A stretch of DNA of 64,000 nucleotides, taken from positions 186,001-250,000 of the forward strand of contig JAENYE010000001.1 of assembly GCA_016841955.1 (NCBI GenBank), given 5' to 3'. The position numbers and the translations under genes are program-made. The notes under the pieces were generated by a model. That model was given only the letters and a program-made list of their open reading frames with translations, was not told the DNA's origin and did no database searches. The DNA is from Methanobacteriota archaeon. Lineage in GTDB: Archaea > Halobacteriota > Methanomicrobia > Methanomicrobiales > Methanoculleaceae. Positions within the stretch are counted from its first letter, which is position 1; each line of letters begins with the position of its first letter. Positions 1 through 64,000 of the stretch are shown here, piece after piece.

Positions 1-270
1 TTCGAGCGGGGGCGGTGGGTCGTTGATCCTGCCCCCGCACCAGAGGAAGAGCCGGCACCGGCCCCCCCTACCGTTGATGAACATATGCACGAGGCATCCC
101 ACTCGGTCCGGAAGGCGGTCAACGATATGGTGAACGCAGGCCACCACCTCTTCGGGACACCCGAAGGGCACGAGCGTATCGAGCAGGCGGCACGGAAGGC
201 CGGGGAGGATCTTGAGAAGGGAATCAACGCCTGGGCGGAGTCCGCACGGCAGGCCTTACGGAGACGGTGA
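1..270 (+). CDS. 3' end of hypothetical protein (partial)
   Basis: This frame is open from the first base of the window, so the gene begins outside it and only its last 89 codons are seen. The visible part starts with a Pro/Ala/Glu-rich linker (codons 1-28), followed by a helical, charged segment with repeated Ala, Glu and Lys/Arg. I recognise no family. A Met at position 85 could be an internal start, but the uninterrupted Pro-rich lead-in suggests a longer protein. Its last 15 bases overlap the end of the convergent hydrolase gene. Confidence 0.5.
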   Translation, partial: FERGRWVVDPAPAPEEEPAPAPPTVDEHMHEASHSVRKAVNDMVNAGHHLFGTPEGHERIEQAARKAGEDLEKGINAWAESARQALRRR

Positions 271-1104
271 GGGGGTGACCCGGCCCGAGAGGTACTCCGT
301 GACGCGGGCGACGACCTCGGGATTCCTCGGCAACATGGTGTGGCAGTAGTGCTCCGGGTGCCGGGCCAGGTTCCCGGGGTCTGCCGGAAGCACGTCCACC
401 CCCGCCCCGGGGAGGTATGAGTCGGTGTGGGGGACGATGCCGTCGCCGGCGTACGTCGTCCGCCATCCTCCGTCCGGGGCGATCTCCCAGGTCCTGCCGC
501 CGAAGGCCGGGAAGAACGCCGGCGTCGCGGTGAGGTTCGCGGCGAGAACTATCCGGTACGCGATATCGTCGCGGGTCCCGGCGTCCCGGAGCGCCGCAAC
601 GGTCCTGCTCCCGGGGCGGAACTCCTGGACGATGGTATCCTCCCCGGGGTCGTAGTCCTGCGGCACGAAGACACCGGCAAGCCGCCGGATCACCTCCGGG
701 CCCCGCTCGGGGTCGTTGAAGAGTTCGGCCATGGCCGAGCCGTTGTTCGGCGGGCCGATCCCGACCAGGAGCCGGACCTGCTCCTCCCGTTCGTCGCCGT
801 CGAGGACTTCGAGGAGGTACCGGGCGATGCACGTCCCCATCGAGTGGCAGACGATGTCGACCGGGCCGCCGTACCCGGTCTCCTCCCGCTTCGCGTGGAT
901 ATAGTCCTGGAGAGCAAGGGCGATCGTCTCCGTCCCGGCGCCCTGCATCGCCGTGTGGTCGAAACTCCAGAAGGGCACCGCGGCCTCCGAGAGCCCCGGG
1001 GCGAGGCGGTTCCAGATGCCGGGATGGCTCCGCCACCCGTGGACCAGGACGGCCGGGCATTTCCGGTTCGTCAGGATGGTATCACGCCTCCTCCCGGCAA
1101 GCAA
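256..1104 (-). CDS. alpha/beta hydrolase, lipase-like
   Basis: A 282-residue alpha/beta hydrolase of the triacylglycerol lipase/PGAP1-like type. The visible features are the oxyanion-hole motif LVHGW (residues 20-24), the nucleophile elbow CHSMG with Ser88, a likely catalytic Asp in the GDGIVPHTDS segment and a C-terminal His in EHYCHTM. There is no signal peptide or membrane segment, so it is probably cytoplasmic. The substrate is unknown. The only in-frame start near the N-terminus is TTG at 1104, and a GGGAGGAGG stretch lies just inside the frame, so the true start may be a few codons downstream. The 3' end meets the convergent partial gene. Confidence 0.8.
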   Translation of the reverse strand: MLAGRRRDTILTNRKCPAVLVHGWRSHPGIWNRLAPGLSEAAVPFWSFDHTAMQGAGTETIALALQDYIHAKREETGYGGPVDIVCHSMGTCIARYLLEVLDGDEREEQVRLLVGIGPPNNGSAMAELFNDPERGPEVIRRLAGVFVPQDYDPGEDTIVQEFRPGSRTVAALRDAGTRDDIAYRIVLAANLTATPAFFPAFGGRTWEIAPDGGWRTTYAGDGIVPHTDSYLPGAGVDVLPADPGNLARHPEHYCHTMLPRNPEVVARVTEYLSGRVTPSPSP

Positions 1105-1158
1105 CGGTTCATCTATCCATGATCTGATGCGATCTGCGATGTAGGTTTCGGCGGGGCG

Positions 1159-4100
1159 CTATCCTGCCACCATCTTATTTGCTTTCAGGAAGAAGCCCGG
1201 CGGCATCGGGTGGTCGAGTTCCCAGGTTATACTCATCGGTCGGCTCCCCTCGTGGGAGACGTACCGGGCGGTCCCGAGGAAGATGTAGGGCTGTGTGACG
1301 CCGTCGACCCGGTTGTACTCGCGGACAAAGAGGAGGACCTTATTTCCCCGCTGTTCATGTTCGATGTAGCGCCGGCCGGTCGGTGAAGACGCCGATGTGG
1401 TGCTCTGGGACTGCCAGTGGAACAACTGCTCGTTGACCGCGTAGTCCTTGTACATCGTTGTGGGCGAGTAGTGCTCCTCGGTCTTATTCAGGGTGACCAA
1501 GAATACGTCGGCCTTCTTATCTTCCAGATACACAACCCCTTCCCGGCTGCCCCCTGCCGGTTTACGGGTCAGGGTATAGTGGCCGAGTGCAGCAAAAGCC
1601 TGGGCCCGGGTGTAAGTAGAGTGGAGTTCGAGGGCGTTCTCGAAACCAAGGTCGACAGTTTTTGGGAGGAACTCGATATGTGCCTCGTTATACTCCAGAA
1701 GGTCACAGATCTCGCGCTGGATCTCATCATGCGCGAAGATGTCCGAAAAAATCTCCTCGACATCTGCATCCTCGCCACGAAGAGGTACATCGTTGAGCGA
1801 GTAGTAGAAGAGCGCAAGCATGCTCTTCTCGTGGTTCGAGAGGGCCGTTGGGGAGTAATGGCAGGGGTCAGAGAGCATCGCCCTGATGAGGCGGATCGTT
1901 TCCGGCGAATCCAGAGTAGCCAGCCTGAGTGCAGCAGTCTTCGAGAAGAATTGCTCATCCGCGTAGACCTCCGGGTATACGCCCGCGAGAGCAGCCAACG
2001 AACAGAACGTACCCCTCCGGTAAATATCGAGGGGGCGCAGGCTGTAGCGGTGGAGGAATCTCCGGAAACTGAGGGGTTCGCCGGTCTCGGTCTCAAACAA
2101 GCGGATCTTACGGATGAGCGTGGCTCTGTTTGTTATGTTTGCCCTGATGTTCGCAAGAACCCTCTCCTGGGCCTTCTCCTCGAAGTGGATATAGCAGCCC
2201 TTCGGGAGCGAGTAGGAGTCCCTCGCGACCTGCTCGACCAGGGTCCTCCCCCCGGGTGAGAGGAGTGCTGCAATTCTCTCACCGAACGGGAAGTTTTTGT
2301 TATGGTTCCCGACGAAGTCAAGGACCGTCAGGCACTCCTTCCCGTCCGAGAGGCGGAGCCCCCGTCCAAACTGCTGAATAAAGACCGTGAGACTCTCGGT
2401 GGGACGCAGGAAGAGGATGGTATTCACCTCCGGGATATCGACGCCTTCGTTGTAGAGATCGATGACGAAGATGAAGTGGATCTTCCGGGCAACCAGTCGC
2501 TTCTGGATGGTGGAACGTTCTTCCCGGGAACTTCCACTATGAAGGCAGGCCGCAGGGACACCCGCCTCCTGGAACGCTGCGGCCATGTATTCGGCGTGCT
2601 CCACGGAGACGCAGAACCCGAGCCCGATGATGTCGTGGAGATCGGTCGTGTAGTCCTGCACGGCCCTGATGATCAGGTCCGCCCGTTCCCGGTTGCCGGT
2701 GTAGATCTTGGAGAGCTCGGCGGGGTCGTAGGTTCCCCGCTTCCAGGGCACGGTATCGAGGTCGACAACATCGGTGACGCCGAAGTAGTGGAATGGGGCG
2801 AGCAGTTTCCGGTTGATCGCCTCGGGGAGCCGGATCTCGGCAGAGATCTTTTCGTCGAAGTACTCGAGGAGGTCCAGATTGTCCATACGTTCCGGCGTTG
2901 CAGTGAGCCCCAGGAGGACCTTCGGGGTGTAGTAGGTGAGCAACCTCTGGTATGAGGGCGCAGCGGCATGGTGGAACTCGTCGACTATGATCACGTCGTA
3001 GTAATCCGGAGGTGTGATGTCCGGGAGATTCTTGCTGTTCAGGCTCTGGATTGATGTGAAGAGATGCTCGATCTGCGCAGGCTCGCTTCCCCCAACGAGG
3101 AGATCCCCGAAGTTCTGGTCTTTAAGGATCGCCCGGAAGACCCGAATGCTCTGTTTCAGGATCTCCTCGCGGTGAGCAACGAAAAGCAGCCGGGGGTATT
3201 CCCTCGGCCTCTTGATGAGGCCTTTGTAGTCGAATGCCGATATGACCGTCTTCCCCGTCCCGGTGGCGGCGACGATGAGGTTCTTGTAGTTGTTGCGCAG
3301 CTCCCGCTCCGCCTTCAGCCGCTCGAGGATCTCTTTCTGGTAGTAGTAGGGCCTGATATCAAAGACCGGGCGGAGGTCTAACTCGCCCCGTTTCTCCTTT
3401 GAGAGGGCACGCAGCAACCGTTCCCGGCTCTCCGGCGTGTACGCGACGAACTCCGGGTCGTTCCAGTAGGTCTCAAACGTTTCGTCGATCCTTTTGATGA
3501 TGTCGCATGAGTCCTGCTCGGTGACCTTGATGTTCCACTCAAGGCCGCTCGTTATCGCGGGATTTGAGAGGTTTGACGACCCGATGTAGGAGGTGGAGAA
3601 ACCGTTGTTCCTGTGGAAGGAGTAGGTCTTTGCATGCAGCCGGGTTCTGTCGGTGTCGTAGGATATCCGAACGATGGTGTTCTGGAGGGCTGCAAGGGCC
3701 TCGACCGCCTTGATATCGGTTGCCCCGGTGTAGGAGGTCGTGATCACCCGCAACTTGCCACGCTGGACAAACTCCTTTAAGTCGTCGAGTATCAGCCGGA
3801 GCCCGCTCCACTTGATGAACGAGACGAGGAGGTCGATGCGGTCGGCGGATCGGATCTCCTTCCTGAGTTCATCCACGAGCCCGGGTTCCCTGGGTGACCC
3901 GGTGAAGAGACTGCTCTGCGCGATAGAGGTCTCGGGACGAGTGAGTGCAGCAACCTTGAGCGCAGAGAGGTGACTGCGCTCTGCGAGGGCGAGCAAGACC
4001 TCTGCGTCGGGCGTGATTTTACACAGATCGAGGGTCTCATCCTGTAGTTCAGCACCGAGGTGATCGATGAGGCGGTTGCAAATCCGGACCTGCTCCTCAA

Positions 4101-4302
4101 GTGAGATTCCCGCCTCATCAGTAGACAGGAGAGCCTTTCTGAGGATTCCAGCGAGGTATCGTGAGAGGACTGTCTGGGGGTCGAAGCGTGCAAGGGGATC
4201 TTTAAGAACTCTTCCTTCTTTTTCGGGGCCGGAGAGTTTGGATGCAAGGTATTCGCTGATGATCTGTTCGTAGATCCCCGGGAGCAGTTCCATACTTCCC
4301 AT
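1159..4302 (-). CDS. PLD-nuclease/SF2 helicase/DUF3427 protein
   Basis: A large protein of 1047 residues with three modules. An N-terminal phospholipase-D-like domain carries HAK at 223-225 and GSSN at 241-244. A superfamily 2 helicase core carries Walker A ATGTGKT (346-352), the DEFH box (441-444), LTATP (466-470) and a QQFGRGLR-type motif VI. The C-terminal third matches the DUF3427 type. Proteins with this order occur singly and patchily in bacteria and archaea, and a role in DNA processing or defence is inferred. A Met three codons inside is an alternative start. It stands alone, with no methylase or specificity subunit nearby. The family call is firm and the function is not. Confidence 0.88.
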   Translation of the reverse strand: MGSMELLPGIYEQIISEYLASKLSGPEKEGRVLKDPLARFDPQTVLSRYLAGILRKALLSTDEAGISLEEQVRICNRLIDHLGAELQDETLDLCKITPDAEVLLALAERSHLSALKVAALTRPETSIAQSSLFTGSPREPGLVDELRKEIRSADRIDLLVSFIKWSGLRLILDDLKEFVQRGKLRVITTSYTGATDIKAVEALAALQNTIVRISYDTDRTRLHAKTYSFHRNNGFSTSYIGSSNLSNPAITSGLEWNIKVTEQDSCDIIKRIDETFETYWNDPEFVAYTPESRERLLRALSKEKRGELDLRPVFDIRPYYYQKEILERLKAERELRNNYKNLIVAATGTGKTVISAFDYKGLIKRPREYPRLLFVAHREEILKQSIRVFRAILKDQNFGDLLVGGSEPAQIEHLFTSIQSLNSKNLPDITPPDYYDVIIVDEFHHAAAPSYQRLLTYYTPKVLLGLTATPERMDNLDLLEYFDEKISAEIRLPEAINRKLLAPFHYFGVTDVVDLDTVPWKRGTYDPAELSKIYTGNRERADLIIRAVQDYTTDLHDIIGLGFCVSVEHAEYMAAAFQEAGVPAACLHSGSSREERSTIQKRLVARKIHFIFVIDLYNEGVDIPEVNTILFLRPTESLTVFIQQFGRGLRLSDGKECLTVLDFVGNHNKNFPFGERIAALLSPGGRTLVEQVARDSYSLPKGCYIHFEEKAQERVLANIRANITNRATLIRKIRLFETETGEPLSFRRFLHRYSLRPLDIYRRGTFCSLAALAGVYPEVYADEQFFSKTAALRLATLDSPETIRLIRAMLSDPCHYSPTALSNHEKSMLALFYYSLNDVPLRGEDADVEEIFSDIFAHDEIQREICDLLEYNEAHIEFLPKTVDLGFENALELHSTYTRAQAFAALGHYTLTRKPAGGSREGVVYLEDKKADVFLVTLNKTEEHYSPTTMYKDYAVNEQLFHWQSQSTTSASSPTGRRYIEHEQRGNKVLLFVREYNRVDGVTQPYIFLGTARYVSHEGSRPMSITWELDHPMPPGFFLKANKMVAG

Positions 4303-4430
4303 TTGGGGGAGGGATTAAAAATGGCTCTGGTATGCTTCGGCTTCATCGTAGCGGAGTGGGTCTCTAGACACCCTGCTATTTGGGCTGGAGGTCCGGTTCA
4401 GGAAGAAGCCCCTCCCGCCGGAGGCGCCGG

Positions 4431-4649
4431 CTAACTCACTTCAATATTGTATTGATACGTCCTGCCAACGTCCCCGTCTAACGTGAGGCTAACCCGCTTC
4501 GCCTCACCCGAGGGGACGAATACCTGCGCCGAGACCTGATCACGCGTAAATCCTTTCTCTTCATCGATCAATTTTGCCGTTACGGTGACGTCCCCGTCGC
4601 TCTCGATCTCCCGGCAGGTGTCCTCCCACCCGGTACCTCGACCGGACCC
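4431..4649 (-). pseudogene. 3' remnant of an unknown Ig-like/FxLYD-like gene
   Basis: A reading frame open for 73 codons between stops at 4650-4652 and 4431-4433, without a convincing start. It encodes a beta-rich segment with alternating hydrophobic residues (VTVTAKLID, then AQVFVPSGE, ending TYQYNIEVS), resembling the last strands of FxLYD or Ig-like domains of archaeal secreted proteins. It overlaps, in another frame, the last 30 codons of the HD phosphohydrolase, whose C-terminus turns nonsensical there. I read this as a junction where the 3' end of one gene was joined to another. The domain assignment is tentative. Confidence 0.4.
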
Positions 4650-5826
4650 TCACCGGGAGGATGCTCTGCCGGAAGGCCTGCTCGAAGTAGCGGTCTGTCA
4701 TACCGGCGATGAAGTCCCTCGCGAGCTCCGCCGGTGCCGCGGCATCGATGTATTCGCGGGACGCCCACGACGCATTGATGAGATCTTCATAGATCAGCGA
4801 GTCTCCGCGTTCATTCTCAATATCATCAAGGATGTGGTCGAAGAGGTACCGGAACATGAACCCTATCCTCTCCCTGTTCGCGAGGAGCCTCTCATTCTCG
4901 TAGATGTGGTGCTTGTTGAACCCTTTGAAGGCCGCGACACACGCCGACGCTTCCGCCGAGAAGGCGATGCAGTCGGCGTCGTAGCTGTTCGTGACGATGT
5001 CCTTGATGAGGACGTCGAGGACCCTCCGGTTGATATTCCCGAACGCCTCCTTCCCCCTCCCGGTGATGCCGAAGAGGGCCATGCAGTTCTCCGGGAAGTC
5101 CTGCAGGTCCTCTTCACCGATCACCTCGACCTCGAGGGCGTCCTGGAGGTCGCGGCCGAGATAGGAGATGCTGTCGGCGCACCTGACGACGCACCCCTCG
5201 GCGGTGAGGGGGAGCGCGTCGCCTCCACCCTCGATCCTTTGCAGTTTCTCCTCGAACGAATCCCACCCGGCCTCGCCCTCGACCGTGAGGCTCCGGTCGT
5301 GGGCCTCGCCGTTGTGGCAGAGGATCCCGTCCAGCACCTGCACGGTGAGGTCGCAGTCCTCGACGGTGTCGAGGAACCGGACGCTCTGGACGTTGTGCCG
5401 GAACCCCCCGAGCCCGTGCCCCCTGCAGAGTTCGTCGAGGAACTTCTCCCCGAGGTGCCCGTAGGGCACGTGGCCGATGTCGTGCCCGAGGGCGATCGCC
5501 TCGATCAGGTCCTCGTTCAGGCCGAGGGCCCTTCCGATCGTCCTCCCGATCTTCGAGACCAGCTGGACGTGGAGGACGCGATGGGTGATGTGGTCGTTCT
5601 CGACAAGGTAGAAGACCTGGGTCTTGTCGATGTAGCGCGAGTAGGCCTTCGAGTGGACGATCCGGTCGGCGTCCCGGAAGAACGGCGGCCGGATGACCGG
5701 CTCCTCGATCTTGTGGCCGGACCGCCTCAGGTAGGCGGCGTTCCTGGTCGCCCATGGCGAGAGGAGCGATTCCCGGCGGGCCATGCTCCAGGCCATCCGG
5801 TCAAAGATGCTCTGCGGGATCTCCAT
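4561..5826 (-). CDS. HD-domain phosphohydrolase, dGTPase-like
   Basis: A protein of 421 residues in the dNTP triphosphohydrolase-like HD superfamily. The metal-binding pattern is visible: His82 in THRVLH, the HD pair at 115-116 in GHDIGHVPYGHLGE, and a later Asp in VVRCADSISYLGRD. Such enzymes hydrolyse deoxynucleoside triphosphates or related phosphoesters in the cytoplasm. The last ~25 residues (Arg/Gly-rich, after LPVRVRSRYRV) do not look like protein selected in this frame. A different, well-formed frame runs through the same DNA, so the C-terminus is probably truncated and replaced by read-through sequence. Whether it stays active is unknown. Confidence 0.8.
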   Translation of the reverse strand: MEIPQSIFDRMAWSMARRESLLSPWATRNAAYLRRSGHKIEEPVIRPPFFRDADRIVHSKAYSRYIDKTQVFYLVENDHITHRVLHVQLVSKIGRTIGRALGLNEDLIEAIALGHDIGHVPYGHLGEKFLDELCRGHGLGGFRHNVQSVRFLDTVEDCDLTVQVLDGILCHNGEAHDRSLTVEGEAGWDSFEEKLQRIEGGGDALPLTAEGCVVRCADSISYLGRDLQDALEVEVIGEEDLQDFPENCMALFGITGRGKEAFGNINRRVLDVLIKDIVTNSYDADCIAFSAEASACVAAFKGFNKHHIYENERLLANRERIGFMFRYLFDHILDDIENERGDSLIYEDLINASWASREYIDAAAPAELARDFIAGMTDRYFEQAFRQSILPVRVRSRYRVGGHLPGDRERRGRHRNGKIDR

Positions 5827-5978
5827 CGGGTATCCTCCGGGACGGTGCTCCTGCCCTGGGACCGTCTGGTAAGGAGTTCTCGGCCGGGAGAGGGGATAGG
5901 GTTTTCTCTTCCGGCCGGGCCGTGGCCGGCCGGACGGATCCGTGCGTGTTATATCCCGGGCGTTCGTAATCTCCCGGC

Positions 5979-6269
5979 ATGTATCCGGAAGTCGTCATCC
6001 ACAACAGCGTGAGCCCGGACCACGCAGTAAGGGGCTTTGACGTCGACCTCGGCATGCACTACGGCGCTCTCCTGACCCTCGAGCCGGGGGCGCTCCTCGC
6101 GGGTTCGGCTACGGCAAAGTCCGGGATCGAGCTGTTTATGGACCTCACTCAGCCGGGAGATCGTGTACAGAAAGTTGTCTCGTACCTTTTTCGAGGACCG
6201 GCTTCGCCGCATCGAGCCGCCTTTTCACAGCACCGACAGGAAATCCTCGCAGACTCGCCGTTCTCTTGA
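5979..6269 (+). pseudogene. truncated RibD_C/dihydrofolate-reductase-like gene
   Basis: The first ~55 codons (PEVVIHNSVS, GFDVDLGMHY, AGSATAKSGIELF) resemble the N-terminus of archaeal RibD-C/dihydrofolate-reductase-like reductases, which usually exceed 200 residues. After about position 6150 the sequence loses all resemblance and stops at 6269, so the NADPH-binding and substrate parts are missing. The start ATG is intact and follows closely on a TATA-like tgttatatcc. I interpret it as a 5' remnant left by a deletion. Confidence 0.55.
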
Positions 6270-6485
6270 GTAGAAATCAAGGACAACGGTTTACGCACCG
6301 GATCCTTTCTCCACGGCCTTATGGTGGGTGTATTGCCTGTAGCGAAACCCCCGTGATGAACAAGATGATACATCAGGCTTCGCCGGATCCTGCTGTTGGT
6401 GACCAGGTCGATGTTCACGGAACCGACACTGAACCACTCACCCGCAAGCAGGCCGGGATTTCTCGATCTATGTGAAGCGTATACG

Positions 6486-6493
6486 TTTTTATA
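6486..6493 (+). promoter_or_regulatory. TATA box of the DUF308 gene
   Basis: TTTTTATA lies 31 bases before ATG 6524. With archaeal spacing of about 25 bases to the start of transcription, the transcript would begin near 6515. This excludes the GTG at 6494 and selects ATG 6524. Confidence 0.5.
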
Positions 6494-6523
6494 GTGTCAG
6501 TGAACACGTCGCATGGTAATATT

Positions 6524-7075
6524 ATGGTTAACGTAGAGTTAGGTGCCGGCTCCCCTGAGTCCGGCTCTGTTGCGGCTTCGTCACGCTGGTTCGTGCTGCT
6601 TCTCGGCACTCTCGCGATCCTCTTCGGCGTTCTCTTCTTTGTCTACCCCATCCAGACGCTGACCCTCCTTGTCACAGTCCTCGGCTTCTACTGGCTGTTC
6701 AACGGTATCGTCGTGCTCATCAGCCTATTTACGGATAAAACAAGATGGGGGTGGAAACTGCTGGTCAGTACCCTCGGGATCCTTGCAGGAATCCTCGTGC
6801 TCGCCTATCCGTTCTACAGCGCCGTTCTCATCCCGACCGTCTTTGCCATCATCATCGGAGTGGAGGGGCTTATCATCGGGGCGGTCTACCTGGTGCAGGG
6901 ATTCTCCGGCGAGGGATGGGGAACAACGATTCTCGGCATCCTGAGCATCATCTTCGGACTGATCCTGATCGCAAACCCGTTCATCGCCGCCGTCGGCCTG
7001 GTGCTGCTCCTTGCGGGACTTGCCATCATCGGCGGAATCGCGGCCATTATCATTGCTCTGCGGATGCCGGGATGA
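6524..7075 (+). CDS. DUF308/HdeD-like membrane protein
   Basis: A membrane protein of 183 residues made almost wholly of six hydrophobic helices arranged as three related pairs, as in the HdeD/DUF308 family. In enterobacteria HdeD is an acid-resistance protein; in archaea the role is unknown. A short Ser/Gly/Pro-rich N-terminus precedes the first helix. A GTG at 6494 would add ten residues, but the TATA box directly upstream makes ATG 6524 the better start. It stands alone between a reductase remnant and a lipoprotein gene. Confidence 0.85.
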   Translation: MVNVELGAGSPESGSVAASSRWFVLLLGTLAILFGVLFFVYPIQTLTLLVTVLGFYWLFNGIVVLISLFTDKTRWGWKLLVSTLGILAGILVLAYPFYSAVLIPTVFAIIIGVEGLIIGAVYLVQGFSGEGWGTTILGILSIIFGLILIANPFIAAVGLVLLLAGLAIIGGIAAIIIALRMPG

Positions 7076-7258
7076 AGGAGCGATCCTGAGCGGGACCGTC
7101 CGGGTTCCGGGTGCAGAGACACCACCTCCCTCTTTTCTTTGCTCATAAAGAAGCGTATTTTTGCATGTTGTTCTCGCCGGCACGATGGGGTACGAGAGTG
7201 CCTTTGCTTAACAGCCCGGAGCGCCGGCCCCTCGGATCGACGTCAGGCATCACGATAG

Positions 7259-7267
7259 TTTAATATA
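7259..7267 (+). promoter_or_regulatory. TATA box of the lipoprotein gene
   Basis: TTTAATATA occurs about 50 bases before ATG 7318, and the purine-rich GGAGGGAGG lies directly before the start codon. Spacing fits an archaeal promoter with a short leader. Confidence 0.45.
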
Positions 7268-7317
7268 ACCTTCCTTATCACCCGGCCCCGAGCAATCATT
7301 CTGCTCGGGAGGGAGGT

Positions 7318-7734
7318 ATGAAAACGTGGATACTTTTCGTCTCGGTGATCCTCATCCTGGCCTGTGCCGGTGCCGGGTGTGTCCAGCCGTCCGAGGAAGA
7401 GGCGGAGGCGCAGCTCTGTCAGGACCTTGAAGATCTCGGAGTAGCGCTTCAGAATATGGAGAACATCAGCGTGAGCTCTTCCGTGGGAGATATTCGGGAT
7501 GCACAGGATCAGGTGCAGTCCGCCATGGAGAGTGTCAGAAGTTCTGCAGATCAGGTCGCTAACATCCGGGTCGACGAGCTCAACGCGGCGTATGAAGACC
7601 TCGACCAGGCCGTGCAGGGCCTTCCTGACGATGCGACCGTCGTTGAGGCCATACAGACCATCCGTCCGGAGATACAGGCCGTCCGGGATGCACGCCAGAA
7701 CCTCACGGCGGAGCTGAACTGCACGGGGCAGTGA
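7318..7734 (+). CDS. small coiled-coil lipoprotein
   Basis: A protein of 138 residues with a lipoprotein-type signal: a basic start (MKTW), a hydrophobic core, and AGAGC at about residues 17-21, where the Cys would be lipid-modified. The mature part is acidic and predicted helical, with heptad-like hydrophobic spacing and only one later Cys pair. It is probably anchored to the outer face of the membrane. I recognise no named family. Small lipoproteins of this kind are common in methanogens. It is a single gene with its own promoter and ribosome-binding site. Confidence 0.75.
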   Translation: MKTWILFVSVILILACAGAGCVQPSEEEAEAQLCQDLEDLGVALQNMENISVSSSVGDIRDAQDQVQSAMESVRSSADQVANIRVDELNAAYEDLDQAVQGLPDDATVVEAIQTIRPEIQAVRDARQNLTAELNCTGQ

Positions 7735-7944
7735 GCGCCGGGAAGATTGGTTTGCAGCAAAAAACGTGAAGAGATGCCTGGCGGGTATCAGAAGGAACGG
7801 TGTCCGGGGCGACGGGTGTCGATTCCCATACCCGCCGGATGCACATATTATGGCCGCATCTTTATATCTTAGTGAGAATACTCACGTTCTTGCCCCGTAG
7901 CAGCATCCAATCGGATCCGCGTGGGGAACCGGGAGAGAAGATAC

Positions 7945-8310
7945 ATGCCAAAGGGAGATCCACGGACCTTCTGGGTCGGAGTGGTTGTCGGGCTCATTGT
8001 CGCACTCATCATCACGTATCTGATAGCGATCGGCGGTGCGTTTGTCGGTGGTATTGTTGCTGGCTGGGTCGCCGGGGGAGGAAGGAAAACCAGAGAGATC
8101 GGAGGAAGAGCCGGTGTATACACCGGCCTCCTGGATGCACTTGCCCTGGCGGCGGTCATTGCGGTGCTGGGCATCGAAGCCGCTCCGGGCGATCTCGTCC
8201 TTCTTCGCTTCCTCGGCTCGACGTTCCTCATCACGCTGATGCTCTTCCCGATCCTCGGCTTCGTCGGCTACCTGGGAGGAGTGCTGGGAGGTGCCCTGAA
8301 GGAGCGCTGA
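7945..8310 (+). CDS. small membrane protein, DUF5518-like
   Basis: A protein of 121 residues with four hydrophobic helices rich in Gly and Ala. The glycine-rich stretch GGAFVGGIVAGW is typical of the DUF5518-like small membrane proteins of methanogens and haloarchaea. The function is unknown. A GTG at 7921 would add eight residues, but GGGAGAG lies just before ATG 7945, which I take as the start. No operon partner is visible. The next gene downstream is a broken channel gene. Confidence 0.7.
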   Translation: MPKGDPRTFWVGVVVGLIVALIITYLIAIGGAFVGGIVAGWVAGGGRKTREIGGRAGVYTGLLDALALAAVIAVLGIEAAPGDLVLLRFLGSTFLITLMLFPILGFVGYLGGVLGGALKER

Positions 8311-8448
8311 ATGCGGACAACCGTTCGAGGGTGTGGGGGATTCCGTTCGATTGCCGTGAAATGCGTCATAGACGGTTCGCAGGAGGCGGGCCCCACGGCA
8401 ATGGTGCGGAGAGAACTTCTCGTATTCATGCCGGCGCGCAGGTGAGGA

Positions 8449-8705
8449 ATGATGGCCGCCCGCGATGAGAGCCCGAAGAGATCCGGTCGAAACCGCCTGA
8501 CCGCCTTTCTTCCCACCGATCGGCTGAATGCGTTTGCCGACTGGTCTTCGCGATCGTCATCACGCTGCTCATCCTCGAACTCCCCGTGCCGGGGGCTACC
8601 GAAGACCTGCTGTTGGCGCTTCTCGCAGAATGGCCCGACTTCCTCGCCTACGCCATCAGTTTCATTTTCATCGGCGGGCTCTGGATCACGCACTCGCCTA
8701 TCACC
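8449..8705 (+). pseudogene. frameshifted TMEM175 (DUF1211) channel fragment
   Basis: The frame beginning at 8449 carries the hallmark RLNAFAD of the TMEM175/DUF1211 potassium-channel family. It then loses sense at about 8541, where the next frame takes over with VFAIVITLLILELPVPG and a second helix (AYAISFIFIGGLWITH). Inserting one G after position 8545 would restore a continuous family-like N-terminus, so one base was lost. After about two helices the family similarity stops and sulfatase sequence follows. The gene is thus both frameshifted and truncated, and no functional channel can be made. Confidence 0.75.
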
Positions 8706-8951
8706 CAGCGGACGGAACAGGAAGAGATCTTCAACCTGCGGCGTGACCCGTTCGAGCGCGCCGACGAGAATGCAAACTCTTACTGGAACCGGGTCATGGA
8801 ACATGCCTTCGTGATCTATCCCATGCAGGCGCTCGCAGCCGAGCAGAGTCAGTCGTTCAGAGAGTTCCCGCCACGCCAGAAGCCTGCGGCCTTCAACCTC
8901 GATCGGGTTCTTGAAAAAATGCAGGAATCATCAGGCGGCGGCCTGCATTGA
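8706..8951 (+). pseudogene. C-terminal fragment of an arylsulfatase
   Basis: In frame with the channel fragment, about 80 codons read as the C-terminus of a bacterial-type arylsulfatase: FNLRRDPFERAD, then a hydrophobic helix, then EFPPRQKPAAFNLDRV. This ending is strongly conserved in that family. Everything upstream, including the catalytic Cys region, is missing. Two complete sulfatases and their maturase lie just downstream, so the fragment is probably what is left of a third copy after a deletion that ran into the TMEM175 gene. Confidence 0.7.
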
Positions 8952-9072
8952 AACCGCTTGTACCCCGGTGAACCTCGGGAGAAATCCCGCCGTCCATCGC
9001 GGTGGGATCACTCTCATTTCTTGTTTTGGAACCGCCAGTGATTCATCGAAATAGAGAGAAGGGACCCATCAC

Positions 9073-9080
9073 CTTTATAC
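9073..9080 (+). promoter_or_regulatory. TATA-like element before the maturase gene
   Basis: CTTTATAC is the only good TATA-like site between the sulfatase fragment and the maturase start. It would give a leader of about 85 bases. The match is by eye. Confidence 0.35.
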
Positions 9081-9188
9081 ATCGAGGGAGCAGTGAAGCA
9101 GACGATCATGGACAGAACGCGGAGAAAGTGGGAGATTTCGCTCCAATTCCCGACATCTCCGATCACCGTACGAAAACGGAGTTAATCA

Positions 9189-10487
9189 ATGAGCGGATCT
9201 GATAGCGAGAGTCCCCTCGCCTTCCATGTCATGGCAAAACCGACCGGCGCACGGTGCAATCTTGACTGTGCCTACTGTTTTTTCCTGAAGAAGGAGGAGC
9301 TGTACCCGGATAGCGCTTTTCGGATGACCGACGAGGTGATGGAGAAGTACATCCGCCAGACCATCGAAGGGCATCGCGTGCCCGAGGTGACGATTGCCTG
9401 GCAGGGAGGGGAGCCGACCCTGATGGGGCTGGAGTTCTTCCGGCGCTCTGTTAAGGTGCAGAAGAAGTATGCGAAGCCCGGAACCCGTATCGAGAACACG
9501 TTCCAGACAAACGGCATTCTCCTCGATGACGAATGGTGCCGGTTCTTCCACGACAACAATTTTCTGGTCGGTCTCTCCATGGACGGCCCGGGGGAACTCC
9601 ATGACGCCTACCGGAGAGACAGGCGGGGCCGGGGCACGTTTGACCGGGTTCTCAAAGCCGCCCGCCTGCTCCAGAAGCACCATGTCGAATTCAACATCCT
9701 CTGTGCAGTCAACAGCACGAACGCCGACCGTCCGCTGGAGGTGTACCGGTTCTTCCGCGACGAGCTCATAGCGCAGTATATCCAGTTCATCCCCATCGTG
9801 GAGCGGGAGAACGAGACGGGATTCCAGGAAGGGAATACGGTCACCGACAGATCCGTCCGGCCGGAGCAATGGGGACGGTTCCTGGTCGCGATCTTCGATG
9901 AGTGGATTAAAGGGGACGTCGGCCGGATGTTTGTCCTGAACTTCGACGCGGCGCTCGCGGGCTGGCTCGGGATGGCAGGGACGGTCTGCGTCTTCGGGCC
10001 CACCTGCGGCCTTGGAGTGGCACTCGAGCATAACGGAGATCTCTACTCCTGCGATCACTTCGTCGAACCGGACCACTTCCTCGGCAACATCCTCGAAACA
10101 CCGCTGATCGAGCTTGTGAGCTCGGAGAAGCAGCGGCGGTTCGGGATGGCCAAGCGTGATACGCTTCCCCGGTACTGCCGGGCATGCGAATTCCTTGCCA
10201 TCTGCAACGGGGAATGCCCAAAGAACCGGTTTGTCATGACACCGGACGGGGAGGCGGGCCTAAACTACCTCTGTGAAGGCTACCGGGGGTTTTTCTCCCA
10301 TGCCGACCGCCCGATGCGGATGATGGCCGACCTGCTTCGACAGAGGCGGTCTGCAGACGAGGTGATGCCGATGCTCGCTGCGGAAGAGAGAGGACCTTAT
10401 AAACAGGCCAAGGTAGGCCGGAACACCCTCTGCCCGTGCGGGAGCGGTCTGAAGTACAAAAAATGCTGCGGGAGCAGGAGCCGATAA
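9189..10487 (+). CDS. anaerobic sulfatase maturase (radical SAM/SPASM)
   Basis: A protein of 432 residues that should oxidise the active-site Cys or Ser of sulfatases to formylglycine in the cytoplasm, without oxygen. The radical SAM cluster motif is C23-x3-C27-x2-C30, followed by a GGEPTL motif. The second half has the Cys-rich SPASM region (CGLG, YSCDHF, CRACEFLAICNGEC) for two auxiliary iron-sulfur clusters. The C-terminus adds a SEC-C zinc motif (C415, C417, C426, C427), an unusual extra. The two sulfatases downstream both have Cys in the modification site, and they are the obvious clients. Confidence 0.93.
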   Translation: MSGSDSESPLAFHVMAKPTGARCNLDCAYCFFLKKEELYPDSAFRMTDEVMEKYIRQTIEGHRVPEVTIAWQGGEPTLMGLEFFRRSVKVQKKYAKPGTRIENTFQTNGILLDDEWCRFFHDNNFLVGLSMDGPGELHDAYRRDRRGRGTFDRVLKAARLLQKHHVEFNILCAVNSTNADRPLEVYRFFRDELIAQYIQFIPIVERENETGFQEGNTVTDRSVRPEQWGRFLVAIFDEWIKGDVGRMFVLNFDAALAGWLGMAGTVCVFGPTCGLGVALEHNGDLYSCDHFVEPDHFLGNILETPLIELVSSEKQRRFGMAKRDTLPRYCRACEFLAICNGECPKNRFVMTPDGEAGLNYLCEGYRGFFSHADRPMRMMADLLRQRRSADEVMPMLAAEERGPYKQAKVGRNTLCPCGSGLKYKKCCGSRSR

Positions 10488-10714
10488 CGGTGCAATGAAA
10501 CGGCAGATCGCCTCCCCATCAGGTCTAAAACATATTTTTTGGCGAAAATATTGTACTATCCATTCTCCATCAGGCGTACGTTCCCGGATTCATATAACGG
10601 AAGATGCTAGGCCTGGCCGACAGTCCCGAAGACCGGATCGGCAGCCCACAGGAGAAAATTCTCGCTGTTTGAGCGGCTTATCACTATTTTTCTCATCGTT
10701 TTCGCAACAGTCTG

Positions 10715-10776
10715 ATCCTCACGATCCGAACCGTGATCACAAGGTTCTTCGCTGACGGATGGGCGATCGTGAGGAT
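10715..10776. repeat. 12-base perfect inverted repeat
   Basis: ATCCTCACGATC at 10715-10726 is matched by its exact reverse complement at 10765-10776, with 38 bases between. It lies after the maturase gene and about 80 bases before the TATA element of the first sulfatase. It could be a hairpin at the 3' end of the maturase transcript or an operator. Confidence 0.5.
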
Positions 10777-10856
10777 AGCACCTGGAGGATGCGAAGGCAT
10801 CTAAGGCCAGACCAGCAAATTTCGACCAGTTTCTCTGGCTTTTATCACATGTTTAT

Positions 10857-10868
10857 TTTTATATATAA
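10857..10868 (+). promoter_or_regulatory. TATA box of the first sulfatase
   Basis: TTTTATATATAA is a near-ideal archaeal TATA element in an otherwise GC-rich region. It implies a leader of roughly 155 bases before ATG 11048, long for a methanogen and so possibly regulatory. Confidence 0.5.
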
Positions 10869-11047
10869 GAATGGATTATATTGCCTCATCCCTTTCCGCG
10901 TTGTGTCCGCTACCCACAGACATTGCCAGGGCATCAATGATACCAGAATGGTCACCTCAAGCGACCTCCTCTCCGATTATACCGACTCTCCGGCAGATGC
11001 GGGAGGTGTCTAGCGGGACTCAGTCCTGCTTCAATCGGAGGTATACC

Positions 11048-12694
11048 ATGGCAAACCGGAAGATTGTCCACGACGCCGAGTACTACATCCTCTACGACCA
11101 GCACGGAGAACGCTGGGAGGTTGAGGACAAAGAAATCGGATCCAAACTCGAGGAATTACGAAAGAAGTTCGGAACCCCGCCGAATATCATTCACATCATG
11201 TGGGATGACATGCCCTTCGGCGACGCAGGAATCCCGGCCATCAATAAGATCCGTGGCTTCGAGACGCCGAACTGCAACCGTATGACCGAAGAGGGCATCC
11301 TGTTTACGCGTTTCTACACCGAGCCTGCCTGCACGCCGAGCCGGGCGGCGGTGATCACGGGACGGCACCCCGTGCGCCACGGGATGCACACCGTCGCCTT
11401 CCCGATCGAGAACGGGGGTCTGAGGGGCGAGGAGGTCACCACGGCCGAGGTGCTCTCGAAGGCCGGGTATGTAACAGCCTTCTTCGGAAAATGGCACCTC
11501 GGCGACATCGAAGAGAGCTACCCCCACAACCAGGGCTTCGATGAGACGCTCTTCACGCCCTACAACCAGGTGATGAGTCTCTGGAACCCGCAGGGCGAGG
11601 GGGCGAACGCCGCACTCGGCCTCGTTGAGGAGAACCTCCGGAGGGATCCCTACCAGCTCGATGATCAATTCCTCCCCGAAGGCTGGATTCTGACCATCGA
11701 GGGGAGGAAGGGCGAACCGGGCCGTGAGTGGCGGGGAACCAGCCTCGAGGACTACAAAGCGATCGACCCGGAATGCGAGAAGAGAACGATCGAATTCATC
11801 CGCAAAAATGCCAAGGCCGAAAAGTCCTTCTACGTGGCCTACTGGCCGCTGATGATCCCGCTCATGCCGGACCCGAAGAAGGAGACCGTCGCCAGAAGCC
11901 TGCTCTCCGAGGGATTCAAAAAGGTTGACGCCTTTCTCGGTACGGTGATGGAGGAACTCAAAAACCTCGGCATCGCCGAGAACACGCTGCTCGTCGCCCA
12001 TGCCGACAACGGCCCCATGACTCACAATCCCCCGCCGGGAATGGGCATGGCGGAGACGATCTTCCGCGGCGGCAAGAGCGACTACTGGGAGGGCGGCATC
12101 CGGGTGGCTGCGTTTGCCTGGTGGCCGGGGATGATTCCGGCGGGGGAGATCGTCGGCGACATGATCCACGAGACCGACCTCTACACCACCTTCGCACGGC
12201 TCGGCGGCGGCATGGAGCAGATCCCCGGCGACCGCGTCGTGGACGGCCTCGACCAGACGGCGCTGCTGATCAACGGGGATACTCACGGCCGGCGCGATTA
12301 CAACTTCGTCTATACAGGGCCGGTGCTCGCCGCAACCATCAAGGGGCGGTGGAAACGTGTCTGGGTCGGCGACCACCCCGGGCTTTCGGGCGCCGCATTC
12401 TACGATCTCTACCTCGATCATAGGGAGCAGTTCCCGGTCCTTATCCCGCTGCTGCACACGGACCTGGCATTCAAGCGGATGCGGACGCGGCACGAGATCT
12501 GGAAGAAGAAGTACCCCGACAAGCCCGAAAAGCGGGGGGTGCCGTTTACGGGGCTTGCCAATCCCCGGCCGGAGACGGAGAGGCTCGCAAAACCGCTGGT
12601 GCGGGACCGCAGCAAACTGCCCTTCGACCCGCTGGAGTACATCGACTACGAGCCTCCCTGGGACGACTTCGACCGGGATATGCCTGGTGGGTGA
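11048..12694 (+). CDS. Cys-type sulfatase, arylsulfatase family
   Basis: A protein of 548 residues of the alkaline-phosphatase/sulfatase superfamily, hydrolysing sulfate esters. The metal-site Asp pair is D53-D54 in MWDDMP. The formylglycine site is C95-TPSR followed by AAVITGRHP, GKWHLGD follows, and AHADNGPMTHN carries the second metal site. There is no signal peptide, so it acts in the cytoplasm, where the maturase upstream can reach it. The frame is open 59 codons further upstream, but GGAGGT before ATG 11048 fixes the start. The substrate cannot be told from the sequence. Confidence 0.92.
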   Translation: MANRKIVHDAEYYILYDQHGERWEVEDKEIGSKLEELRKKFGTPPNIIHIMWDDMPFGDAGIPAINKIRGFETPNCNRMTEEGILFTRFYTEPACTPSRAAVITGRHPVRHGMHTVAFPIENGGLRGEEVTTAEVLSKAGYVTAFFGKWHLGDIEESYPHNQGFDETLFTPYNQVMSLWNPQGEGANAALGLVEENLRRDPYQLDDQFLPEGWILTIEGRKGEPGREWRGTSLEDYKAIDPECEKRTIEFIRKNAKAEKSFYVAYWPLMIPLMPDPKKETVARSLLSEGFKKVDAFLGTVMEELKNLGIAENTLLVAHADNGPMTHNPPPGMGMAETIFRGGKSDYWEGGIRVAAFAWWPGMIPAGEIVGDMIHETDLYTTFARLGGGMEQIPGDRVVDGLDQTALLINGDTHGRRDYNFVYTGPVLAATIKGRWKRVWVGDHPGLSGAAFYDLYLDHREQFPVLIPLLHTDLAFKRMRTRHEIWKKKYPDKPEKRGVPFTGLANPRPETERLAKPLVRDRSKLPFDPLEYIDYEPPWDDFDRDMPGG

Positions 12695-12903
12695 TACCTG
12701 GCCAGTACCCGGGCACCATCCCCCCTCAATCCGAGTATTCGGTCAGTGCGGAGAGAAACGCTCCAAGGGCGATACCGAGGGGTCCGATATGCACCTCCAG
12801 GAAATTACAGATTTTCCCCATCGCGGGCCGTTCCAGCCCCTGCCTGTGCGTGAGAGGGAAACCGGCAACACTACACCAGCCCACCGGCTAAATTATTCTG
12901 GGG

Positions 12904-12912
12904 AAAATATAA
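12904..12912 (+). promoter_or_regulatory. TATA-like element before the second sulfatase
   Basis: AAAATATAA lies about 57 bases before ATG 12969, with GGGGGGAG between it and the start codon. It suggests the second sulfatase is transcribed separately from the first, 274 bases away. Confidence 0.4.
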
Positions 12913-12968
12913 TTACCACTAGATTCATGGTCAGGCATCCACTCACGGATCCGATGGGGGGAGAAGAT

Positions 12969-15317
12969 ATGCCTGAAGAATGGAAAGGTGTCATTAATGT
13001 CGATGTCCGGGACTCGGTTGCCGACTGGACACCGTATGAAGAGCCAAAGGCGCCCGAAGGTGCCCCGAATGTCCTGATGATCGTCCTCGACGATGTCGGG
13101 TTCTCAGCCATGTCCTGTTATGGCGGACTGGTAGAAACACCGAACATCGACCGCCTGGCAGAAAACGGCCTGTTGTATACCCAGTGGCACACAACGGCAC
13201 TCTGCTCGCCGACCAGGGCCTGCCTGCTGACAGGCAGGAACCATACCACCGTCGGGATGGCCTGCATAGCAGAAGCTACCACCGGGTTCCCGAACTCGAA
13301 CGGCCACATCCCGTTCGAGTGCGCCACCCTCGCAGAGGTGCTGGTCGAGCAGGGCTACAACACCTACATGCTGGGGAAGTGGCACCTCTGCCCGCAGGAA
13401 GAGATGCACATGGCCTCGAACAAGCGAAATTGGCCGGGCGGTCGGGGATTCGAACGGTATTACGGTTTCCTGGGCGGCGAGACGAACCAGTACTATCCTG
13501 CCCTGGTCTACGACAATCACCCGGTCAAGCAGCCGACGATGCCCGAAGAAGGCTACCACCTGACCGAAGACCTGACCGACACGGCGATTGAATTCATCCG
13601 GGACGCCAGGCAGATCAACCCGGCAAAGCCCTTCTTCATGTACTACTGCCCCGGCGCCACCCACGCTCCGCACCATGCTCCGAAGGAGTGGATCGAGAAG
13701 TACCGGGGCAGGTTCGACATGGGCTATGAGCGCTACCGCGAGCTGGTGCTTGCACGGCAGAAGCAGATGGGGATCGTTCCCGAGAATACCGAGCTGCCGC
13801 CGATCAACCCCATCGGCACACCGGAGACACGGACGGGTCCCGACGGGAAGCCATACCCGGAACTGGACAGCGTCAGACCCTGGGACTCGCTCTCCGATGC
13901 TGAAAAGAGACTCTTCACCCGGATGGCGGAGGTCTACGCCGGGTTCCTCTCCCACACCGACGCCCAGATCGGCCGGGTCATCGACTTCCTCGAAGAGAGC
14001 GGCGAACTCGACAACACCCTGATCGTGCTCGTCTCCGACAACGGCGCCAGCGCCGAAGGCGGGCCGAACGGCTCGGTCAACGAGAACAAGTTCTTCAACG
14101 GCATTCCGGATTCTCTCGAAGAGAACCTGCAGATGCTCGACGACCTCGGGAGCCCGAAGACCTACAACCACTACTGCTCGGGGTGGGCGATGGCGTTCAA
14201 CACCCCATTCAAGATGTGGAAGCGCTACTGCTACGCCGGCGGCATCGCGGACGCCTGCATATTCCACTGGCCGCAGGGCATTCGGGCAAAGGGAGAGAAT
14301 CGCCACCATTACCACCATGCCATCGACGTTGCACCCACCATCCTGGAATGCATCGGCATCACGATGCCCGATACCGTGAAGGGGTACACCCAGTGGCCCG
14401 TCGAGGGCATCAGCATGCGCTATACCTTCGCAAAGAGCGATGCTCCCACAGAGCGGCAAACCCAGTTCTACTCAATGCTCGGTTCCCGCGGCATCTGGCA
14501 CGACGGCTGGAAGGCGGTCACCACCCATCCGACCATCGCCGGATGGGGCCACTTCACCGAGGACACCTGGGAGCTCTACCACATCGAGGAGGATCGCTCG
14601 GAGACCCGCAATCTGGCCGATCAGCAGCCGCGCAAGCTCCTCGAAATGATCGCGCGCTGGTGGCACGAGGCCGGGAAGTACCAGGGGCTGCCGCTCGAAG
14701 ATCGCACAGCACCGGAAGTTCTGACCTCACCACGGCCCCAGCCCGCGCCGCAACGCAACCTCTTCGTCTACTATCCGAACACCGCCCCGATCCCTGAAGG
14801 CGTGGCGGTGAATATCCGCAACCGGTCCTATACCATCGCCGCCGACGTCGAGATACCGGGTGGCGGTGCGGAAGGAGTCCTCTTCACCATGGGGAGCAGG
14901 TTCGGGGGCCATGCTTTCTACATCAAGGATAACCGACCCCGGTATGTCTACAACTTCGTCGGTGCCGAGCAGGTGATCGCCTCGGACGCCGAGGTCCCTG
15001 CCGGCAGGGCCACGCTCTCCGTTGCGTTCACCAAGGAGAGCGAGGAGCCGGAGGGCACCGCACACGGGACGGTCGCGCTCTACATCAACGACCAAAAAGT
15101 GGGCGAGGGACGGATCAAGACCCAGCCCGCGTACTTCGATCTCGCCGGCAAAGGGCTTTCCGTCGGACTGAGCCAGGGAGATGCCGTGACCGACGACTAT
15201 CCCGGCGAGCGGCCGTGGGCGTTTACCGGGACGGTTCATAAGATCATGGTGGATGTCACCGGGGAGCCGTACGCTCACCTCGAGAAAGAAGCGGCCGCGA
15301 TGATGGCCCGGGAGTAA
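12969..15317 (+). CDS. large Cys-type arylsulfatase with jelly-roll tail
   Basis: A protein of 782 residues, typical of the long arylsulfatase subfamily. The metal-site Asp pair is D41-D42 in VLDDVGFS and the formylglycine site is C79-SPTR followed by ACLLTGRN. LGKWHL and VSDNGASAEGG are also seen. The last ~170 residues form a beta-rich, laminin-G/jelly-roll-like module (FTMGSRFGGHAFYI, ALYINDQKVGEG) that may bind a carbohydrate or sulfated ligand. No signal peptide is seen. GGGGGGAG precedes ATG 12969, and upstream ATGs at 12927 and 12954 are less well placed. It depends on the maturase at 9189-10487. Confidence 0.93.
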   Translation: MPEEWKGVINVDVRDSVADWTPYEEPKAPEGAPNVLMIVLDDVGFSAMSCYGGLVETPNIDRLAENGLLYTQWHTTALCSPTRACLLTGRNHTTVGMACIAEATTGFPNSNGHIPFECATLAEVLVEQGYNTYMLGKWHLCPQEEMHMASNKRNWPGGRGFERYYGFLGGETNQYYPALVYDNHPVKQPTMPEEGYHLTEDLTDTAIEFIRDARQINPAKPFFMYYCPGATHAPHHAPKEWIEKYRGRFDMGYERYRELVLARQKQMGIVPENTELPPINPIGTPETRTGPDGKPYPELDSVRPWDSLSDAEKRLFTRMAEVYAGFLSHTDAQIGRVIDFLEESGELDNTLIVLVSDNGASAEGGPNGSVNENKFFNGIPDSLEENLQMLDDLGSPKTYNHYCSGWAMAFNTPFKMWKRYCYAGGIADACIFHWPQGIRAKGENRHHYHHAIDVAPTILECIGITMPDTVKGYTQWPVEGISMRYTFAKSDAPTERQTQFYSMLGSRGIWHDGWKAVTTHPTIAGWGHFTEDTWELYHIEEDRSETRNLADQQPRKLLEMIARWWHEAGKYQGLPLEDRTAPEVLTSPRPQPAPQRNLFVYYPNTAPIPEGVAVNIRNRSYTIAADVEIPGGGAEGVLFTMGSRFGGHAFYIKDNRPRYVYNFVGAEQVIASDAEVPAGRATLSVAFTKESEEPEGTAHGTVALYINDQKVGEGRIKTQPAYFDLAGKGLSVGLSQGDAVTDDYPGERPWAFTGTVHKIMVDVTGEPYAHLEKEAAAMMARE

Positions 15318-15348
15318 CGGGCCTGAGTGTTTCTGTGAGGTGGAGAAG

Positions 15349-15885
15349 ATGAGAGGAAGAAGAGCAGAAGGCGGTCTGCGGGCTCGCGAAGAGGCCGGCG
15401 GCGCACACCGGTATAAAATGCGCGAAAAACTCGTCTCGATAGGGGACGACTACTGGATCGAGGACGCAGCGGGAGAGCGGGCGTTCAAGGTGGACGGAAA
15501 AGCGCTCCGCGTCAGGAATACCCTGATCATCCAGAGCAGGGAGGGGCAGGACCTCTACAAGATCCAGGAGCGGATGCTCCATATCAAAGACACCATGGAG
15601 ATCGAACGGGGGGGCGGTGGGACGGCGGCGACAATCAAGAAGGCTCTGATCACGCCGGTCCGTGATCGTTGGACGGTAAGTATCCCCGGGGAGCAGGACT
15701 GGGATGTGCAGGGCAACATCCTTGACCACGAGTACCATATCGATGCCGGGCGGGAGCGTGTCGCCGAGGTTTCGAAGAAATGGTTCCGGGTCCGGGACAC
15801 GTACGGCGTGGAAGTGGAGCCGGGGCATGACGATGCGCTCATCCTCGCCGTTACGGCGGCGATCGACCAGATGTCGCACGATTAG
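15349..15885 (+). CDS. LURP-one-related/scramblase-like family protein
   Basis: A protein of 178 residues. After a basic N-terminal stretch, the core has the family's repeated beta strands: RYKMREKLVSIGDDYWIED, FKVDGKAL, LYKIQERML and WDVQGNILDHEYHI. LURP-one-related proteins share the Tubby/scramblase barrel fold, and their role in prokaryotes is unknown. GAGGTGGAG lies just before ATG 15349. The gene starts 31 bases after the second sulfatase ends, so it may be co-transcribed with it. The family call rests on pattern recognition alone. Confidence 0.75.
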   Translation: MRGRRAEGGLRAREEAGGAHRYKMREKLVSIGDDYWIEDAAGERAFKVDGKALRVRNTLIIQSREGQDLYKIQERMLHIKDTMEIERGGGGTAATIKKALITPVRDRWTVSIPGEQDWDVQGNILDHEYHIDAGRERVAEVSKKWFRVRDTYGVEVEPGHDDALILAVTAAIDQMSHD

Positions 15886-16214
15886 GCCGCTATTGGAGAA
15901 GAACAGAACGACAGGCAATCAACGGATCCGTAGAGACAGCCCGGCATTGAAGTGTCGGAAGGGCATGGGTAGGCCGGGCTCTTAAATCGGTGCGTTTTCA
16001 GAAGTTTGGAGTCCCCTGATTCCTATACTCGATTTTTTATACTAGTTCGCCCATCGTGGTTCGGACCCGCCTCCGGTGTGCACACTTTCGGAGAGAAGTA
16101 CGAAAGATCGCAGGCAGAAGCACTCTGCCGGTGCATTCGTATTGCAGCACGAGAGCAGTGAATCGCTGGGTGCGGGCAAGCAACCTATGAATTTTGTTAA
16201 GGGGGAATACAGGA
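15886..16214 (+). other. intergenic region, possible promoter only
   Basis: No gene is seen in these ~330 bases. A TATA-like TTTTTTATACTAG at about 16033-16045 could start a long leader for the DUF6325-like gene. Confidence 0.4.
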
Positions 16215-16775
16215 ATGGCAGAAGTGATGTATGGTCCGATGCAGCTCCTGGTCATCGGATTCAAGAACCCGGATTTCCATGGTCAGATTCGGCAGGCGCT
16301 CGAGCCGGCAATGGAGACGGGTGTTATCAGGTTGATCGATCTCCGGTTCGTGTACAAGGATGCGGACGGAAACGTCAGCGCCATGGAGGCCTCGCAGCTC
16401 GACGAGGCGGAGCGGCAGCGCTTCGGCGCCGCCGTCGGAGCGCTCATCGGCCTCGGCGCCGGCGGGGAAGAAGGAGCACGGAGAGGCGTAGAGACCGGCG
16501 CCATGGCGGCTGCCCAGCATACCTTTGGTATGACCGAGGAGAACGTCCAGCGAATCTCCGACGCCATCCCGAACGACAGCGCTGCCGCGGTTTTCCTCAT
16601 CGAGCACCTCTGGGCAAAGGACCTCAAGCAGGCACTCCGCGATACCAACGCACAACTCATTGCCCAGGGCATGGTCACCCCGGAAGCGCTCGTGATGGCC
16701 GGAGCAGCACTCCGGGACGCGGTCGAAGCCGCTGAAATGGAGGAGAAGAAGCCGATGGCGGCACCGGCACGCTAA
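16215..16775 (+). CDS. DUF6325/DUF1269-like protein
   Basis: A protein of 186 residues with the family N-terminus MYGPMQLLVIGF, a short alpha/beta domain, and a glycine-rich hydrophobic central segment (GALIGLGAGG). It ends in a helical part and an Ala/Pro/Lys-rich tail. Related proteins are annotated as membrane-associated and of unknown function. GGGGG and AGGA precede ATG 16215. A terminator-like hairpin follows closely, so the gene is probably monocistronic. Confidence 0.72.
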   Translation: MAEVMYGPMQLLVIGFKNPDFHGQIRQALEPAMETGVIRLIDLRFVYKDADGNVSAMEASQLDEAERQRFGAAVGALIGLGAGGEEGARRGVETGAMAAAQHTFGMTEENVQRISDAIPNDSAAAVFLIEHLWAKDLKQALRDTNAQLIAQGMVTPEALVMAGAALRDAVEAAEMEEKKPMAAPAR

Positions 16776-16781
16776 GCGGTG

Positions 16782-16806
16782 CCGGGCCGGACCCGGTCTC
16801 TTTTTT
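16782..16806 (+). terminator. GC hairpin followed by T-run
   Basis: CCGGG (16782-16786) can pair with CCCGG (16792-16796), and a run of six T follows at 16801-16806. It lies just after the DUF6325-like gene and fits a terminator of that transcript. Confidence 0.5.
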
Positions 16807-17007
16807 GTCGGGGTAGGTATCGATGGGGATAAACTCCCCCACGGCGGGTCTCAGAAACCTCTTCAGTTCGGGATGAGTGGCAGCCCGTCTTCCCCGCAGT
16901 ATCCCCGTCCAGCCGGATACGGCAGGGTACCGGAATACCTCAACATTTATCGTTCCACTCTTCCAAGATACCCGTACAGGCGAGAGAGCGGCAGGGGGTG
17001 ATGAGCG

Positions 17008-17208
17008 GTGATCAATATCAAACGGCAATACATCGTAACCGACAACGACAGAAAGATCGGGGTCGTTCTCGACATTGAGACCTTCGAGAAGATTGAGGAA
17101 CTCCTCAAAGACTGCGGGCTTGCGCTCTCTATGGAAGAGGTCGAGGAGGAAGAATCCCTCTCGCTCACTGAGGCACAGCGGTGCTATGCGCATATGAAGA
17201 ACCGATAG
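17008..17208 (+). CDS. antitoxin-like protein (RelB/Phd type)
   Basis: A small acidic protein of 66 residues. The start INIKRQYIVTDNDRKIGVVLDIETFEKIEELL is the beta-hairpin and helix pattern of archaeal RelB/Phd-like antitoxins, and the acidic C-terminal half (EEVEEEES) would wrap the toxin. The start is GTG 17008, with GGGGGTGATG just before it. A short frame one base after its stop resembles a RelE toxin. It could autoregulate its own promoter, as such antitoxins do. The toxin looks shortened, so this may be a remnant pair. Confidence 0.65.
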   Translation: MINIKRQYIVTDNDRKIGVVLDIETFEKIEELLKDCGLALSMEEVEEEESLSLTEAQRCYAHMKNR

Positions 17209-17209
17209 C

Positions 17210-17386
17210 ATGGTCCTTTGCCGCTATAAGAAGACGTTTTTGAAGGATCTGGCAACTCCACGGGCTCTTCGCTATGAATACATGAGGCTGCATTGTCCAT
17301 CTTTTGAATTGCCTTATATGAGTGATTCATTGAAGGAATATAGGACAGTTTCCGGGTTGTATCGCTATTCACTGATACCTATATGA
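17210..17386 (+). pseudogene. shortened RelE/ParE-like toxin
   Basis: A frame of 58 codons starting two bases after the antitoxin stop. Its start (YKKTFLKDLA) is the classic RelE/ParE N-terminal helix, and LKEYRTVSGLYRYSLIP matches the family's central strands. RelE toxins are usually 85-90 residues, so the catalytic C-terminal strand is missing. The stop falls within the loop of a 10-base palindrome. I read it as a decayed toxin, although a short active form cannot be excluded. Confidence 0.55.
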
Positions 17387-17396
17387 AGGTATCAGT
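17371..17396. repeat. 10-base palindrome at the toxin 3' end
   Basis: ACTGATACCT (17371-17380) and its exact complement AGGTATCAGT (17387-17396) flank a 6-base loop that contains the toxin-like stop codon. It may be a terminator or the footprint of an insertion or deletion that shortened the toxin. Confidence 0.55.
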
Positions 17397-17535
17397 GATA
17401 GTGTGTCGGGACGCGAGCCGCACCCACAGGAACTTCCGCACCGCTTTTTGTCATTGCTCGTGACTGTCCCGCAGAGCGTGACCGGGAAAAACACCCGGCC
17501 CGGCAGGGGTTGCCGGTCGGCCGGAGAACACCGTT

Positions 17536-17727
17536 TCACTCCTTCTTTGCGGCCGCAAAGCCAGCGAGAAGCACCCCGAGGACGCAGAAGATCAGGCCGA
17601 GGGTCCCGGTGCTGAGCCCCGTCGGCGGGGAGCCGATGAAGTAGTAGGGTGCTGCCGAGAAGTGCAGCACGAACGCGATGCCGAGGAGGGAGATGGTGAT
17701 TGCGAGGGTGCCGATGTCGTTTGCCAT
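17536..17727 (-). CDS. small two-helix membrane protein
   Basis: A protein of 63 residues with two hydrophobic helices (about residues 7-25 and 40-57) and a Lys-rich C-terminus (AAAKKE). I do not recognise a family. The clean start MANDIGTLAI and good membrane pattern support a real gene. It lies at the edge of the AT-rich CBASS island and is divergent from it, about 180 bases from the first CBASS gene. Confidence 0.55.
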   Translation of the reverse strand: MANDIGTLAITISLLGIAFVLHFSAAPYYFIGSPPTGLSTGTLGLIFCVLGVLLAGFAAAKKE

Positions 17728-17862
17728 GGTTGCGGAAGAGGGGTGGATGTGGATGTGTTATCCGTTTTTTTGGATTGTTTGTTGTTTGAGGATGAACCCT
17801 TTCGAACTTAATACAGTAGATAATCGCTTTCTTAACCAATTTAGAGCAAAAGAAGTTTCGAA

Positions 17863-17872
17863 ACATATATAT
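17863..17872 (+). promoter_or_regulatory. TATA box of the CBASS operon
   Basis: ACATATATAT, preceded by a TTTCGAAA stretch that could serve as BRE, lies 33 bases before ATG 17905. Transcription would start about ten bases before the ATG, so the first gene is nearly leaderless. No other promoter is seen inside the operon. Confidence 0.55.
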
Positions 17873-17904
17873 TCACTCAGTTAATTCCTTTAAATGGTTC
17901 AACA

Positions 17905-18456
17905 ATGTTAAAGCGATGCCTGCTTCTTTTCAGCGGGGGGATTGATTCTACTGCTTGTTTGCACTATTTTTTATCAGCGGGCTTTGCCGTTACACCTCTA
18001 TATGTTGATTTTGGACAGAGTGCACTTGAAAACGAACTGGAAAGTATTTCGTCAATTTCAGATTGGTATCACGTGAGCCCACAGATAGTACATTACTCAT
18101 GCTCGATCGCTCATGGAGCCGGAGAAATCTGTGGAAGGAATGCCTTCTTGATATTTGCAGCACTAATGGCAAATCCAAACTTTTGCGGATCGCTCGCCAT
18201 GGGTTTGCATGCTGGAACTCCATATTACGATTGTTCAGAGAGGTTCGCAAACGACATCCAAAGGGTGCTGGAAGGTTACAGTAACGGCCAAGTTGTTTTC
18301 GAAGCGCCATTTCTGAAATGGAACAAAAAAATGGTGTTACAGTACTGCCTGGACAATGCCGTTCCAGTTGATATGACATACAGTTGTGAAAAGGGGGGGG
18401 ATGAGCCCTGCGGTGTATGTTCGTCCTGTCTCGATAGGAGGGCACTGTTATGTTGA
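17905..18456 (+). CDS. cap9: type IV CBASS QueC-like protein (Cap9)
   Basis: A protein of 183 residues resembling 7-cyano-7-deazaguanine synthase. The ATP-pyrophosphatase loop is SGGIDS (10-15), GRNAFLIFAAL (77-87) matches the QueC core, and the zinc site is C161, C169, C172, C175 in SCEKGGDEPCGVCSSC. It is shorter than housekeeping QueC (about 220-230). In type IV CBASS this subunit accompanies a CD-NTase, and is reported to make a deazaguanine-type adduct on a protein rather than serve tRNA modification. The next gene starts inside its last codons (18450), indicating translational coupling. Confidence 0.88.
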   Translation: MLKRCLLLFSGGIDSTACLHYFLSAGFAVTPLYVDFGQSALENELESISSISDWYHVSPQIVHYSCSIAHGAGEICGRNAFLIFAALMANPNFCGSLAMGLHAGTPYYDCSERFANDIQRVLEGYSNGQVVFEAPFLKWNKKMVLQYCLDNAVPVDMTYSCEKGGDEPCGVCSSCLDRRALLC

Positions 18457-19430
18457 CACGGACCCTAGACATTACTTTTGAGGGGTTCATTGCTGCTTCA
18501 ACGCCTCTGCTGATTCCGTCCTTTTCGAGCCGTGCAGCTATACCTCTTCGACTCAACGCGACTATCGAAATAATGTCTGACATCATTACTGATGTCTCCC
18601 TGATCAGCGCGTATGATATCTACTACTCCGAAAAACCCTTCCCAAAAATTGAATCGCAAAATCTGATATTCATCGATAGCGGCGGGTATGAATGCACCAT
18701 TGACAACAACTTAACCGACATTGGATTCTATAAGCCCTCCCCTAACGAGTGGGATATTCAAAAATATATTGAAGTGATAAATGCATTCTCCACCCCTGTT
18801 CCATTGGTACTGATAAGTTATGATCATCCTCAGCAAAGATGCTCTATAGATGAACAAATCCGATTGGCAGAATGTCTATTTGCTGGAAGAGATGATGTTT
18901 TAAAGGAACTACTGCTCAAATCAGTTGATCACCACCCGATTGATATCGGGCAAATTTCACAAAACATTGAATCTTTACATGAATTCGATTTACTAGGTGT
19001 GACCGAGAAAGAACTCGGTGAAACATTACTCACGCGCATGAAAAACATTGCGCATCTGCGTCTGGAAATGGAAAAAAGGGGACTTGAAATCCCCATACAG
19101 GTTTTCGGAGGTCTGGATCCGATTGCGTCGCCCCTGTACTATCTGTCCGGCGCAGACATTCTTGATGGTCTGTCCTGGCTACGGTATTCATACGGAGAAG
19201 GTGAATTGCATTATATCAACTGTAAAGGGATCGTGAGTAAAGGAATTGAGATAGAGCAAAGAATGATGTGGGCAGAGATTTGCCAAGATAACTACTATGC
19301 TCTCAAAGAATTAGAAAAGAAACTCAAATTGGTTCACGACAAACAGGACATTAGTGTCCTGGGCTATCAAAGAGACTTCTTTGCATCGGCGTATGAAAAA
19401 CTAAACAATGAATTTGGAGGTGTTTTGTAA
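18450..19430 (+). CDS. cap10: type IV CBASS TGT-like protein (Cap10)
   Basis: A protein of 326 residues related to the catalytic barrel of tRNA-guanine transglycosylase. IDSGGYECT corresponds to the SGGFQ substrate motif. VFGGLDP matches the conserved glycine-rich loop before the nucleophile region, and ADILDGLSW places an Asp where the TGT nucleophile sits. It lacks the C-terminal PUA and tRNA-binding parts of archaeal TGT. Its place between the QueC-like and CD-NTase genes is diagnostic of type IV CBASS. It overlaps the upstream gene by seven bases and the downstream start by one. Confidence 0.85.
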   Translation: MLTRTLDITFEGFIAASTPLLIPSFSSRAAIPLRLNATIEIMSDIITDVSLISAYDIYYSEKPFPKIESQNLIFIDSGGYECTIDNNLTDIGFYKPSPNEWDIQKYIEVINAFSTPVPLVLISYDHPQQRCSIDEQIRLAECLFAGRDDVLKELLLKSVDHHPIDIGQISQNIESLHEFDLLGVTEKELGETLLTRMKNIAHLRLEMEKRGLEIPIQVFGGLDPIASPLYYLSGADILDGLSWLRYSYGEGELHYINCKGIVSKGIEIEQRMMWAEICQDNYYALKELEKKLKLVHDKQDISVLGYQRDFFASAYEKLNNEFGGVL

Positions 19431-20365
19431 TGGGTGGTGGAGGAGGTTATTCAGGTTCGTCTGATAATTATAAAGACCATCTTAGACGATCAAGGAGTAC
19501 CTCAGAAGATGCGTCCTTTGAGTCGGATGTAAACAGGATGATGAATGATAGGCTGAAATCCTACAATGATAGAGATTCTGATCAGTACAAAACTCATCTG
19601 GATGACATCAAGGATATTATTGAAGCCAGATTTGAGGGAGCAATAAAACTTAGATTCGGTGGATCAGTTAGTAAGCATACATATGTTGATGGACTGAGCG
19701 ATGCTGATATCCTGATGCTCATCAACAATTCCGAATTAGCCGATTACCCTCCGGATAAGATCCTCTCTTATGTAAAAAGAGAACTTTCTGGGAGATTACA
19801 TAACGTCGAGGAAATTAAAACCGGATCCATGGCTGTTACAATCAAGTTCAGAGACGGGTGCGAGATCCAGCTGATTCCTGCAGTTAGTACGCCAACTGGA
19901 TATAAAGTACCAAAAAAGGATTCTAACGAATGGTCTAAAGTTGTTCATCCCGACAGGTTCGCCCAAAAATTAACCGAAGTAAATCAGTCGTGCGGTGGAA
20001 AAGTAATCCCCGTAATCAAGCTCGCGAAGGGTGTCATCGCGAACCTTCCCGAAGGTCAAAGACTGACCGGATATCATGTCGAGTCTCTGGCCATCGAAGT
20101 GTTCAAGGCATATCCAAAGGACATGCCCAACACTCCAAAGGTGATGCTCAAGTACTTCTTCGAACAGGCATCGAGGCGGGTCACAACTCCTATCACTGAT
20201 AGTTCGGGACAATCAGTACGTACTGATGATTATCTGGAGGGGGCTAACTCACCTGACAGATTAAGAGCACAAAGGACACTTCAACGGATTCATACGAGTA
20301 TGCAGAATGCTGACAATATAAGATCGCGTGATGCTTGGGACAAAATCCTCGGTGAGATCCAATGA
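19430..20365 (+). CDS. cdnE: CD-NTase of type IV CBASS
   Basis: A protein of 311 residues of the cGAS/DncV-like nucleotidyltransferase superfamily, expected to make a cyclic oligonucleotide alarm signal on phage infection. The active-site motif is G77-G78-S79 with D91-x-D93 in LSDADILM. The third acidic site in the usual xDxxP position reads EIQLIPA, with Gln147 there and Glu145 two residues before. An unusual N-terminus, M followed by five Gly and YSG, precedes a flexible Ser/Arg-rich stretch. The start (TAATG) overlaps the upstream stop by one base. The clade letter behind the symbol is a guess; the superfamily call is firm. Confidence 0.9.
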   Translation: MGGGGGYSGSSDNYKDHLRRSRSTSEDASFESDVNRMMNDRLKSYNDRDSDQYKTHLDDIKDIIEARFEGAIKLRFGGSVSKHTYVDGLSDADILMLINNSELADYPPDKILSYVKRELSGRLHNVEEIKTGSMAVTIKFRDGCEIQLIPAVSTPTGYKVPKKDSNEWSKVVHPDRFAQKLTEVNQSCGGKVIPVIKLAKGVIANLPEGQRLTGYHVESLAIEVFKAYPKDMPNTPKVMLKYFFEQASRRVTTPITDSSGQSVRTDDYLEGANSPDRLRAQRTLQRIHTSMQNADNIRSRDAWDKILGEIQ

Positions 20366-21003
20366 GGCATCCATTATTGACAAAATACCTTTTTGCAAAA
20401 ACGATTGTTACTGACGAAGGCTACTCTGACGAGATCCGATGGCAGGATGAATTGCATTTCGAGGATGTCGATGAGAGTACATTCCTGAAAGAGCTCGGGT
20501 GGGTCATCCTCACATCGGGTATGAAGACCGAGGTGATCTCGAACAGATTCTGCAGAATATCAGACTGTTTTTATAACTGGGTTTCCGCGAGGAAAATTTG
20601 GGAAAACTCCCAATCGTGCCTGAATAGGGCATTGCGATTCTTTAACCATAGGTTGAAGATCACGGCAATCATAAGCGCTGCAGAACAAGTTGCTAAAATT
20701 GGATTCGCAAAGTTAAAGCAGGCAATTGAAAAGGATCCTATCAATACTCTTCGTATGTTCAAATTCATCGGACCCGCCACCGCATTTCATTTAGCAAAAA
20801 ATATCGGGATTCCAATTGCGAAACCGGATCGTCACCTTCAACGAATCGCACATCTCGAAGGCTACGATGATGTGCAGGAGTTTTGCCGAGATATTTCAGA
20901 AATGAGTGGCGATAAAATCCAGGTTGTGGATGTTGTGCTCTGGCGTTATGCAACGATAGAGCCGAATTACCTGAGGATCTTTTCAATCATTAATTGCAAT
21001 TGA
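20362..21003 (+). CDS. cap11: type IV CBASS HhH glycosylase-like protein (Cap11)
   Basis: A protein of 213 residues resembling HhH-GPD base-excision DNA glycosylases of the OGG type. A helix-hairpin-helix lies at 133-149 (FKFIGPATAFHLAKNIG), and Asp156 in AKPDRHLQR sits where the catalytic Asp is expected. There are no iron-sulfur Cys. In type IV CBASS this gene accompanies the QueC- and TGT-like genes, and it may act on the modified nucleobase. The start ATGA overlaps the CD-NTase stop by four bases, so it is tightly coupled. Confidence 0.82.
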   Translation: MRHPLLTKYLFAKTIVTDEGYSDEIRWQDELHFEDVDESTFLKELGWVILTSGMKTEVISNRFCRISDCFYNWVSARKIWENSQSCLNRALRFFNHRLKITAIISAAEQVAKIGFAKLKQAIEKDPINTLRMFKFIGPATAFHLAKNIGIPIAKPDRHLQRIAHLEGYDDVQEFCRDISEMSGDKIQVVDVVLWRYATIEPNYLRIFSIINCN

Positions 21004-21014
21004 GAGGGGTTCCA

Positions 21015-21701
21015 ATGGGTGGGAAAACAGTAGAGGACTGCATTAAGGAGGTTAAAAATTTAGAGGACAAGGCCAGTTTATCCAGGGAAATCAGTGCATA
21101 CCAGTATAAAAAGTATAAATGGATATTTTTTCTCTTATCCCTTGCAGTCCTAGTATCTTCAACATCTATTGCCCTTTTAAGTATTGCAGATCCTGCGATC
21201 CTACGTTCATTGTCTTTTCTCCCTTCGGATCAGCAGGATATGAGAAATATCATTGCATTTTTGGGGTTCATAATACTGATAATTTCATTTTCCGATAAAA
21301 TACTGGGCCTGACCGAGTCAATGAATAAGAGCGAACAGGGAGTAAAACTCCTTACAGACTTTATAAGAGATTGTCATACTTTCAGAGATGTCGAGTCAAA
21401 AGATTGCGATGAAACCATGGCTGGCCTGAAATTGGAATCAGTAAAGGAGCAGTATAACTATCTTAACCAGATATTGTCTCTCAACACAGTATCAAATATG
21501 ACGTTCCTGAGAATTAAAAAAGCATATAAGCAGAAGGTGAAGGTTAGCAAAATGCTCGATAAAGATCCAGATATCAACTTAAAAGAGCACTATTTGATGA
21601 GTCTAAAGGACTGGTTTTTCTGGAGGTCACCCCACCAATCGGATTTATCAACGACTGATGAAAAGATAGACGAATCAATGACCCATCAGAAGACTCAATA
21701 A
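21015..21701 (+). CDS. 2TM SLATT-like CBASS effector
   Basis: A protein of 228 residues with an N-terminal amphipathic helix, two membrane helices (about 36-60 and 80-98), and a long charged helical C-terminus. This is the layout of SLATT-type two-helix effectors that open or disrupt the inner membrane when the cyclic nucleotide is sensed. AGAGGGG precedes ATG 21015, and a TTG at 20994 would add seven residues but is badly placed. It is the last gene of the operon and starts MGGK, also Gly-rich. It is the presumed killing arm. Confidence 0.78.
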   Translation: MGGKTVEDCIKEVKNLEDKASLSREISAYQYKKYKWIFFLLSLAVLVSSTSIALLSIADPAILRSLSFLPSDQQDMRNIIAFLGFIILIISFSDKILGLTESMNKSEQGVKLLTDFIRDCHTFRDVESKDCDETMAGLKLESVKEQYNYLNQILSLNTVSNMTFLRIKKAYKQKVKVSKMLDKDPDINLKEHYLMSLKDWFFWRSPHQSDLSTTDEKIDESMTHQKTQ

Positions 21702-21835
21702 ATGCTTGGGGTGAACGCACCATATTCCCTAGCGGTGAATCTAAACTCTTTTTTTATAATATCAGCAATATTTCGGTGATTATTGGTAGAAAGTTGCTTG
21801 AAAATAGGTTTCTTCCGATGCTCGAATAAGTAATG

Positions 21836-22708
21836 TCATACAACCTGTTTACAGGTTTCAAACAGGTCTTGAACTGAGTGATAATATGTTTCAAACATTT
21901 TTTGATTCGCGCTTTTCGAAATCTCAATCACAGGTGATTGTGCATTGCGAACTCCATACAGATAGTGAGAGATTAAAGCTCGCCCATTATCTGTTGAAGG
22001 ATCAACAAATTGAATAGAATAACAGGGCAGATGGGAGTACACGTAAACGCTAAAAGTCCCCACGTATTCTGCCTTAGCAAACTCCATTTTTAACTTCTTA
22101 AACTCTTCAATAGTACATTTTATTTTATCCCTTCGATCAGGTTCATTCCGATCATTTTCATACATTACTGCGATGGCTGAATCTGGGTCAAGTAGTACGA
22201 ACTTGAAATTTACACCCTTTCTTAATTGTTCAATGACATGATCTTTAAATTCCACAGGGGACCTGCTATGGAAGTAACTTGCTAAAGTAACCAGAGAAAT
22301 TCCAACTTCAAGATATTCACTCTCAGCTCGATTGAGATGTTCTACTTTTTGCCTTAATTCTAGCCTCCCGCCTTCATAAATAGTTGGTAGATTACTTTTC
22401 AGGGAATAATCAGATAATTTTTTATCTAGTACATCCTTCAAGTCGCTTAGAAAAAATTGACGTTCAATTTCTTTGATAATAATATCATATATCAGAGAGA
22501 CTGCGATAACAGCGGAAAGAAAAATCCCTAACTCTCCAATGAACCTCGAAAACGTGGGATCTGGCACTATCGGTGAGATAAAAGAGATTATTAAACCAAT
22601 AATTATCAGCATTATCGCAATGACAAAATAGTACTTTCGCGACATGCCTCTTGCAAAATGTTTCCACCCACTCTGACCATTATTCTCCATTTTTTCACCA
22701 AAAGTCAT
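21836..22708 (-). CDS. 2TM protein with DUF5919/PLD-like domain
   Basis: A protein of 290 residues with two membrane helices (about 25-47 and 56-76), a coiled stretch, and a C-terminal soluble domain. That domain (YLEVGISLVTLASYFHS, then KGVNFKFVLLDPDS) looks like the DUF5919/PLD-fold domains found beside sensors and defence genes. No HKD motif is seen, so it is probably a binding rather than a nuclease domain. It is convergent with the CBASS operon and shares its AT-rich base use, so it may belong to the same island. Met7 is an alternative start. Confidence 0.6.
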   Translation of the reverse strand: MTFGEKMENNGQSGWKHFARGMSRKYYFVIAIMLIIIGLIISFISPIVPDPTFSRFIGELGIFLSAVIAVSLIYDIIIKEIERQFFLSDLKDVLDKKLSDYSLKSNLPTIYEGGRLELRQKVEHLNRAESEYLEVGISLVTLASYFHSRSPVEFKDHVIEQLRKGVNFKFVLLDPDSAIAVMYENDRNEPDRRDKIKCTIEEFKKLKMEFAKAEYVGTFSVYVYSHLPCYSIQFVDPSTDNGRALISHYLYGVRNAQSPVIEISKSANQKMFETYYHSVQDLFETCKQVV

Positions 22709-23105
22709 TTACTTAGCAGACCTATGACTCATTCACTCTATTAATCCAAATATGAATTCGGGGGAATCATAATGATGTGTAATTGTCAAAAGGGTCTGAT
22801 AATTGTTTTGTTTTCAGTCGCCTGTAGGAGATCTCTCGTAGAAGCAAAAATCCGGATAAAATCACCCTATATTAGCCAGCTTACAGCGACCACACTAAGT
22901 ACATTCATCTGAGAGATCAAACACCTGTACATCATCAATAACAGGCTCCAGACGTACGCCCGCTTTATCATAACTCTATATTAGATGTTGGGATACCAGA
23001 GAGACGAACAAGACTTGGGAGAGTATACTATTTTGACGGATTGAATATACAACTACACGTGGAAAACAAGTAGATCTAGAAACAGGGTTTTCGAAAAAGA
23101 GGCTA
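22709..23105 (-). other. AT-rich intergenic region
   Basis: These ~400 bases between the membrane protein and tRNA-Thr hold no convincing gene. On the minus strand a broken frame near 22893-22940 reads VFDLSDECT, stop, CGRCK, a possible trace of a zinc-ribbon protein, too short to name. Confidence 0.35.
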
Positions 23106-23177
23106 AGCCGCTGGGGGGACTTGAACCCCCGACCTGCTGATTACGAATCAGCCGCTATACCGCTAAGCCACAGCGGC
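23106..23177 (-). tRNA. tRNA-Thr (CGT)
   Basis: A complete cloverleaf. The acceptor stem GCCGCTG pairs with CAGCGGC, followed by discriminator T as in archaeal tRNA-Thr. The anticodon stem GCTGA/TCAGC holds the loop TTCGTAA with anticodon CGT. The T arm contains GGTTCAAGTCC. No CCA is encoded. Its 3' end faces the AT-rich CBASS island, a usual geometry for integration next to a tRNA, but I find no repeated copy of the 3' end and no integrase. Confidence 0.95.
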
Positions 23178-23250
23178 AACTGCCTTAGAATATTACACGT
23201 CCGGAATTAAAAAGGTATCACCTGCCGGGAACCCGCCGGTCCGGTCCCGT

Positions 23251-23556
23251 TCAGGAGTAACCCCGGATGGTGACGTTGCTCTCCTGGTGCGGGGCAGCCT
23301 CCGGGGTGGTGATCTTGCCGAACTTCTGCTCGTAGTCGGCGACGCTCTTCGCGAGCACCTCGACCAGGTTCTTCGCGTGGCGGGGGCTGATCGAGACGAT
23401 CGCCTTTCCTCGCGCCTGGTTCATGCCGGGGATTTCGTGCAGGAAGAGGAACGTGAACTCGTCCTCCTTGTAGGCGATCTGGATCCGGTTGGAGTAGACC
23501 GGGTCGAGGTCGCCGGGGATGTTGACCGCTATCTCTCGGTTAGCCATACCCATCAT
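23251..23556 (-). CDS. DUF3467 family protein
   Basis: A protein of 101 residues. The pattern VYSNRIQIAYKEDEFTFLFLHEIP followed by AIVSISPRHAKNLVEVLAKSVADYEQKFG is that of the DUF3467 family, small conserved proteins of unknown function found in many archaea and bacteria. GGAGGGGATC precedes ATG 23556. Met4 (23547) is an alternative start. The frame is open further upstream but shows no family resemblance there. Confidence 0.82.
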   Translation of the reverse strand: MMGMANREIAVNIPGDLDPVYSNRIQIAYKEDEFTFLFLHEIPGMNQARGKAIVSISPRHAKNLVEVLAKSVADYEQKFGKITTPEAAPHQESNVTIRGYS

Positions 23557-23696
23557 CTGTGATCCCCTCCGGCATAAGGGTTGGTCCTGAACGCACCCAT
23601 CCGGCCCCGGGAAGACCGGGACCCTGCGCCGGTGCGGAGCGTATCCCGCTAAATAGCGGGAGGGCATACCTCTTGTCAAACGGGACCACGCTATCC

Positions 23697-24359
23697 ATGA
23701 CTGATTACATCCCGGTATCCGGCGTCGTCGCCTGCCACATCTGCCCCCGGCGCTACTACTTCGAGCGGTCGGAGGAGCGCGAAGAGTCGCCCCGCTACAC
23801 CGTCTGCAAACAGGTCTCCACGCACCTCGGGGAACTCCTCGAGACGGAGCAGATCTGGCGAGAGGTCCTCTGCGTCCTCCCCGACGCCTCCGAAGAGACC
23901 CGGGAGCTCCTCGACGAGTGCGTCGCCGCCTGCAGCGAGACCGCCTGGCAGCGGCCGGTCCAGGCCGACCTCGCCGTCGAGTCCGACACCCTCGGCATCC
24001 GCGGAAGGGTGGACAAGGTCTTCGAGGACGGCACGTTCGCCGTCGCCCGGTCGAGCACCGCCCCGAAGGCCGGGGTCTACGGCACCGACCGGCTCCGGGT
24101 CGCCTGCTACGCCGCCTGCCTCAGAGAGACCCTCGGGCGTCCCGTCGCCGGCGGCTACGTCGAGTACGTCGCGAGCGGCGTCTGCCGGTTCGTCGAGCCC
24201 CAGCCCCGGGACCGGCGGGAGATGATCAAGGCGATCCGGGCGGCAAAGAGGGTCGTCGCGGGAGATATCCCGCCGCGGCCCCTCCGGGCCCCCTGCGAGG
24301 GGTGCCCTCACTTCGAGCGGTGCACCGCCGGGCCGCGGCGGCTCTCGGACCTCTTCTGA
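23697..24359 (+). CDS. solo Cas4-like protein, nuclease motifs degenerate
   Basis: A protein of 220 residues resembling Cas4/RecB-like nucleases. An N-terminal Cys (CPRRYYFER) and a C-terminal Cys cluster (CEGCPHFERC) could hold an iron-sulfur cluster. The Asp of motif II is kept in RGRVDKV. The following E-x-K strand reads FAVARSS, and the QxxxY helix reads RLRVACYAACL, so the key Glu, Lys and Gln are gone. There is no CRISPR array or other cas gene in the window. It is probably a DNA- or protein-binding relative rather than an active nuclease. ATG 23697 gives the family's N-terminus. Confidence 0.75.
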   Translation: MTDYIPVSGVVACHICPRRYYFERSEEREESPRYTVCKQVSTHLGELLETEQIWREVLCVLPDASEETRELLDECVAACSETAWQRPVQADLAVESDTLGIRGRVDKVFEDGTFAVARSSTAPKAGVYGTDRLRVACYAACLRETLGRPVAGGYVEYVASGVCRFVEPQPRDRREMIKAIRAAKRVVAGDIPPRPLRAPCEGCPHFERCTAGPRRLSDLF

Positions 24360-24421
24360 AATTAGCCGAAGTTCAAAGGGTGCAAAGACAGGCCCCGGTA
24401 CTCGAACCCTGGCGATACGTT

Positions 24422-24504
24422 CTCACGCGAAGGGCGCGAAGCCGCGAAGGAGCATTCGAGGTGACGATACCGAACTTCGCGTTCTTCGCGGCTTCGCGTG
24501 TGAG
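24422..24504. repeat. dispersed inverted repeat, copy 1
   Basis: The arm CTCACGCGAAGGGCGCGAAGCC.. (24422-24450) faces a complementary arm at 24475-24504 (CTTCGCGGCTTCGCGTG). The core CGCGAAGCCGCGAAG pairs. A closely similar element lies at 59488-59551. Confidence 0.65.
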
Positions 24505-24529
24505 CCTGTCGTCACCCCTGCATTGCTGA

Positions 24530-24545
24530 CTCACGCGAAGCCGCG
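24530..24545 (+). repeat. single arm of the dispersed repeat
   Basis: CTCACGCGAAGCCGCG repeats the arm of the neighbouring inverted repeat without a partner arm, probably a partial third copy. Confidence 0.5.
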
Positions 24546-24617
24546 TAGAGGACCGTCAACAGCCCCCTGTCTCCGCTTTCTTTGGGTGAGTTGACGATGG
24601 GATGCCCGGGAGTATCA

Positions 24618-25547
24618 CTACCCCGAGTTCTCAAGCAGCGTCTTCGAGACGATGTACTCGCCCTTCGCCTCGCGGGTCGTGCCGACGATCAGCCACCGCT
24701 CGTCGCCGTGCTCCTCCACGACACCCCGAGCCTCGATGACCTCCCCCGCGAGCGCCTGCCCCGAGTAGGTGTGGGTGAAGGAGAGGACCCGGGCAATCTC
24801 GTCGTGGTCAACGGCATAGACCGCCGGGCTGTCGAAAGAGAGGGAGGCGTCGGTGACCGTGGCCTCGATCGTCGCCCGGCCGACCACCTTCCCCGCACCG
24901 GCGGGGACCGCGTCCAGGTTCCCGTAGGCCCGGGTGTAGAGGAGGTCGAAGTAGGTCCCCTCGAACTCCCCCCGGTTCCACTTCCGCTGCTCGTGCAGGA
25001 CGAAGGCGTCGAACGGTATCTCCGGCACCCTCTTGTCGTAGACCTTGCGCCACATCGCGGCGCTCATCCCCGGGATCACCCCGGCCTTCACCAGGTGCCG
25101 GAGCTGGCGCTGTGCGGCAAACCAGGCGTCGCCGTAGACCACCAGGTCGATATCGGAAGCGGCGTTCTCCAGGCCGCAGAGGAGCGAACCCGTGCACCCG
25201 AACGAGCCCGGCGGGAGGTCGAAGTGGGAGAGGAGCCTTTCTACCCGGGCGTTCCGGGCCGTCACCTTCCCGATCTCCTCCTCCGGCTTGTAGACCCGGA
25301 CCACGTCGCAGCAGGGCACCCGGTGGACCGCATCCAGGTACGCCGGCTTATGCTCCCGGATCCAGTCGAAGGCCTCGGCAAAATCGTATTTCCGGTACCG
25401 CCGGCCGGAGAGGTTCGTCCGCTCCCCGTCCGGATCGGGGACGTAGCGGAGGATGCACCCGATCCGGTCGGCGTTGTCGTAGTTCGAGACCGCATAAAGG
25501 CAGCCCTCAGGGTCCTCGATGAAGTCACGGAGTCGTATCGATCGCAT
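24618..25547 (-). CDS. nucleotidyltransferase-domain protein
   Basis: A protein of 309 residues conserved in methanogens and often annotated as DNA polymerase beta-like. The nucleotidyltransferase site is in the middle: GCTGSLLCGL followed by SDIDLVVYG, with the GS and D-x-D needed for metal binding. The N-terminal 100 residues are Arg/Asp-rich (DPEGCLYAVSNYDNADRIG), and the C-terminus has a beta-rich domain. The reaction and substrate are unknown. It starts three bases before the Sua5 gene ends on the same strand, so it is probably co-transcribed with sua5 and the ACT protein. Confidence 0.75.
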   Translation of the reverse strand: MRSIRLRDFIEDPEGCLYAVSNYDNADRIGCILRYVPDPDGERTNLSGRRYRKYDFAEAFDWIREHKPAYLDAVHRVPCCDVVRVYKPEEEIGKVTARNARVERLLSHFDLPPGSFGCTGSLLCGLENAASDIDLVVYGDAWFAAQRQLRHLVKAGVIPGMSAAMWRKVYDKRVPEIPFDAFVLHEQRKWNRGEFEGTYFDLLYTRAYGNLDAVPAGAGKVVGRATIEATVTDASLSFDSPAVYAVDHDEIARVLSFTHTYSGQALAGEVIEARGVVEEHGDERWLIVGTTREAKGEYIVSKTLLENSG

Positions 25548-25550
25548 GGA

Positions 25551-26126
25551 TCACCGCAGAGTCTCCAGGAACGCTTCCACTGCTTCCCATTCCGCACCCT
25601 TCCGCAGGATACGCCGGGCGGTCAGGTCCACCACCGTGCTCGGCGTCCCGGGGAGTTGCCCGCCGTCGACCAGGTAGTCGTGGGGGACCGAGACCTCATC
25701 GGGCCGGGTCGGCGGGATATCGTCCGACATATTCGCGCTGGTGGCCGTGATGGGGGCATCGAGCCGGGCGATGATCGCGAGCGCGACCTCGTTGTCGGGC
25801 CACCGGATGCCGACAAGACCGGTGCCGCCCGTGAGGACCGCCGGCAGGCACGACTTCGCCGGGAGGATCACCGTCACCGGGCCGGGCAGGAACCGCTCGA
25901 TGAAGGCCCGTGCGGCGTCGTCCACCACCGCGATGGCGGCGAGCATCTCCATATCCGAGACGGCAACCGATATCGGTTTCCCGACCGGCCGGTTCTTGGC
26001 TTCGTACACCCGCATCACCGCATCCTCCGAGAGGGCGTCCGCCCCGAGGCCGTAGACCGTCTCGGTGGGATAGACGACGAGTCCGTCCCTCTGCAGCACC
26101 CTGACAGCCATATCGATGGAATTCAT
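25551..26126 (-). CDS. sua5: threonylcarbamoyl-AMP synthase (Sua5/YrdC)
   Basis: A protein of 191 residues making threonylcarbamoyl-AMP from threonine, bicarbonate and ATP, the first step of tRNA t6A37 synthesis; KEOPS then transfers the group. The N-terminal KxR/SxN-type site is seen as VYPTETVYGLGADA and KNRPVGKPISVAV, and ITATSANMSDDIP is the conserved SAN motif. The Sua5 C-terminal extension is absent, so this is the YrdC-length form. I chose ATG 26126, one base after the upstream stop, over 26144. Pcc1 of the same pathway lies at 34071. Confidence 0.9.
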   Translation of the reverse strand: MNSIDMAVRVLQRDGLVVYPTETVYGLGADALSEDAVMRVYEAKNRPVGKPISVAVSDMEMLAAIAVVDDAARAFIERFLPGPVTVILPAKSCLPAVLTGGTGLVGIRWPDNEVALAIIARLDAPITATSANMSDDIPPTRPDEVSVPHDYLVDGGQLPGTPSTVVDLTARRILRKGAEWEAVEAFLETLR

Positions 26127-26127
26127 A

Positions 26128-26805
26128 TCAGAATTCACGCCCACGCACGCGGTTGATATCGAAGACCGCCTTGCCGCTGACGTGCATCACGGCAAAGACC
26201 CCGGCCTGGATGGGGTCGGTCACGACCAGGTCGGCATGCTGCTGGACGCTCCCGGCCATCTTGAGGGCGATCACCGGGATGCCCGCCTCCCGGACCCGGT
26301 CCACCGCCCGCGAGATTTCGCCGCCCATCAGCGACCCGGCGAGCACCAGGATGGACGCCCGGGGAAGCCGGGCCACCGCATCCACGGCGAGCGCGAGGGT
26401 CTTCTCGCCGACGAGGGGAATCGTGTCCACCGATATCCGCTCGCCGCGGATGTTGTGGCGGTCCGCCTCGTTCACAGCGCCGAGCGCCACCTGGGCCACC
26501 TGCGCACCTCCGCCGATGATGATCACCCTTGAGCCGAATATCCGCGAGAACGGCGGGTAGATGGTGACGTCGACGACGGACGGCACCCTTGCTAAGTCGG
26601 CGATGAGCTCCGGGTGGTTCCCGCACTCCTCGAACTCGAAGTAGAGGTAAGCCTTCCCGGTGTTCGGGCCGTCGGTGATGATCGACTGCTGGATCATCTG
26701 GATGTTGGCCCGGTAATCCGCCATCACCGTGGCCACGTCGCGTAGCACGCCGGCCCTGTTCTCGGTGATGATACTCAGGGCATACATATCGGTATCGGTG
26801 GTCAT
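26128..26805 (-). CDS. ACT-domain/DUF5612 protein
   Basis: A protein of 225 residues. The first ~80 form an ACT domain (ALSIITENRAGVLRDVATVM), a small-molecule-binding regulatory fold. The remainder is the DUF5612 type, with a glycine-rich RVIIIGGGAQVAQVALG resembling a nucleotide-binding loop. It is conserved in methanogens and probably has a regulatory role in amino-acid metabolism, but no ligand is known. It directly precedes sua5 on the minus strand with no gap. Confidence 0.8.
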   Translation of the reverse strand: MTTDTDMYALSIITENRAGVLRDVATVMADYRANIQMIQQSIITDGPNTGKAYLYFEFEECGNHPELIADLARVPSVVDVTIYPPFSRIFGSRVIIIGGGAQVAQVALGAVNEADRHNIRGERISVDTIPLVGEKTLALAVDAVARLPRASILVLAGSLMGGEISRAVDRVREAGIPVIALKMAGSVQQHADLVVTDPIQAGVFAVMHVSGKAVFDINRVRGREF

Positions 26806-26906
26806 GACCCTCCCCGGCCGGAGATCCGAATGTCCTCCGATCGTTTCACGAACAGGGAATTTTTCGTCATATCCGCGTTAATTGATAGATTTTGGTTTCA
26901 TAAGGG

Positions 26907-27983
26907 TTATAGGTTTTCGGTGGGATCCCCGCCGCTCCTCTCCCTCGCGGCAAGAGCGGCCGCGAGGAGACCGAGGGGGATGTTGAGGAAGTAGAGGATC
27001 AGCCGCCAGAGCACGACGAGGAGACCGAGGAGATAGGTGGGCACGATCCGGCGATAAAGCGTGGCAGCGCCAAGCTCCGCGATCCCGGCCGAGCCCGGGA
27101 CGAGCGGAACGGCTGCGATCATCTGGAGAACCCCCTGGAAGAGGAACGACTCCGGGAGGGACGGCGGCAGCCCGAGAGCGACGAGCAGCGCCGATGCCGT
27201 GGAGAAGAAGAAGACCCAGTCAAGGATGCTGAGCAGGAGCGCGCCGCCGACGGCCCGGCGGCCGGCCCTCGCAAACCGGGAAGAACCTGCAGCAAAGGTC
27301 TCGAACTCGCGCTCGATCCTCTCCGCGAGGGGTCCCGCACCCTCCGCACCCGGGCAGAACCGGAGCCAGCGCCGGCTCCGGCCGCACCGGTAGAGCACCC
27401 GGACGGCAACGCTGCCGAGCACCCGCTTCGTGAAAGACGGGCGGCGGACCAGGACGACGAGCGTGAGCAGGAGGACGAGGACGAGAAGGAGGAAGGCCGC
27501 CACGGGGTAGAAGACGGTGGCGGCAAGGTAACTCCAGAGGTGCCGGACGGCGAGAAGGGCGGCGAGGGTGAGGGAGACGAAGACGGCGAGGTCGAGCACC
27601 CGCTCCGTGACGACGACGGCGACGGCGTCCCCGACGGCGAGCCCGGAACGCGAGAGCCGGTGGATCCGGACGGGCTCGCCGCCCACCTGGCCGGGGGTGA
27701 TCGACCCGGCGAAGAGCGAGAGGAACTGAGTGACCGTGAGACTCCGGAACGGCACGGTGTAGCCGAGACCGCGGCAGAGAACCCCGATCCGCGCCACCCG
27801 GCAGAGGATCGATCCGGCCCGGAGCCCGAGGGCGAGGAGGAGAGCGGCGATGCCGACCTCCCCGAGGTAGGCCCGTGTCTCGGGGGTGAAGGTCGTTGCG
27901 AACAATCCAGTGAGAGCCGCGCCGCTGATGAGGAGCGAGAGCGCGATCCAGCGCCGGCTCCTCATGTCCGTTTCTCTCCCCAC
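26907..27983 (-). CDS. flippase-like membrane protein (UPF0104/LPG_synthase_TM)
   Basis: A protein of 358 residues with about eight hydrophobic helices and the family signature GSITPGQVGGEPVRIHRL, followed by VVVTERVLDL. This is the LPG_synthase_TM/UPF0104 family, whose archaeal member AglD is linked to protein glycosylation. It probably moves or modifies a lipid-linked substrate in the membrane. Met7 is an alternative start. It ends ~100 bases from the ACT gene and faces away from the MFS gene. Confidence 0.85.
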   Translation of the reverse strand: MGRETDMRSRRWIALSLLISGAALTGLFATTFTPETRAYLGEVGIAALLLALGLRAGSILCRVARIGVLCRGLGYTVPFRSLTVTQFLSLFAGSITPGQVGGEPVRIHRLSRSGLAVGDAVAVVVTERVLDLAVFVSLTLAALLAVRHLWSYLAATVFYPVAAFLLLVLVLLLTLVVLVRRPSFTKRVLGSVAVRVLYRCGRSRRWLRFCPGAEGAGPLAERIEREFETFAAGSSRFARAGRRAVGGALLLSILDWVFFFSTASALLVALGLPPSLPESFLFQGVLQMIAAVPLVPGSAGIAELGAATLYRRIVPTYLLGLLVVLWRLILYFLNIPLGLLAAALAARERSGGDPTENL

Positions 27984-28211
27984 AGAACGCTCGTCCCGTT
28001 TAGCACCACGGCAGGTAGGTATCGCTCATCACGATTACATCTTCCCCCGGAGCGGGGTTCGGGAGTCCTCCTGATCCGACGACCCGGAAGGCATCGCCGC
28101 AGGAGCACCCGTCAGGCCGGCGAGGGTCCGGAACGCGGGAGAGCGCTCTCCGGGGGCAGGGCACCGCCGTTCGAGAGGCCTTATGGGCGATGAGCAATAG
28201 ATCTCCCTTCC

Positions 28212-29390
28212 ATGGATGGCAAACACCGGGCGGCCTACACCGTGATCGTCCTCTTTGGTGTAGTGAGCCTTTTCGGCGATATCATCTACGAAGGGGCGCG
28301 GAGCGTCTCCGGGCCGTACCTCTACCTCCTCGGCGCCGGTGCCCTCGCCGTCGGCGTGGTCGCGGGCCTCGGCGAGTTCCTCGGCTACGCCCTCCGCCTG
28401 GTTTCCGGGTACCTGGCCGACACCACGCGGCACTACTGGGCGATCACGTTCATCGGCTACGGGATGCTCGCCGCGGTCCCGCTCCTCGTGCTCGCCGGAT
28501 CCTGGGAGGGCGCCGCGCTTCTCCTCGTCCTCGAACGGATGGGGAAGGGCATCCGGGTGCCCGCACGGGACGCTATCCTCGCGAACGCCACGACGACAGT
28601 CGGGCGGGGCTGGGGGTTTGCCGTGCACGAAGCCCTCGACCAGGTCGGGGCGATCATCGGGCCGCTGATCTTCACCGCCGTCTTCCTCGCGCAGGGAGAC
28701 TACCGGAACGGGTTTGCCCTCCTCGCCATCCCGTTCGCGCTGATGATCCTCGCTCTCCTCTTCGCCCGGCACCGGGCACCCGAACCGGCGTCGCTTGAGG
28801 GAGGCGGCCCCGCCTCCAGGGTAACCACCCTCCCGGGCTCCTTGCTCCCCTACGGCGCCTTCACCGCGCTCACCATGGCCGGGTTCGCGGCGTTCCCGGT
28901 CATCGCCTATCACTTCGCCATCACCGGCACGGTCTCCGAAGCAGAGATCCCACTCTTCTACGCCGTCGCCATGGGCGTCGACGCCGTCGCGGCTCTCGCG
29001 ATCGGCCGGGCATATGACCGGTTCGGGCTCGTCACCCTCCTCTCCGTGCCGCTCCTCGCGATTGGCATCCCCATCCTCGCATTCGGGACGGATTACGTCC
29101 TCGCATTTGCCGCCGTGGTGCTCTGGGGCGCGGCGATGGGTGCGCAGGAGACAATCCTCCGCGCCGCCGTCGCGGACTATACCCATATCAGCAAGCGCGG
29201 GACGGCCTACGGGATATTCAATACCATCTACGGGGCGGCCTGGTTCGCCGGAAGCGCCTTCATCGGCTGGGCCTACACGGTCGCCGTCCCGCTCGTCGTC
29301 GGATTCCTGGTAGTGATGCAGGCCGGGGCGCTCTTCGCGTTCGCCTGGGTGAGGCACGGGTTTGCCGCACCGGCGCGACCCGGAGTATAA
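28212..29390 (+). CDS. MFS transporter
   Basis: A protein of 392 residues with about twelve hydrophobic helices in two halves of six. The stretch GDIIYEGARSVSGPYLYLLG and the loop RMGKGIRVPARDAIL are typical of an archaeal and bacterial MFS subgroup close to the YfkF/RDD-like permeases. The substrate is unknown, and efflux of small molecules is the usual guess. The start is ATG 28212. It is divergent from the flippase-like gene, with 228 bases between them for promoters. Confidence 0.85.
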   Translation: MDGKHRAAYTVIVLFGVVSLFGDIIYEGARSVSGPYLYLLGAGALAVGVVAGLGEFLGYALRLVSGYLADTTRHYWAITFIGYGMLAAVPLLVLAGSWEGAALLLVLERMGKGIRVPARDAILANATTTVGRGWGFAVHEALDQVGAIIGPLIFTAVFLAQGDYRNGFALLAIPFALMILALLFARHRAPEPASLEGGGPASRVTTLPGSLLPYGAFTALTMAGFAAFPVIAYHFAITGTVSEAEIPLFYAVAMGVDAVAALAIGRAYDRFGLVTLLSVPLLAIGIPILAFGTDYVLAFAAVVLWGAAMGAQETILRAAVADYTHISKRGTAYGIFNTIYGAAWFAGSAFIGWAYTVAVPLVVGFLVVMQAGALFAFAWVRHGFAAPARPGV

Positions 29391-29424
29391 AAAAGGTGGG
29401 GACCGCCGGATGAGTATCCGGTAG

Positions 29425-29613
29425 TGTCGAAGGGGCAAGGGTCCCGGCGTCACCGGGAAGCCAGCGTGCGCGTTCTACTCCGGCATCCTCCGGGCGCTCT
29501 TCTCCCGCCACTACGGGCGGCCGGCGACGGCGGTCGAGACCCGGTGCTACTCGATGAGGTTCGACCACTGCCGGTTTGAGGTGGTGCCGGGGGAGGGCGG
29601 GGGACGGGTGTAA
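29425..29613 (+). pseudogene. 3' remnant of a V4R-domain gene
   Basis: A frame of 62 codons without a start, following a stop at 29422. From 29446 it reads VTGKPACAFYSGILRALFSRHYGR, then VETRCYSMRFDHCRFEVVPG, which is the C-terminal end of the V4R (4-vinyl reductase-like) small-ligand-binding domain of archaeal regulators and sensors. The rest of the gene is missing, and the segment directly abuts the MFS gene. A deletion remnant is likely. Confidence 0.6.
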
Positions 29614-29760
29614 CGGCGCCGGGTGATGCCCGGACGGCTCAAGAGACCCGCAGGCGTCGTCTGCGCGGGTGCCGTTGTGCGGCGAAAAAACGCTGAACGT
29701 GCCCGCAGAAGGAACAGTTCCGGAACAACCAGATAAAATGCGCGAAAATCGGAATGCCGA

Positions 29761-29831
29761 TGCGATAGCCGGGAATCGAACCCGGGCTAGAGGCTTGGGA
29801 AGCCCCTGTCCTACCGCTAGACTACTATCGC
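29761..29831 (-). tRNA. tRNA-Gly (CCC)
   Basis: A complete cloverleaf. The acceptor stem GCGATAG pairs with CTATCGC, followed by discriminator A. The anticodon stem GGGGC/GCCTC, with one G-T pair, holds the loop TTCCCAA with anticodon CCC. The T arm contains GGGTTCGATTCCC. No CCA is encoded. It lies between the V4R remnant and a histidine kinase gene. Confidence 0.95.
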
Positions 29832-29876
29832 ACTGGTACCAGTACATGTTGGCCCGTGAGCAGATAAATATTCGGC

Positions 29877-32171
29877 TCACCCACTCCCTGCCGCCGGAAG
29901 GCAACGCGGCAGGGTGAACGTGACGGCGGCCCCCTCCCCCGGGTTGCCGGGGATCCGATCGCCTGCCCTGACGCTCCCCCCGTAGCGCTCCACAAGCATC
30001 CTGACGATGAAGAGGCCGAGACCCTTCCCGCTCTTCTTCGTCGCCCCACGCTGGTTGCGCTCGAACAGGCGCGGCTTGAGGTCGTCGGGGATCCCGGGGC
30101 CGGTGTCGGCAACCGTCACCGCAACCCTGCCCTCCCCCTCCTCCCTGACGCTGATGGTAATCTCGACGGCCGGCCCGCCGAACTTGATGGCGTTGCCGAT
30201 CAGGTTTGCAAAGACCTCGCTGATGAGATCATCGGCGAGGACCGCTGCATCAGCTCCGTCATAGACGATGCGGGCATCCGTGTGGTAGCTGCAGATCCCC
30301 CGGATCACCGGCTCAAGTCTCACCAGCTCGAGTTCGCCTGATCCGGATTTGAGCTTGCGAAGCGTCAGGACGTTCCGGATGATCTCGTTGCTCTGGTAGA
30401 CGGCCGCAAGCGACTTTCCGACGAGCACCCCGTCCGACTCGGCGGCGGACTCGAGAAACATCTGCAGATAGCCCATTGCTGCCGTGTTCGCGTTGTTGAT
30501 GTCGTGGGTGAGGATGTCCACATAAAGGTTGACCTCGGCGGCCGCGGCATTCGCCTCCTCAAGGTAGCGGTTGGCAGATGCGAGCGCCGCCTCCAGATCC
30601 TCCTGGAGCATCCCCTTCACGACCGCGTTGCCGAGTTCTTTGCCTATGGCAAAAAGGATCCCGCGCTCGCCCCGCGTGATCGTCTTCCTGACCCTGCTCC
30701 CGACCCCGATCCACCCCACCGGGCCGTCATCGCCGGGGATGGGCACCACGGCGAGAACCCGGACCCCGGACCCGGGATACTTCGCGGGGAAATCCTCGAT
30801 GCAGTGCACCGCGCCGGCCCGAACAAAGTCCAGATAGAAGGGATCGTCCCGGCGCACCACTGCCGGCAGGGTCCCGCCCGTCCCTTCCTGGGCACGAAGG
30901 ACCGCCGTATCGCTCCCGGGACGCATCAGGTAGACCGCCCCGTGATCGAACCCGAGCAGGGCGACGATCTTTGCGAGCGAGACCCGGAGAAGGTCTTCCA
31001 GCCCGTGGGATGCAGCCGCGGCAGCGACGACCTCGTTGACGACCGAGAGGCGCAGATACTCTTCCCGCATCGCCTCTTCCGCCTGACGCCGTTCGGTGAT
31101 ATCCCGGAGGGAGAGGACCAGCCGTCCCGGGGCGGCACCGTCCTGCGCGAAGCGGATGATCGAGATCTCCGCAGGCCATTCGGTACCGTCGAGCCTGAGA
31201 AACGTGCACTCTCCCGACGCAGGCCCCTCACCGCGCAGGGCCAGTTTCCGGTAAGCCCGGGCGGCCTCCCGGTCTCTTTCGGCAATCAGGTCGTACGGGT
31301 TCCGCCCGACCAGATCCTCCCGTCCGGTCCCGCCGAAGAGCCGGACCGCGGCCGTATTCGCCTCCACGACCCGCCTGCCCGGGTCGGTGAGGAGGATCCC
31401 GACGTCGGTGGTGTTGAGGATGACCCGGAGCGTCTCCTCAGAACGACGGAGCCGGTTCTCCATCTGCTTCAGTTCCGCTGTCCCGGTGACCGCCACGCAG
31501 CCCTCTCGTCGGCCGGGGAGAAGGCTTGCCGAGAGGAGCACCGGGCAGGGCGTCCCGTCCCTGGCGGCGAGGTTGCAGTCCAGGCCTTCGATCCTGCCCT
31601 CCTCGAGGGCTCCGGCAAGTCCGGGATAGCCTGGCCAGATCGCGGGCACCTCCGGGAACGGAACCTCACATTCGGAATACCCGAGCATTGCGGAGCACTC
31701 CCGGTTCATCTCCCCGATCTTCCCCGTATCAGGCGAGAAGAGAAAGATTCCCGCTCCGGATGTCTCGAAGATCCCCCGGTACCGGCTCTCCCGCGCCTGC
31801 AGGCTGCCGGAAAGATTCGATACGACGACGGCAACAACGAAGAACATCGCAATACGAAGCAGGGCGTTTGCAATCTCCAATCCGTTGCCGGGGGAGAAGA
31901 AAAATACCTCCGCGAGGTAGCAGGCGGCAAGCGCACCGGCAAACGCAACACCGCGCTCCGGATAACGATAGGCCGCAAGGATGATCGGGATATAGAAGAG
32001 ATGGGAGAAGACGATGAATATTCCAGTGGAGAGACAGAATGTTGTGGCGCCGAACGCGATGAGGGTAGAGACAGCGATGCCAAAGATGAGAAGGCGCTCC
32101 CTTGTGAACGCGTCAGAGAAATGGTGTTCCGGGTGCCCTTCCTTCACGCATTGGAAGTCGCTGCGAACCAT
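29877..32171 (-). CDS. membrane PAS/GAF histidine kinase
   Basis: A sensor kinase of 764 residues. A membrane region of about five helices (roughly residues 30-140) is followed by two PAS domains (YRGIFETSGAGIFLF and RVILNTTDVGILLTDP) and a GAF domain (LLGFDHGAVYLM). The phosphoacceptor region DILTHDINNANTA follows, then the ATPase domain with LIGNAIKFGG, DTGPGIPDD and GKGLGLFIV. It would autophosphorylate on the His of LTHDINN. No response regulator is adjacent. The open frame extends 47 codons upstream, but MVRSDFQ at 32171 is the likelier start. Confidence 0.88.
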   Translation of the reverse strand: MVRSDFQCVKEGHPEHHFSDAFTRERLLIFGIAVSTLIAFGATTFCLSTGIFIVFSHLFYIPIILAAYRYPERGVAFAGALAACYLAEVFFFSPGNGLEIANALLRIAMFFVVAVVVSNLSGSLQARESRYRGIFETSGAGIFLFSPDTGKIGEMNRECSAMLGYSECEVPFPEVPAIWPGYPGLAGALEEGRIEGLDCNLAARDGTPCPVLLSASLLPGRREGCVAVTGTAELKQMENRLRRSEETLRVILNTTDVGILLTDPGRRVVEANTAAVRLFGGTGREDLVGRNPYDLIAERDREAARAYRKLALRGEGPASGECTFLRLDGTEWPAEISIIRFAQDGAAPGRLVLSLRDITERRQAEEAMREEYLRLSVVNEVVAAAAASHGLEDLLRVSLAKIVALLGFDHGAVYLMRPGSDTAVLRAQEGTGGTLPAVVRRDDPFYLDFVRAGAVHCIEDFPAKYPGSGVRVLAVVPIPGDDGPVGWIGVGSRVRKTITRGERGILFAIGKELGNAVVKGMLQEDLEAALASANRYLEEANAAAAEVNLYVDILTHDINNANTAAMGYLQMFLESAAESDGVLVGKSLAAVYQSNEIIRNVLTLRKLKSGSGELELVRLEPVIRGICSYHTDARIVYDGADAAVLADDLISEVFANLIGNAIKFGGPAVEITISVREEGEGRVAVTVADTGPGIPDDLKPRLFERNQRGATKKSGKGLGLFIVRMLVERYGGSVRAGDRIPGNPGEGAAVTFTLPRCLPAAGSG

Positions 32172-32379
32172 AATAAATCCCCACGAATTGCTTCCCGCTC
32201 CGGAACAGGGGACCCGCCCGATACTCTTAAGACGCTTCCCGGAGAATATGATGCAGCACGATATGTGCTGGCTATGGTAAGTCCGACGTGCTCCCGGAAG
32301 CACTGCCCGCAAGGGCTCGGGATTACAGAGATTAGTCAGTTAAAGGACTCTTTTCTGGACTTAGCATAGTATATCTAAC

Positions 32380-32386
32380 GGAGGTG
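32380..32386 (+). promoter_or_regulatory. ribosome-binding site deciding the S15 start
   Basis: GGAGGTG ends one base before ATG 32388, too close to use, but five bases before ATG 32392, which begins the normal S15 N-terminus. The site therefore selects 32392. Confidence 0.6.
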
Positions 32387-32391
32387 TATGA

Positions 32392-32850
32392 ATGGCAAGA
32401 ATGTACGCTCGGCGCCGCGGAACCAGCAGTTCCGTCCGACCCTACCGGAAGGAAGCACCTGAGTGGTCCAACACGGACGTAGCGGAGATCGAGAAGATCA
32501 TCGTCGATCTCCGCAAAGACGGCATGTCGACCAGCCAGATCGGCCTTGCGCTGCGGGACAGGTACGCCGTCCCCGACGTCAAGCTCGTCACCGGCAAGCG
32601 CGTGAACGAGATCCTCCGCGAGAAGGGCCTTGAATCCGAGATCCCCGAAGATCTCCGGAACCTGATGCAGAAGGCGCTCGGGATAAGGAAGCACCTTGCG
32701 GAGAACAAGAAGGACGTGCACAACACCCGGCAGCTGCAGATTGCCGAGTCCAAGGTACGCAGACTGGTCAAGTACTACGTCAGGTCCGGACGGATGCCGA
32801 AAGGCTGGACTTACAAACCGGAGACTGCGGAGATCCTGCTTACCCGCTGA
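32392..32850 (+). CDS. rps15: 30S ribosomal protein S15
   Basis: A protein of 152 residues of the archaeal/eukaryotic S15 (uS15) form, with the N-terminal extension MARMYARRRGTSSS and the core helices (IGLALRDRYAVPDVK, RKHLAENKKDVHNTR, RLVKYYVRSGRMPKGW). It binds 16S rRNA and helps assemble the small-subunit platform. It leads the cluster S15-RecJ-Pcc1-S1e, an arrangement familiar from archaeal genomes. The gap to the next gene is six bases. Confidence 0.97.
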   Translation: MARMYARRRGTSSSVRPYRKEAPEWSNTDVAEIEKIIVDLRKDGMSTSQIGLALRDRYAVPDVKLVTGKRVNEILREKGLESEIPEDLRNLMQKALGIRKHLAENKKDVHNTRQLQIAESKVRRLVKYYVRSGRMPKGWTYKPETAEILLTR

Positions 32851-32856
32851 TGATCC

Positions 32857-34074
32857 ATGTCGCTTGACGCCGCTGCTGCAAGCCTGGCCGACCACCTGCT
32901 AAAGCAGGAGTTTGTGGAGGTGCTGGCGCACCACGATGCGGACGGTATAGCCGCCGCATCCATCCTCTGCCACGCCATGTTCCGCAAGGGCGGACGGTTC
33001 CGGCTGAGGATCCGCTCAGGCATCACCACGGCCGACCTCCCCGGCGACGGCAGCGTACTCCTCTGCGACTTCGGATCGGCACTCTCGGACCTCCCCGGCG
33101 ACGTGATGGTGGTGGACCACCACCTGCCCCACTTCGAGGGCGACTACCACGTCAACCCGCATCTCGCCGGGATCGACGGCGACCGGAGCCTCTCGGCGGC
33201 CGGTGCGGCCTACCTCGTCGCCCAGCGCATGGGGGACAACCGGGACCTCGCGGGGCTCGCGCTCCTCGGGATCATCGGGGACGGCCAGGCCCTCGAGGGG
33301 CCGAACCGGGAGATCACGAGCGAGGGCATCGCGAACGGGTTCATCGCACCCCGCCGCGGCCTCCGCCTCCCGGGGAGGGGCCTCATCGAGCAGCTCGCGC
33401 TCGCCGTCAACCCCTACCTCGCCGGGTTCTCGGGCGTTCCCGATACCGCCCGGGCACTGGTCGCGCAGGTCACCGACGAGGACGACGTGGACATCGAGTC
33501 CCTCCTCTCCCGGGTCGTCCTTGCGGCCGCCCCGAAAACATCGCTCTCCGCGCTCTGCGGGATCTGGGGGACCACCTACAGCCTCGGCCGGGAGGTGATC
33601 GACGAGGCCGCGAACCTCGCCGCCGTCGTCGACGCCTGCGGCAAGGCCGGGTCCGGAGACATCGGCGCATCGCTCTGCCTCCGCTCGACCCACGCGCTCC
33701 AGGAAGCCTGGGAGATCACCGCCAGCTACCGGCAGGCGGTCATCGCCGGGATCCGCGGGGCGCGCCGTCTCGACGAGCGTGTCGCCCTCTTTGCGGTGGA
33801 CGACGGAGGGGTAGCAAGCGACGTCGCGGACGCGCTCGCAAACGACCTCGTCCAGAGCGGCCCGGTCTTCGTCATCGGAGAGAGCGGGGACCGTTACGCC
33901 GTATCGGCACGCTGCCCGCCGGGCATCGACCTCGATCTCGAGGCGCTGATGCGGAGGCTCGCGGAGGCGTGCGGCGGCCAGGGCGGCGGACATCGCCGGA
34001 GGGCCGGCGCCCGGATCGGCGCCGACCAGGTGGACCGGTTCAGGCAGGAACTCCTGGAGGCGATACCCGCATGA
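32857..34074 (+). CDS. recJ: archaeal RecJ-like DHH exonuclease
   Basis: A protein of 405 residues of the DHH phosphoesterase superfamily. HHDADGIAAASIL gives the first metal motif, VLLCDFG the second and MVVDHHLPHF the DHH. GIIGDGQALEG follows. The C-terminal DHHA1-type region ends in GGQGGGHRRRAGARI, with the expected GGGH substrate motif. Archaeal relatives (GAN/RecJ) degrade single-stranded DNA or RNA and associate with the replisome. It sits six bases after S15 and overlaps the Pcc1 start by ATGA. Confidence 0.9.
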   Translation: MSLDAAAASLADHLLKQEFVEVLAHHDADGIAAASILCHAMFRKGGRFRLRIRSGITTADLPGDGSVLLCDFGSALSDLPGDVMVVDHHLPHFEGDYHVNPHLAGIDGDRSLSAAGAAYLVAQRMGDNRDLAGLALLGIIGDGQALEGPNREITSEGIANGFIAPRRGLRLPGRGLIEQLALAVNPYLAGFSGVPDTARALVAQVTDEDDVDIESLLSRVVLAAAPKTSLSALCGIWGTTYSLGREVIDEAANLAAVVDACGKAGSGDIGASLCLRSTHALQEAWEITASYRQAVIAGIRGARRLDERVALFAVDDGGVASDVADALANDLVQSGPVFVIGESGDRYAVSARCPPGIDLDLEALMRRLAEACGGQGGGHRRRAGARIGADQVDRFRQELLEAIPA

Positions 34075-34295
34075 TCCGGATCGAGGGCACCATCGAGACG
34101 CCGCACAGCCGTCCCGGATGCGTTGCGGCGGCACTCGAGCCCGACAACCTCACCCTGATCAGGACCTGCCCGGTCGAGGGAGGGGTGCGGGCCGAGATCG
34201 ACGGGACCAGGCTCCGGTCGATCATCGCTTCGGTGGACGACTACCTCATGAACCTGGCGATAGCGGAAGATATATGCACCTCTGCCTCACGGTGA
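34071..34295 (+). CDS. pcc1: KEOPS subunit Pcc1
   Basis: A protein of 74 residues matching archaeal Pcc1, with IRIEGTIETPHSRPGCVAAALEPDN at the N-terminus and RLRSIIASVDDYLMNLAIAE at the C-terminal helix. Pcc1 dimerises and bridges the Kae1 subunits of the KEOPS complex, which makes t6A in tRNA using the product of Sua5 (25551-26126). Its ATG overlaps the RecJ stop by four bases, so the two are translationally coupled. Confidence 0.88.
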   Translation: MIRIEGTIETPHSRPGCVAAALEPDNLTLIRTCPVEGGVRAEIDGTRLRSIIASVDDYLMNLAIAEDICTSASR

Positions 34296-34378
34296 CGGCA
34301 GAGAGGATCGAGGAGTTCCAGAGTGAATTCAGGCTCCAATGGGATTGAAAAATCGACATAACAGAGAGAAGTGATACC

Positions 34379-34972
34379 ATGGCAAGGAAGAAACAGGTTG
34401 GAAGAAGGCTGGAAGGCTGGAAGGCCAAGAAGTGGTACCGTGTCTACGTACCCGACGCCTTCGGCAAAGCTGAGATCGGCGACGCCATCTCGGCCGACCC
34501 CGAGAACATGGTCGGCCGCATCATGACCGCGACGCTCGGCGAAGTTGTGCAGGACTACTCGAAGTCCCACATCAAGATGAGGTTCAAGATCAACAACGTG
34601 GCCGGCGACGCCGCGTACACCGAGTTCGTCGGGCACGAAGTGACCCGGGACTACCTCCGGTCGATGGTCAAGCGGCGGGCATCCCGCATCGACACCATCC
34701 ACCCGGTCGTCAGCAAGGACAAGAAACTCCTCCGGGTGACGGTCGTCTGTCTCACCCTATCGAGGGCCGATCAGAGTCAGGTCCACGCCGTACGGCAGGC
34801 GATCTCGCAGGCCCTCTCCGCCCGGGCGGCGGAAAGCGACTTTGAGACCCTGGTCAAGGATATCGTCTCCGGCGACATGGCCCGGGATGTCTTCAAGGTC
34901 GTAAAGACGATCTACCCGATCCGTCGGGTCGAGATCACCAAGTCCAAACTTGAGCAGGTCGCGGCCGTATAA
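34379..34972 (+). CDS. rps3ae: 30S ribosomal protein S1e (S3Ae)
   Basis: A protein of 197 residues of the archaeal/eukaryotic S1e family. It has a Lys-rich N-terminus (ARKKQVGRRLEGWKAKKWY), then VYVPDAFGKAEIG and TLGEVVQDYSKSHIKMRF, all conserved. It belongs to the small-subunit platform. AGAGAGAAG precedes ATG 34379. It closes the S15-RecJ-Pcc1-S1e cluster, with an 83-base gap before it. Confidence 0.96.
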   Translation: MARKKQVGRRLEGWKAKKWYRVYVPDAFGKAEIGDAISADPENMVGRIMTATLGEVVQDYSKSHIKMRFKINNVAGDAAYTEFVGHEVTRDYLRSMVKRRASRIDTIHPVVSKDKKLLRVTVVCLTLSRADQSQVHAVRQAISQALSARAAESDFETLVKDIVSGDMARDVFKVVKTIYPIRRVEITKSKLEQVAAV

Positions 34973-35106
34973 GGCCGGCTGCTCACCCCGCTTTTACCGT
35001 TTTTTGTATCTTCACCGATCCCACGATCCCGGTGGCGGAGACGACACAAAGGGTATATGCCCTATGACCGGATATACCTCCGCCGGAGCGTGGCAAGGAG
35101 GTGATC

Positions 35107-35574
35107 ATGGTGCCGGCCCAGGGGCAGCATGCAGGTCCGCGGCGGGCAAACCGGGTTCTGCTCGATCAGCGACCCCTCGACGAACAGCAGACGATAGCCA
35201 GGGAGATCATCAGGAGGATGCTCGTCCAGTTCCACCGGGAGTGGACCGACCTCCAGGGCAGGGAGAGCGGCGCGGCCCGGGTTCTCGCCTCAAACGCGCT
35301 GCTCGACCGGTATTCGCACCAGCTCTACGACACCATATGCGACATGGAGGCGATCCTCGGTGAAGACCTCGCCGTGGAGATCCGGTGCCTCACGGCCGAT
35401 ATGATCAAGACGACCAACATCCTCATCATGCTCGGCTGCGGGGAGGAGTGTCGTGAGGAGAGCGACGCCCTCGCGAAGGAGGCGCTCCGCCAGGTCGAAC
35501 GGTGCCTGGAACTTGTCCTGAAGAGAGGGGGCGGTCTGGCGACCCGGGTCTTCGTCGTCCACCGGGAAGAGTAA
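35107..35574 (+). CDS. conserved helical protein, unknown function
   Basis: A protein of 155 residues predicted to be all helical after a basic, disordered N-terminus. It has a Cys pair (MLGCGEECREE) in the last third. I do not recognise a family. It looks like a real methanogen gene because of its even codon use, a strong GGAGG five bases before ATG 35107, and its place 27 bases ahead of apgM on the same strand, suggesting an operon. GTG 35110 is an alternative start. Confidence 0.65.
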   Translation: MVPAQGQHAGPRRANRVLLDQRPLDEQQTIAREIIRRMLVQFHREWTDLQGRESGAARVLASNALLDRYSHQLYDTICDMEAILGEDLAVEIRCLTADMIKTTNILIMLGCGEECREESDALAKEALRQVERCLELVLKRGGGLATRVFVVHREE

Positions 35575-35601
35575 TCAGGTTTTGGATCGCACCTGTTCTC
35601 G

Positions 35602-36837
35602 ATGATTGCTCACAAGGTGCTATTCCTGGTGCTGGACGGGATCTCCGACCGTCCCTGTGAAGCGCTGGACGGACTGACCCCTCTTAGCGCCGCACGGACC
35701 CCGGTTCTCGACCGGATCGCGGGCGAGGGCGTATGCGGGATCATGGACCCCATCGCGCCCGGCATACGCCCCGGGTCCGACACCTCCCACCTTGCCCTGC
35801 TCGGCTACCCGCCGCAGGAGTACTACACCGGCCGGGGCCCGCTCGAGGCCGAAGGGACCGGCATCCACATGACCGCCGGGATGATCGGCTTTAGGTGCAA
35901 CTTCGCCACCGTGGACGCGGACGGTCTCATCACCGACCGCCGGGCGGGGCGGATATCCGGGACAGAGCCCCTATCTGAGGCGATTCGGGACGGCGTGGAC
36001 CTCTCGCCGCTCGGTATCGGGTTCATGTTCGAGTCGGGCGCCGGCCACCGGGCGGCCCTCGCCCTCACCGGGGAAGGGCTCGGGGACCGGGTCTCCTCAA
36101 ACGATCCCAAGAAGGAGGGGGTACAACCGCTCACCATCCGGCCCTACACCGATGACGCGGCGGACAGAACGACCGCCGAAGCGTGCAACGAGTTCATCCG
36201 CCAATCCTCGAAGATTCTTTTCGACCACCCGCTCAACGTCCGGCGGATGGAGGAAGGGCTCGCGCCCGCAAACCTCCTCCTGATCCGGGGTGCAGGGAAG
36301 ATGGGCGCTTTCCCCCAGTTCTCCGAGCGCTACGGGCTCTCCGGAAGCGTCATCTCCGCAGCCACCCTCATCTCCGGGATCGGGAAGGTCGTGGGGCTCG
36401 AGCATATCCCGGTGCCGGGGACGACGGGGTCGGTCGACTCCGATCTCGACGCCAAGGTGAAGGCGGCCATAGGGGAACTCGAACGGAAGGAGTTCGTGCT
36501 GATGAACATCAAGGGCGCGGACGAAGCCGGCCACGACGGGAAAAGCATCCAGAAACGGGACTTCATCGAGGTGATCGACGCGGCGCTCGAGCCGCTGCTC
36601 GGTCTTTCCGACACCCTGCTCGTCGTCTGCGCCGACCACAGCACCCCCTGCTCGGTCAAGGACCACAGCGCCGACCCGGTGCCGGTCGTCATCAGGGGCG
36701 CCGGAGTCAGGGTGGACCGGACGGCCCGGTTCGACGAGGTCTCGTGTGCGGAGGGCGGCCTCCACCGTATCCGCGGCTGCGATCTCATGCCGATCGCCCT
36801 GGATCTAATTAATAAGAGTCATAAGTATGGCGCATGA
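35602..36837 (+). CDS. apgM: cofactor-independent phosphoglycerate mutase
   Basis: A protein of 411 residues of the archaeal ApgM type, interconverting 3- and 2-phosphoglycerate in glycolysis and gluconeogenesis. It belongs to the alkaline-phosphatase superfamily. Seen are the first metal Asp (LVLDGISDRP), the nucleophile Ser region (PGSDTSHLALLGY) and the late metal motif (VVCADHSTPC with KDHS). Its length matches the family. It starts 27 bases after the helical protein gene and is followed at once by the bactofilin-like gene. Confidence 0.95.
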   Translation: MIAHKVLFLVLDGISDRPCEALDGLTPLSAARTPVLDRIAGEGVCGIMDPIAPGIRPGSDTSHLALLGYPPQEYYTGRGPLEAEGTGIHMTAGMIGFRCNFATVDADGLITDRRAGRISGTEPLSEAIRDGVDLSPLGIGFMFESGAGHRAALALTGEGLGDRVSSNDPKKEGVQPLTIRPYTDDAADRTTAEACNEFIRQSSKILFDHPLNVRRMEEGLAPANLLLIRGAGKMGAFPQFSERYGLSGSVISAATLISGIGKVVGLEHIPVPGTTGSVDSDLDAKVKAAIGELERKEFVLMNIKGADEAGHDGKSIQKRDFIEVIDAALEPLLGLSDTLLVVCADHSTPCSVKDHSADPVPVVIRGAGVRVDRTARFDEVSCAEGGLHRIRGCDLMPIALDLINKSHKYGA

Positions 36838-36853
36838 AGATTATACCAGGTAA

Positions 36854-37702
36854 ATGGAACCAACGGGAGACCACGACTGGATCAGGGCCTGCACCCTCCC
36901 CGACCACACAGAACTCCAGGAGAGGACGCTCAAGACCGAGCTGGACATCGTCATCGGTGAGAGGTGCCGGATCGATTACGGCCTCTTCGGAAACGATGTC
37001 GTGGTCTGTGAATTCAGCAAAATCAACGGCAACATCGTTGCGGGCGGCGACGCCAGAATAGATAACTGGTGCGAGATCAACGGAGACGTCGTCGTGGAGG
37101 AGGACGCATACCTCGGCGAGGGGGTGAAGATCCAGGGGAAGCTGGTCGTCAAAGGCGACCTCGATATCGGAGACAACGTCCAGATCGAACGCGGATTTGA
37201 GGCAAAGGGCTGGATCTCCATCCGCAACCCGATGCCGGTCATCATCTACATCATGATGTACCTGGTGGCCGTCCTCGGGATCGAGAAGGAGGAGGAACTG
37301 AGCTCCGTTCTCCAGAAACTCTTCGGCGACGACGAGGGCCCCGGCGCCACGCCGCTGATGATCCCGGCCGGCGCCGTCCTCGATATGCAGACCTTCTCGG
37401 TCCCGGAGGGGATGGCCGTCGGGACGGGATGCCGGCTGCACGGGAACATCCGTGCCGGTTCGATCGCGGTCCGGGAGGAGACGACGATCTTCGGGAGCCT
37501 GCATGCGCGCCAAGGCGCGAGCATCGCCAGAGGATCGGTCGTCCACGGCGACGTCCAGAGCAACGGCGACGTGGTGGTCGAGCAGGAGGTGCACGTCCTC
37601 GGGAACGTCTCCTGCCGGGGGCTCACCCTGCACGAGGACGCCCGCGTGGACGGGGTCATCCGGGCACCGGGAGGCCTGAAGATCGAGAGGCGGGCGGCAT
37701 GA
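36854..37702 (+). CDS. bactofilin-like polymer-forming protein
   Basis: A protein of 282 residues built of short repeating beta turns (INGNIVAGGDARI, INGDVVVEEDAYLG, LVVKGDLDIG, and again VHGDVQSNGDVVV), as in bactofilins and left-handed beta-helix proteins. A hydrophobic stretch (128-143, VIIYIMMYLVAVLGI) splits the two halves and could attach it to the membrane. It may form a scaffold, but the function in archaea is open. The start follows apgM by 16 bases, and the stop overlaps the next start by four. Confidence 0.75.
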   Translation: MEPTGDHDWIRACTLPDHTELQERTLKTELDIVIGERCRIDYGLFGNDVVVCEFSKINGNIVAGGDARIDNWCEINGDVVVEEDAYLGEGVKIQGKLVVKGDLDIGDNVQIERGFEAKGWISIRNPMPVIIYIMMYLVAVLGIEKEEELSSVLQKLFGDDEGPGATPLMIPAGAVLDMQTFSVPEGMAVGTGCRLHGNIRAGSIAVREETTIFGSLHARQGASIARGSVVHGDVQSNGDVVVEQEVHVLGNVSCRGLTLHEDARVDGVIRAPGGLKIERRAA

Positions 37703-38532
37703 AGGTTGCGGATATCCTTGAGGTCGACGGGTGCCGGCTGGTTGAACCATCGTTTGCGGAACTGACGGCAGATGCCTGTACGGCCCTGCTGCTCCGGGCG
37801 AAACCGGACGAGGCCCGCCTCCTGGTCGACGAAGAGGAGGAGCCGCTCGCGCTCGCGCTCCACGACGAGGGGTGGCACGCCGCCTCGTTCCTCTTCAGGG
37901 ACCCGACACTCGCCGCCATCGAATGCTTCGAGGCCGTCGGCGGCGAGATCTACCAGGAGAGCCGGGAGACGTGGCTCTCGGCGGTCCGCGAGTACTACAG
38001 CATGGAGCTCTGTGCAACCATCATCCCTGCCCTCGAAGACCTGCGCCCCGACCGGACGGAGATGATCCGCGACCTCCTCGACGAAGTCTGGGGCGACCGT
38101 GCGGGAACGCCCTGCCTCGACTGCTGCTGCGGGTCCGGGGTCGGCACCGCGGCCCTCCGGGCCGGCGGGGTGCGGGCGCTCGCCTACGACAACGACCCGT
38201 CGCTCCTCGCGCTCGGCCTCTCGAAAGGCCGCCTCGTGCCCTCCGATACCATGTGCATCGACGCCCGGGAAGCGTCCCGCTACATCGCGCCGGTGCCCCT
38301 CGGCGCCGCGTTCATGGCCGGGGAGATCTACTCCTACAACACGGCCCTCTGGGAGTCGGTCGTCACCGGGCTCCTCGCCCTCACCGATGAGACGCTGATC
38401 ACCGTCGGCACGGAGGCCGAGGCGACCAGGGTGGAAGGGTGGTGCACCGGGCAGGGGCGGGACGCCGAAGTCTTCGAGAACCGGCGCGACCCGCTCTACG
38501 ACAGGTGGTGCTGCGTCGCACGGCGGGCGTGA
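37699..38532 (+). CDS. SAM-dependent methyltransferase-like protein
   Basis: A protein of 277 residues. The second half has a Rossmann methyltransferase fold with motif I CLDCCCGSGVGTAAL and an acidic residue ending the second strand (ALAYDNDPS). The first half is a helical domain of unknown role. No catalytic motif typical of a known substrate class is seen. Related proteins occur in Methanomicrobiales. The start ATG lies inside the last codons of the bactofilin-like gene, so the two are coupled. Confidence 0.7.
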   Translation: MKVADILEVDGCRLVEPSFAELTADACTALLLRAKPDEARLLVDEEEEPLALALHDEGWHAASFLFRDPTLAAIECFEAVGGEIYQESRETWLSAVREYYSMELCATIIPALEDLRPDRTEMIRDLLDEVWGDRAGTPCLDCCCGSGVGTAALRAGGVRALAYDNDPSLLALGLSKGRLVPSDTMCIDAREASRYIAPVPLGAAFMAGEIYSYNTALWESVVTGLLALTDETLITVGTEAEATRVEGWCTGQGRDAEVFENRRDPLYDRWCCVARRA

Positions 38533-38548
38533 ACCCGGCCGGCGACCC

Positions 38549-38557
38549 AATATATAA
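38549..38557 (+). promoter_or_regulatory. TATA box of the MFS gene
   Basis: AATATATAA lies about 90 bases before ATG 38649 in the gap after the methyltransferase-like gene. It marks the start of a separate transcript for the transporter. Confidence 0.5.
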
Positions 38558-38648
38558 GGTGCAGTATCGCCAACTTTTTTCTCGCAATTGTGAAATAACG
38601 GCCGCAGACCGGGCTCTGCGGCTTTGATCCCTATCAGGTGCAACCTGC

Positions 38649-39842
38649 ATGAATACCGCCAAGCGCATCTATAACGTCCTATTCATCTCCGTCTTCGCCA
38701 CAATGCTCGGGCTCGGTGTTGTCAGCCCGCTGCTCCCCATCTACGCGGAGAACCTCGGAGCAACCGGCATCTGGCTCGGCATCATCTTCTCGGCCTTTGC
38801 GCTCTCCCGGTCGGTCTTCATGCCCATCATCGGGCGGATATCGGACCGGCGGGGGAGGAAATGGATCATCCTCATCGGCATGTTCGCCTACGCGGTTATG
38901 TCGCTCGCCTACGTCATCGCCGATAGTGTCTACTCCCTCACGGCCGTCCGCTTCGCTCACGGGATTGCGTCGGCCATGGTAGTCCCGATAGCCATGGCCT
39001 ACATCGCGGACCTCTCGGAGAGGGGTAAGGAGGGAAGCCATATGGGAAACTTCTCCATCTCGATGTTCCTCGGCATGGGGGCGGGGCCGCTCCTCGGGGG
39101 GTTCCTGAACGATGCATTCGGGTTGCCATCGGTCTTCTACGTCATGGCCGCCCTCTCGGCGTTCGCCACACTCCTCGTCGGCATCTCCCTCCCCGAGGCA
39201 AAGCCGGGTTCGTTCACAGTCACGGACGGAAAACCCGTCCCGATGAGTTCGGTCCTCACGCTCCCGAGCATGCGGGGAATCATCGTCTTCACCTTCATCA
39301 ACGCTCTCGGCCGCGGGGGCATGATGGTCTTCATCCCGGTCTTCGCCCCGCTGATAGCGATCAGCCCCTTCGAGGTGGGCATCGTCCTCTCCGTCAACAC
39401 CTTCCTGATGGCGCTCCTTCAGGTGCCGATCGGGAGGCTCACCGACACCGGGAACAAGGTGGCCCTGATCGTCGCGGGGTCGGCCACAGCAGCGGTAGCG
39501 CTCGCCGCAATCCCCTTCTCCGGGTCGTTCTGGCCCTTGCTCGCGGCCACCTCCGTCATCGGCGTCGGGGGCGCCATACAGCAGCCGGCGATCATGGCCC
39601 TGACGGTCGATGCGGGTCGGACCATCGGGATGGGAACCTCGATGGGTGCCTATAACACGGTCTTTGGGATCGGCATGATCGTCGCGCCGCTGATCGGGGG
39701 AATCTTCATGGACTTCATCAGCGTCGACGCCGTCTTCTACGTGGGCGGGGCGATAAGCCTCCTCGGAACCGGGGTCTTCGCCGTGATGATGCAGAGAAAC
39801 GCCCGGGAAAGCGCCGGCAGAGAGATTCCAGGGCCCGAATAG
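38649..39842 (+). CDS. MFS multidrug-type transporter
   Basis: A protein of 397 residues with twelve hydrophobic helices. The A-loop signature GRISDRRGRKWIILIGM between helices 2 and 3 and the antiporter-like GMGAGPLLGG in helix 5 place it among drug:proton antiporters of the TetA/Bmr type. The true substrate is unknown. It has its own TATA box upstream and stands alone. Confidence 0.88.
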   Translation: MNTAKRIYNVLFISVFATMLGLGVVSPLLPIYAENLGATGIWLGIIFSAFALSRSVFMPIIGRISDRRGRKWIILIGMFAYAVMSLAYVIADSVYSLTAVRFAHGIASAMVVPIAMAYIADLSERGKEGSHMGNFSISMFLGMGAGPLLGGFLNDAFGLPSVFYVMAALSAFATLLVGISLPEAKPGSFTVTDGKPVPMSSVLTLPSMRGIIVFTFINALGRGGMMVFIPVFAPLIAISPFEVGIVLSVNTFLMALLQVPIGRLTDTGNKVALIVAGSATAAVALAAIPFSGSFWPLLAATSVIGVGGAIQQPAIMALTVDAGRTIGMGTSMGAYNTVFGIGMIVAPLIGGIFMDFISVDAVFYVGGAISLLGTGVFAVMMQRNARESAGREIPGPE

Positions 39843-40146
39843 GCCATCTTCCCCTCACGGCCCTCCCCCCGGTGCCGCCGGAGGAAAGACCGACATACCC
39901 CTTCTGATGCCCGGGCGCGTCCTCTCTTATGACCGAAAAAGAGGTATTCTGACCGTAAACTTCTCCCCCACATGGGAAACTATTATATACTCAATCCACT
40001 ATCATGGGAACGATGGCGCGCGGATGGAAAACGCGCCGGAATCGCCACGATAGACACCTGCAGGGCGACCGGATGACCTCCCGGACACACCCCGCCGCAG
40101 GCCACGGGTGGATACCTGCCCGGCACAAGTAACACAGTACGACAGC
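39843..40146 (+). other. intergenic region with promoter
   Basis: No gene is seen. TATTATATAC at 39981-39990 is a good TATA box that would give the PAS protein gene a leader of about 135 bases. Confidence 0.45.
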
Positions 40147-41223
40147 ATGCCCCCCTGCAAGAACGCACCGCTGCTCCCGGCCGCCCCCCCCGCGGCCCCA
40201 TTTACGCTTCGTGCCCGCGGTCCCGCCCCCCTCCTCGCGCTCGCCTTCCCGCCCGACCTTCCGGGGGATATCTGGACCTCACCGGGCGTCCTGCTCCTCG
40301 AACTCCTCCTCGTCGGCATCTCCTTCGGGCTGCTCGGTATCTGGCTCAAGGAACGGGAAGTGGCCGCCCGCATCGCCGGCATGGATGCGAGCTTCGAGGG
40401 CATCCAGACAGCGAACAGTCTCCCGCCCCGCTTCCCCGCAATCGGGGGCGACCCGGTCTCGCGGTTTGTCGACGAGGTCAACCTGATGCTCGACGAGCTG
40501 GAACGCTCCCGGCAGGAACTCCAGGAGAGCAGGGACCGCTACCGTCTCCTCTTCGACAGCGGGAACGACTTCCTGCTCGTATGCGCAGTAGGGAGGGAGG
40601 GGACGCCCTACCGGATACTGGATGCAAACGCGCTCGCCTGCCGGTGTCTCGGGTACGCCCGGGAAGAACTCTTCGCCCTTGCTCCCCGGTCGGTTATCCT
40701 CATCAGGAGCGACTTCAAGAGAGACGACCACCGCCTCCACAGCGCCGACCTGCTCCCCCGGGAGGGCGAGCGGATCCCCGTCGAGGCGAGCATCCACCGC
40801 ATCACCCTCGGTGGTACGCCGGCCATCCTCGTCATCGCCCGGGACGTGACTGAGAGGCGGCGGGCCGAGAAGGAACTGATGGACTACCGCTACCGCCTGG
40901 AGGAACTGGTGACGCAACGGACCGACGAACTCCGGGCGGCAAACGAGAGTCTCAGGCGCGAGATAAGGGAGCGGGAAAGGATTGAGCGGGAGAGAATGGA
41001 GGCATACCGCCAGATCGAGAGGAACATCGAACAGTTCGCGGTCCTGACCGACCACATCCGAAACCCCCTCCAGGTCGTCCAGGGGATGGCCGACCTCATC
41101 GAAGACGAGCGGGCGGAGAAGATCCGGGAGCAGGTCAGGCAGATCAAGGCGATCCTCCGGCAGCTCGACGAAGGGTGGGTGGAGTCGGAGAAGGTGCGGG
41201 AGTACCTGGAAAGGTATCGGTGA
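40147..41223 (+). CDS. PAS-domain sensor without ATPase domain
   Basis: A protein of 358 residues. One membrane helix near residue 50 is followed by a PAS domain (DRYRLLFDSGNDFLLVC to ARDVTERRRAEKEL), a long coiled coil, and a phosphoacceptor-like helix (FAVLTDHIRNPLQVVQGM). It stops there, and no ATPase domain follows. This shape is common in methanogens, where such proteins may be phosphorylated by another kinase or simply sense and signal by contact. ATG 40147 is the first good start after the leader. Confidence 0.75.
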   Translation: MPPCKNAPLLPAAPPAAPFTLRARGPAPLLALAFPPDLPGDIWTSPGVLLLELLLVGISFGLLGIWLKEREVAARIAGMDASFEGIQTANSLPPRFPAIGGDPVSRFVDEVNLMLDELERSRQELQESRDRYRLLFDSGNDFLLVCAVGREGTPYRILDANALACRCLGYAREELFALAPRSVILIRSDFKRDDHRLHSADLLPREGERIPVEASIHRITLGGTPAILVIARDVTERRRAEKELMDYRYRLEELVTQRTDELRAANESLRREIRERERIERERMEAYRQIERNIEQFAVLTDHIRNPLQVVQGMADLIEDERAEKIREQVRQIKAILRQLDEGWVESEKVREYLERYR

Positions 41224-41615
41224 AGGGGAGGTTGGGCTACAGTCGCGGGATGTGAGGGACTGGCACCTCTAAAACCCGTGGTCATTTGCGCTCTTCAATT
41301 TCCTGTGGTCACCGGGTTCATGATTAGGAACGCTGCAAATCCCATGCACGGATTTCAAGTGGCTATCGCGTCTGGGGGAAGGGGCTGACGGGGAGGGGGG
41401 TATGCCCCCCTCCCCTGTCCCCTCCCCCCTATGGCGATATTCCCACGGTCCACTATCTCGGGATTTGTTCTCGTCCAAACTGTTCGGTCAGCAAATGACC
41501 ATGTTTGTGGTGCCCAACCGTCACTCGAAACCAGATGACTGTTCACGCCCTTTAGACCTTTAGAGGCACCCCTCCTCTCCGGGCGAGTTCCCCGACAATC
41601 CTGAAGGAAAAAAAC
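41224..41615. other. intergenic region with large hairpin
   Basis: No gene is seen in these ~390 bases between convergent genes. The main feature is the long G/C hairpin at 41365-41438. The flanks contain short direct similarities (GTGGTCA, CATTTGC/CAAATGAC) that may be part of the same element. Confidence 0.4.
41365..41438. repeat. long G/C-strand hairpin element
   Basis: A purine-rich arm (ATCGC, then GGGGG, GGGG and GGGGAGGGGGG up to 41400) faces a pyrimidine-rich arm (CCCCCCTCCCC, CCCC, CCCCCC, GCGAT to 41438) around the loop TATG. The whole 74 bases can fold into one imperfect hairpin. It lies between two genes that converge, so a terminator or a small miniature element is possible. Confidence 0.55.
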
Positions 41616-43625
41616 CTACGGCGCCTTCTCCTCGGCGCACTCGAGTTCCGCGACGATCTCGGCCGCATCGTCCATCCGCCGGACCAGGTCCTTGATCTCA
41701 ATCAGGCGCTCGGCGCCGATGAAGTGCTCGGCCATCACCCGGGCCATATCGGTGAGTTCGATACGCCCGGCCCGCCGCCGGACCAGTCCGTAGTCGAGGA
41801 GCGTGGGCAGGGCTGGCTCCAGCGCCCCGACCATCGTGCGGGTCATCTTGATGACCTGCTGCTCGTCGCCGCCGCAGACCACGGCGTTCGCGACGAACTC
41901 CTCCGAGCTCTGCTCCAGATCGTACTCGGGAGCGACCTCCTCCATCTCGCCCCGCAGGAGACCGACGGCGACCTCCTCCTCGGTCTTCCCGGACGTCCGG
42001 GAGTACGACCCCCCGGGTTCCGCCATGATGACCACCCGGCCGAGGTCATGGAAGTCCGGCCGGCCCGCCCGGCCCATCATCTGGTGGAACTCCTGCACGG
42101 TGAGCCACTGGATGCCCATCGCAAGGGCGTCGAAGATCACCTGGGACGCCGGGAAATCGACGCCGGCGGCAAGCGCCGCCGTGGTCACGACGGCAGAGAT
42201 CTCCCCGTTCGCGAACCGCCGCTCAACGTCCCGGCGTTCCTGGGAGGTCAGCCCCGCATGGTAGGGAGCGGCCTTCTTGCCGAGGGCATCGGCGATGACG
42301 TGGCAGCGGGCCCGGGAGTTGGTGAAGACGATCGTCTGGCCCCGGTAGCCTTTCGACGACCGCACCTTGTACTCCTCGACGACCATCTGCTTGATGAACC
42401 CGATCTTCTTCGACCGCTCCACGAAGATGAGGTGCCGCTCGAGCGGGACCGGCCGGTCCGCGTAGCGGACCAGGTTCGCCCGGAGCTTCTCCGCAAGCAG
42501 CCCGGGGAGCCCGATCGTGGCCGAGAGGTAGAGGAACTGGGCATCGGGAGCGACGTGCTTGAGCCGGGCGATCAGCCCGTCGAGACGGTGACCCCGCTCC
42601 GGGTCCTCGAGCATCTGGACCTCGTCGATGACGACGGTCCCGATGTCCTTTAAGGACCGCCCGGTCCGGAGAGCGTGGTCGATCCCCTCGTAGGTCCCCA
42701 CCACCACGGGAGCGTTGACGTCCCGGTCCCCCGCCGGGCGGGTCTCGGGGAGGTTGAGGCGGCTCATCCCGACCTGCAGGGTGACCCTCACCAGGTGGCC
42801 GTAGCGGTCACGGAACCGCTGGTATTTCTGGTTCGCGAGGGCGACCAGCGGGACCAGGAAGAGCACCCTTCCCCGCCCTTCGAGGAAGTTCTTCATCCCG
42901 GCCATCTCCCCGATGAAGGTCTTGCCGCTCGCGGTGGCCGAGACGACGAGGAGGTGCTGCCCCTCAAGGAGCCCGTCCTGGACGGCGAGTTGCTGGACGG
43001 GCATCAGGTATTCGATCCCGGCGGCCTTCGCAAACGCGGGAGGCAGCGCCAGATCGGTGATATGGGCCGTCTTCTGGACCTCGTGCGCCTCAAGCCGGTC
43101 AAAGAGGGTCCGCGCCCGGTCGGGATGGTCGGGCCCCACCGACGCCAGCACCCGGTCGAGGTCCCGGACCTGGCCGAGGAGTTTCTCGAGATGGACGAGC
43201 ACCGAGCCGCCGAACTTTCCCATGTAGCCGAGTTCCCGCCGCATCTCGCGCTTTGCGCACTCCATGCAGATCCACTCTCCGCCGTACCTAACACCGGTCG
43301 CCTTATCGACGGGTACAAACCGGTCCTCGAGCTGGCAGAACCGGCAGATGTTGATCCGTGACGACGGGATCTGGAGGTCGGCAAGGAACGACTCAAACTC
43401 CGGGCTCTTCGCCGCAAGGTGTACTGAAGACCGGCGCAACAGGGTGATCAGGTCCCGGGTCGGGGTGGGCTTGAGTTGTTTGCCCCGCCGGCGCATCTTG
43501 AAGTTTTTGGGCCGCTGGCCCTTCGGGGTCGCGATCAGGTCGACGAATCCGGAGCCTTCGACGCGGCCGCTTTCGACAAACAGCAGTTTATACGTGCCTT
43601 TCTGGGGCTGGACGATAACCTTCAT
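41616..43625 (-). CDS. DEAD/DEAH helicase with DUF5814 (archaeal)
   Basis: A protein of 669 residues. The N-terminal DUF5814-type region has a zinc site (C94, C97, C120, C123). The helicase core follows, with TASGKT (231-236), the DEVQ box, YLSATIG, TIVFTNSRARC and QMMGRAGRPDFHD, of the Ski2/Hel308 type. A C-terminal winged-helix region ends the protein. It probably unwinds DNA or RNA and is found in many methanogens. Its ATG overlaps the stop of the regulator gene at 43622-43625, so the two are co-translated. Confidence 0.88.
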   Translation of the reverse strand: MKVIVQPQKGTYKLLFVESGRVEGSGFVDLIATPKGQRPKNFKMRRRGKQLKPTPTRDLITLLRRSSVHLAAKSPEFESFLADLQIPSSRINICRFCQLEDRFVPVDKATGVRYGGEWICMECAKREMRRELGYMGKFGGSVLVHLEKLLGQVRDLDRVLASVGPDHPDRARTLFDRLEAHEVQKTAHITDLALPPAFAKAAGIEYLMPVQQLAVQDGLLEGQHLLVVSATASGKTFIGEMAGMKNFLEGRGRVLFLVPLVALANQKYQRFRDRYGHLVRVTLQVGMSRLNLPETRPAGDRDVNAPVVVGTYEGIDHALRTGRSLKDIGTVVIDEVQMLEDPERGHRLDGLIARLKHVAPDAQFLYLSATIGLPGLLAEKLRANLVRYADRPVPLERHLIFVERSKKIGFIKQMVVEEYKVRSSKGYRGQTIVFTNSRARCHVIADALGKKAAPYHAGLTSQERRDVERRFANGEISAVVTTAALAAGVDFPASQVIFDALAMGIQWLTVQEFHQMMGRAGRPDFHDLGRVVIMAEPGGSYSRTSGKTEEEVAVGLLRGEMEEVAPEYDLEQSSEEFVANAVVCGGDEQQVIKMTRTMVGALEPALPTLLDYGLVRRRAGRIELTDMARVMAEHFIGAERLIEIKDLVRRMDDAAEIVAELECAEEKAP

Positions 43626-44431
43626 GGCGGAATCAGGTCGTGGATCGTGTAGGCGAGCCCCACCGTCTCCAGACGCTTGAGGAAATCGGTAAACTCCTCA
43701 TCGACGATAAGAATTGCGCATTCCCGGCCGTGGAACGCCGCCTCGATGACCCCCTCCCGGGAGCCGAAGAACATGTCCGGCTCGATATCCGCCCTCCTGA
43801 GGGCCACGTATGACTCGAGGCCGACGGCGCCCACCATCTCCGCATCCTGGATGGCGTCCCGGAGGAGGTCCGTGGAGACCTGCCGGGACCCGCCCCGCTC
43901 CACCCGCGGCACCTTGCAGACGTGGATGAGCCCTTCCTCGTGCTTGATGATGCCGTTTAACTGGGCGACCCCGAGATCTTCCCCGGCCTGGGCGTCCATG
44001 GTCGCGAGGCCGGTGGCGCTCTGCTCTTCTTTCGTCGCATAGAGCCACCCGTTCCGCATGAAGACACCGACAACGTCTCCCTTCCGGATCTCGTCCCGTG
44101 CGATAGCCGTCCAGACCGCCACCTGCTGGATGATGTCCCGGTTGATGTGGCGGGCATAGGACTCGAGCGCCTCGGCGTGCCGCAGGACCCACTCGATCCC
44201 GCTCTTCGTCACCTCGTACCGGCCCCGGCCGTGAGCGGTGACCAGCCCTTCATCCACCAGTTCACGGATGTACTCGGAGACGGCCTGGGGCGTCACGCCG
44301 AGTTTCCCTGCGATCTCCTGCTGGCGGACGGCCGGCTGGTGTTCGGCGATCTCCACCAGGATCTGGAACCGCGTGGCCTCCCGTTTGCTGCGCAGGATGA
44401 CGTAAAGGGGATCGTCAATGAATTCGGTCAA
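43622..44431 (-). CDS. winged-helix regulator, unknown ligand
   Basis: A protein of 269 residues. The N-terminal winged helix (RFQILVEIAEHQPAVRQQEIAGKLGVTPQAVSEYI) is followed by a helix and then an alpha/beta domain with VVGVFMRNGWLYA and two later strands. The second domain may bind a small molecule. Related proteins are common in methanogens next to the DUF5814 helicase. It overlaps the upstream ArsR-like gene by 17 bases and the helicase gene by four, so the three form an operon. Confidence 0.8.
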   Translation of the reverse strand: MTEFIDDPLYVILRSKREATRFQILVEIAEHQPAVRQQEIAGKLGVTPQAVSEYIRELVDEGLVTAHGRGRYEVTKSGIEWVLRHAEALESYARHINRDIIQQVAVWTAIARDEIRKGDVVGVFMRNGWLYATKEEQSATGLATMDAQAGEDLGVAQLNGIIKHEEGLIHVCKVPRVERGGSRQVSTDLLRDAIQDAEMVGAVGLESYVALRRADIEPDMFFGSREGVIEAAFHGRECAILIVDEEFTDFLKRLETVGLAYTIHDLIPP

Positions 44432-44927
44432 GCAACACCATTCCCTGCCCTTTCACGTCGAGACCGGGGATCCTTTTCGCCAGTCCCTTGATGAAGATTG
44501 GACTAACCCCATATTTTCGGGAGATATCGCCGATGGAAGTGGTCCCGGCCACGATCTCCTGTTCGACCGAGTCCACGATTGTACGGAGACTCTCGTCGTT
44601 CGATACGGCGATATGCAGCAGGTCCCCGATATCGCCCATAGAACACTGAAAATTAGCCCTGAATTTGCTGTATGTCGCCCGGTATTCTTTCGTCGGCTTC
44701 TCTCCGGGCTTCGGCATCCGCCACTGCTCTTCGATCAGGTTTCCCTTCTTGAGGATAGAGAGGCACTCAGTCACCGTCGAGGTCCCGGCGTACGCCTCAA
44801 GATCCTCCTCGGTCAGCCAGGCCTTGTTTAAGAGTTCGTAGATTCTTTTATAGTCAGCATTATTGAACGTTATAAGAAGAGGAACCAGTTCCACCGGATC
44901 GTTAAGAATTTTAATATGTCCCGTCAC
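44415..44927 (-). CDS. ArsR-like transcriptional regulator
   Basis: A protein of 170 residues with a winged helix at the N-terminus (DYKRIYELLNKAWLTEEDL, STVTECLSILKKGNLIEEQW). The C-terminal helix-turn-helix-like stretch (TTSIGDISRKYGVSPIFIKGL) makes a second putative DNA-binding helix. It is conserved in methanogens. It heads the operon with the DUF7839-like regulator and the helicase, and is divergent from hypF, with about 60 bases of shared promoter between. Confidence 0.8.
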   Translation of the reverse strand: MTGHIKILNDPVELVPLLITFNNADYKRIYELLNKAWLTEEDLEAYAGTSTVTECLSILKKGNLIEEQWRMPKPGEKPTKEYRATYSKFRANFQCSMGDIGDLLHIAVSNDESLRTIVDSVEQEIVAGTTSIGDISRKYGVSPIFIKGLAKRIPGLDVKGQGMVLLDRIH

Positions 44928-44984
44928 TGCGATACCCTATTGTTATATCGTTGTATAACTCCATAAATTTTTGCTGAAATTTCA

Positions 44985-47198
44985 ATGCGTACACGTGGCA
45001 CTATCATCATCCGGGGCATCGTTCAGGGGGTCGGATTTCGTCCCTTTGTCTATGCAAAGGCGCGGGAATTCGGGATCACCGGGACCGTCAAAAACCTCGG
45101 GAGCGAGGTGGAGATTCATGCATTCGGGGACCGCTTCGAGGATTTCCTGGAGGCTGTTTCCCAGGGGACGCCGTTATCTCACATAGATTCCGTAGATGTC
45201 CAGAATCTGCGCGGCAACCCACCCGATAGATTTACCATCCTCGAGAGTGGTTCCGGGAGTCTCTCGGGATTCATCCCGACCGACGTCGCCACCTGTGACG
45301 ACTGCATCGCCGACATCTTCACACCGAGCGGACGATACGAGGGTTATTGGGCTACGTCCTGCGTCAACTGCGGCCCGCGGTACAGCATCATCAACACCAT
45401 CCCCTACGACCGGGAACGGACTTCGATGGCGGAATTCCCGGTCTGCACCGCCTGCGGGAGCGAGTATACCGACCCGTCGTGCCGGCGCCACCACGCCCAG
45501 ACGATCGCCTGTGCGGCCTGCGGACCGCACCTCGCCCTCTTTAGGGCCGACGGGACGCCTGTGACGGCAGCGGACCCCATCCGGGAAGCGGCAGCCCTCC
45601 TCGACGCCGGCTCGATCGTCGCCATCCGGGGGATCGGGGGGTTCCATATCGCCTGCACCGAAGAGGCTGCCGGGGAGTTGAAACGCCGCCTGGGCCGGAC
45701 GGAGCAGCCTCTCGCGGTGATGGCGACTCCGGAAGAGGTGGAGCGGATCGCGGTCGTATCGGACGCAGAGCGGCGGATCCTCCGCTCCCGGGAACGGCCG
45801 ATCGTGGTGCTTGCAAAAAGGGATCCCGTATCCCACCCGGCGATCTCGGGCCTCCACACCATCGGGTGCATGCTCCCCTACACCGGGCTGCATCACCTCC
45901 TCTTCGCGAACCTCGCCCACCCGCTCCTCGTGATGACGAGCGCGAACCTGCCGGGCTACCCGATGATCACCGATCTCGCGGTCTCCCTCAGGCGCCTTTC
46001 GGGGCAGGTGGACTACGTCCTCACCCATGACCGCCGGATCGTCAACCGGTGCGACGACTCCGTCGTCAGGGACGGCTACATCATCCGCCTCTCGCGTGGC
46101 CTCGCCCCGAAGCGGACGGCGATCGACCTCGGCGACGGGTGCATCCTCGGCGTCGGTCCGGAACTGAACGCAAACATCTCCATCTACAAAAAGGGCTTCT
46201 GCATCACCTCTCCACACGTCGGGAACGTCCGGAACCCCCAGACTCTCGCCTACCTGCAGGAGACGGCGGAGAGACTCGGCGGGCTCACCGGCGCCCGGTA
46301 CGACCGGGTCGTCCACGATCTCCACCCGCAGTTCCTCTCGACTCGCTACGCGAGGGAGGTTGCCGAAGAGACCGGGGCGGAACTCCTCGCCGTCCAGCAC
46401 CACCGGGCGCATATCGCCGCCACGACGCGGGAGGAGTGCGTCGGGATTGCGATCGACGGCGTGGGCTACGGCGACGACGGGACGGTCTGGGGCGGCGAGG
46501 TCTTTGCCGGGCAGGTCCCCCGCCTCGACCGGGTTGCCCACCTCGAGGTCGTCCCGATGCCGGGCGGCGACCTCGCCACCCGGTTCCCGGAGCGGATGCT
46601 CTACGGCATCCTGCCGACGCCCGGGGTCCGGGACATCCTGGCATCGAGAGGCTGGAGCGATATCGAACTCGCGGTTCTCGTCCGGCAGGTGGAGCGTGGG
46701 CTGAACGTTGCCGCCACCTCCAGCACCGGCCGGGTCCTCGACGCCGCCGCGGCCCTCCTCGGGATCTGCCGGGAGCGGACCTACGACGGCGAACCGGCGA
46801 TGAAACTCGAGTCGGCGGCATACGCCGGGAAGCACTCGGCCTGGGACCTCGACTTTCTGCGCGATGATGACGGCTGCGAGGTCCTCTCGACCCGCTCGCT
46901 CCTCGCGGAGGCCTACCGGCGGTCCGCCGCCGGCGAGCGGGCCGGGGATGTCGCTGCATCGTTCCAGTACAACCTCTCGCGGGGCGTCGCCGCGATGGCT
47001 GTCCGGGCGGCCGAGGAGCGGGGGATCCCCCGGGTGGCGCTCTCGGGCGGCGTGGCCTACAACCGGGCGATCCGCGAGACGATCCGGGCCGAGGTGCTGG
47101 CCGCCGGGCTCGAGTTCGTCATCAACCGGGACTATCCCCTTGGCGACGGGTGCATCAGCTTCGGGCAGGTGGTCTACGGGGGGAGCGTGGAGGAGTGA
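44985..47198 (+). CDS. hypF: NiFe-hydrogenase maturation carbamoyltransferase HypF
   Basis: A protein of 737 residues that turns carbamoyl phosphate into the carbamoyl group used to make the cyanide ligands of NiFe hydrogenases. Domains run in the known order: acylphosphatase (RGIVQGVGFRPFVY at residues 10-23), two zinc fingers (CDDC..CVNC and CTAC..CAAC), a YrdC domain (GIGGFHIAC, LTSANLPG-like TSANLPGYP), and a Kae1-like C-terminus (VQHHRAHIAAT, GDDGTVWGGE, LSGGVAYN). Full length, no defects. It is divergent from the regulator operon. Confidence 0.96.
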   Translation: MRTRGTIIIRGIVQGVGFRPFVYAKAREFGITGTVKNLGSEVEIHAFGDRFEDFLEAVSQGTPLSHIDSVDVQNLRGNPPDRFTILESGSGSLSGFIPTDVATCDDCIADIFTPSGRYEGYWATSCVNCGPRYSIINTIPYDRERTSMAEFPVCTACGSEYTDPSCRRHHAQTIACAACGPHLALFRADGTPVTAADPIREAAALLDAGSIVAIRGIGGFHIACTEEAAGELKRRLGRTEQPLAVMATPEEVERIAVVSDAERRILRSRERPIVVLAKRDPVSHPAISGLHTIGCMLPYTGLHHLLFANLAHPLLVMTSANLPGYPMITDLAVSLRRLSGQVDYVLTHDRRIVNRCDDSVVRDGYIIRLSRGLAPKRTAIDLGDGCILGVGPELNANISIYKKGFCITSPHVGNVRNPQTLAYLQETAERLGGLTGARYDRVVHDLHPQFLSTRYAREVAEETGAELLAVQHHRAHIAATTREECVGIAIDGVGYGDDGTVWGGEVFAGQVPRLDRVAHLEVVPMPGGDLATRFPERMLYGILPTPGVRDILASRGWSDIELAVLVRQVERGLNVAATSSTGRVLDAAAALLGICRERTYDGEPAMKLESAAYAGKHSAWDLDFLRDDDGCEVLSTRSLLAEAYRRSAAGERAGDVAASFQYNLSRGVAAMAVRAAEERGIPRVALSGGVAYNRAIRETIRAEVLAAGLEFVINRDYPLGDGCISFGQVVYGGSVEE

Positions 47199-47632
47199 GC
47201 GGGGGTCATAACCCTTCCAAGATTACCCGACATCATCTTTGTCCATACCCTCCTTCAGGCCCCTGACCCCATTCATGATCCTCCAACTTGGGTTCATCAC
47301 GAGGTTTTACTGAGTTTTGGGATATCGCCCTCCAGTCGTCATTCGTTCATCACTACTGTTGAATATAGATGGAACGAAGACCCCTGAGCGTCACTCAATT
47401 CACCGGATTGAATCAAAAATACTCCTTGCGGACACCACCTTTCGGCTAGAAGTACTTTTGGTTCAATCTTTTGTCACTTTTGTCGTCTGATGCAATACGA
47501 TGCAGTGTGCTGCAATGTGATACAATATGATGCAATGACAGTTAGAAATTACATAAAATCCAACCTTAATTTAACAAAAAAAGACAGAATATTTGAGATC
47601 ATTTCTACAATCTTCTACAATCCTTTCAACAA
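47199..47632. other. AT-rich intergenic region between convergent genes
   Basis: No gene is seen in these ~430 bases. It is much richer in A and T than its surroundings and holds a 10-base tandem repeat (47489-47538) and a poly-A/T stretch near 47570-47590. Confidence 0.5.
47489..47538. repeat. five-copy 10-base tandem repeat
   Basis: Five consecutive units of the form GATGCAATRY: GATGCAATAC, GATGCAGTGT, GCTGCAATGT, GATACAATAT, GATGCAATGA. Each differs from the consensus at one to three positions. The period is near one helical turn, so equal faces of the DNA carry the same sequence. Confidence 0.7.
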
Positions 47633-49315
47633 TCATGTATCATGTAACTGATCAGGAACAAGAAACCACTTTGCAGCCTTAGTCCTCCCGATAGGTATTA
47701 TTGTCCCATCTTTGCGCATCTCCTGAAGCAGATCCCTGACGAAATGATGCTTCTGTTCCTCATTCAGAGCATCTGAGACCTTGTCCAGTAGCAGATCTTC
47801 AATCTCCGCTCTATTTGCCTCATGATAGGTCTCCAGGTATGCAATCACTAGGCTCTTGAAATGCGCCCTGTCAAACGACCGCTTTCTTATATAATCAGCT
47901 CGTGTATCGATCTCAGCTGCGACGCTCTCAGAAACGTACAGATTCGGGGATCGTCCTTCAATGAGTTTCTTTTTCCGCAGGGCACTTCGTTCCTCCGGCG
48001 TGATGAGATAGCCCTTCTGTACCTTATCGAGGGCGATCACGTCCATCAGCGTCAGATCTTTTCGTTTGATGAGCATCCGGGTATACTTCTCATCGATCAC
48101 CCGGCCGGGAATCGTGACCCTCACCACCCCAGCTTCACCAAAGTCATAATCAGGCATCGGAAAATTGCGATCCCGCTGTATCTTAAACATCCGTTTGATT
48201 CCACTGCCGATTGTGTCGATCATGTTCAACTCGACCATCGCACTGGCAAGGAGGGGGTTTCGGTATCTGTCCGGAGGCATGTCACGCTCGATTATGCTCT
48301 GGACCGTTCCGGGAATGAAGTCACCACGGTTGGTAAACATCAGGGAACCCGGCCTTTCAGTCACCGTGATGCGGGCAGATTGCCGATAGTCCTGGTGTGC
48401 GATACAGTTGTGCAACGCTTCACGGATCACCCAGGGGTCGTATTGCGTCACTTCAAAGGGGAACAGCGTCTCCCCTGAAATATGGCGGACGGTGAGGTTT
48501 CGGACCTTATCAAAAACCTTATCGACGGTGAGGACCAGCGGTAGTCCGAAATGAGCATAATCAACTTCCACCTCGTCTCCGTCCCTGAGAACCCAGACAA
48601 TATGTGCGATTGCAGGTGAGAGAAGATGTGCTGCCTCGTTCTTTCCCAGGAGAAGGATTGCGGCATTCGTAATCCGGCCCTCACTGCAGATTTTTGCCCT
48701 GGCAAGGAACGAGATTTCGTCCCAGTCATCGACCTCCTCTGCGAGATCCTTATGCTTCTCTTTGTATTTTTCCCGTGCAAAGGCGATCGCCTCAGGATCG
48801 AGATCCGCAAGGGTGGCACCCCTACAGACCTTCGTCGACCAGTCGTCCTGGGGCCCCTGCCTGCGTATCTCTTCGATCTCATGGAGACCAAGAGGTCCGA
48901 GGGACTCGTGGATACGGCCATACACAACACTTTTCCATGTAGTCGGAATGCCGCGTGCGGCCGGAGGGATTTTAAACATGACCACCCGTTTCCCATCGAC
49001 CGTGAGTTCGTGGACGGCGGCAAATGTCATCTGGTGGTTGGTATACCGTGCAATCTCCTCTTTGAGACGATCAAGGCCAGGCGAGCTAAGGCGGTAGTTT
49101 GAGCCGACAACCTCTCTGGGCGATCCATCGGTGACACCAAAGATCAGCAAGCCTGCCGGCCTCCCGTTCAGGTTGGCTTCATTGCTCAACGCAGAGAAGT
49201 ATTTTCCGATTTTATCGAAACTATAATCATTTTTTGCCTCCTTGAACTCGATCCATTCGGTCTCGGTCGGAAGAAGCATGATTTCTCGCAGTTGAGCATC
49301 CATATCTCCAGACAT
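47633..49315 (-). CDS. Schlafen/AlbA_2-domain ATP-binding protein
   Basis: A protein of 560 residues. The N-terminal AlbA_2 (Schlafen-like) DNA-binding domain shows TEWIEFKEAKNDYSFDKIGKYFSA and GRPAGLLIFGVTD. The middle has a RecG-like ATP-binding domain with the ALHNCIAHQDYRQSA motif, and the C-terminus has winged-helix segments. Such proteins are annotated as putative transcriptional regulators or RNase-like defence factors. The function is unknown. The frame is open to a TTG at 49348, but ATG 49315 is a better start and ATG 49303 another choice. It is flanked by AT-rich gaps, perhaps acquired. Confidence 0.8.
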   Translation of the reverse strand: MSGDMDAQLREIMLLPTETEWIEFKEAKNDYSFDKIGKYFSALSNEANLNGRPAGLLIFGVTDGSPREVVGSNYRLSSPGLDRLKEEIARYTNHQMTFAAVHELTVDGKRVVMFKIPPAARGIPTTWKSVVYGRIHESLGPLGLHEIEEIRRQGPQDDWSTKVCRGATLADLDPEAIAFAREKYKEKHKDLAEEVDDWDEISFLARAKICSEGRITNAAILLLGKNEAAHLLSPAIAHIVWVLRDGDEVEVDYAHFGLPLVLTVDKVFDKVRNLTVRHISGETLFPFEVTQYDPWVIREALHNCIAHQDYRQSARITVTERPGSLMFTNRGDFIPGTVQSIIERDMPPDRYRNPLLASAMVELNMIDTIGSGIKRMFKIQRDRNFPMPDYDFGEAGVVRVTIPGRVIDEKYTRMLIKRKDLTLMDVIALDKVQKGYLITPEERSALRKKKLIEGRSPNLYVSESVAAEIDTRADYIRKRSFDRAHFKSLVIAYLETYHEANRAEIEDLLLDKVSDALNEEQKHHFVRDLLQEMRKDGTIIPIGRTKAAKWFLVPDQLHDT

Positions 49316-49755
49316 TACCCCAATCTCGCCGATCACGTTACGCTGCAAAATTCCAACCTGTTTTGTGGATTGCCGGGGGATATATCCGGTGAGGAGGTCC
49401 TGTTCAGTCGATGAATTCCTATCAACACCCTCATCCGCTATTCACTCCCTATAAGGTTGGTGAATACCAATAGGTGGTCCTTGACCGAAATAAACTCTTG
49501 GATTGGCATTTCTGAAGGGCTGCCCCGGGCGGAGGTGTAATGATCAGTACAGGAAAGATTCACCCGACATTCTCAACCAATGTCACCTGCACGAACCTTT
49601 TCCCGACGCTTTTTCGGAACAGATCGCCTAAGCGAGCCACTCCCCGTAGCCTGCGAGTTCCGGGAGACCTGCCAAAGGAGATACCGCTCAAGGAGTGACT
49701 ACCGTGACATGGGGATCGATAAAGTACCGGCAACTACCGGCGAAAGAAAAAAAGT
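49316..49755. other. intergenic region, possible small ORF
   Basis: A gap of ~440 bases between the AlbA_2 gene and rpl12. Besides a possible 59-codon frame at 49580-49759 and the rpl12 terminator, no clear feature is seen. Confidence 0.4.
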
Positions 49756-49759
49756 TTAG
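49580..49759 (+). pseudogene. possible degenerate Cys-motif small ORF
   Basis: A frame of 59 codons whose middle (CEFRETCQRRYRSRSDYRDMG) recalls small methanogen proteins with a C-x5-C and a second Cys pair, the latter two positions here being Arg or missing. It has no strong ribosome-binding site and touches the end of rpl12 on the other strand. It may be a decayed member of that small family or a chance frame. Confidence 0.25.
49747..49753 (-). terminator. T-run after rpl12
   Basis: On the minus strand the bases directly after the rpl12 stop form a run of seven T. Archaeal transcription ends readily at such runs, so this probably closes the ribosomal-protein transcript. Confidence 0.55.
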
Positions 49760-50073
49760 CCGAAGAGGGCACCGAGACCGGCCATGCCGCTCTCTTCTTC
49801 CTCTTCCTTCTTGGACTCTTCCTCGGGCTCTTCCTCGGCTGCGGGCGCGGCGGCGGCTGCAGGGGCAGCGGCTGCGGGTGCAGCGGCGACGGGCGCGACG
49901 GCGGCCTTGCTGATGGCCTCCTCGATGTTCACGTCCTCGAGTGCGGCGACGAGGGCCTTCACGCGGGCATCCTGGACGGCGACACCGGCCGCGTTCAGGA
50001 CAGCAGTCACATTCTCCTCAGTTACATCCTTGCCTGCGTTGTGCAGGAGCAGTGCAGCGTAGATATACTCCAT
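49756..50073 (-). CDS. rpl12: 50S ribosomal protein L12 (P1)
   Basis: A protein of 105 residues of the archaeal P1/L12 stalk type: a helical N-terminal dimerisation domain ([16 protein letters not shown]), an Ala/Pro-rich hinge, and an acidic tail ending in the conserved [10 protein letters not shown]. Several dimers bind the C-terminus of L10 and recruit translation factors. It is the last gene of the L11-L1-L10-L12 cluster, 31 bases after rpl10, whose protein ends in the same motif. Confidence 0.97.
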
Positions 50074-50104
50074 AGTTCATTCACCTCTGTTTTTTGAAAT
50101 GTAT

Positions 50105-51130
50105 TTAGCCGAAGAGGGCACCGAGACCGGCCATGCCTCTCTCTTCCCCCTCTTCCTTCTTCTCCTCTTCCGTCTCTTCTTCCTCGGGCTTTTCCTCGAC
50201 TGCCGCCTCTGCTGCAGGGGGTGCCGCAGCGGTCGCAGCCGATGCGGCCTTCAGGGTCGCCTCATCGAGCTCGAAGCCGTGGCCCTGTGCCGCGAGCGCG
50301 ACGACCAGCATCTCGCGCTGTGCCCGTCCGATGATCAGGTCGACGATATCCTTCTCGTAGATGCTCGCCTCGACACCCACGTTCCGGGCTTCGCGCACCG
50401 CCTTGCCGATGATGGCGCCGACGGTCAGCGGGGTCGGGATGACGGCATTGACCGAGAGGTTGAACGCCTGCTGGGCCGCAAGCACGATGTTGCTGGCGTA
50501 GGCTTCCTCATCGATAGCGAGGAGGTCCGGCGTGAAGATGGTCTCCCGATAGAATGCGGCCTGCAGGATGAGGCCGACGTCCATCGGCTTGACACCGAGC
50601 TTCACGAGGGCATCGGCAACCTTCTTGTTGATGACCTCGCCCTTCTTCACGACCGTCTTCGTCTCGCGAATCTTGACCTTTCCACCCTCGATGGCTGCGG
50701 GAATACCCACCTGCTGGAGCTCGCCCACGATCGGGCCGGGCTTGAAGCTGGTCGGACCCTTCGGGATGACGATATCCTCCGGCGCAGTCTCGCCGGGCTT
50801 CGCCGCCATCTTCGTCTTGGTCTGTTCAAGCAGCTTGAAGAGCTTGAACGGGTTCTCGTTCGTGAAGATCAGGGCGCTCTGGCCTTCGGCGTGATCGTTC
50901 AGAGTCGCAACGCTGCCGCCGAGCTCGTTTAATGCATGCTCGATCAGCGTGTTGCGGGCCATCTTCACTCTCGCCGTGCCGCGGAGGTTCCGCCGGATAT
51001 GCTGCACCTGTGAGGCGGGAATGCCGTACATGTCCACAACGCCGACGAGCGTGTGCTCCTCGATGCCGCGCTTGATCTCTTCTACTTCTTCCTTCTTCCA
51101 CCGGGGCAGGTGGTGCGTATAGAGTGCCAT
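50105..51130 (-). CDS. rpl10: 50S ribosomal protein L10 (P0)
   Basis: A protein of 341 residues, the archaeal P0 form. The rRNA-binding domain includes LVGVVDMYGIPASQVQHIRR and RNTLIEHAL, helices for L12 dimers follow, and the acidic tail ends in [10 protein letters not shown] like L12. It anchors the stalk on the large subunit. Its ATG shares a base with the L1 stop (51130), so L1 and L10 are coupled. Confidence 0.97.
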   Translation of the reverse strand: MALYTHHLPRWKKEEVEEIKRGIEEHTLVGVVDMYGIPASQVQHIRRNLRGTARVKMARNTLIEHALNELGGSVATLNDHAEGQSALIFTNENPFKLFKLLEQTKTKMAAKPGETAPEDIVIPKGPTSFKPGPIVGELQQVGIPAAIEGGKVKIRETKTVVKKGEVINKKVADALVKLGVKPMDVGLILQAAFYRETIFTPDLLAIDEEAYASNIVLAAQQAFNLSVNAVIPTPLTVGAIIGKAVREARNVGVEASIYEKDIVDLIIGRAQREMLVVALAAQGHGFELDEATLKAASAATAAAPPAAEAAVEEKPEEEETEEEKKEEGEERGMAGLGALFG

Positions 51131-51771
51131 CAGATCACCCTCACTGCCGGCCCCATGGTCGTCTTCACGTAGACCGAGTGGATGTTCATCGTCCCGCTCT
51201 CCAGGACGGACTCAACCCTCCGGAGAACGGCGTCGATGTTCTCGGCGATCTCCGCAGGCTCCATTCCGGAGGTTCCGACCTTTGTGTGGAAGACCTTCTT
51301 GTCCTTCGTCCGGATCTTCACGGAACTGCGCAGACGCTGAACGACGGGCCGGATATCCATTCCCTGCGGAACCGGCATCGGCATCCGCCCACGCGGACCG
51401 AGCCTGACACCGAGATAACGGCCGACGAGAGGCATCATTGCCGTCTCGGCAAGGAAGAACCGGTAATCTTCCGCCACCTTACGCGCTTCCCGGGGTTCTC
51501 CCCCGAGCCGCTCGATCTCCTCAGGTCCGATGATGAGGTCCACATTCACCTCTTTTGCCTGTGTGACAATGTCGCCCTTCCCGAGAACGGCGATCTTGAC
51601 GTTGTCAAAACCGTTCGGGAGGAGAATCGTCTCATCGATACGATTCTTGGGCTGGGACATGTCGATATTCCTGAGGTTGACGGTGATATCCACGCTCTCC
51701 TTGAACTTCCGTTCCGGAGCCTTCTCCAGTGCCGCCTTCACGGCATCCTGTATACTGGTTTTATCAACCAT
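51130..51771 (-). CDS. rpl1: 50S ribosomal protein L1
   Basis: A protein of 213 residues of the archaeal L1 family. FKESVDITVNLRNIDMSQPKNR is the rRNA-binding segment, and LGVRLGPRGRMPMPVP is the family signature. It forms the movable L1 arm near the E site. In methanogens L1 represses its own mRNA near the start of the gene. I did not verify such a site here. It is the second gene after rpl11, with 51 bases between. Confidence 0.96.
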   Translation of the reverse strand: MVDKTSIQDAVKAALEKAPERKFKESVDITVNLRNIDMSQPKNRIDETILLPNGFDNVKIAVLGKGDIVTQAKEVNVDLIIGPEEIERLGGEPREARKVAEDYRFFLAETAMMPLVGRYLGVRLGPRGRMPMPVPQGMDIRPVVQRLRSSVKIRTKDKKVFHTKVGTSGMEPAEIAENIDAVLRRVESVLESGTMNIHSVYVKTTMGPAVRVI

Positions 51772-51822
51772 CCTTTGCCTCCATAGTACACGACCTCACG
51801 ATCTTCTATGGTTGTCTGACAT

Positions 51823-52299
51823 CTATGCGACGAGTACGCCGTCGTACTCCCCGTCATTGATGGCCAGGATCATCTCGCGGGGTTTCTTACCCTCGACGGT
51901 GACGCCGACGCTCATGCACGTTCCAACGACCTCTTTGACCGCGGATTTCAGATCGTACGAGAGCATGCCATCAAATTTCATACGGGCGATACGGACAGCG
52001 GCCTCCAGCGGCAGGTCTCCCGCCACCAAAGCACCCGGCTCTGCCGAGCCCTTCCCGATACCGGCCTCTTTCATTACGAGAGCCGTCGTGGGTGGAATAC
52101 CCACCTCAATCGTGAAGTTCCGCTTGTCGTCGACCGTGACCGTCACCGGCACCTGCATGCCGTTGAAGTCGGCTGTCTTTTTGTTGATCTCGTCGACGAC
52201 AGCCTTCACGTTGATACCGAGAGGTCCGAGCGCAGGGCCCAGAGGCGGACCTGCTGTTGCCTTGCCGCCGGGTACCAATACCTCGACCGTTTCTGCCAT
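51823..52299 (-). CDS. rpl11: 50S ribosomal protein L11
   Basis: A protein of 158 residues of the L11 family. The proline-rich N-terminus ([22 protein letters not shown]) that binds near the factor site is intact, and the C-terminal rRNA-binding domain shows [18 protein letters not shown]. It shapes the GTPase-associated centre. It has its own TATA box upstream (52369-52374) and starts a transcript with L1, L10 and L12. Confidence 0.97.
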
Positions 52300-52368
52300 A
52301 CAAATTCACCAGCTTGTTATTCCTCAGGGGAATAGTTGCCTGGGTTATCTAAGGTCAACGTGAGAGGA

Positions 52369-52374
52369 TTTAAA
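52369..52374 (-). promoter_or_regulatory. TATA box of the L11-L1-L10-L12 operon
   Basis: On the minus strand, ACTTTAAATCC contains TTTAAA about 70 bases before ATG 52299. Transcription would begin about 45 bases before the start codon. A T-rich run just upstream (near 52470-52485) could end the spt5 transcript. Confidence 0.5.
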
Positions 52375-52496
52375 GTATGGCACCCGGGTGCCGCCCGGAC
52401 CCCGCACGAACGGGCGCGCCCGGCCGATGGAAATAGCATCGCCGGCGGTGCAAAGAACCCGGGCCCGGGTAAAAAAGAAGAGGAGAGTGATATTCT

Positions 52497-52979
52497 TCAG
52501 CTGGCGTCTTCCGACCGCTCCACGACGCGGACTGAATCGCCGCGGACCGTGATCGGGATGGGCACCATACTCTCGTACAATTCGACCGTGATCTCTTCCT
52601 TTCCGGAATCGATACGCTTGACGACCGCCTTCTCACCCTTGAAGGGGCCGGCGATGATCTCGACGATGGTGCCCTCGGTGATGCCGCTGACCACCGGTTT
52701 CGGCACCAGGAAGTGCTCTACCTCGGAGAGAGCGGTCGATCCCTGCACCACCGCGCGCGCATGGGGGATCAACTCCACCAGCTGCTCTATCCGGGCGATG
52801 GAGTCGGGACTCTCCACAAGGACGTAGCCCTTCAGTTCCTCGGGAACCATGACGGCCATCACGTGGATGTCTTTCTGCTCCCGGGTCACCTTCTCAATAT
52901 TGTCGGCTACCGTCCGCTCCTGCTTCGCGGTCGTCTTGATCGCATATACTCTGTTTGCGCTCTCAGCCATATCCATCAT
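52497..52979 (-). CDS. spt5: transcription elongation factor Spt5
   Basis: A protein of 160 residues with the archaeal Spt5/NusG layout: an NGN domain (VYAIKTTAKQERTVADNI, HVMAVMVPEELKGYVLVE) and a C-terminal KOW domain (EGTIVEIIAGPFKGEKAVVKRI). With Spt4 it clamps RNA polymerase on DNA. The start overlaps the secE stop (ATGATGG). Met4 at 52970 is an equally plausible start. Confidence 0.95.
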   Translation of the reverse strand: MMDMAESANRVYAIKTTAKQERTVADNIEKVTREQKDIHVMAVMVPEELKGYVLVESPDSIARIEQLVELIPHARAVVQGSTALSEVEHFLVPKPVVSGITEGTIVEIIAGPFKGEKAVVKRIDSGKEEITVELYESMVPIPITVRGDSVRVVERSEDAS

Positions 52980-53185
52980 TTGGGCAATACCAGCAGGATC
53001 TCGTATATAATAAAGCCGACAAGGCCGATGAGCATGATCCCGGCCGCCGCCACGATGGCGATCTTGGAGAACTCGTCGCGCGTCGGCGTCCGTGCCAGCT
53101 TCAGCACGCGCCAGTACTTCTTGAAGAGTTCCTCCTCGATCTTGAACGACTTTACTTCCTCCAACGTTTCTTTATAGTCCATCAT
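52976..53185 (-). CDS. secE: SecE, protein translocase gamma subunit
   Basis: A protein of 69 residues of the archaeal SecE/Sec61-gamma type: an amphipathic N-terminal helix (SFKIEEELFKKYWRVLKLARTPTRDEFSKIA) and one membrane helix (IVAAAGIMLIGLVGFIIYEILLVL). It clamps the SecY channel. It sits between ftsZ and spt5, the usual archaeal place, six bases after ftsZ and overlapping spt5. Confidence 0.94.
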   Translation of the reverse strand: MMDYKETLEEVKSFKIEEELFKKYWRVLKLARTPTRDEFSKIAIVAAAGIMLIGLVGFIIYEILLVLPK

Positions 53186-53191
53186 ATCGGC

Positions 53192-54289
53192 TCACTTCAG
53201 GAAGTCGATCTCAAATTGTTTCATCGTACGTGGCATACTCTTTTCGTTTCTCCCATATATTTGTGGTGACCGTACACCGGTGACCACGAGCAGCGTCCGC
53301 ATCTTGCCCTGCATGTCGGGATCGACCTGGGCCCCCCAGATGATGCGGGCATCGGGATCGATGCGGTCGTAGACCTCCTGAATAACGCCTTCGGCCTCGG
53401 CCATCGTCATATCGGGTCCGCCGACCACGTTGACGAGCGCTGCCGTCGCCCCGGAGATATCGACATCGAGCAGCGGGGAGCGCAACGCCTTCTTGACCGA
53501 GTCGGCGGCTTTGTCCTCACTGTCACTCTCGCCCATCCCGATCATCGCGACGCCTCCCCGCTCCATGACGGTCCGGACATCGGCGAAGTCGAGGTTCACG
53601 AGCCCGGGCATCGTAATCAGCTCGGTGATGCCCTTGACCGCCCGCATCAGCACCTCGTCCGAGACCTTGAAGGCGGCGTGGAGCGGGAGGCGGGGCACGA
53701 CCTCGAGCAGGCGGTCGTTCGGCACGACGATGACGGTATCCGCCACTTCGCGGAGCCTCTCAAGGCCTGCCTCGGCGTTCTGCCCCCGGATAGCGCCTTC
53801 GGCCGTGAACGGCAGGGTGACCACGGCGATGGTCAGGGCGCCCTCTTCCCGTGCGGACTTCGCGACCACGGGTGCGGAGCCGGTGCCGGTGCCGCCCCCG
53901 AGGCCGGTGGTGATGAAGACCATGTCGCACCCCTCGACGGACCGCTTGATGTCGTCCTCGTTCTCAAGGGCCGCCTCCTCGCCGACCTGGGGGATCGAGC
54001 CTGCACCAAGGCCGCGGGTCCTCTGTCTCCCGATAAGGATACGGGTCTCGGCCCGTGTCCGGATAAGGTGTTGGGCATCGGTGTTGAGAGCGATCAGCCG
54101 CGCCCCGTTGATGCCTTCCTCCGCCATCCGGGTGACCGTGTTCGAACCGCCGCCTCCGCACCCGACGACTGCGATCTCAGTCCGGAGCTCCATGAGGACA
54201 TCCTCAAGATCCTTGTCGACCTCTATGGGCTCAGCAAAGCGCTGCTCCTCTCGTGCCCTTGAAAGTGCCTCTTCTACGATGGATTTCAT
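53192..54289 (-). CDS. ftsZ: cell division protein FtsZ
   Basis: A GTPase of 365 residues that assembles the division ring. The nucleotide-binding segments are [15 protein letters not shown] (42-55) and the tubulin signature [12 protein letters not shown] (129-140), with NTDAQHL and a T7-type loop ([11 protein letters not shown]) for GTP hydrolysis. It belongs to the archaeal FtsZ1 type by its long N-terminus and by its place ahead of secE-spt5. Its ATG overlaps the dtdA stop by four bases. Confidence 0.97.
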
Positions 54290-55599
54290 ATGTATCTCTC
54301 CAATCCCGGGATATGTATCCGCTTTACGCTGGTTGTCTGCACTGTATCGGGTGTGATCCTCCGTCCCTCGATCTCAACCGTTTTCCCGCCGGCAAGCATG
54401 GCGAAGAGCGGCCCTTTCGGAACCCCGTGTCTGCGCGCCTTCTCAGGGTCGAACCGCACTTTCCGGAGGACGAGGTGATCACCGTCGATAACAGCATTTT
54501 CACAGATAAGTAAGAGTTTTACACACAGGGTAGTTATATCACTTGCGAGTCGGGACGACCCGTTTTCAAAGCAGATGAACGTCGGTAAAACTTCCGTGGA
54601 TCCCTTCGAGAGATGAACGACCGGTAATCCGTCGAGGCCGTTGAGAAACCCGGTTTTATCATTTTTTACCGTCTCTTCGATCAGATCGGGGATTATCCGC
54701 ACCGCAACGGGGGTTCCCTCTCCCCGAAGATCGTGGTTACGGATGCGTGACCCGGGGGCGATCTCTTCGGCGAGAGCCCTGACCCCGAGGTAGGTGGCCC
54801 ACTCCAGCTCGGAAGCCTCCAGGATCTCCGACTCGGAGAGCGGGAGGAACCCGGCTTCGTCAAGCATCCGCTCGATCCGCCCGACCTCATCGGTGGGGAG
54901 CGATTTTCTGTCGATATAGGCTGCCACGGCACTGCTCGCCTCCTGCATCGTCCGGAGAATACCGGGGTTGACGGCGCCGATCTGCCGGGTCGGTACGATG
55001 TGGCCGAAGGCACCCCGGGAGGAGAGGGCGATCCCGGTCTGCCGCACGGCGTAGTGGGTCCCGCCAAAGCCGATGAGGTTGATCGTCTCCCCCGGCGCCG
55101 CGGAGAGGATGCTCTCCGCCACCGCTCTCCCGGCGGCCGGATCGGCCCATTCCGTGGCGGTGGACCCGATCTCGACGAAAAGCGACGGTGTGGAGAGCGC
55201 CGTCGGTCCGTGGTGCGTCACCTCGTAGGAGACCCGGTAACCCTCCGGGGCCCGGGCGGCGAGGTTTTGCAGGATGGCGTGCATCCACGCGGGGGCTGCC
55301 GGCGCGAGCATTCCCGGCTCCCCGCCGAGGTCGGCGGTCTCGTAGTTGCCGGTAATGTGCACGGTCAGGGCGGGCGTCGGCTGCGCACTCGAGTGCCGGG
55401 AGATGAAGATGATGAGGTCGGCATCGACCTCCTCGTCGATCCGGTCCTGGTAGATCAGCCTCCCTGCGACCTCATGGAACGTCAGCACATGACGTTCCGC
55501 AAGCGGCCACCGCCCGCCTGCCTCGAGCAGGGTTCGGAGATGATGCCGGATGTTTACCCCCGCAACGTCCTGTTTTGAATTGATCAGCGCGATCCGCAT
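54286..55599 (-). CDS. dtdA: D-aminoacyl-tRNA deacylase DtdA
   Basis: A protein of 437 residues of the archaeal/plant GEK1 family, which removes D-amino acids mischarged to tRNA. The core matches [37 protein letters not shown] and [11 protein letters not shown], with [12 protein letters not shown] as metal-site motif. The open frame runs 76 codons further upstream, but the family starts at MRIAL (55599). It precedes ftsZ and may be co-transcribed with the whole cluster. Confidence 0.93.
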
Positions 55600-55692
55600 C
55601 GGATATACGTGGGTCGGCTGCATGCTAAATGATAGTGCTTGACCGGCGCGATAGTAAATCCTATCTTCCTGCAGACAGACCATGTGGGTACT

Positions 55693-55875
55693 ATGGATGA
55701 AGATAAGATACGGAAAGCATTCGAGGCATACGGCATAACGGACGAGATCACCTGCCCGCAGGCATTCGAGATCTCGGAGGAGTACGATATCCCGAAGATG
55801 GATATCGCCCGGTACTGCAACCAGCACGAACCGAGAATTAAGATCCGGGGCTGTCAGCTGGGCTGTTTCAGATGA
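55693..55875 (+). CDS. small four-Cys protein before moeA
   Basis: A protein of 60 residues, helical, with four Cys (21, 42, 54, 58), the last two in RGCQLGCFR at the very C-terminus. I recognise no named family. The small size, spaced Cys and tight coupling (its stop overlaps the moeA start by four bases) suggest a metal- or cofactor-binding helper for MoeA. It would be missed if only long frames were taken. A metal site is inferred from the Cys only. Confidence 0.65.
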   Translation: MDEDKIRKAFEAYGITDEITCPQAFEISEEYDIPKMDIARYCNQHEPRIKIRGCQLGCFR

Positions 55876-57074
55876 GCCTCTTCCTTGAGGTCGTATCCGT
55901 CAGCGAGGCCGTGGAGACGGTCCGGAAGATCGCGCCCCCGCCCGGGTGCGAGGAGGTCCCGCTCGAAGACGCCCTCCACCGGGTCCTCGCGAGGGACGTC
56001 GGTGCCGATATCGACATCCCTGGATTCGACAGGTCTACGGTCGACGGCTACGCGGTCGCCGCGGCCGAGACCACCGGGGCCGCCGAGGCCATCCCGGCGA
56101 TGCTCCAGTGCCGGGGCCGGGTCGGGATGGGAAGCGCGGATGCGGGGATCGTCTCCCGGGGATCGTGCCTGTACGTCCCCACCGGCGGCGCCCTGCCCGT
56201 GGGCGCGGACGCGGTGGTGATGATCGAGCACGCCGAGCAGATCGGGGACGACGTCCTGGTGCACCGCCCGGTGGCGCCCGGCGAGAACGTGGTCTTCCGG
56301 GGCGAGGATTTCGGGGCAGGGAAGGCGGTCCTGGAACGGGGCCGCGTGCTTTCGCCCCGGGAGATCGGCGTCGCCGCGGCTGTCGGCGCCGACCGGGTGT
56401 GTGTGGTGACGATGCCGAAGATCGGGATCATATCCACGGGGAACGAACTCGTCCCCGTCGTCGAGACCCCGGGGCCGGGCGAGGTCCGGGACGCGAACTC
56501 CTACCTCGCCGGCGCCTTCGTGACGGAGCGGGGCTGCCACCCGGTCTACTTCGGGATCGTCAGGGATGAGCGGGCGGTGCTGAAGCGAGCGGTCGCTTCG
56601 GCGCTTGAGAGGTGCGACGCGGTTCTGATCTCGGGAGGATCTTCGAAGGACGAACGGGACAACACCGCAGCGGTCATCGCGGAGCTCGGCGAGGTGCTGG
56701 TGCACGGGATCGCCCTCGCGCCAGGAAAACCCACCATCATCGGGACGGCGCGGGGAAAACCGGTCATCGGGCTCCCCGGGCACCCGGCCTCGGCCTTCGT
56801 CGTGCTCGTCGCCGTCGTCGACCACCTGCTCGCGGCGATGCGGCAGACCGGCGTCTCCCGGCGGACCATCCGCGCAAGGCTGACGCAGAACGTCCCCTCC
56901 ACCCGCGGGCGGGAGGACTATGTCCGGGTCAGCGTCAGCGATGGGGAGGCGACGCCGGTCTTCGGGAAGTCGGGGCTCCTCAACACCCTGGTGCAGAGCG
57001 AGGGGCTGGTGCGGATCCCGGCGTCGAGCGAGGGGTTCGAGGTCGGCGAGGAGGTGGAGGTGATCCTGTGGTGA
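55872..57074 (+). CDS. moeA: molybdopterin molybdenumtransferase MoeA
   Basis: A protein of 400 residues that inserts molybdate or tungstate into adenylated molybdopterin. Typical motifs are present: DIPGFDRSTVDGYAV in the first domain, VPTGGALPVGADAVVMIEH, IISTGNELV, and SGGSSKDERDN, then GKPVIGLPGHPASAFV. In hydrogenotrophic methanogens the product serves formylmethanofuran and formate dehydrogenases. It overlaps the small Cys gene before it and the second moeA after it. Confidence 0.95.
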   Translation: MSLFLEVVSVSEAVETVRKIAPPPGCEEVPLEDALHRVLARDVGADIDIPGFDRSTVDGYAVAAAETTGAAEAIPAMLQCRGRVGMGSADAGIVSRGSCLYVPTGGALPVGADAVVMIEHAEQIGDDVLVHRPVAPGENVVFRGEDFGAGKAVLERGRVLSPREIGVAAAVGADRVCVVTMPKIGIISTGNELVPVVETPGPGEVRDANSYLAGAFVTERGCHPVYFGIVRDERAVLKRAVASALERCDAVLISGGSSKDERDNTAAVIAELGEVLVHGIALAPGKPTIIGTARGKPVIGLPGHPASAFVVLVAVVDHLLAAMRQTGVSRRTIRARLTQNVPSTRGREDYVRVSVSDGEATPVFGKSGLLNTLVQSEGLVRIPASSEGFEVGEEVEVILW

Positions 57075-58978
57075 AGCGCTACCTCTCGGTTATAACGCTT
57101 GCAGAGGCGCTGGCGCTCGTGGAGCTCTCATTCCCGGCTGTTCCGGGGGTCGCCCGGGTCCCGGTGGCCGCCGGGTCGGTGGGGAGGATCACCGCCGTAC
57201 CCATATTCGCCCGGTTCTCGGTCCCTGCCATCCACATCTCGGCGATGGACGGGATCGCGGTCAGGAGCGCCGATACCATCGGGGCAAGCGAGCAGCACCC
57301 GGTGATCCTCCCGGATGCGGCGAGAGTCAACACGGGAAACATCGTCCCGCCCGGCTACGACGCGGTGATCATGATCGAGGATGTCTGGGTCGGGTCGAAG
57401 TCTGACGACTTCTCCCGCTCCGCTCCCACGGAACGTCGCGACGGCGAGACCTATACCATCAGAAAGCCGGTCAGCCCCTGGCAGCACGTCCGTCCGGTCG
57501 GCGAGGATATCGGGGAGTCGGAGATGATCCTCCCGAGGGGCCACCGTATTCGGCCGCACGATGTGGGGGCGCTCGCGAACTACGGGGTCACGGAGGTTGC
57601 GGTCTTAAACGTCCGGGCGGGCCTGATTCCCACCGGGAGCGAACTGGTGCCGGCAGGCGTAGTGCCCCCGCCCGGGAAGGTGGTGGAGAGCAACACCCTG
57701 ATGGCCGCGGCCGTCCTCGCGGAGGCCGGTGCGGAGACGCACCGTTACCCGATTGTCCCGGACGACTACGATCTGATCCGGGACGCCGTCCGCCTCGGCG
57801 TCGCCGAGAACGATATCCTGCTCATCTCGGCCGGCTCGTCCGCCGGGACCCGCGACTACACCGCAGATATCGTCCGGGACCTCGGCGAAGTGCTGGCGCA
57901 CGGGGTCGCCATCAAGCCCGGAAAACCGGTGATCATCGGCAGGATCGAGGGGAAGCCGGTGATCGGTCTCCCCGGCTACCCGCTCGCGGCGGCAACCGTG
58001 CTCCGCGAGATCGTGCTGCCGCTCGTCGCCCGCTACGGCCTCCCGGCCCGCGAGCCGGAGCGCGTCGACGCCCGGCTGACCACGAGCCTGCAGTCGGATA
58101 TCGGAACCGACGAGTTCGTCCTCCTCTCGGTGGGGAGGATCGGCGACCGCTGGGTGGCGGTGCCCCAGTCACGGGGCGCGGGAGTCCAGATGAGCGCGGT
58201 ACGGGCGAACGGCTACATGCAGATCCCGGCGCAGAAAGAGGGTGCCGAGGCAGGGGAGACTGTGGACGTCCGGCTCACCGTCCCCCGCGCGGAGGCGGAG
58301 GAGGCGGTGCTCGTTACCGGCAGCCACGACCCGGCCCTCGACTACCTGGCCGACCGGGCGAGACCCCGCGGCGTCGATATCCATTCCACCCATGTCGGGA
58401 GCATGGGCGGGGTGATCGCGCTGAAGAAGCAGGAGTGCCACGCGGCCCCCATGCATCTCCTCGCCCCCGACGGAACCTACAACACCCATTACCTGGAGCG
58501 CTATATGCCCGGCGCCGACCTCGCCCTCCTCTGCGTGGCACAACGCCAGCAGGGGGTCATCTCACGCGACGGGCTCGGGTTCGACGACCTGCCCGGACGG
58601 ACGTTCGTCAACCGGCAGAAGGGGTCCGGGACCAGGATGCTCCTTGACCACCATCTCGCGGAGCGCAGCATCGACCCGGCGTCCATCCCCGGCTACGAAC
58701 ACGAGGCGACGACGCACCTTGCGGTGGCCCTTGCGGTCCGGACCGGGGAGGCGGATGCGGGGATGGGGGTCTACAGCGCCGCAAAGGCACTCGATCTCGC
58801 GTTCGTCCCGGTAGCGACGGAGCGCTACGAACTCGTGATGCACCGCTCGATGCTCGACGACCCCCGGATCGCGACCCTCGTCGAGACCGTCTCGTCCGAG
58901 GCGTTCAAGCAGATTCTCCGGGACCTCGGGGGCTACGAGACGGACGAGACAGGCGTCCTGCGCGAACTGCGAGGATGA
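57071..58978 (+). CDS. MoeA with periplasmic-binding-like C-terminus
   Basis: A protein of 635 residues. The first ~400 repeat the MoeA fold (SAMDGIAVRSAD, VIMIEDVW, LIPTGSELVPAG, SAGSSAGTRDYTAD, GKPVIGLPGYPLAA). The last ~220 form a substrate-binding-like domain as in the LysR or molybdate sensors (SHDPALDYLADR, FVNRQKGSGTRMLLDHHL, DAGMGVYSAAKALDLAFVP). The two-domain form is common in methanogens and may select the metal or regulate use. GTG 57071 overlaps the first moeA stop; GTG 57068 is equal. The 3' end overlaps the next gene by 74 bases on the other strand. Confidence 0.92.
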   Translation: MKRYLSVITLAEALALVELSFPAVPGVARVPVAAGSVGRITAVPIFARFSVPAIHISAMDGIAVRSADTIGASEQHPVILPDAARVNTGNIVPPGYDAVIMIEDVWVGSKSDDFSRSAPTERRDGETYTIRKPVSPWQHVRPVGEDIGESEMILPRGHRIRPHDVGALANYGVTEVAVLNVRAGLIPTGSELVPAGVVPPPGKVVESNTLMAAAVLAEAGAETHRYPIVPDDYDLIRDAVRLGVAENDILLISAGSSAGTRDYTADIVRDLGEVLAHGVAIKPGKPVIIGRIEGKPVIGLPGYPLAAATVLREIVLPLVARYGLPAREPERVDARLTTSLQSDIGTDEFVLLSVGRIGDRWVAVPQSRGAGVQMSAVRANGYMQIPAQKEGAEAGETVDVRLTVPRAEAEEAVLVTGSHDPALDYLADRARPRGVDIHSTHVGSMGGVIALKKQECHAAPMHLLAPDGTYNTHYLERYMPGADLALLCVAQRQQGVISRDGLGFDDLPGRTFVNRQKGSGTRMLLDHHLAERSIDPASIPGYEHEATTHLAVALAVRTGEADAGMGVYSAAKALDLAFVPVATERYELVMHRSMLDDPRIATLVETVSSEAFKQILRDLGGYETDETGVLRELRG

Positions 58979-59387
58979 CCGCCTCCTCGGGCGTGGCGCA
59001 GGCCATCACCCCCTCTATCTTCCAGGTCGCAAGACCGAAAACCGGTTTTCCCGCCTTGAGCGCGACAGCGATCTCCGAGAGCGTGCCGTAGCCTCCCCCG
59101 ACGGCGATCACCGCGTCCGCCGAGTGAACGAGGACGACGTTCCTCGCGTGGCCCATGCCGGTGCGGACCACCACGTCGAGGTAGGCGTTCCCGTCCCCGG
59201 TGTCCGGGAGGATGCCGACGGTCGTCCCGCCGGCCTCTTTTGCGCCCCTGCAGACGGCTTCCATCACCCCGCCGAGACCGCCGCAGCAGACGGTCTCGCG
59301 GTTGCCGGCGATGAGATAGCCGATGGTCTCTGCCGCCTCATACTCTTCGTCGGAGCAGTTCCCTCTCCCGATGACTGCGATCTGCAT
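58905..59387 (-). CDS. TIGR00725-type Rossmann/LOG-like protein
   Basis: A protein of 160 residues of the LOG/lysine-decarboxylase-like fold: IAVIGRGNCSDEEYEAAE at the start, TVCCGGLGGVMEAVCRGA, and VIAVGGGYGTLSEIAVALK. The GGxGxxxE-type motif of LOG proteins is present as GGGYGTLSEI. Its reaction is unknown. The start ATG at 59387 replaces a farther one at 59450. Its end lies inside the 3' end of moeA on the other strand, an unusual convergent overlap. Confidence 0.8.
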   Translation of the reverse strand: MQIAVIGRGNCSDEEYEAAETIGYLIAGNRETVCCGGLGGVMEAVCRGAKEAGGTTVGILPDTGDGNAYLDVVVRTGMGHARNVVLVHSADAVIAVGGGYGTLSEIAVALKAGKPVFGLATWKIEGVMACATPEEAVILAVRAGRLSRPSRSPRGPGESA

Positions 59388-59487
59388 GGGGGAGAAGTCG
59401 GGTGGTCCGGGTATAAAAGTTGAGCACGGGGAGCTGCGGGCCGCAGGCATTTCGCACGAGACTGCATCGCGGTTCCCATATCACCAA

Positions 59488-59551
59488 CTCACGCGAAGCC
59501 GCGAAGGGGTACGTTTATTACAAACTTCGCGCCTTCGCGGCTTCGCGTGAG
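59488..59551. repeat. dispersed inverted repeat, copy 2 (20-base perfect arms)
   Basis: CTCACGCGAAGCCGCGAAGG at 59488-59507 is matched exactly by its reverse complement at 59532-59551 across 24 bases. The same arm sequence occurs at 24422-24504 and in part at 24530-24545, so it is a family of palindromic repeats. Confidence 0.75.
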
Positions 59552-59594
59552 CCCATGTCGCCGCCCATACTCCCGGTGCTTGAGGCTCCTGCTC

Positions 59595-59717
59595 GAAGAC
59601 GCGGAAGCGTCTTCTTAAGCTCCGGGCGTGCCGCCCATCGCAAGTCGCACCTTCGGTGCTCCCACTCCTGTCGTTCCGACAGTCGTGCACACAAACACTT
59701 TGTCCCCCGAGGACAAA
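59595..59717 (+). ncRNA. four-hairpin leader element upstream of ileS
   Basis: Four perfect stems follow each other: GAAGACGC/GCGTCTTC with loop GGAA (59595-59614), GCACC/GGTGC with loop TTC (59647-59659), CTGTCG/CGACAG with loop TTC (59668-59682), and TTTGTCC/GGACAAA (59699-59717). The last stem ends 35 bases before the ileS start. It may be a structured 5' leader or a degenerate repeat. No known riboswitch pattern is recognised. Confidence 0.4.
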
Positions 59718-59752
59718 CGGTACACCAGAGTGCTGAATATGAGGGATCTGAG

Positions 59753-62700
59753 GTGAAAGAAGTCACCAGCAGTTATAACCCGCGCGAGATCGAGACGGGA
59801 GTCCAGGACTACTGGAAGAGCGAAAATACCTATGCACGCGTCCAGGACCTGCGGAAGGATGGAAAAGCGTTCTTTTTCGTCGACGGGCCACCATATACCA
59901 CGGGCCACATCCACCTCGGCACCGCCTGGAACAAGATCATAAAAGACGCCATCCTTCGCTACCACCGGATGCGGGGCGCGAACGTCATCGAGCGGGCCGG
60001 CTATGATATGCACGGCCTCCCCATCGAGGTGAAGGTGGAGCACCAGCTCGGGTTCACCTCCAAGAAGGACATCGAGGAGTACGGCATCGCCGCGTTCATC
60101 GAACAGTGCCGGACGTTTGCAGTGACGCACATGGAGATCATGAGCGACCAGTTCCGGCAGCTCGGCGTCTGGCTCGACTTCGACAACCCCTACCAGACCA
60201 TCGACGAGGGCTACATCGAGTCCGCGTGGTGGGCGATCCAGCGTGCGGACGAGCGCGGGCTCCTCGAGCGCGGCCACCGGGTCGTGAACTGGTGCCCCCG
60301 GTGCGAGACGGCGATCGCCGACTCGGAGGTGGAGTACTGGGACGAGACCGACCCCTCCATCTTCGTCAAGTTCCCGATCGTCGAGCGCGAGAACGAGTAC
60401 CTGGTGATCTGGACGACGACGCCCTGGACGCTTCCGGCGAACGTGGCGGTGGCGGTCAACCCCGCGTTCACCTACGCGCGGGTGCGGGCGAAGAAGGACG
60501 GCGGCGAAGAGACCCTCTGGATCGCCGACGAACTCGTCGAGTCCGTCCTGAAGATGGGCCGGTACCAGGACTACACGGTCCTTGAGAGGGTCAGCGGGAA
60601 CGACCTCATCGGGATGGAGTACACTTCGCCGCTCGCCGGCCACGTGCCGCGCCAGGCGGAGATCCGGCACCGGATCGTTGCGGCCGACTACGTCACGCTC
60701 GAGAACACCGGCCTCGTCCACATCGCCCCCGGGCACGGGTGGGACGATTACCTGGTCGGCATCCGGGAAGGGCTTGAGGTATTCTGCCCGGTCGACGCCG
60801 GCGGGTGTTTCACCCCGGCGGCCGGGGCGTTTGCGGACATGTACGTCCGGGACGCAAACGATCTCGTCATCGACGCGCTCGGCGGCTACCTCCTCGCCCG
60901 GCGGACGATCACCCACCGCTACGGTCACTGCTGGCGGTGCAAGACCCCCATCATCTACCGGGCGACGGCACAGTGGTTCCTGAAGGCCACCGAGATCCGC
61001 GACCCGATGCTTGACGAGATCGCGAAGGTGAAGTGGTATCCCGAGTGGGCAGGGAGCGCCCGGTTCCACGATTTCGTCAAGGACTCCCGCGACTGGTGCA
61101 TCTCACGGCAGCGCTACTGGGGCATCCCCATTCCCATCTGGCAGTGCGAGCAGTGCGGCGGATACACCGTCATCGGCACCGTCGCCGAACTCGAGGAGCG
61201 ATCGGGGGTGAAGGTCGCCGACCCGCACCGCCCCTACGTGGACGCGGTCACCATCCCGTGCTCCTGCGGCGGGGAGATGCACCGGGTCGCCGATATCTTC
61301 GACGTCTGGTTCGACTCGGCGGTCGCGTCCTGGGCGACCCTCGGGTTCCCCAGAGAGCGCGAGGCCTTCGACCGCTACTGGCCGGCGGACTTCATCACCG
61401 AGGGGCAGGACCAGACCCGGGGCTGGTTCTACTCCCAGCTCGGGGCGAGCACCGTGGCGTTCGGCCGCGCCCCATATAAGAGCGTCCTGATGCACGGGTT
61501 CGCTCTCGACGCCGAAGGGCGCAAGATGAGCAAGAGCTTCGGAAACGTGGTGACGCCTGAGGAGGTGATGAACCAGTTCGGCGTCGACGTCCTCAGGTTC
61601 TACGTCCTCTGGGCGAACGCCCCCTGGGACGACCTGAAGTTCAACTGGGACAGCGTAAAGACCATTCACCGGACGCTCAACATCCTCTGGAACGTCTACC
61701 GGTTCCCGCTCCCGTACATGGTCCTGGACTCCTTCAGGCCGGCATCCGGGGACGCCGATCGGTGGGACGCGTCGTTCGTCCGGACCCATATCCGGGACAT
61801 GCCGGAAGAGGACCGCTGGATCATCTCCCGGATAAACTCACTCGCGCGGACTACTGCCGAGGATATGCGGGAGTACCAGCTCCATAAGGTGACGCGGGCG
61901 CTCGCCGCCTTCATCCTCGAGGACCTCTCCCGCTGGTACGTGCAGCTCGTCCGGCCGAGGATGTGGCTTGAAGAGGATTCGCCGGAGAAGCGGTACGCCT
62001 ACGAGACCTCCTACTACGTAATGCGCCGCTTGATGGCGCTCCTCGCGCCGTTTACCCCCCACATCGCCGAGGAAATCTACCAAAACCTCCGCGAGGGAGG
62101 TGACCCGGAGAGCGTCCATATGCTCGACTGGCCCGAGGTGGACGACCTCCTGGTCGACCGGCACCTTGAGGCAGATATGGAGGTCATCCGGTCGTTCGAC
62201 GACGCCGTCGCCACCGCCCGGCAGGCCGGGAGACGGAAGCTCCGCTGGCCGGTTGCCCAGACCGTGGTCGTCACCGGAAGCGTTGACGTGAAGGCGGCTC
62301 TCGAAGGTCTGAACGCCCTTGCCCTGAACCGGGCGAACGCCCGGACGGTCAGGGTCGTCACAGGGACATGGGACCGGATCCTCTGGCAGGCCGAACCGGT
62401 GATGCGGGCGATCGGCCCGGAGTTCGGCAGGGAAGGGCCGAAGGTCAAAGCGCTGATCGAGCAGGCGGACGGCACCGCCCTGAAGGCCGCCATCGAGCGG
62501 GAAGGAAAGGCCGAACTCGACGGCTACGAGATCACCGCGCGCCACGTCACCTTCGCGGAGGGCCTCCCCGAGGGCGTCTTTGCCGCCCCCATGAAGGATG
62601 CGACGGTCTACGTGGACGTCACCCTCACGCCGGCGCTGGAGGCCGAGGGCTATGCCCGCGAGGTGATCCGGCGGATACAGGAGATGCGTCGCCAGCTGGA

Positions 62701-62932
62701 CCTGAACGTCGACGACTTCATCGTCGCGGCCGTGGGCGTCGCCGATGAGCGGGTGGCCTCGCTCATCGCAGAAGAGGAGTGGCAGAAGGAGATCGCCGGC
62801 GAGGTGCGGGCGGCAGCCCTCACCGTCCGCCAAACCAACGGAGAGAGGCCGGCGGAACCCTTTGCACTCGAGAAGGACTGGGACGTGGAAGGCGTGCAGA
62901 TGCAGATCGGCATCTCACGCGCCGGTGAGTGA
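59753..62932 (+). CDS. ileS: isoleucyl-tRNA synthetase
   Basis: A protein of 1059 residues that charges tRNA-Ile. The class I motifs are PYTTGHIHLG (47-56, HIGH) and GRKMSKSFGN (near residue 590, KMSKS). The editing domain lies between (VIWTTTPWTLPANVAVAV, HIAPGHGWDDY), and the C-terminal anticodon-binding region is of the long archaeal type. The start is taken as GTG 59753, with GAGGGATC just before it. An upstream open frame of over 100 codons is leader sequence, not protein. The 3' end overlaps the convergent Thg1 gene by 18 bases. Confidence 0.96.
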   Translation: MKEVTSSYNPREIETGVQDYWKSENTYARVQDLRKDGKAFFFVDGPPYTTGHIHLGTAWNKIIKDAILRYHRMRGANVIERAGYDMHGLPIEVKVEHQLGFTSKKDIEEYGIAAFIEQCRTFAVTHMEIMSDQFRQLGVWLDFDNPYQTIDEGYIESAWWAIQRADERGLLERGHRVVNWCPRCETAIADSEVEYWDETDPSIFVKFPIVERENEYLVIWTTTPWTLPANVAVAVNPAFTYARVRAKKDGGEETLWIADELVESVLKMGRYQDYTVLERVSGNDLIGMEYTSPLAGHVPRQAEIRHRIVAADYVTLENTGLVHIAPGHGWDDYLVGIREGLEVFCPVDAGGCFTPAAGAFADMYVRDANDLVIDALGGYLLARRTITHRYGHCWRCKTPIIYRATAQWFLKATEIRDPMLDEIAKVKWYPEWAGSARFHDFVKDSRDWCISRQRYWGIPIPIWQCEQCGGYTVIGTVAELEERSGVKVADPHRPYVDAVTIPCSCGGEMHRVADIFDVWFDSAVASWATLGFPREREAFDRYWPADFITEGQDQTRGWFYSQLGASTVAFGRAPYKSVLMHGFALDAEGRKMSKSFGNVVTPEEVMNQFGVDVLRFYVLWANAPWDDLKFNWDSVKTIHRTLNILWNVYRFPLPYMVLDSFRPASGDADRWDASFVRTHIRDMPEEDRWIISRINSLARTTAEDMREYQLHKVTRALAAFILEDLSRWYVQLVRPRMWLEEDSPEKRYAYETSYYVMRRLMALLAPFTPHIAEEIYQNLREGGDPESVHMLDWPEVDDLLVDRHLEADMEVIRSFDDAVATARQAGRRKLRWPVAQTVVVTGSVDVKAALEGLNALALNRANARTVRVVTGTWDRILWQAEPVMRAIGPEFGREGPKVKALIEQADGTALKAAIEREGKAELDGYEITARHVTFAEGLPEGVFAAPMKDATVYVDVTLTPALEAEGYAREVIRRIQEMRRQLDLNVDDFIVAAVGVADERVASLIAEEEWQKEIAGEVRAAALTVRQTNGERPAEPFALEKDWDVEGVQMQIGISRAGE

Positions 62933-63649
62933 CCGGATCAGGGCCGCCCCCTCATCTGTTGAGAAGAGGGGCGTCTCCTCCGGTTCCCGGATGCAGGTCC
63001 GCATCGTCTGCACGGTCTCCCCCGTCAGGGGGTTATACCCCTCTTTTATGCACTCTTCCCGGTAGAGCAACGTCCCCCGCCGCTGCCAGGCCGGCGTTGC
63101 CGCCAGGTTGACGCCCCTCTCAAACATCATCTCGTGCATCGCGTCGGACTGCAGCCCCCGGAGCGCGGCGGCGGCCTCCCGGGGACTCATCCCCTCCTCG
63201 ACCAGCGCGCTCTGGCAGTAGGCGTTGATGTGGTTCCGCCACGCCTCGTTCTGCCGCGATACGAGATACTCGACCGCAAACTCCCCCGTTGCGGGGATGG
63301 TCCGGGCATCGAACGCAAGGGGTTGTGCACACCCAAGCTCGATCGTCAGCACGCTCGCCGCAACCGCGGCGGTCACGGAGTCGAGTTTCTCCACCCGCCC
63401 GGAGAACGGCAGCGTCCGGAAGTAGAGGCTGATCTCGTCGGAGAAGGTGTAGGCGAACGTGGGGGTAAGGCCGCTCCCGGTGAGGAGGTAGCGGCAGACC
63501 GACCGCATGTTCGCGCAAAATGAGGGATCGAACGGCTTTTTGAGATCGAGCACACGGGCCAGACGGTGAAAGGCCCGCCCGTCGAGCCTGACAAAAACAG
63601 GGGGGAAGATGGTGAGATTCGAGAAGATCTCACGGTCTCTGGTATCCAT
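62915..63649 (-). CDS. thg1: Thg1-like tRNA 3'-5' nucleotidyltransferase
   Basis: A protein of 244 residues of the Thg1/TLP family, which adds nucleotides to the 5' end of RNA in the 3'-to-5' direction. In archaea it repairs or completes tRNA 5' ends. The metal residues are in FVRLDGRAFHRL (Asp23) and YTFSDEISLYF. NEAWRNHINAYC and ALRGLQSDAMHEMMF follow. It is convergent with ileS, sharing a few bases. Confidence 0.88.
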   Translation of the reverse strand: MDTRDREIFSNLTIFPPVFVRLDGRAFHRLARVLDLKKPFDPSFCANMRSVCRYLLTGSGLTPTFAYTFSDEISLYFRTLPFSGRVEKLDSVTAAVAASVLTIELGCAQPLAFDARTIPATGEFAVEYLVSRQNEAWRNHINAYCQSALVEEGMSPREAAAALRGLQSDAMHEMMFERGVNLAATPAWQRRGTLLYREECIKEGYNPLTGETVQTMRTCIREPEETPLFSTDEGAALIRSLTGA

Positions 63650-63690
63650 ATTCTATCGGCAGGGAGACCCGGACAGGCCGGACATCGCGG

Positions 63691-63954
63691 TTAATCTTCT
63701 TTTGCCGGCGACCTGAAGATCCCGGGGACGTGGCGGACGATGACGATATCTCCGATACTCTTCACGATGCGGAAGGGGATCTGCATTCCTGAGTAGCCCT
63801 TTACCTCTCCGATCTCGGGGTTGAGCTCGCCGACTGCAAGGGAGTCGATCTTCTTCTGGTCCACGTCGAGCACGACGTCGTCAACGCTCCCGATATAGAC
63901 GGCCCTGTCCGTATAGACGCGCAGTCCGAACATCTCTGTGATCTGTGTTCTCAT
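63691..63954 (-). CDS. PRC-barrel domain protein
   Basis: A protein of 87 residues forming a single PRC-barrel: EMFGLRVYTDRAVYIGSVDDVVLDVDQKK, then AVGELNPEIGEVKGYSGMQIPF and IGDIVIVRHVPG. Such small barrels occur in many methanogens, and in other proteins the fold binds RNA or other proteins. AGAGGAT lies before ATG 63954, and a TATA-like sequence at about 63977-63985 gives a very short leader. It is probably transcribed on its own. Confidence 0.88.
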   Translation of the reverse strand: MRTQITEMFGLRVYTDRAVYIGSVDDVVLDVDQKKIDSLAVGELNPEIGEVKGYSGMQIPFRIVKSIGDIVIVRHVPGIFRSPAKED

Positions 63955-64000
63955 CGGTATCCTCTGAAGGTATATTACTATAAATGATAAAAAGATACTC

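Follow-up and report, generated by a model that had tools for sequence, protein, structure and literature searches.

The 64,000-nucleotide stretch of archaeal DNA analyzed here (the window) contains at 17905-21701 a complete type IV CBASS operon, recognized by PADLOC model matches, in which the CD-NTase opens with a run of glycines. We consider it very probable (about 0.9, for the assignment and the whole explanation jointly) that this locus is an archaeal member of type IV CBASS, from a Methanomicrobiales-type methanogen, in which Cap9 couples 7-carboxy-7-deazaguanine (CDG) to Gly2 of the cyclase CdnD, Cap10 reads the modified tail and the cyclase becomes signalling-competent. In this scheme, Met1 of the CD-NTase would be removed because a glycine follows, and the host archaeosine pathway would supply CDG. 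Cap9 would then activate CDG with ATP and link it to the free Gly2 amine as an amide, and Cap10, a remodelled TGT-fold protein, would bind the modified tail; the cyclase so modified could then signal to the 2TM effector upon infection. The chemistry, the binding by Cap10 and the need for the modification would be those of the published bacterial homologues, from which they are carried over. The evidence read directly from the DNA comprises the sequence itself, the operon, the conservation of the acceptor, the intact Cap9 motifs and the CDG genes of the host.

A type IV CBASS operon in a methanogen

All five genes of the operon lie on the forward strand. The first (17905-18456, 183 aa) encodes the QueC-like ligase Cap9, by homology the putative NDG-conjugating enzyme (PADLOC QueC PDLC00911, E 2.3e-72; Cap9 of PDB 9nto, E 2.9e-45), followed by the TGT-like Cap10 (18450-19430, 326 aa; PADLOC TGT PDLC00913, E 2.7e-97; Cap10 of PDB 9ntn, E 1.3e-57), likewise by homology the putative binder of the modified CdnD N-terminus. 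The CBASS oligonucleotide cyclase CdnD (19430-20365, 311 aa) matches PADLOC PDLC00790 from residue 1 onward (E 6.9e-116) and NCBIfam NF041117 with 268 bits; the crystallized CdnD chain (9ntn_G/9nto, E 2.6e-69) starts with GGSGG and aligns from Gly2 of the window protein. Downstream follow the OGG-like Cap11 (20362-21003, 213 aa; PADLOC OGG PDLC00910, E 1.7e-86) and a 2TM/SLATT-like effector with an MGGK start (21015-21701, 228 aa; PADLOC 2TM effector, E 4.2e-20; NF033632 SLATT_4, weak). The features of type IV CBASS present here are thus a CdnD-type CD-NTase with Gly2, Cap9 with intact motifs, Cap10, Cap11 and a transmembrane effector, together with CDG genes in the host. A DUF5919-containing membrane protein is encoded on the reverse strand at 21836-22708, converging on the operon.

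Deazaguanylation of Gly2 is already published for bacteria. In two reports (PMC11996544, PMC13279940), Cap9 is the enzyme that attaches CDG to the N-terminal glycine of the CD-NTase and Cap10 binds the tail so modified; NDG is required for defence, and a G2D exchange in CdnD prevents conjugation and abolishes defence. The sequence-only reading named a deazaguanine attached to the CD-NTase N-terminus by the QueC-like protein, which agrees with the biochemistry and structures in both reports. Its proposal that the Gly-rich start beside a QueC-like gene is the acceptor gains weight from the window proteins being clear homologues of the crystallized Cap9, Cap10 and CdnD. Compared with the published system (Wassarman et al. 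2025; PDB 9ntn, 9nto), the window has the same genes, Gly2 acceptor, Cap9 motifs and Cap10 partner, but its host is an archaeon, its cyclase starts with MGGGG instead of the commoner MGGSG, and its modification is predicted.

The N-terminus of CdnD and its conservation

The open reading frame at 19430-20365 (+) begins MGGGGGYSGSSDNYK, i.e., M-G-G-G-G-G-Y-S-G, with the five glycine codons of residues 2-6 at 19433-19447 (+) and the predicted deazaguanylation acceptor Gly2 at 19433-19435. The ATG at 19430 is the sole ATG, GTG or TTG that lies after the preceding in-frame stop and before the CdnD core; together with the overlapping Cap10 stop it reads TAATG, and a Shine-Dalgarno sequence, GGAGGTG (19416-19422, +; SD score 7), precedes it at the normal spacing of 7 nt. 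The window contains a single ATG-(GGN)4 motif against 0.14 expected, and the organism's own 2.43-Mb genome two, the second of which opens no listed ORF. The single possible start codon, the overlap, the Shine-Dalgarno sequence and the rarity of this motif together make the N-terminus both certain and unusual, so that the MGGGGG start claimed from the sequence is real, with no alternative start codon.

A profile scan of 84,980 genomes yielded 50 further CdnD loci, others being added from relatives and plasmids. In 50 Cap10-CdnD loci from archaea and bacteria, the CdnD start was called blind to the protein as the start codon nearest to the Cap10 stop, and 45 of these starts read MGG, continuing at residues 2-5 as GGSG (31), GGGG (12), GGSS (1) or GGTG (1). 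By the same kind of rule, Gly2 was found in 0/46 Cap10, 0/41 effector and 0/42 Cap11 starts (0/129 in total; Fisher p about 5e-37), the background rate thereby being that of neighbouring operon genes and not of the proteome. Position 4 is Ser or Gly and the following ~40 residues vary freely, which defines the conserved unit as Gly2-Gly3, usually within MGGSG, and not as the pentaglycine. An outcome named beforehand as counting against the proposal, type IV CD-NTases without a conserved Gly-rich N-terminus, is therefore not what the alignment of N-termini returned, since M-G-G is kept in 45 of 50 loci; the run of five glycines, by contrast, is not conserved and the suggested pentaglycine unit falls away. 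Three loci start otherwise, namely MASSK (L033), MAGGGG (L070) and MSGSGG (L054), and this A2 or S2 indicates that Gly2 is not absolutely required. In a Thermoplasmata locus (L024, 4940-4990), no canonical start codon precedes GSGGG; the GSGGG follows an AUA, and an AUA (or AUU) start would preserve Gly2. In L049 the blind rule took a TTG, while an ATG upstream gives MGGGGSS. Scans of viral contigs with CdnD and a tblastn search of phages returned no matches, and tblastn of plasmids gave one full locus, from Pseudanabaena.

The glycine run could instead be a mere flexible linker or a favourable translation start carrying no covalent modification, tails rich in Gly and Ser being common and the remainder of the CdnD tail variable. 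We hold this to be improbable, as the conservation is confined to residues 2-3 and has no counterpart in the other operon proteins, and the homologous complex 9nto was crystallized with NDG attached (PMC13279940). Equally improbable in our judgement is that Gly2 bears a different group, a preQ0 amidine made by ArcS-like chemistry or by the host QueC, in place of the CDG amide made by Cap9. Archaea do make preQ0 for archaeosine, and related MGGG CdnD proteins exist in genomes devoid of Cap9 (L057/G311), so that MGG on its own is no proof of Cap9 chemistry. Against this, the window Cap9 carries all motifs listed for the Cap9 cluster (PMC13329287), i.e., SGGIDS, FGQ(x)5E, RN, H(x)4YxDCxxxF, PF(x)4K and CE(x)6CxxCxxCxD; its catalytic, CDG-binding and Zn motifs are intact, and its Y107/D109 occupy the alignment positions of Y115/D117, the pair that recognizes CDG in the published enzyme (PMC13279940). 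One gene cluster of the genome also holds queD, queE and a canonical queC distinct from Cap9, from which CDG should be available. These observations support Gly2 of the window CdnD as the predicted attachment site of 7-deazaguanine via Cap9, and we infer that deazaguanylation takes place in this organism; acetylation of the archaeal CdnD N-terminus could occur instead, which would count against it. In four actinobacterial loci (L053, L062, L065, L067), the H(x)4YxDC base-recognition motif of Cap9 is altered while the CdnD partner still starts with MGGSG, possibly reflecting a different base.

The MGGK start of the effector (ATG-GGT-GGG-AAA at 21015), pointed out in the sequence-only reading, is present, but the idea of the effector as a second NDG substrate was rejected as highly improbable: this start recurs solely in L022, a 91%-identical relative, Gly2 is found in none of the 41 effectors downstream of CdnD under the blind rule, and both matched methanogen effectors differ (MNENEK in L008; MIDLTD or MTDVEH in L023).

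TGT-like genes and their Gly2 partners

Two loci with an MGGG CdnD (L056, L057) hold no Cap9, Cap10 or Cap11, and the genome of L057 (95% complete) has canonical QueC only. Where these genes are missing, an unannotated 359-aa TGT-like gene of no evident kinship to them lies directly upstream of both cyclases (L057:3829-5831; L056:2353-4355, a possibly mis-binned locus labelled Acholeplasmataceae but near-identical to that of Methanocorpusculum). A homologue of this protein in another archaeon precedes a ThsB-type TIR, MGGGFRRDRES, with a GGAGG Shine-Dalgarno sequence and then an 8xMP membrane protein; its best matches, though weak, are TGT models (PF01702, E 0.017; PADLOC PDLC00912, labelled TGT, E 0.012). 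Searching with PDLC00912 and an alignment of TGT-like proteins revealed matches in 13/393 sampled genomes of the phylum, 58/391 of the haloarchaeal class and 8/199 of the window's order; this family without an adjacent Cap9 is common in haloarchaea and methanogens. By hhalign, the pooled set aligns weakly with canonical TGT (pairwise, 76%, E 2.3e-5) and the methanogen subset alone gives no match, while Cap10 reaches 84% against canonical TGT. Kinship with Cap10 was rejected: hhalign gave a probability of 0.5% or less and the loci hold no Cap10 match, so that the family is not placed under Cap10. An AlphaFold model of the L057 protein, built from two sequences, had a pLDDT of 37, and a viral-contig scan with the family returned no matches.

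In most of the 77 TGT-like loci read, no more than about 15 nt separate the TGT-like stop from the start of the next gene, which opens M-G (MGGG, MGDG, MGTD, MGSG, MGNR, MGNT, MGLG, MGKG or MGGR). With starts computed from sequence, 42 of 61 distinct partner N-termini have Gly2, compared with 1/86 other co-directional gene pairs in the same loci (p about 1e-20). Neither Cap10 nor Cap11 was found in these loci, and the sole QueC is the canonical one in L101, a haloarchaeal locus where a TGT-like/CdnD (MGGG) pair has canonical queE and queC (L101:154-1732) about 2.5 kb away. The partners have unrelated main domains and share Gly2 and a long low-complexity tail. They comprise CD-NTases (23 loci, all Gly2), DsbA/thioredoxin-like proteins with long acidic tails (18), a small unknown family (14), ThsB-type TIRs (7), a short MGGR family (4), and a HipA-like protein and an anti-phage nucleotidyltransferase (one locus each).

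The TIR partners (L081:5445-7361, L114:4771-6387, L207:2656-4416, L208:2422-3903, L210:1956-3935, L211:2115-3604, L107:4754-6733; L208 and L210 from the window's own genus) match Pfam ThsB_TIR. Gly2 is present in 5/7 by the blind rule and in 7/7 if the start with the better Shine-Dalgarno sequence is taken in L081 and L208, the L081 start overlapping the upstream gene by 88 nt. An 8xMP membrane protein, and not a classical ThsA, follows the M-G TIR in L081, L107, L207 and L210. Three loci offer an internal control: in L114, L208 and L211, a Gly2 tail of ~40 aa is carried by the TIR that follows the TGT-like gene, whereas a second TIR of the locus, beside a caspase gene and not behind the TGT-like one, opens at its domain (MRQPKIFISHSW, MSKHYHLFISHSW and MSKQHHLFISHSW, respectively). 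A Thoeris-like pair of ThsB TIR and caspase-like genes adjoins the TGT/MGG-TIR genes in these loci (L114:3265-4755, L208:3988-5347, L211:3711-5079).

Within the small unknown family, the N-terminus tracks the TGT-like subclade and not the partner, nine MPRKGG/MTRKGG loci falling inside one well-supported TGT-like clade and five MGN loci outside. The TGT-like subclade of L198-L206, whose small partner starts MPRKGG/MTRKGG and not M-G, forms a natural contrast group. When 68 TGT-like proteins are placed on a tree, two changes suffice for the Gly2 label, compared with 12 for shuffled labels, with the ambiguous starts of the DsbA subgroup M[FVA]xF[ML]GSYSGG labelled at the ATG of MGSYSGG except in the MFVFLGS members, of which there are four, not Gly2 because no ATG precedes the Gly. 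The DsbA/thioredoxin-like partners start M-G or M-x-x-F-[ML]-G (L109, L110, L111, L112, L154-L161, L163, L172, L175, L178, L184, L187), and no obvious effector was seen in their loci.

These patterns suggest that the Gly2 tail may be a portable N-terminal tag with Cap9-independent chemistry. We give about even odds to a wider proposal built on them, in which a second, Cap9-less TGT-like family in Halobacteriota would act on unrelated immune-type partners, the tag being set or read either by the host's canonical QueC or by the TGT-like protein, e.g., as an ArcS-like preQ0 amidine. In that case, type IV CBASS would form a single branch of a broader base-tagged, TGT-controlled defence class, including a TGT/MGG-TIR/8xMP system paralleling CBASS.

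Relation to known defence systems and meaning

Apart from type IV CBASS, three groups of systems resemble these loci. The qatABCD system (Gao et al. 2026, PMC13279940) shares with the window a QueC-family enzyme and a partner whose tail is long and flexible and whose Gly2 is essential (QatC is QueC-like and QatB starts MGTS), but QatC has remodelled CDG residues and extensions, QatB is no CD-NTase and a TGT-like protein is absent. The PADLOC TGT family PDLC00912 and the QueC-less TGT-like loci likewise place a TGT-labelled gene directly upstream of an M-G partner, in many cases a CD-NTase accompanied by a membrane effector; unlike the window, they have no Cap9 and no Cap10-family match, and their partners also include TIR, DsbA-like, HipA-like and uncharacterized proteins. 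In Thoeris, ThsB is a TIR as are the TGT-linked ThsB_TIR partners, which add the MGG tail, a TGT-like gene and a following 8xMP, whereas ordinary ThsB neighbours lack the tail. Nothing relevant on a link of TGT to TIR or to archaea was found in the literature searched, outside of which most subscription journals lie, and as far as seen there, the wider association of Gly2 with TGT-like genes, located outside the window, is unreported.

The system in the window adds an archaeal member to a published mechanism and places nucleobase-protein conjugation in a methanogen. As acceptor, enzyme motifs and CDG supply are all found in the one organism, archaeal deazaguanylation becomes directly testable. 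If the partners of the QueC-less TGT-like genes are base-tagged as well, a TGT-like family present in about 15% of the sampled haloarchaeal genomes would gain its first function, and protein deazaguanylation, or a chemical cousin of it, would be a general switch over several classes of immune enzymes.
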